Assembly (NCBI GenBank): GCA_025786725.1
Contig: JAHLTZ010000150.1
Coordinates: 1 to 21,800 of the forward strand
Source of the DNA: Syncephalis fuscata
Taxonomy: Eukaryota > Zoopagomycota > Zoopagomycetes > Zoopagales > Piptocephalidaceae
DNA length: 21,800 nt
Direction of reading: 5' to 3'
Shown one piece after another: positions 1-21,800 of this stretch. Each line of letters begins with the position of its first letter. The first letter of the stretch is position 1. A program made the position numbers and the translations under genes. Under the pieces are notes generated by a model that was not told where the DNA came from, made no database searches, and was given only the letters and a program-made list of their open reading frames with translations.

Positions 1-1194
1 ACAATCCAAAGCATAACAGCATGTGTGTATTTGCAGGTTTATTAAACGCTATGTACAATGTTTTGTTTTCGTGCACTACTTTCGTTTAGCGTTATTGTTC
101 TAGCTGCATCATCAATAGTTAGATCATTGATAAACTCAATCTAACATGGTATGACAATAATAATTTGCTATAAGCTAAACCAGTAAGCCTTTGGGCTGCT
201 AATTGTTTTTCCATTGGCTTCTGCTTTGGCTTGTTCTTCTACATTCTATCTTGCTTAACTTGGCAGGATTGGTTTCAGAAATGTAAGCAGCACTTAGGCC
301 TTGGATGATCATCAATTGATATGCAATCCGCCGTCATTATGCACCTAAAATTGCTGGTACTTGGTTAGTACTTTTTTTGTGTCTATTCTAGTGTCTGCAT
401 ATTGTATTGCGTGTGGTTTAGCCGATCCAATCTAGTTTACAACTGAAAAGTGATGACGAAAATGACATGTTGAAACGTTTCATTGCTCAAAATGCTGTGA
501 TGCATTATGGTACAAACAATACTTATTGTATAGTTGCTTTCAGTTGATTTAGATTAACCGCCATTTGAATGATGGTGGTTGCACAGCATGTAGCATGATA
601 TGCCTGGATGTAATATATTTGTGAATTCAAAGCAATGATTACCCCATAATAGTGAGCATAGTGTCAAATGAAATGCACGCATGTACCAATCAACACACTT
701 TATAATCTAGAAATTACGGCTGACCTATGTATAGCAGTAAAAACCTGTATAGAATACCAGTTTGATACATTAAACTTGTTTTTGCATCAGTGTTGTGTGC
801 TATTCTGTATGCATGTAGATATTGAAGACCGAGTCGATAGAAATGACAGCAAATACATCGTTATCGTTTTTATAAAGCAAGCAATATACTTGTTTTTACC
901 AAATAGTTAGACCGTATAACAAATAATACAGACTAATGTATCTATTTGTGTCGCATATGTATTGGATTATTACCATTACCGTTACTTATGCAAATGACTG
1001 GCAGATTGAAATAAAGACCGTGCAAGTTAAAATCAAGACTGGTCAGGTTGAAATCAAGGCGAGAAGCATCCTATTACACCATGAAACTATTGGTACATGC
1101 ACGCCGCAAACCATTAGTTCGATTGATTTATTGGTTCATATTACACATCAATGGTGTACCTCATACTACAGTATACTAGCATCCCAGTATAGTC
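1..1194. other. Intergenic, upstream region of the micro-exon gene
   Basis: This is AT-rich sequence. Two short plus-strand open frames (668-910 and 936-1208) have no recognisable domain, signal or splice context, and the second runs across the TATA box of the next gene, so I read them as chance frames. Apart from the short repeats near 1004-1060, nothing could be supported here. Confidence 0.5.
1004..1060 (+). repeat. Three imperfect ~21-bp tandem repeats upstream of the TATA box
   Basis: Copies start at about 1004, 1025 and 1046 and share a core like GTTGAAATCAAGAC. They lie about 140-195 bp upstream of the TATA box of the micro-exon gene. They could be an upstream activating element, but this is inferred from position alone; chance similarity in AT-rich DNA is possible. 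Confidence 0.35.
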
Positions 1195-1199
1195 ATAAA

Positions 1200-1207
1200 T
1201 ATAAATA
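1200..1207 (+). promoter_or_regulatory. TATA box of the micro-exon secreted-peptide gene
   Basis: TATAAATA is a full match to the eukaryotic TATA consensus. It lies 137 bp upstream of the ATG at 1345. The stretch between them is pyrimidine-rich (CTCTAC, CTCTCC, CTCTAC at about 1250-1310), as in leaders of strongly expressed fungal genes. The ATG has A at -3 (context CACC-ATG). Initiation would be expected near 1230-1245. Confidence 0.6.
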
Positions 1208-1344
1208 GCCCACAAAATATGCACAATCAATTGCAATATCATTATCACACTCTACTTCTTGCTATAAACGCACTACTCTCCACTTTATACCAACCGCACT
1301 CTACTATTCCTTTTATTTGTTTGTCTTAACAAATCGATATCACC

Positions 1345-4300
1345 ATGAAGCTTTCCATTGCTGTCGTTTGCACCATTGTCGTGGCTATCATGGCCAGTAC
1401 AGCCATGGTGGATGCTAATCCAGCCATAGTTCGTCGTGATGGTATGTTGCAATAATAGACATGTCACAGAATCATGCTTATTAACAGTATTTTTAAATAA
1501 TAATTATAATAGCCAGTAGGTTGTGCTGCGTATTAACTGACTATTCGCTAACTATATCACGTATTGTGTATCGATAACTTAACATTAATAGTTGGTGGGT
1601 TGTATTACATATCAATAGAGCATCTACTAATTATGTACCATGTACTGTGCCCATTAATAACTTAATATTAGAGGATTGTAAGTTATATGTATATTAACTG
1701 ATCACTTACTAATTGCATGTTATACACCATGTTTATCAATGACTTCATATCAATAGGTCGTAGGTTGTATTGTATATCAATTGACTACTTACCAATTACA
1801 TGCTATGCACCCTTTGCATCAACAACTTAATACTAATAGGTCGTAAGTAATATTGTATATTGCTAACTTATAAATTAATTTCCATTTATTATTTGTATTA
1901 AAAACCTTATTAATAGGAGGTAGGTGGTACTCTATATTAACTGATCACTCACTAATCACATGTTATACACCATGTTTATCAATGGCTTCATATCAATAGG
2001 CCGTAAGTTATATTGTATATCAATTGATTACTCACTAATTATACGTTATGCACCATGTGTATTAACAACTTAATATTAATAGGCGGTAAGTGGTATTGTA
2101 TATTGACTGGCTTATAAATTAATTGTATAACATATATTATGTATATCAACAACCTAATACCATAGCGGGTAAGTTGTATTGTGTATTACTTGACTATGTG
2201 CTAATTCTATGCCATGCGCTACGTATATCAACAACTTGATACTAATAGCATGTAAGTTATTGTATATTAATTAAACATTGGCTAATTATATATTATGTGC
2301 TGCGTATATCAACAACTAATGCTAATAGGTTGTAAGTTGTATTGTATGTTGATGGCGTATAAACTAATTATATATCATGTATTGCGCACATTGATAACTT
2401 AATTCCATAGTTAGTAAGTTGTATTATATATTAATTGAGTATTAACTAATTATATATCATGTACTATGTGTATCAATAACTTAATATAATAGAAAGTAAG
2501 TGGCATTTTATATAAGCTAATTACTCACTGATTATATTCATGTACTGTATGTATCAATTTAATATTAATAGAATGTAAGTTGTATTGTATATTATTTTTA
2601 TTTTTATTTTGAAGAGCTTGTGAGCCCCCGCTGCGCATAATTAAAGAATTTGTGCTGCTTCCCACTATATTTGGACTTTTCCAAACTTTTAACGGGTGGA
2701 CTGCCACGTTTTTGCGCAAAATCTGGTCCATATAGATTTTACACGGGGGCCATCTTCTTTTAAATGGTGCTACACAGCACTATTCTCTTGAAGTTGGTCC
2801 CAATTGGGTTTTCCTCGACTATTCTGGCCAAGGTCTTGTTTCCGGACCTACTTATTGGGTTCTGGTTTGCAATTTGTTAACTAGAGAAAACTGGGGGGGA
2901 TTTTCCACTTAAGGATTGGTTCAAACTGAGGTTTGAATCCGAAGCCTTCAGCTCGGGAGACGCTGCCTTACCAACTGGGCTAGCAACGTCCCCTTGTATT
3001 GTATATTAACTGACTACTTACTAATTATATATTGTGTATTGTGTGTATCGATAACTCAATATTAATAGGCGGTAAGTGGTAGTATATATTAATTGACTAT
3101 ACATTAACTATACTATTTACTGGTGGTATTAATTATTTAATATTAATAGCTTGTAAGTTGTATTGTATATTAACTATGTTATTTACTGCTTATACTAATT
3201 ATTTAATATTAATAGATTGTAAGTAGTATTGTATATTAACTATGTTATTCGCTGATTATACTAATTATTTAATGTTAATAGATTGTAAGTTGCATTGTAT
3301 ATCAACTATTATTTACTAATTATACTAATTATTTAATATTAATAGTCTGTAAGTTGTATTGTATATTAACTGACTATACATTAACCATGCTATTTACTAA
3401 TTATACTAATTATTTAATATTAATAGCTTGTAAGTTGTATTGTATATTAACTAACTATGCATTAACCATGCTATTTACTGGTGGTATTAATTATTTAATA
3501 TTAATAGTGCGTAAGTTGTATTGTATATTAACTATGTTATTCACTGATTATATTAATTATTTAATATTAATAGGGTGTAAGTGGCATTGTATATTAACTA
3601 ACTATACATTAACCATACTATTTACTGGTGGTATTAATTATTTAATATTAATAGCCTGTAAGTTGTATTGTATATTAACTATGTTATTCACTGATTATGC
3701 TAATTATATAATATTAATAGGCAGTAAGTTGTATTGTATATTAACTAACTATACATTAACTATGTTATTTACTTATTATACTATTATTTAATACTAATAG
3801 ATGGTAAGTGATATTGCATATTAACTGACTATACATTAACTATGTTATTTACTGATAATATTAATTATTTAATATTAATAGCGGGTAGGTGTTATTGTAT
3901 ATTATTTAAATATACATTAACTATGTTATTTACTAATTATACCAATTATTTAATGTTAATAGAGTGTAAGTTGTATTATATATTGACCATGCTATTTACT
4001 GATTATACCAATTATTTAATGCTAATAGGCGGTAAGTTTATTATATATTAATTAATTACTAATTGTATTAATTATTTAATATTAATAGATTGTAAGTTGT
4101 ATTGTATATCAACTATGTTATTTACTGCTTATACTAATTATTTAATATTAATAGCTTGTAAGTTGTATTGTATATTAATTATGTTATTTACTGATTATAC
4201 TAATTATTTAATATTAATAGATTGTAAGCAGTATTGTATATCAACTAACTATACATTAACTATGTTATTTACTGGTTATACTAATTATTTAATATTAATA

Positions 4301-4759
4301 GGGCGTAAGTTGTATTGTGTATTAACTGACTATACATTAACCATGCTATTTACTGGTGATATTAATTATTTAATACTAATAGGCAGTAAGTAGTATTTTA
4401 TATTAACTGACATACATTAACTATGTTATTTACCGACTATACCAATATTCAATATTAATAGTATGTAAGTAGTATTATATATTAACTGACTGCATTAATT
4501 ATACTATTTACTGATTATACTAATTATTTAATGCTAATAGGCCGTAAGTAGTATTGTATATTAACTGACTGCATTAATTATACTATTTACTGATTATACT
4601 AATTATTTAATGCTAATAGGCCGTAAGTAGCACTGTATATTGATGTCTTATATGTTAATTATATGACATATAATATCTATTTGTAAATACAGCATAATCA
4701 ATGGTTGCAAGACATTAGCATTAATAGTGCAATCAAATCACTATTCCAATACACTTTAG
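1345..4759 (+). CDS. Secreted cysteine-rich peptide gene built from ~36 consecutive 3-nt micro-exons
   Basis: Exon 1 is 1345-1441: 32 codons plus one G (phase 1), followed by donor GTATGT. It encodes a signal peptide (MKLSIAVVCTIVVAIM start, cleavage near AMVDA-NP) and a short pro-segment ending in a dibasic RR. Micro-exons then begin at 1513, 1592, 1672 (6 nt), 1757, 1840, 1917, 2000, 2083, 2166, 2249, 2329, 2411, 2493, 2572, 3069, 3150, 3216, 3282, 3346, 3427, 3508, 3574, 3655, 3721, 3801, 3882, 3963, 4029, 4089, 4155, 4221, 4302, 4383, 4462, 4541 and 4620. All are 3 nt except the third. The terminal exon starts at 4728 and its stop TAG is 4757-4759. The spliced frame is 240 nt, 79 residues, without internal stop. 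Six cysteines fall at precursor positions 37, 44, 48, 57, 61 and 68, spaced x6, x3, x8, x3, x6, like a disulfide-stapled helical hairpin. Splicing is inferred, not observed. Function is unknown; an effector, defence or signalling peptide are all possible. Confidence 0.8.
2580..2594 (+). repeat. Left target-site duplication of the SINE
   Basis: The 15-mer TTGTATTGTATATTA is repeated exactly at 2994-3008. It is part of the normal intron repeat unit; removing the insert and one copy restores an ordinary unit giving an 80-nt intron. Confidence 0.85.
2595..2993 (-). mobile_element. tRNA-derived SINE inserted antisense in the micro-exon array
   Basis: On the minus strand the ~399-bp element begins with a tRNA-like head. 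Box A (TAGCCCAGTTGGTAAGGC) is at 2965-2982 and box B (GGATTCAAACC) at 2930-2940, at tRNA-like spacing, so it carries an internal Pol III promoter. A tRNA-unrelated body follows, ending in an A-rich tail (complement of the T-rich 2595-2614). It is flanked by an exact 15-bp duplication, the mark of LINE-assisted retroposition. It sits inside the intron between micro-exons 14 and 15 and expands it from about 80 to 494 nt. No protein is encoded. Its family is not recognised. Confidence 0.85.
2994..3008 (+). repeat. Right target-site duplication of the SINE
   Basis: This is an exact 15-bp copy of 2580-2594, directly abutting the tRNA-like head of the element at 2993. After it the intron repeat unit resumes mid-unit. 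Confidence 0.85.
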
Positions 4760-5857
4760 GTATATATTCGGTGAAAAGCAAGACCATTTGACAACTACGC
4801 CGTCCTGTCTATCCATATAAGTTTTGGCCAATGCTCCGGTTTATCCAGTTTTTAATTAATGGAATCATTATTTTATCAACAAGCTTGCATTTAGCTGTTT
4901 TTATTCAACTGTGCAGGCATATAGTAATAGACTTGTGGTTTCATCTTAACTGTATACAATCAAATTGCTATATCAATAACCATGTTTTATTTGCATCCAA
5001 TAATGGCAATTATTGATCAAATAGTTAAATTAACAAAAGACATGCACAATTATATTTTATTAGCCATAAGCATAGGATGGTATGAATATGGTAATGTTAA
5101 ATATGGATATTGTAATGATAAATGTTGGCAATAAAGTTGGCTGTGCTTATTTTTAAATATACCATGGATAGTAACAAATCTATCACTATCATATAAGAAA
5201 ATGATATTGTACCAATATTGATATAGAATAAGCATCGATTGCTAACAACTTGGCACTACATTGTGACGACTAGCAACTTAATGGCTACCGTCTTGTTTAC
5301 GCTTACTTCTATCATCCAAGCATTAGTGGCTACTAATTAATTGCTTAATATAACATGAACCGATGTTATTATAAAATAAACAATAAATGATTTTCCTTTT
5401 AATTATTGATTACCATAGTTAAGCTTTTAATAACTAAATAACATTTGTAACTAAAGCAGAAAAAAGAATACAGCACCAAAGATATAGATGTGTATTATAA
5501 TTCCAATAAAGCTAGTGTTTTATAGTATATACTGTTGTTAATAGAATTGAACTTTGTCCATAAGGTTGCTTATATGTCAGTAGATAACAAGTATTTACTG
5601 GTTATGTCCTTGTATAAATGTTTGTTTATGATTGTTAGTACTAGTATTTAGTATATTGTTGCTGTGGCTATTTATATGTTATCATTGGCATATTGTTTAA
5701 TTACATAGTGGACTTTATGGATCAATTTCATGGTAGATAATTACGCGACCATAATACTGTAATTCGGTGCCGTAAAAATGTAATATTTATATATTTTTAA
5801 TAACTATGGCCATTATAAAGATGTAATGTGTTTGTTTCTAACAATCAAGCTATTCCA
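4760..5857. other. AT-rich region downstream of the micro-exon gene
   Basis: The 3' UTR of the micro-exon gene must start here. The first clear AATAAA found is near 5374, about 600 nt past the stop, so the true poly(A) signal may be a weaker variant nearer the stop. Short frames at 4831-5016 (plus) and 5050-5235 (minus) have no coding character I can recognise. Confidence 0.45.
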
Positions 5858-6201
5858 AAAAATGATTTCAACATAACTAGGTAGTAAATGTTAATATGGC
5901 ATTACAAATCATGTATAACTTTACATATAATAAAGCAAACCACTTAATATTGTGCACAAGTATACACACGACATATAGATAGCTACTGGCAAATTACACT
6001 GCGGCTGTATTGCGTGATGATGTAATAGTTGTGATAATAGGCTAGTAAATGTGTAAAATGGCCATTTTTTACCAACCATGAACTATATAACTAAACGATA
6101 TCAAAATAATTGCCAAATTCGTGTTCTCCATGCTTAGTTATACAGATTGGTATGATTTATAGAACGCCGATTTTTGCAAAAAAAGTTCGCCAAAAATGCA
6201 A
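5858..6201 (+). repeat. Left arm of a 344-bp inverted repeat
   Basis: The arm is the reverse complement of 6401-6744 over its whole length with about 11 mismatches and no gaps (about 97% identity); 10 of the 11 are transitions. Its outer end reads AAAAATGATTTCAACATAAC and its inner end is near CGCCAAAAATGCAA. I found no coding frame and no clear target-site duplication. Confidence 0.9.
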
Positions 6202-6400
6202 CTTGCATGTTATTAATTAACGAAAAGTGCTTAAACTTTGTGACTTTAATACTTTTAATGTTAAGAATTAAATTTGGGCTAGAGTAAATCTAAAGCGCTC
6301 TATAATACTAGACAATTATAATAGCAAGCTAGTATGCAGAAATACCAATGTAAAGTGGCAATATATGTTATATACATACATGTATCTAATTATACGTAAA
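6202..6400. other. 199-bp spacer between the inverted-repeat arms
   Basis: This is AT-rich, non-coding sequence. Weak complementarity continues a short way inward from both arms, suggesting the original palindrome was slightly longer. A transcript through the locus would form a hairpin of more than 300 bp with this as its loop. Confidence 0.7.
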
Positions 6401-6744
6401 TTGCATTTTTGGCAAACTTTTTTTGCAAAAACCGGCGTTCTATAAATCATACCAATCTGTATAACTAAGCATGGAGAACACGAATCCGGCAATTATTTTG
6501 ATATCCTTTAGTTATATAGTTTATGGTTGGTAAAAAATGGCCATTTTACACATTTACTAGCCTATTATCACAACTATTACATCATCACGCAATACAGCCG
6601 CAGTGTAATTTGCTAGTAGCTATCTATATGTCGCGTGTATACTTGTGCACAATATCAAGTGATTTGCTTTATTATATGTAAAGTTATACATGATTTGTAA
6701 CGCCATATTAACATTTACTACCTAGTTATGTTGAAATCATTTTT
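6401..6744 (-). repeat. Right arm of the 344-bp inverted repeat
   Basis: This is the complementary partner of 5858-6201. The equal arm lengths and absence of indels point to recent origin, gene conversion between arms, or selection on a foldback structure. It may be a foldback or MITE-like element, or two head-to-head copies of a short non-autonomous element. The family is not recognised. Confidence 0.9.
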
Positions 6745-7696
6745 AATACTACTTTATACTGTCACGGCATTGAAGCAATAGTTTCACATTTTAAATCTAT
6801 AAACTAGCATTTTATTGGTATTTAAGGCATAAATAAAATAATGTATTTTTACTACATTCATATCTATTAGAAATAAAATACTTACGCTTTTACGATGGAC
6901 ATATGTTAAAATACCATATAATGGCTGTATTGCTATGTTAGTGTGACTGATAGATATCAAAGGACATTTAGGTTCTGCTATTAGCTATGTTTAATACAAA
7001 TGATAGCATTATCAATGACAATAAATACAATATAGCCATAGTTGTATTTTGTTTCTATTTAGTATCATACAAGTTATTCGGCATATTATAGTTTAGATGT
7101 AATAATCAATGCTAACTGTGAAGTAGTTTATTATTTGTTTGCTATTAACCAAGCAAGACGCTGTATTTTAAACGTTAGCATAAGTGTTAGTAAACATCAG
7201 AAGCTAGCGCTATGGAATGACATCAAGATAAGCCATTGTTCAGCTAAGTTATAATTTTTAAATCAAAGCTGCAAAAACACTATAATTAATTTGAGAATAA
7301 TACAGTTAATAAAATACGTGAATTTATAAACTAATGTTTGTACTTGTTGTCACTACTATGAAAATGAAACCAATATGTGCACAGCTTGTCTCTGATCAGT
7401 ATTTAGTATAGCCCAGTTATAATAGAGCTTAGATAAGTCAATTTATTAAATTGGAATATCATCAATTTGGTTGGTTTATTGTATGGGTCAGCATGATCAC
7501 GTAAAGACATAACATTTAAATTGAATAAAACTAACGAGCTGAGACATTTATCAAGACAGTATTAAAATCTACAATTTAGTAAAAGCTACAACATGTAATT
7601 ACGTACGAAATATACAACATAAAAACACATTGGCAGAATAAAACATTCATTACACATTCATACTTATATTAAAGATGTTGTTTTAGTTGATAAAAC
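6745..7696. other. AT-rich intergenic region
   Basis: No gene, RNA or repeat could be supported. The right end probably contains termination sequences of the minus-strand repeat-protein gene. Confidence 0.5.
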
Positions 7697-7702
7697 TTTA
7701 TT
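7697..7702 (-). other. Putative poly(A) signal AATAAA of the repeat-protein gene
   Basis: AATAAA on the minus strand lies about 130 nt past the stop codon at 7833-7835, a plausible distance for a 3' UTR in this AT-rich genome. The hexamer is common by chance here. Confidence 0.4.
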
Positions 7703-7832
7703 TGAAAAAGTTGTATCAGATATTCATTGTATTTACCGAGTTGTCGTCACAAAACGCAAACTGCGCGTACATAAGAGACATGAGCTAGAGCTTAGAGTAT
7801 TTAAAAACGCCGTTTATCTATTAAATCTAGAT

Positions 7833-10565
7833 TTAGTAAGCGCCGGTGTAACCATAGCTGGTGCTAGGATAGGAGTTGTAACCGCCGTTAGCTGGTGCAG
7901 ATACCGGAGCTGGCGCATTTGGGTAGGCGTTATGCGAAGCTGGAGCTGGAGTGTCTGGGTAGGCATTGTGAGAAGCTGGAGTGGTTGAAGCAGCTGGAGC
8001 TGGAGTCACTGGAGTGTATGAAGAGTGAGGGGCTGAAGTGACTGGAGCTGGAGTATCTGGGTAGGCGTTATACGAAGCTGGAGTGGTTGAGGTAGCTGGT
8101 GCTGGAGTTACTGGAGTGTATGAAGAATGAGGGGTTGAAGTGGCTGATGCTGGAGTAGTTGAAGTGGCTGGTGCTGGAGTCGCTGGAGTGTAAGAAGCTG
8201 GAGGGGCTGAAGTGGCGTGGGTCTCATTGTGGAAAGGAATGTGACCGCTGCACTTGGAGCCGGAGCCAGTACCGGTGCAGGTAGATGGAGCTGGAGTGGA
8301 TGGAGTGGTAGTTTTACCGCAGCTAGTACCGGTGCAGGTAGATGGAGTTGGGACAACTGGGGTGGATGGAGTAGTTGGGACATATCCGCCATAGGTGTCG
8401 TTACCAGCTGGAGTGGATGGAGTGGTAGTCTTACCGCAGCTAGTACCGGTGCAGGTAGATGGAGCTGAAGCAGATGGGGTGGATGGAGTAGTTGGTACAT
8501 ATCCGCCATAGGTGTCGTGACCAGCTGGAGCTGGAGTTGAGACGACTGGAGCTGGAGTGTCAGGGTAGGCGTTATGAGGAGCTGGAGCAGATGGGGTAGT
8601 TGGTACATATCCGCCATAGGTGTCGTGACCAGCTGGAGCTGGAGTTGGGACGACTGGAGCTGGAGTGTCAGGGTAGACGTTATGAGGAGCTGGGCTAACT
8701 GGAGTGGATGGAGTAGTTGGGACATATCCGCCATAGGTGTCGCTGCCAGATGGGACTGGGGCTGAAGTGGATGGCGTGGTGTAAGTCTCATGACCGGATG
8801 GGACCTGTGGCTTAGCTGGAACATAACCAAATGGAGCTGGTACACAAGTGCAGATCTGGTGGGTTGATGGAATATAGATAGGAGCTGGAGCAGATGGAAC
8901 GACATAAGTGTTGTTACCAGATGAGACTGGAGCTGGAGCAGATGGGACATATCCGCCATAGGTGTCGTTACCAGCTGGAGCTGAGACAACTGGAGTGGAT
9001 GGGATGGTTGGTACATATTCGCCATAAGTATCGTGACCAGCTGGAGTTGGAGCTGGGACTATTGGGGTAGATGGAGTAGTTGGGACATATCCGCCATAGG
9101 TGTCGCTGCCAGATGGAGCTGGAGCTGAAACTACTGGAGCTGGAGCAGATGGGACATATCCACCATAGGTGTCGTTACCAGATGGAGTTGGAACGGTAGT
9201 TTTACCGCAGCTAGTACCGGTGCAGGTAGATGGAGCAGATGGGACATTACCGCCATAAGTGCTGTTGTCGTGATCACCTGAAGCTGGAGTAGCTGGTGCG
9301 GTCTTGTTGCATGGAGCCTTTGGAGTTGGAATGTCATCAGTGTCATTGCCAGCTGGAGTTGAAGCTGGAACAGATGGAACTGGAGTGGTAGTCTTACCGC
9401 AGCTAGTACCGGTGCAGGTAGATGGAGCTGGAGCAGATGGGACATTACCGCCATAAGTGTCGTTACCAGATGGAGTTGGAACGGTTGTTTTACCGCAGCT
9501 AGTACCGGTGCAGGTAGATGGAGCTGGAGCAGATGGGACATTACCGCCATAAGTGCTGTTGTCGTGATCACCTGAAGCTGGAGTAGCTGGTGCGGTCTTG
9601 TTGCATGGAGCCTTTGGAGTTGGAATGTCATCAGTGTCATTGCCAGCTGGAGTTGAAGCTGGAACAGATGGAACTGGAGTGGTAGTCTTACCGCAGCTAA
9701 TACCGGTGCAGGTAGATGGAGCTGGAGCAGATGGGACATTACCGCCATAAGTGCTGTTGTCGTGATCACCTGAAGCTGGAGTAGCTGGTGCGGTCTTGTT
9801 GCATGGAGCCTTTGGAGTTGGAATGTCATCAGTGTCATTGCCGGCTGGAGTTGAAGCTGGAACAGATGGAACTGGAGTGGTAGTCTTACCGCAGCTAGTA
9901 CCGGTGCAGGTAGATGGAGCTGGAGCAGATGGGACATTACCGCCATAAGTGCTGTTGTCGTGATCACCTGAAGCTGGAGTAGCTGGTGCGGTCTTGTTGC
10001 ATGGGGCCTTTGGAGCTGGGGCATCATAAACATCATCGCCAGCTGGAGTTGGGACTGGAGCTGATGGAGTCTCATTGTATTCACCACCTGGAGTTGGAGT
10101 ATCATGGTACTCACCACCTGGAGCTGGTGCTGATGGAGTCTCATCGTATTCACCACCTGGAGTTGGAGTATCATGGTATTCACCACCTGGAGCTGGAGCT
10201 GATGGAGTATCATGGTATTCACCACCTGGAGCTGGAGCTGATGGAGTATCATGGTATTCACCACCTGGAGTTGATGGAATCGATGGAACATTTGATTCAG
10301 GTGCTCTGGCTCTGCACTTGAACACGCTGCAGCAAATAGGATGCTTGGTGTTGCACTTGACATTTTGGGTGGTCGTGTGCTTTGGTGTAGTAGTGCACGT
10401 ACCATCAACACGCTTTAGATTACCGTTAACAGTGCCGCAGTGGTGGGCACCATTGTAGCAATGGAAAGTAGCGGTACCACAGCCATCGCTGATGATTCCG
10501 GGGCTAGCAATGACGCTCTGGGCGGCAAGGATAAGAGCAGCAGACAAAATAAAAGCACCCTTCAT
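7833..10565 (-). CDS. Secreted Cys-rich and Thr/Pro-rich repeat protein (910 aa), wall or adhesin-like
   Basis: The single uninterrupted frame starts with a signal peptide (MKGAFILSAALILAAQSVIA, 1-20). Residues 21-88 form a compact domain with eight cysteines at 29, 36, 43, 57, 71, 78, 79 and 84. From about 89 the protein is low-complexity Pro/Thr/Ser/Ala/Gly: first six GGEYHDTP-type repeats, then longer units with APCNKTAP, DNSTYGG and STCTGTSCGKTT, then TYGGYVPTTPSTP units, and a Thr/Pro/Ala tail ending NGGYNSYPSTSYGYTGAY. The repeats carry many N-glycosylation sequons (NKT, NST, NDT, NET) and paired cysteines. There is no transmembrane segment or GPI-type hydrophobic end. The composition suggests an extended, heavily glycosylated extracellular or wall protein with a small N-terminal binding domain. 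The family is not recognised and the function is inferred from composition only. The other long frames over this stretch are shadows of the repeats. Confidence 0.88.
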   Translation of the reverse strand: MKGAFILSAALILAAQSVIASPGIISDGCGTATFHCYNGAHHCGTVNGNLKRVDGTCTTTPKHTTTQNVKCNTKHPICCSVFKCRARAPESNVPSIPSTPGGEYHDTPSAPAPGGEYHDTPSAPAPGGEYHDTPTPGGEYDETPSAPAPGGEYHDTPTPGGEYNETPSAPVPTPAGDDVYDAPAPKAPCNKTAPATPASGDHDNSTYGGNVPSAPAPSTCTGTSCGKTTTPVPSVPASTPAGNDTDDIPTPKAPCNKTAPATPASGDHDNSTYGGNVPSAPAPSTCTGISCGKTTTPVPSVPASTPAGNDTDDIPTPKAPCNKTAPATPASGDHDNSTYGGNVPSAPAPSTCTGTSCGKTTVPTPSGNDTYGGNVPSAPAPSTCTGTSCGKTTTPVPSVPASTPAGNDTDDIPTPKAPCNKTAPATPASGDHDNSTYGGNVPSAPSTCTGTSCGKTTVPTPSGNDTYGGYVPSAPAPVVSAPAPSGSDTYGGYVPTTPSTPIVPAPTPAGHDTYGEYVPTIPSTPVVSAPAGNDTYGGYVPSAPAPVSSGNNTYVVPSAPAPIYIPSTHQICTCVPAPFGYVPAKPQVPSGHETYTTPSTSAPVPSGSDTYGGYVPTTPSTPVSPAPHNVYPDTPAPVVPTPAPAGHDTYGGYVPTTPSAPAPHNAYPDTPAPVVSTPAPAGHDTYGGYVPTTPSTPSASAPSTCTGTSCGKTTTPSTPAGNDTYGGYVPTTPSTPVVPTPSTCTGTSCGKTTTPSTPAPSTCTGTGSGSKCSGHIPFHNETHATSAPPASYTPATPAPATSTTPASATSTPHSSYTPVTPAPATSTTPASYNAYPDTPAPVTSAPHSSYTPVTPAPAASTTPASHNAYPDTPAPASHNAYPNAPAPVSAPANGGYNSYPSTSYGYTGAY
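9219..10018 (-). repeat. Near-identical 198-bp repeats inside the repeat-protein gene
   Basis: Two full 198-bp units (9507-9704 and 9705-9902) and a partial one (9903 to about 10018) are almost identical. A 192-bp unit at 9219-9410 lacks 6 bp, and 9411-9506 is a 96-bp short form. All lengths are multiples of 3, so copy number can change without breaking the frame. The near identity at DNA level points to recent unequal exchange or conversion. Confidence 0.85.
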
Positions 10566-12082
10566 ATTGGATAAGTAAATGTGTTCGCAAGAAAGACTAC
10601 TAGTATCGGTTAATAATTTTGTTGGTGCAAGTGAAAAATCTAGCTATTGCTTCACAGGCAGCTGAAAGAATAAACGCAATTAATAGGGTGCGATATAGAA
10701 ACGTGTAGCGTTACTAAAACGTAATAAGACGAGGAGAGGCGTAAAACTTCGAGTAAATAGTGGCAACTGCCTTAGGAAGCGAGGATATGGTATTCGGGGA
10801 ATGACCAACATTTGCCCTGCTATATAGATGCTCTTGCCACGTAGAAGCATCCGGTCTTGTACTCATTATTACCATTTTGAATAACACCAAAAGCACGTAT
10901 TCGGAGACAGAAACGAAAAACGTGTATATTTCAACCAACTGTATAGAACGCAAATGGCAATTACTTTATTAGGAAGTGTTTGGCGTGTTTGTGAAACCAA
11001 CTCAGTAAATTGCATTTACAGGCGTAATCAAAAATGGAAATTGAAAATTTTTGCCATTCTTTCACCTCCTGGCCATGTGAACCTAGACTATTTTTCCGCT
11101 AATTGGATGTTTTAGGCTTAAGTTTGCTCTTTTTTCCAGTTATTTACCACGTATTTGGTAAAGGAGTTTATCGCCGGAAGAGAAGAAATCCATGCCTTCT
11201 TGTTGCAGCACAATGACATCGTGCGCTCGTAATAACAAATCCGTTATGGAAAAGCAAATAAACGCTGCTGAGCAAATTTACTGCAAATCAATTAACAAAT
11301 ACGTACAACGTTAGCAATTTGGTTCCAAAAAAAACAGATAATAAACTCGTTGTTGTGCGCCGGCCCGTATCTATACCGAATAAATCCAGGCCTTAGTTTA
11401 TGATATCAACTAAATTCGCATGGCTGTACAATATCATGGTGCCGAAACAATAATACATTCTAGTCTTGTAGCACCTCTTTTTTTAACAGTTGCTAGTAGT
11501 TGCCCTGACCAACTATCTTTATGTGGCGTCTTTACAAGTCATATTGGCCTTAAACAATGAATTAATTTTCAAAATATACCCAAGCTGATGGATGAGCAAC
11601 AGAACGGCCCTGCATATTTATTTAGGTAGCAGGCCATGTGTTTGCGTTATAAATAAATGCACTTCCAAACGCCACTGATAAAAACAATACTCCGCCTTAG
11701 TATTGTATCGCCATTATCTGACTTGCACAAAACTTTAATGCCAATCGTCGAATTTTTTTTAGTAATCTAAGATTAAGAATGGGGCTAGACGTGTACAAAT
11801 TATGACTAACATTACACGTACCATTATTTAGATATTAAAGTTAATAAATTGCTAGCACTATTAATAGCAAAATACCATTTTATGTTAAAAATTTAGGCCA
11901 ATAACTACTTTACCAAAAGCAGTAAATTAAAGACTTTTATTTTTACTTTCTAGAACTATCTAATAAATATTGCAACAACCATTCGCTCAACCATTTGTAT
12001 TTGTTTTATTTTGTTTTAATGCTTGTTCTGATAGAAATACTGTAGTTTAATAATGATTCTGATCAATTTTCTAATCAAGACT
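10566..12082. other. Intergenic region between two divergent genes
   Basis: This should hold the promoter of the minus-strand repeat protein (ATG at 10563-10565) on the left and the old promoter of the protease relic on the right. I see no convincing TATA box for the repeat protein. A minus-strand 79-codon frame at 10714-10953 has no recognisable features and is probably chance. Confidence 0.45.
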
Positions 12083-14160
12083 ATGTATTATTTTAAAATC
12101 ACAGCAGCATTAATTTTATTATTAATGCAGTTGAATGAAGTCCCAAATGCTACATTAGGATGATCAGCCTTATCAGCTCTGTGTTATAATAAAACAGCAA
12201 TAACAACAGCCGATACATCAGATAATTATGTTAAACAAAACATACCACGCTTAGTTAAACGTTTTACTCAAAAATTAAAACAAAGAACTGTTGCACAGGA
12301 TTATAAAATCATTGGATTTGGAATGGCACCAACCATAAAATATCTGAAAACCAACAGTTTGGTAAGTCCCATGGTACCACATGCATCTACTGGTGTAGAT
12401 ACTATGCATCGCCAAGGTGTAATGGGCAAAGGAGTTAAAATAGCCATTATAGATAGTGGCGTCGATTATTTACATCCAGCGCTTGGGGGCGCATTTGGTC
12501 CTAATCACAAGGTGGCTTTTGGCTATGACTTTGTTGGTGACAGCTATGGCGACACGGGTGTTGCCGCCGCAAAAAAAGATCCTATGGATTGCATGGGCCA
12601 CGGTACACGTATAGCCGGTATAGTTGCAGCAAACACAGCTACATTTGTTGGAGTAGCACCTGAGGCGAAACTTGGGCCTATTGCATAATTGGTTGCAGAT
12701 TTGCGCCTGCTTCCATGTCAATTATAAAACAGGCATTCGACATGGCAGACACGGACGGCATGCATATTATTAATATTTCATTCAGCAATTATCTGGGCAA
12801 CAATGGAGCACTTTTGTCTAGTTTTGTGGAGCAATACACTCAGCGAGGAATCATTATTACTGCGTCGACTGGTAATATACGACAAATGCAGAAAATAACG
12901 TGGACTTCTAATGTACCGAGTATTGCGCCATCTGTAATTTCAGTTGGTTCCATGGATATACCGTACATTATATCCGATTCGTTTAAAGCTGTTGGCCTTG
13001 GCACGGATGCTATTATGTACAAAAACATTTGCTTTAATATTCAACTGTTATTAAGAGAATATGATGTGATTACAATGCATTATTCAGAATATCCAGATCA
13101 ATGTACCATTCCAAATAATGCAAATGGCAAGATAGTCTGGATGCCATATGATGGATGCGATATTAGTCGTTTATTTAAAAATATGAAAAATAGTGGCGTT
13201 GTCGGTAGTATAATTTTAAATTCTGACAAAAAATACAACAATTGTTTAGTTCCAGCTATTTCTGTTGGTAATCAGTTTGCCAAGATTGCTTCAGAATTGA
13301 TTGCAAAAGGACAATCACTCAGACTTGGGTTCTATGGACACAAATCTCACGTTCCAGATACAAGCAGTATCTCGGGCTCTATTTCTGCAGCCTGGGGGCC
13401 ATCGTTAGACCTTGGAATGAATCCAGATATTATGGCGCCCGGCGTAGCAATGTTTACAACTACAAATAAGGCTGAGAAATTTCAGATTGATCGTGGTACA
13501 TCATTTGCAGCGCCTTATGTGGCAGGTGTGGCCGCGCTCTATCTTCAGGCACATGCCAGTGCAGACGATAATATTAAGCGATTTAATCCAGTAGAATTTA
13601 AGAAGACTATCCAAAGTACGGCAATACCTTGCATAATGCCACATACACAGCTTGCTGGATCGGTGGCTCAGCAAGGCGCTGGGCTTGTTTGTATCGATCG
13701 AGCCATGTTGGTCTCATTTACTGTGTCGCCCTCGGTGATAGAGCTTGGAGATAGGCAGACAAAGGCCATGTATCAGGATGGAAAACTAAGTCGGATAACT
13801 ATTTATAATCCAGCATCTGTTGTAAAAACATTTACCACTACTCATTTACCTGCCGTATCAATGCGTGGATTTGATAGCAATGGTAAGGAGTTCAGGCCAC
13901 CACAGATTTGTGAGATACATGCAAAAGCTATTTTTTCCAAATATACATCGGTAGAACCAGAGACATCAGTGTCGATTAGCATTAAATTCGACATACCGCT
14001 TTTACGTGCCTACAAAGACCACTGGCTTTACTCTGGTTATATTATCGTCGATCCAGATCACAAACCAAACCGCCCATCTTCAAGCCAGGCTATTTATATA
14101 CCTTATTTTGGGCTTAATGGTAGCATAAACAATATTAGAAAAATGGTTAAACAGCCGTAA
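12083..14160 (+). pseudogene. Subtilisin-like (S8) protease with PA-type insert, broken by a stop and a frameshift
   Basis: The plausible start at 12083 gives a signal-like MYYFKITAALILLLMQL; an in-frame ATG also lies at 12053. An in-frame TGA (12161-12163) follows in the pre-pro part, and the same frame then continues into the protease domain. The catalytic residues are present: Asp in IIDSGVD (12452-12454), His in MGHGTRIAG (12599-12601) and Ser in GTSFAAP (13501-13503); STGN resembles the oxyanion Asn motif. Near 12675, after the APEAKLG segment, one base is missing and the alignment to the family continues in the next frame. A PA-like insert (about 13200-13310) and the beginning of a C-terminal Fn3-like domain follow; the protein stops at 14158-14160 soon after a YFGLNG segment, probably short of the family length. 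It resembles the Vpr/C5a-peptidase-like branch. Sequencing error cannot be excluded, but two or three lesions favour a decaying copy. Confidence 0.82.
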
Positions 14161-14894
14161 TATATGCTACTTTAAACATAACATTTAATGTTACTATACA
14201 AAAACAGCTATATTAACACAAACAATGTTTGTAAAATATTTTATACTAAATATGTAGATATACTATAAATTACATTTATTTATTTAAAAAATGTTCATTT
14301 ATTTAGTAAATGTTAAATACGTAATTACACATAGTACATTATTTGTATAATAATAGTTTATTGTATGGATGCATAAGTCGCCATAGTATATTATTATGTA
14401 TACTAATAATAAGTAATTTGCTACATTGTATACTTGTTGCATTTTTTCAAAATAGTGCCAAATACTTGTGCAACAAAATGGTCAATCAATCATCAGTTAA
14501 ACAAACACATAGACACTTAATTGTCAGCACACAACAAACAACACAGCTATGTTATCATTTGCTTTTTACTATTTTGGATCAAATAAATTTAACTTGAATA
14601 CAATTAACTAATCATAGCATAAATAGTGACAACATCATTTAACTAGCATTTTGCTTTTATCCTATGTCTTACCACAATCATATCGCAGCAATATAATATT
14701 ACCTAATATATAAATAATACTTGTTTATTTAAATAATAAACAATTAATTTATATTAAATACATTTAAAATATACTTTTAAACAGCAAAAAACAACACTGC
14801 AGCTTGCAACAGACTACGCTGCACCGCTAGCCATCTAGTTAGTTAGCAAAATAAACAAAATTTTAGCAAAAATAAATCCAGTGCGCTGGCTGGC
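14161..14894. other. Very AT-rich intergenic region
   Basis: A plus-strand frame at 14343-14597 (84 codons) lacks any recognisable feature. Nothing else could be supported. Confidence 0.5.
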
Positions 14895-14898
14895 AAAA
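14895..14898 (-). terminator. Pol III terminator (T4) after tRNA-Ile
   Basis: The minus strand reads TTTT four bases past the tRNA 3' end. It is the first run of four T downstream of the 5S gene start, since the 5S-tRNA spacer has none, so it may end a joint 5S-tRNA transcript. Confidence 0.6.
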
Positions 14899-14902
14899 GG
14901 TT

Positions 14903-14976
14903 GCTCACTACAGGGATCGAACCTGTGACCTTGGCGTTATTAGCACCACGCTCTAAACCAACTGAGCTAAGCGAGC
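14903..14976 (-). tRNA. tRNA-Ile, anticodon AAT
   Basis: The 74-nt gene folds into a full cloverleaf. The acceptor GCTCGCT pairs with AGTGAGC (one G-T), D stem GCTC with GAGC, anticodon stem TGGTG with CGCCA (one T-G), loop CTAATAA with anticodon AAT, and T arm ACAGG-TTCGATC-CCTGT is perfect. There is no intron. The D loop has one more T than the usual form. It starts 6 nt after the end of the 5S rRNA gene on the same strand. Confidence 0.95.
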
Positions 14977-14982
14977 CGATAG

Positions 14983-15102
14983 AAACTACATTACTTCTCA
15001 TTCCCGCGTGGTCCCCCACCGCAGTACTACAGAAGCGCGGCCTAACTTAACTTCGGAGATCGGACGGGATCCGGTGCTTTCTAGGCGCAATGAACGTAGT
15101 TG
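14983..15102 (-). rRNA. 5S rRNA
   Basis: The minus strand carries the conserved 5S core ACCGGATCCCGTCCGATCTC followed by CGAAGTTAAG, and the C-box-like TAGTACTGCGGTGGGGGACC. Terminal helix I forms from AACTAC at the 5' end and GTAGTT at the 3' end, giving a typical length of 120 nt. Helix V (CTTCT with AGAAG) and the GCGGTGG/CCACGC stem also pair, so it looks functional. No T-run of four follows it before the tRNA. The exact ends may shift by one or two bases. Confidence 0.9.
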
Positions 15103-16962
15103 AAGTGGAGGCATTTTTTTGCTAGCCATTCGTAATTTTAATTTACGTAAAAGCTTGCTGCAAATGTTATTTAGACACATGCACACATTCAATATTACAC
15201 CATACATCAAATAAAACGCATACGCACAACAATAATAGCAACTATAAATACAGTACATATAATAGGCATATAATAGTGATAGTAGTACATGTCTGTAATC
15301 ATTAGTATAGTTATTATCATAGCTACTATCATATCAGCACAGTATAATAAAAATCATACCAATAAAGCAATGAGCAACAACAAGGGCATTTATAAGCAGT
15401 GTGTAATGCATATATAACTATAGAATACAAATACTGTTTGCTAGTATATGTATACTGCTACTCGATAGTTGTAGCAGATGAAAAAGCAGCACAGTACATT
15501 AGACGATAAGTTTAATCAACAATAGGAAAGCATATAGTGTAGATGACTAGCATGCATGCAGGCTGTATACTGTAAACAAGAGGATTGTGTTTAATGTAGG
15601 TGATAACAGCAAAGCAAGCAAGAGAATACAAGCGATAGAAAAGACAGACTCAGATGTGGCACATAGATAGTGGGTGTACTTACTATTATAGCTATATGTG
15701 GGATTGTAAAGAATAAAGAATACAGATTGCAAGTAAAAATAGAAAGAAAGAGCGTGATAGGTAAGTAATGGAATATGAGCAAGTGTAGTGCATACAATTT
15801 ATGCTGTATAGAGATGAGTGCAGCTATCAGCACCATCATTGCACTGGTGTTAGCAAAGTTGAATAGCGTGCGGCTATTGTATAATAATGAAACGATAAAT
15901 AATAGAATGAATAAACAGAGAAGGTGCGATTAGCTATGTTAATGAGCATATATGCAAGATCAATGAGCGGAATCAGTCGACGTTTATTAATAATAAGGCT
16001 AAAACAAAAATAAAAATAGTCTTGGATAGAGAAAGGCTAGACGAGTATAGAATGATATAGAATAACATGAATATACAATGGGAAGAGTATGATAAGTGGT
16101 GTTGAGGTTATAATGCATATAACAAAATGAGTGAATTAAACAAAGTATATTGGAATATACAAACGATAGAATGTGTCTAGTATATCGTAGAATAATACAT
16201 ATTAGTATGGGACAGAATGGAAATGATATAGGTGAATAGAAAGTATATATGTATACTAAATATATGCATACTGGATAACGAATCTATGATGATGAGATTT
16301 AATGATTGATGTAACTCACCGCCTATCATCATGTTCAATAGATTGGGCGTTATTGAATATTAGTTATTTGACCATTAATCATACTAAATAGTTAACAAAT
16401 TACCTATTTATTTATAATAATGTTAAATGACCTATAATATGTTATATGATTAACGCTAAGCGATAATTAATCAGCCTATATAATTTACAGTAATCGCTTT
16501 TAAAAACCATCTCATTATAAATAAATATTAATATATATATAAATACATACAAACATGCAAACAAATATACCAGTAACAATAAATTGAACATACATTATGA
16601 ATAAATGATCAGTAATATAACTAAATACAAATCTACGTGGATCATAAAAGTATAATCGGTGCTATTTGTAATGGCATTAATGGTATCTAGATTACCACAT
16701 CGTTAGTAGTATATAGTATTGCTCTATTCATAGCGCTAGATAGTAGTGGCACATCTGGACAATACACGGTTAATTACATTATTCACCAACCACCACATTA
16801 GTAGCAAATACACCAGCTCATATAATACACAACAATCATTATAAGCACATTGTTTGTAGTGAAGAAGAAGCGTGCGCTAAATCATTTAATCGTTGAAGCA
16901 ACATAACAGCCAGTACGATAAAGTAATATCCACACCCATATATATACTTGTAGATACGACAA
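15103..16962. other. AT-rich region without a supportable gene
   Basis: Short minus-strand frames (14998-15258, which is the 5S shadow, and 15547-15839) show no coding character. The right end is the 3' flank of actin. No repeat, RNA or clear poly(A) signal for actin was identified. Confidence 0.5.
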
Positions 16963-18454
<1,492 letters not shown>

Positions 18455-18693
18455 GATGATGATAAAAAGTAATAAATGTTATGTGAGTATGCACACACGG
18501 GAGTACTGGTCAAAGAACTAGCACAGATGAATGAAGATAACGCGAACAAATGCGGTGGTTAGCAATACCGGATGAAGAAAGTAAAGAGATGAGAGTTGGG
18601 GGAAGGTCAAAGGCAAGAGTGATGGCGCTTTTAAAGCCATCAGTTTAATGACACCATGGGTCGGCAATAGAAACGACGACGACGTAATGCCTT

Positions 18694-18750
18694 ACACACA
18701 CACATGCTTGGTATTTCTGTGTGTATTTCTGTGTGATGTGTTTGTGTGTG
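18694..18750. repeat. AC and GT microsatellite tracts
   Basis: An (AC)n tract at 18694-18704 is followed by interrupted GT-rich sequence to 18750. The two are complementary and could fold back. They lie in the likely actin promoter region. Confidence 0.6.
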
Positions 18751-18836
18751 CAGTAATTGAGAGCTACTAAGTTAATCTAGAGAGATGCCACATGTTCTTC
18801 CATTCTAGATCATGCCACCTTGCCCACTCTTGTTAT

Positions 18837-18857
18837 CACACACACACACACACACAC
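18837..18857 (+). repeat. (CA)n microsatellite
   Basis: This is an uninterrupted CA dinucleotide run of 21 bp. Confidence 0.85.
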
Positions 18858-21110
18858 GGATATCACACGGCTAGCCATATTATTTACCATATTATTTTTA
18901 TCACTGATGAATGTTTGAGATTCAAGGACATCCTGAATCCATTATTCATGTGGTGATGAATCAATGTTAACACGTTGGATTTCTTGGCAAAGAATAAACC
19001 AATTAGTAAAATATTTAACTAAATTATTTATTGTTGTCGTTTGTTATCGCTATTTATTCATTTATTCGCTATTATTGTTGTTTGTTACTACAAGTAGATG
19101 TATCTGGCCAAGATATAAATATTAATAGCCATCTTTTACTTTGTAAATCGCTGCTATTGCTATCATTTAATTTCCTTATTTTTCGCATATACTCAGCCAA
19201 TCAGCACTTGCTGTATCATTCATGGTAGTAATACTTATAGCAGCAATACTCATGGTAAACTACGACTTGTAAAGTAATATACTCTATTCTTGGCAAATCG
19301 CTGATTTTTGGCAATATAATTAGTCATGGTTGTTATGATCAGCACTCGTAGTCTTATGACCTTTGATTAATTTTACTATCACAATTAATTGCAAACTTCT
19401 TGGCAAAAATGCCCATTATATTTATTGTTAAAGTCAGCCAAAATGTTTTATATTTATTTATGTTTTCGTTATTAGAGTTTAACCACTTTTTAATTTGTTA
19501 TTGTCAAACACGCCCGCATTGTTTATAATATGTTCTATAAATAAAACAACTGTTATTATACATGCATTGCATAGATGGTGTATAACCATTTGTTTTACTA
19601 TTATGCATCGGTCCTATGCCCAATCTGCATGGTCGAAAAAGAAAAACCAGCGGACTGTTTCGAGTTGCCCCTTAATATACCACTTTTGTAATCCCTTGCT
19701 AAAACCACTCATTAGCAGCATAGGACATTGTTATCATGATTGTTATACTATGGCTGTTGTCAATGGTTGATGGCGGGGGTACGTTTTATAAACAAGAATT
19801 GCAATTAAACCCAAGTGTAACGGAAACAATAAAATAACAAAACAATCAATGTTTTCTAATGGGTCCAGTAGCAAAGTAACACTAAACAGTAATTAATAAT
19901 TAAATTGCACATCTTATGTCTTTATCTGGATAGGTAAAGCGGAGTTTACACTTCTGCATGTGGTGTTTTAGCGAACGTTCTATTATATTCAGCGCTAAAC
20001 TTGCCTTTCTCCTCCGCAACATCTTTTTCTTTTATCCGTTGATTTGTGTCGTATCTTATTCATTATACTCTACAGTCTGCTGGCCAGACTTTGCACTGCA
20101 CAGCATTCTCCGTAAACTTTTTTTTGATAGCTTCTTGGTGTTTCTTTTTAGTATTCTTTCGTTAGTTTGACAGGTGTTTTCAAACAGCTGCAACGCGGTC
20201 GTTTCACTTTTGCTTAGTCGTTAGCTTGATCTTTGTCGTCGAGACAGAAACAGTTTGCTGCTGGTAGTTTTTTATTATCTTTTGCAATCTCCTACTGTGT
20301 TACTGTATCCTTATCCGTTTGTATTCTTACAAGATTGAACTGGTGGCTACTCGCCTGCTTCATACTAAGTCGAATAACGAGCGAAGGAGTAGTTACAAAA
20401 AGTTCGCGTGTACTCCGTGTTTCGTACTATTTTCTCCGTGCACGGGTTTAGCCTACCTTTTAAACCACCCATTGAGTAACAACAGCTCCTGACTCTTTAA
20501 AACAACAACAACAGCGATAACCGCGGCGGTAGTAGTAACATTAAACCGTCACAATCATAACGTTTTCTTCTTTATTCCTTCAACGGCCATAAATCATTCA
20601 TTATCTATCCTTTCTTTCGCAACATCGCATTTTAAGTAACACCTTCACTTCACTGTCCTACTATTATACACTGGCTGGTTCAGCGTTTGATACATCCATT
20701 GCATTTCCTTACTTTAAAGCTGTGCTCTTTGATACAGTTCACCTTTTTCATTCTTTTCTACTTTTACCGTTCACTATCGCGCCATCTTTACGCCATCTTT
20801 TTTCTACTGCTTTAAATAAGATTTTATTTGTTTCTGTCATAATGACTTTGGACAAAAACCATCGCCAATTGGTACAGCGGTCGGAGTCGCTAAATATTTC
20901 GGCAAAAGCCAATTTAACATTTATAATAACGCCACAAAATAAAATCCGCGCTAAGCGACCATTTCCGCTGATTGCACAAAAACACCTGTTGAGCCACTGC
21001 CAAAGTGCTCTACAACAGGATCATCAGAGCACGCGGCTCCTTCAGCGTATCATCAGGAGGTATTATCCAAGGCAACTGATGCAGATGTCGAGGCCAATCT
21101 TGGTAAAAAA

Positions 21111-21554
21111 ATGTCAGCAATGACTAGCTCGTTGGCCCAACTACCTGCGTTAGCACGCGCCCGAGAACTTATTCAAGCTGAGCAGCGAGGCAAGGTCAAT
21201 ATGGAGCTTGAGGCATCAAATAACGCGTTAAATGTCGAGATGGCATCTCAAGCATTAAAGCCAAATGGGCATCCTGCCCGTGTTATTCGTAAACGACGAT
21301 CGCAATCGGTGTCGGCAGTAATGAATACGTTTACAAGCCAGCTAGACGCCGATAACATTGATGCACCACCACAAGCACATGATCCTGAGAGTCTAGAGGC
21401 GGATGCAGCTTGCTTTGAGCGTGTTTTTTCTTCCTATGCAGAATGGGCTCATATGACCTTTGTCGCCCCGACGTCGGATGTAGATCCTAACAGCGCTAAG
21501 GTGCCTAGAAAGGATTCAATTCTTGCTAGTTCTCGACAACGTTTACAAAGGCAA

Positions 21555-21587
<33 letters not shown>

Positions 21588-21800
21588 GTAATGTCAGCCT
21601 TGGGTGAGCCATCAGCAGATGTTTCGCCCATCCCGCTATATCGTCGACGCCGTCCTTCTTTATCTGCTCCCTCGCCTATTGCTATCGATCAACTACTACA
21701 AGCACCTATGGCCCAGATGTGCGCTCAATCACCAGCAAGTTCGGACCAGCGATTGAAGCCATCTTATCCACTAAGAACGGCATTTTCTCCGCGCTCACCT
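21111..21800 (+). CDS. Unrecognised polyQ-containing protein, 5' part, runs off the window
   Basis: The frame is open from 20955 to the last base. The first in-frame ATG is 21111 (MSAMTSSLAQLPALARAREL), used here as a conservative start. The protein is hydrophilic. It has a basic KRRSQSVS segment, a 12-Gln run (21552-21587), and a second basic cluster RRRRPSLSAPSP that looks like a kinase target or nuclear localisation signal. No domain is recognised. The sequence between 20955 and 21111 also reads as protein, so the true start may be upstream. One possibility is ATG 20842 with an intron 20872-20993 (GT...AG), which would join the frames; this is untested. Composition fits a regulatory or scaffold protein, but no function can be assigned. 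Confidence 0.6.
21552..21587 (+). repeat. CAA/CAG tract encoding 12 glutamines
   Basis: The tract is mixed CAA and CAG codons, in frame with the right-edge gene. The mixed codons suggest a fairly stable run rather than a fresh CAG expansion. Confidence 0.85.

Follow-up and report, generated by a model that had tools for sequence, protein, structure and literature searches.

The gene at 1345 to 4697 of the window (the whole 21,800-nt stretch of Syncephalis fuscata DNA analyzed here) is very probably one of the intact-looking genes in a large family that encodes small secreted cysteine-rich peptides, with a mature part predicted from the sequence to be put together from serial 3-nt exons. For the family at large, it appears likely that a whole protein domain is assembled codon by codon, with some 4000 exons of 3 nt placed in series across dozens of genes for secreted peptides, a repeat unit of intron plus codon, fast-evolving micro-exons, and repeated collapse through cDNA.

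Anatomy and predicted product of the window gene

The gene comprises a 97-nt signal-peptide exon, 36 micro-exons at 1513 to 4622, and a terminal exon:

1200..1208, +, TATA-like element TATAAATAG, read directly, 145 nt upstream of the ATG; role presumptive
1345..1441, +, exon 1: signal peptide and RR site, phase 1 end, donor GTATGT
1442..4692, +, array of 37 introns and 36 micro-exons
1513..1515, +, micro-exon 1, CCA
1592..1594, +, micro-exon 2, TTG
1672..1677, +, micro-exon 3, AGGATT, 6 nt; a 6-nt unit lies near the same position in many paralogues
1757..1759, +, micro-exon 4, GTC
1840..1842, +, micro-exon 5, GTC
1917..1919, +, micro-exon 6, GAG
2000..2002, +, micro-exon 7, GCC
2083..2085, +, micro-exon 8, GCG
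2166..2168, +, micro-exon 9, CGG
2249..2251, +, micro-exon 10, CAT
2329..2331, +, micro-exon 11, GTT
2411..2413, +, micro-exon 12, TTA
2493..2495, +, micro-exon 13, AAA
2572..2574, +, micro-exon 14, AAT
2595..2993, no strand given, SINE-like insert, 399 nt, in the intron before micro-exon 15; TTGTATTGTATATTA duplicates flank it at 2580 and 2994
3069..3071, +, micro-exon 15, GCG
3150..3152, +, micro-exon 16, CTT
3216..3218, +, micro-exon 17, ATT
3282..3284, +, micro-exon 18, ATT
3346..3348, +, micro-exon 19, TCT
3427..3429, +, micro-exon 20, CTT
3508..3510, +, micro-exon 21, TGC
3574..3576, +, micro-exon 22, GGT
3655..3657, +, micro-exon 23, CCT
3721..3723, +, micro-exon 24, GCA
3801..3803, +, micro-exon 25, ATG
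3882..3884, +, micro-exon 26, CGG
3963..3965, +, micro-exon 27, AGT
4029..4031, +, micro-exon 28, GCG
4089..4091, +, micro-exon 29, ATT
4155..4157, +, micro-exon 30, CTT
4221..4223, +, micro-exon 31, ATT
4302..4304, +, micro-exon 32, GGC
4383..4385, +, micro-exon 33, GCA
4462..4464, +, micro-exon 34, TAT
4541..4543, +, micro-exon 35, GCC
4620..4622, +, micro-exon 36, GCC; together with its intron it nearly repeats unit 35 in tandem (1.5% difference between the two introns)
4693..4697, +, terminal exon, coding part: CA and stop TAA (4695-4697), start probable
4698..4900 (end approximate), +, 3' UTR, homologous to micro-exon and intronless paralogues; includes 4728-4759

A preliminary description had placed 36 units here, with TAG acceptors and 30 GTAAGT donors, behind a signal-peptide exon at 1345 to 1441 with a GTATGT donor, and in these respects it held: 35 micro-exons had 3 nt and the one at 1672 to 1677 had 6 (AGGATT), acceptors were TAG in 36 of 36, donors were GTAAGT in 30 of 36 (GTAGGT in 4, GTGGGT in 1, and GTAAGC in 1), and exon 1 ended in phase 1. 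Under a stricter model setting the 6-nt micro-exon 3 was skipped, with the frame kept. The introns ahead of the 36 units measured 57 to 80 nt in 35 cases and 494 nt in one. That long intron had been read as enlarged by a SINE; the 399-nt insert and its 15-nt target-site duplication were both found, and the SINE label itself is putative. No tRNA was found by ARAGORN in the reverse complement of the insert. Tandem Repeats Finder classed the array as a tandem repeat, and Rfam returned nothing for the window beyond one 5S rRNA and one tRNA. Upstream, TATAAATA was found at -144 in the intronless paralogue L034 and was not found within 1 kb in four other intronless paralogues.

The last exon most likely starts at 4693 (ATACAG followed by CATAA) and not at 4728 as proposed earlier; the proposed exon (4728 to 4759) would then probably fall in the 3' UTR, and the coding product is predicted at 213 nt with the stop (70 amino acids), which makes the former figure of 240 nt probably wrong as well. 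In 19 of 26 arrays, ATACAG was found 67 to 72 nt past the last donor; six have a different YAG at 69 to 72 nt, and L060 has only an unlike site. Genome-wide, AAATACAGNNTAATYNA occurred 66 times versus 4 for the control. The acceptor matrix trained on the arrays prefers the site proposed earlier, TAATAG at 4727 (11.9 versus -7.7 for the acceptor of 4693), and a terminal exon from that site also closes with an in-frame TAG; its use instead of, or besides, ATACAG at 4692 would yield a longer C-terminus. Yet TAATAG stands at the corresponding place in few arrays, and the stop in 6 of 8 intronless paralogues lies in matching context, as the TAA equivalent to that at 4695, so that we consider use of TAATAG improbable.

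Codon-sized exons and their junctions across the genome

Homologues of exon 1 were recognized at 150 places in the genome (150 scored among 317 candidates). The strict pattern TTAATATTAATAG-NNN-GTAAGT had 950 matches genome-wide versus 0 for the control, while TTAATATTAATAG followed by GTAAGT after 4 to 24 nt had a single match. The pattern TAGNNNGTAAGT had 4287 matches versus 302 for its reversed form, a difference that puts the family at about 4000 candidate 3-nt exons. Under a site model without a 3-nt preference, 674 of 679 internal exons in 26 arrays were of 3 nt, with matrices trained on sites 3 nt apart, though each site was scored singly. A later model of the 26 arrays gave 716 of 750, up to 42 of them consecutive; the count of 6-nt exons varied with the model setting (11 of 730 when strict, 31 of 750 when relaxed), the acceptor threshold of the relaxed model having been lowered for 6-nt exons alone after those exons were seen. 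A retrained acceptor matrix chose a frame-breaking 4-nt alternative at unit 3 in several arrays. Markov-resampled sequence held 0.05 units per array (78 trials); the array of 3-nt units far exceeds chance expectation.

First exons were 94 or 97 nt long with a phase 1 end in 26 of 26 arrays, and introns had a median length of 78 nt (range, 53 to 890). With the terminal acceptor taken as the first YAG 55 to 90 nt past the last donor (the last one for L059), the reading frame stayed open as far as a terminal-exon stop in 22 of the 26; L060, L063, L072, and L077 were broken or stopped early. Decay may be under way in some of the arrays counted as open, because the model skipped a unit with poor sites in eight arrays, where introns of 155 to 164 nt resulted. 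Fifteen of 20 places fetched had isolated sites only (no more than one per strand at 14 of them, three at L043), and exon 1 of the searched form was found at none of these 15.

Reading across micro-exon junctions revealed a constraint on both frame and order. Twenty nonredundant arrays, modeled with acceptors restricted to TAG or CAG and each read until its first frame-breaking unit, had 1 stop in 510 codons in the frame of exon 1, versus 25.2 ± 3.8 (minimum, 11) when micro-exon order was shuffled 5000 times, and 70 junction cysteines versus 40.0 ± 4.6 (maximum, 58). The two other junction frames had 2 and 39 stops and 5 and 21 cysteines. For the window gene alone the test is weak: it had 0 junction stops, but so did 527 of 5000 shuffles, and its cysteines were not enriched (5 versus 4.7). 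Its group of three arrays was depleted of stops (0 versus 6.4), with cysteines not enriched (15 versus 13.4). The predicted mature peptide of the window gene has six cysteines, spaced 6-3-8-3-6; spacings in other arrays include 2-3-10-3-3, 2-3-9-3-8, 2-3-13-3-5, and 3-3-7-3-3. Among the 22 open arrays, six mature cysteines were found in 12, eight in one, five in two, and none to four in seven, with four or more in 17.

Eight intronless paralogues bear on what such junctions encode. Many conceptually spliced array peptides resemble them in cysteine spacing (2-3-13-3-3, 2-3-13-3-5, 2-3-9-3-5, 3-3-8-3-3, and others), and all eight have four or more mature cysteines. Signal peptide and promoter are common to arrays and intronless paralogues, the 3' UTR of the window gene is common to all eight, and the upstream 1 kb aligns to the window gene in 5 of the 5 with such sequence. 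A single clade of intronless genes was rejected (AU p 2.7e-6), which suggests that all introns were lost precisely, and repeatedly, through cDNA. These paralogues, along with the junction stops and cysteines, strongly support the central proposal of the preliminary description, a secreted peptide encoded over about 36 serial 3-nt exons.

Fold and family searches gave no match that would support a function. Protein database searches, by a method that needs shared 5-mers, gave matches from Syncephalis fuscata only (3 of 3 and 1 of 1); the spliced window peptide matched one database protein, over 46% of its length, which equals the part from exon 1. Four intronless proteins and the spliced window peptide had no Pfam hit above cut-off (best below it, TIL at 15.6 bits with a cut-off of 24.5, and CbiG-like linker at 15.8 with a cut-off of 27), and a sequence search of PDB gave nothing useful (best E, 0.31). 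The intronless paralogue P0004 is identical to the L025 frame. Its single-sequence AlphaFold model, in which the mature part is helical, was weak (mean pLDDT, 66) and Foldseek found no match to it (best E, 2.8), so no fold is claimed.

Origin, turnover, and splicing of the units

Triplets diverged 3.4 to 10 times faster than introns in five sister pairs, one of which includes the broken array L063 (pooled differences, 141 of 447 in triplets versus 645 of 10340 in introns; p 3e-55). These five were used out of eight. The other three were set aside: the window gene-L044 pair, which overlaps window gene-L068; L044-L068, which lacked a triplet excess; and L041-L042, whose members are almost identical. 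Within the five, units with an intron difference above 25% or an exon not of 3 nt were removed, which left 149 of 155 aligned units. The closest sisters, L044 and L068, had no triplet excess (3 of 120 versus 64 of 2772). Intron bodies differed by 9.5 to 18.1% in six sister pairs, the two closest pairs differing there by 0.4% and 2.3%, and splice-site cores differed by at most 1.7% in all eight, a count that favors agreement in that it covers only sites placed by the model in both genes.

Such units might instead have arisen by invasion, with introner-like introns entering a formerly continuous gene at every third base and no duplication of intron plus codon. Introner-like elements spread into many unrelated genes. 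They exist in fungi, as multiplying near-identical introns (PMC4457414). Here, for donors up to 24 nt on, the strict intron end was found in one gene family and before exons held at 3 nt (950 donors 3 nt on, 1 donor 4 to 24 nt on). Introns 14 to 28 of 12 arrays are nevertheless alike (mean identity, 0.74 within and 0.72 between arrays), and, as invasion would have it, triplets look almost unrelated past about 6% flank divergence. In the 3 to 6% bin, two triplets often differ at 0 or 3 of 3 bases and rarely at 1. The within-array comparison of triplet and intron divergence was repeated with both flanks, the one-flank version overstating turnover at duplication ends. Invasion is judged unlikely in view of three further observations: identical flanks come with identical triplets (in 3 of 3 pairs from one array and 88 of 91 pairs from different arrays), sister genes are separated by gaps of one unit's size (76 to 82 nt), and adjacent near-identical units with the same triplet exist.

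Two other readings concern what is spliced. Were the array a minisatellite within one 3.2-kb intron, its splice-like motifs would owe their conservation to some other cause, exon 1 would join the terminal exon directly, and only a signal peptide would be made; this is hardly credible when ordered junctions in the exon 1 frame are depleted of stops and enriched in cysteines, when intronless paralogues have a mature cysteine-rich peptide at the corresponding place, and when 950 of 951 strict sites have the 3-nt spacing, even though the direct junction also reads to the TAA, the tandem-repeat classification would fit, and the array product is missing from the family's database gene models examined. 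Combinatorial splicing, in which most transcripts would skip different units to give a library of peptide variants, is also rather improbable. Skipping one 3-nt unit does keep the frame and puts a stop codon into the newly formed junction in just 31 of 570 cases (22 open arrays), and the micro-exon genes (MEGs) of schistosomes are discussed in terms of alternative splicing (PMC10526429); but the constraint was seen at junctions of direct neighbors, such that selection seems to see the product in full order, and the six-cysteine framework is kept in intronless copies.

In the preferred reading of serial 3-nt exons, exon 1 would encode a signal peptide and RR processing site, and micro-exons would be entered in phase 1, with the first base of a codon from one and the last two from the next. 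The short introns (median 78 nt) with their strong sites would be spliced out through intron definition, and necessarily one after another, because neighboring introns could not both be recognized across 3 nt at once. The spliced product would have about 70 amino acids and six cysteines in its mature part. With a repeat unit of intron plus one codon, unit gain or loss would thus add or remove one residue without frameshift, and unit skipping would usually leave the frame open. The anatomy, the constraint on frame and junction order, the cysteine framework, the duplication of units, and the excess rate of triplet change can be read from the sequence itself, whereas splicing in the cell, its order, secretion, a role against host fungi, and the cDNA route are inferred. 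Triplets evolve fast, but exon 1 and the splice sites are kept, as is a cysteine framework in many members, as expected for peptides in an arms race, conceivably one against host fungi. Fully spliced cDNAs apparently rewrote some copies into intronless genes, several times.

Known systems and implications

To our knowledge, the gene structure of these arrays has no match. Like small secreted cysteine-rich effectors of fungi, the predicted peptides have a signal peptide, a dibasic site, 60 to 80 amino acids, and often six cysteines, with secretion predicted; they differ in having no Pfam family above cut-off and no solved relative. Schistosoma MEGs encode secreted proteins with a signal peptide and many short, mostly in-frame exons (10 to 20 exons), with micro-exons mostly of 15 bp (6 to 81 bp in the text of that source, 3 to 81 in its abstract), introns of 100 bp to 5 kb, and alternative splicing under discussion (PMC10526429). 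The arrays share the signal-peptide exon and the run of short in-frame exons, but 716 of 750 modeled exons are of 3 nt, up to 42 in series, introns have a median of 78 nt (range, 53 to 890), and each exon is one repeat unit. The internal exons of aphid bicycle genes are much longer than one codon. These genes form a large, fast-evolving family of putative effectors, with many unusually small internal exons of the same phase (phase 2) and proteins with CYC motifs (PMC9168663). The arrays likewise form a large, fast-evolving family with small internal exons of one phase, yet theirs are codon-sized with phase 1 entry, and the cysteines are spaced differently, in many members as CxxCxxxC...CxxxC. 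Exons of 1 to 3 nt can be spliced (PMC7392893, PMC11162997, PMC8831610, PMC4674806, PMC12940212), the cases described including a 3-bp micro-exon of Drosophila homothorax, RPS24, plant micro-exons, and single-nucleotide exons of Arabidopsis and of Fusarium CYP621A; in these accounts such exons are single or few per gene with no serial array, unlike in the family described here. No precedent for genes with serial one-codon exons was found in the open-licence literature searched, and exon splitting of this kind would be extreme if RNA confirms it.

If spliced, runs of about 40 exons of 3 nt would put intron definition, and also ordered or recursive splicing, to a severe test, because introns 3 nt apart cannot be recognized across the exon at once. 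The architecture would also offer a route to evolvable proteins, through residue-level insertion and deletion by intron recombination with the frame always kept. Since very short exons are missed by gene prediction and RNA-seq aligners (PMC8831610, PMC7821500), part of the S. fuscata secretome may have escaped notice, and similar families may hide elsewhere.

The window array and its gene family

The array of the window gene had been described as a long run of one-codon exons, and this description held: its 36 units have TAG acceptors and GT donors (GTAAGT in 30 of 36) and enclose 3 nt in 35 cases and 6 nt in one. The introns preceding these units measured 57 to 80 nt except for one of 494 nt, whose enlargement, as proposed, was due to a 399-nt SINE-like insert. 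The opposite strand of the window held only 1 site of the array type. The main features of the window are as follows.

1345-4697, + strand, predicted micro-exon gene
2595-2993, SINE-like element in an array intron, 15-nt target-site duplication
7833-10565, - strand, open frame of 910 aa whose start is signal-like and which contains tandem repeats rich in Pro/Thr, without a Pfam match
12323-14160, + strand, subtilase gene (Peptidase_S8), split into two open pieces
14902-15101, - strand, 5S rRNA adjoining a tRNA
16963-17811, - strand, part of an actin gene

A short intron, between 12688 and 12715, probably separates the two pieces of the subtilase gene. In the SINE-like element, ARAGORN detected no tRNA; among the family loci examined, copies 95-98% identical to it were present at L039, L066, L076, and L033, all oriented relative to the gene as in the window.

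The window gene is a member of a gene family. Across the genome of Syncephalis fuscata (Zoopagales, Piptocephalidaceae; 28.95 Mb, 299 contigs, the window being contig C58), TAGNNNGTAAGT occurred 1874 + 2413 times, versus 155 + 147 for the reversed pattern, and the longer acceptor TTAATATTAATAG had 950 matches versus 0 in the control; when the 3 nt were replaced by 4-24 nt, the longer pattern matched once, at the 4-nt unit that breaks the frame of array L077. At least 150 places were homologous to exon 1 (317 candidates, of which 150 were scored). Its donor context GGTATGTYRCAATA and the start of the terminal exon, AAATACAGNNTAATYNA, occurred 63 times (control, 1) and 66 times (control, 4), respectively. 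We analyzed 26 arrays: the window's, 5 on contigs C1 and C2, and 20 from exon-1 matches chosen for an open frame ending soon after the donor, a choice biased toward intron-bearing members. In one set of 20 loci examined, 15 had isolated sites and no array. Locus L043 (C1:746-751 kb, - strand) has three sites that resemble units but no exon 1 that could be recognised, and is perhaps what is left of an array. The family models in the database (P0001-P0004) have a signal peptide. One of them, P0004, is the gene at the intronless locus L025, and P0001 may be a mis-modeled micro-exon gene.

Dynamic programming with splice-site matrices, blind to reading frame, yielded 750 internal exons in the 26 arrays. 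Of these, 716 measured 3 nt and 31 measured 6 nt; the remaining three, with lengths of 2, 4, and 16 nt, all fell in broken arrays. A stricter setting gave 3 nt in 715/730, 6 nt in 11/730, and four others; without a length preference, 674 of 679 internal exons were 3 nt, and Markov-resampled control sequence yielded 0.05 units per array. All 26 first exons were 94 or 97 nt long and ended in phase 1, and in 22 of the 26 arrays the frame stayed open until a stop in the terminal exon. In the window, the 6-nt unit was found at a permissive acceptor threshold and omitted at the stricter setting, with the same frame either way; a third setting chose a 4-nt alternative. Eight arrays have an intron of 155-164 nt that conceals a poor-site unit passed over by the model. 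Arrays L060, L063, L072, and L077 are apparently damaged, with frame-breaking units or an early in-frame stop.

The last exon had been placed at 4728-4759 in the preliminary description; it most likely begins at 4693 (ATACAG/CATAA) instead, with the stop at 4695-4697 and a conceptual product of 70 aa. Behind the last donor, 19 of the 26 arrays have ATACAG at a distance of 67-72 nt, six have another YAG at 69-72 nt, and six of eight intronless paralogues (members with a continuous frame) have a TAA in matching context. In the intronless L036 and L037, the stop context differs and is similar to the terminal exon in array L061. The originally proposed exon falls within a 3' UTR common to all eight intronless paralogues; its acceptor may also serve alongside that of the exon at 4693, because the array acceptor matrix scores it higher.

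Coding signal and intronless paralogues

In phase 1, each codon takes its first base from the end of one micro-exon and the other two from the start of the one that follows; a coding constraint is therefore visible only when neighbors are put together in their true order. Across 20 non-redundant arrays (six near-copies omitted, frame-breaking arrays read up to the break), ordered junctions contained 1 stop in 510 codons, versus 25.2±3.8 (minimum 11) when triplet order was shuffled within arrays 5000 times, and 70 cysteines, versus 40.0±4.6 (maximum 58). In the two other frames of the true order, stops numbered 2 and 39 and cysteines 5 and 21; the scarcity of stops in the whole-triplet frame probably reflects composition, and the shuffle rather than that frame therefore serves as the control. 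The window gene alone had low power (527/5000 shuffles were also stop-free; cysteines 5 versus 4.7); with its sisters, as a group of three, stops were depleted (0 versus 6.4) and cysteines were not enriched (15 versus 13.4).

The eight intronless members also share the signal peptide and RR site, and the 1 kb upstream, compared for five, aligned to the window gene in all five: for two the alignment spanned the entire kilobase, for L034 it covered 491 nt, and L036 and L037 aligned in pieces. Cysteine spacings in the intronless members were 2-3-13-3-3, 2-3-13-3-5, 2-3-9-3-5, 2-3-11-5-3, 3-3-8-3-3 (twice), 2-4-8-3-3, and 2-3-15-6-3. Conceptually spliced, many arrays would have spacings resembling these in kind: 2-3-10-3-3, 2-3-13-3-5, 2-3-9-3-8, 2-3-9-5-3, 2-3-7-4-3, 2-3-14-4-3, 3-3-7-3-3, 3-3-19-3-4, and, in the window gene and its two sisters, 6-3-8-3-6 and 6-3-14-3-6. 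Other open arrays were off pattern (L069, eight cysteines; L074 and L075, five; L076, 2-14-0-3-5) or had 0-4 cysteines (L039, L041, L042, L064, L065, L067, L078), and two further continuous frames, L086 and L090, had four with different spacings. L041 and L042 (C1:573-579 kb and C1:607-613 kb) form an inverted pair and are almost identical to each other; both arrays are short (12 units) and divergent, with 0 cysteines in the mature part of the conceptual product. The predicted products resemble small secreted cysteine-rich peptides; Pfam, a PDB sequence search, and an AlphaFold model with Foldseek recognized no protein family or fold.

In a tree built from flanks and exon 1, which gene conversion could disturb, the intronless genes required five state changes (4-5 in bootstraps, a single change in 0% of 200), and a single intronless clade was rejected (AU p 2.7e-6); against this, no more than one change is forced when only well-supported branches are counted, and most of the deep branches lack support. 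The simplest account would be repeated replacement of an array, in place, by a spliced cDNA copy, which would require that arrays are spliced; the opposite direction, with full arrays gained repeatedly, is less likely.

Turnover of units

In eight pairs of sister genes, divergence is 0-2.1% in exon 1 and 0-1.7% in splice-site cores. For five of these pairs (one including the broken array L063; 149 used of 155 units aligned by introns alone), triplets differed at 141/447 bases versus 645/10340 intron bases (p 3e-55; ratio 3.4-10), about equally at all three triplet positions; the excess was absent in the closest sisters, L044 and L068. As the introns are possibly not neutral, several causes are possible: the excess could stem from diversifying selection, focused mutation, or intron homogenization. 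In a second test, each triplet was bracketed by both flanks. Where flanks were identical, so were triplets in 3/3 pairs within arrays and 88/91 between. Triplet difference at 0-3% flank divergence was 0.08 between arrays (44 pairs) and 0.50 within (10 pairs), at 3-6% 0.47 and 0.55, and at 6-10% 0.67 and 0.60, random triplets giving 0.72. Sister arrays are separated by unit-sized gaps (76-82 nt), and the last two window units are a recent tandem copy; together with the agreement of flanks and triplets, these sequence patterns indicate that arrays grow and shrink in steps of intron plus codon.

Relation to known micro-exon genes and proposed role

Schistosome MEGs (PMC10526429) and aphid bicycle genes (PMC9168663) make parasite proteins from many small in-phase exons; the logic of both is like that of the S. 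fuscata arrays, but size, phase, and repeat unit are unlike. Ultra-short exons are known singly (PMC7392893, PMC11162997, PMC8831610, PMC4674806, PMC12940212). Among the matches listed, the available portions of the open-licence literature on 3-nt exons, chytrid microexons, Batrachochytrium introns and micro-exons, Syncephalis, MEG, bicycle, and introner genes, and Zoopagales and cysteine-rich effectors held no description of serial 3-nt exons, in line with the earlier view that a run of 36 is apparently undescribed. On this literature, the codon-sized repeat unit would mark a new kind of gene structure; more cautiously, the arrays may be seen as micro-exon genes taken to an extreme.

The introns are short and their ends strong, which suits recognition by intron definition. 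Three nucleotides are too short for both neighboring recognition complexes at once, so on general grounds splicing would be sequential or alternating. Conceptual skipping of one 3-nt unit in open arrays seldom created a stop (31/570 cases); errors would thus be mild and variant peptides possible. Syncephalis is a parasite of other fungi, and from this lifestyle and the fast change of the peptides we infer that they may act against host fungi.
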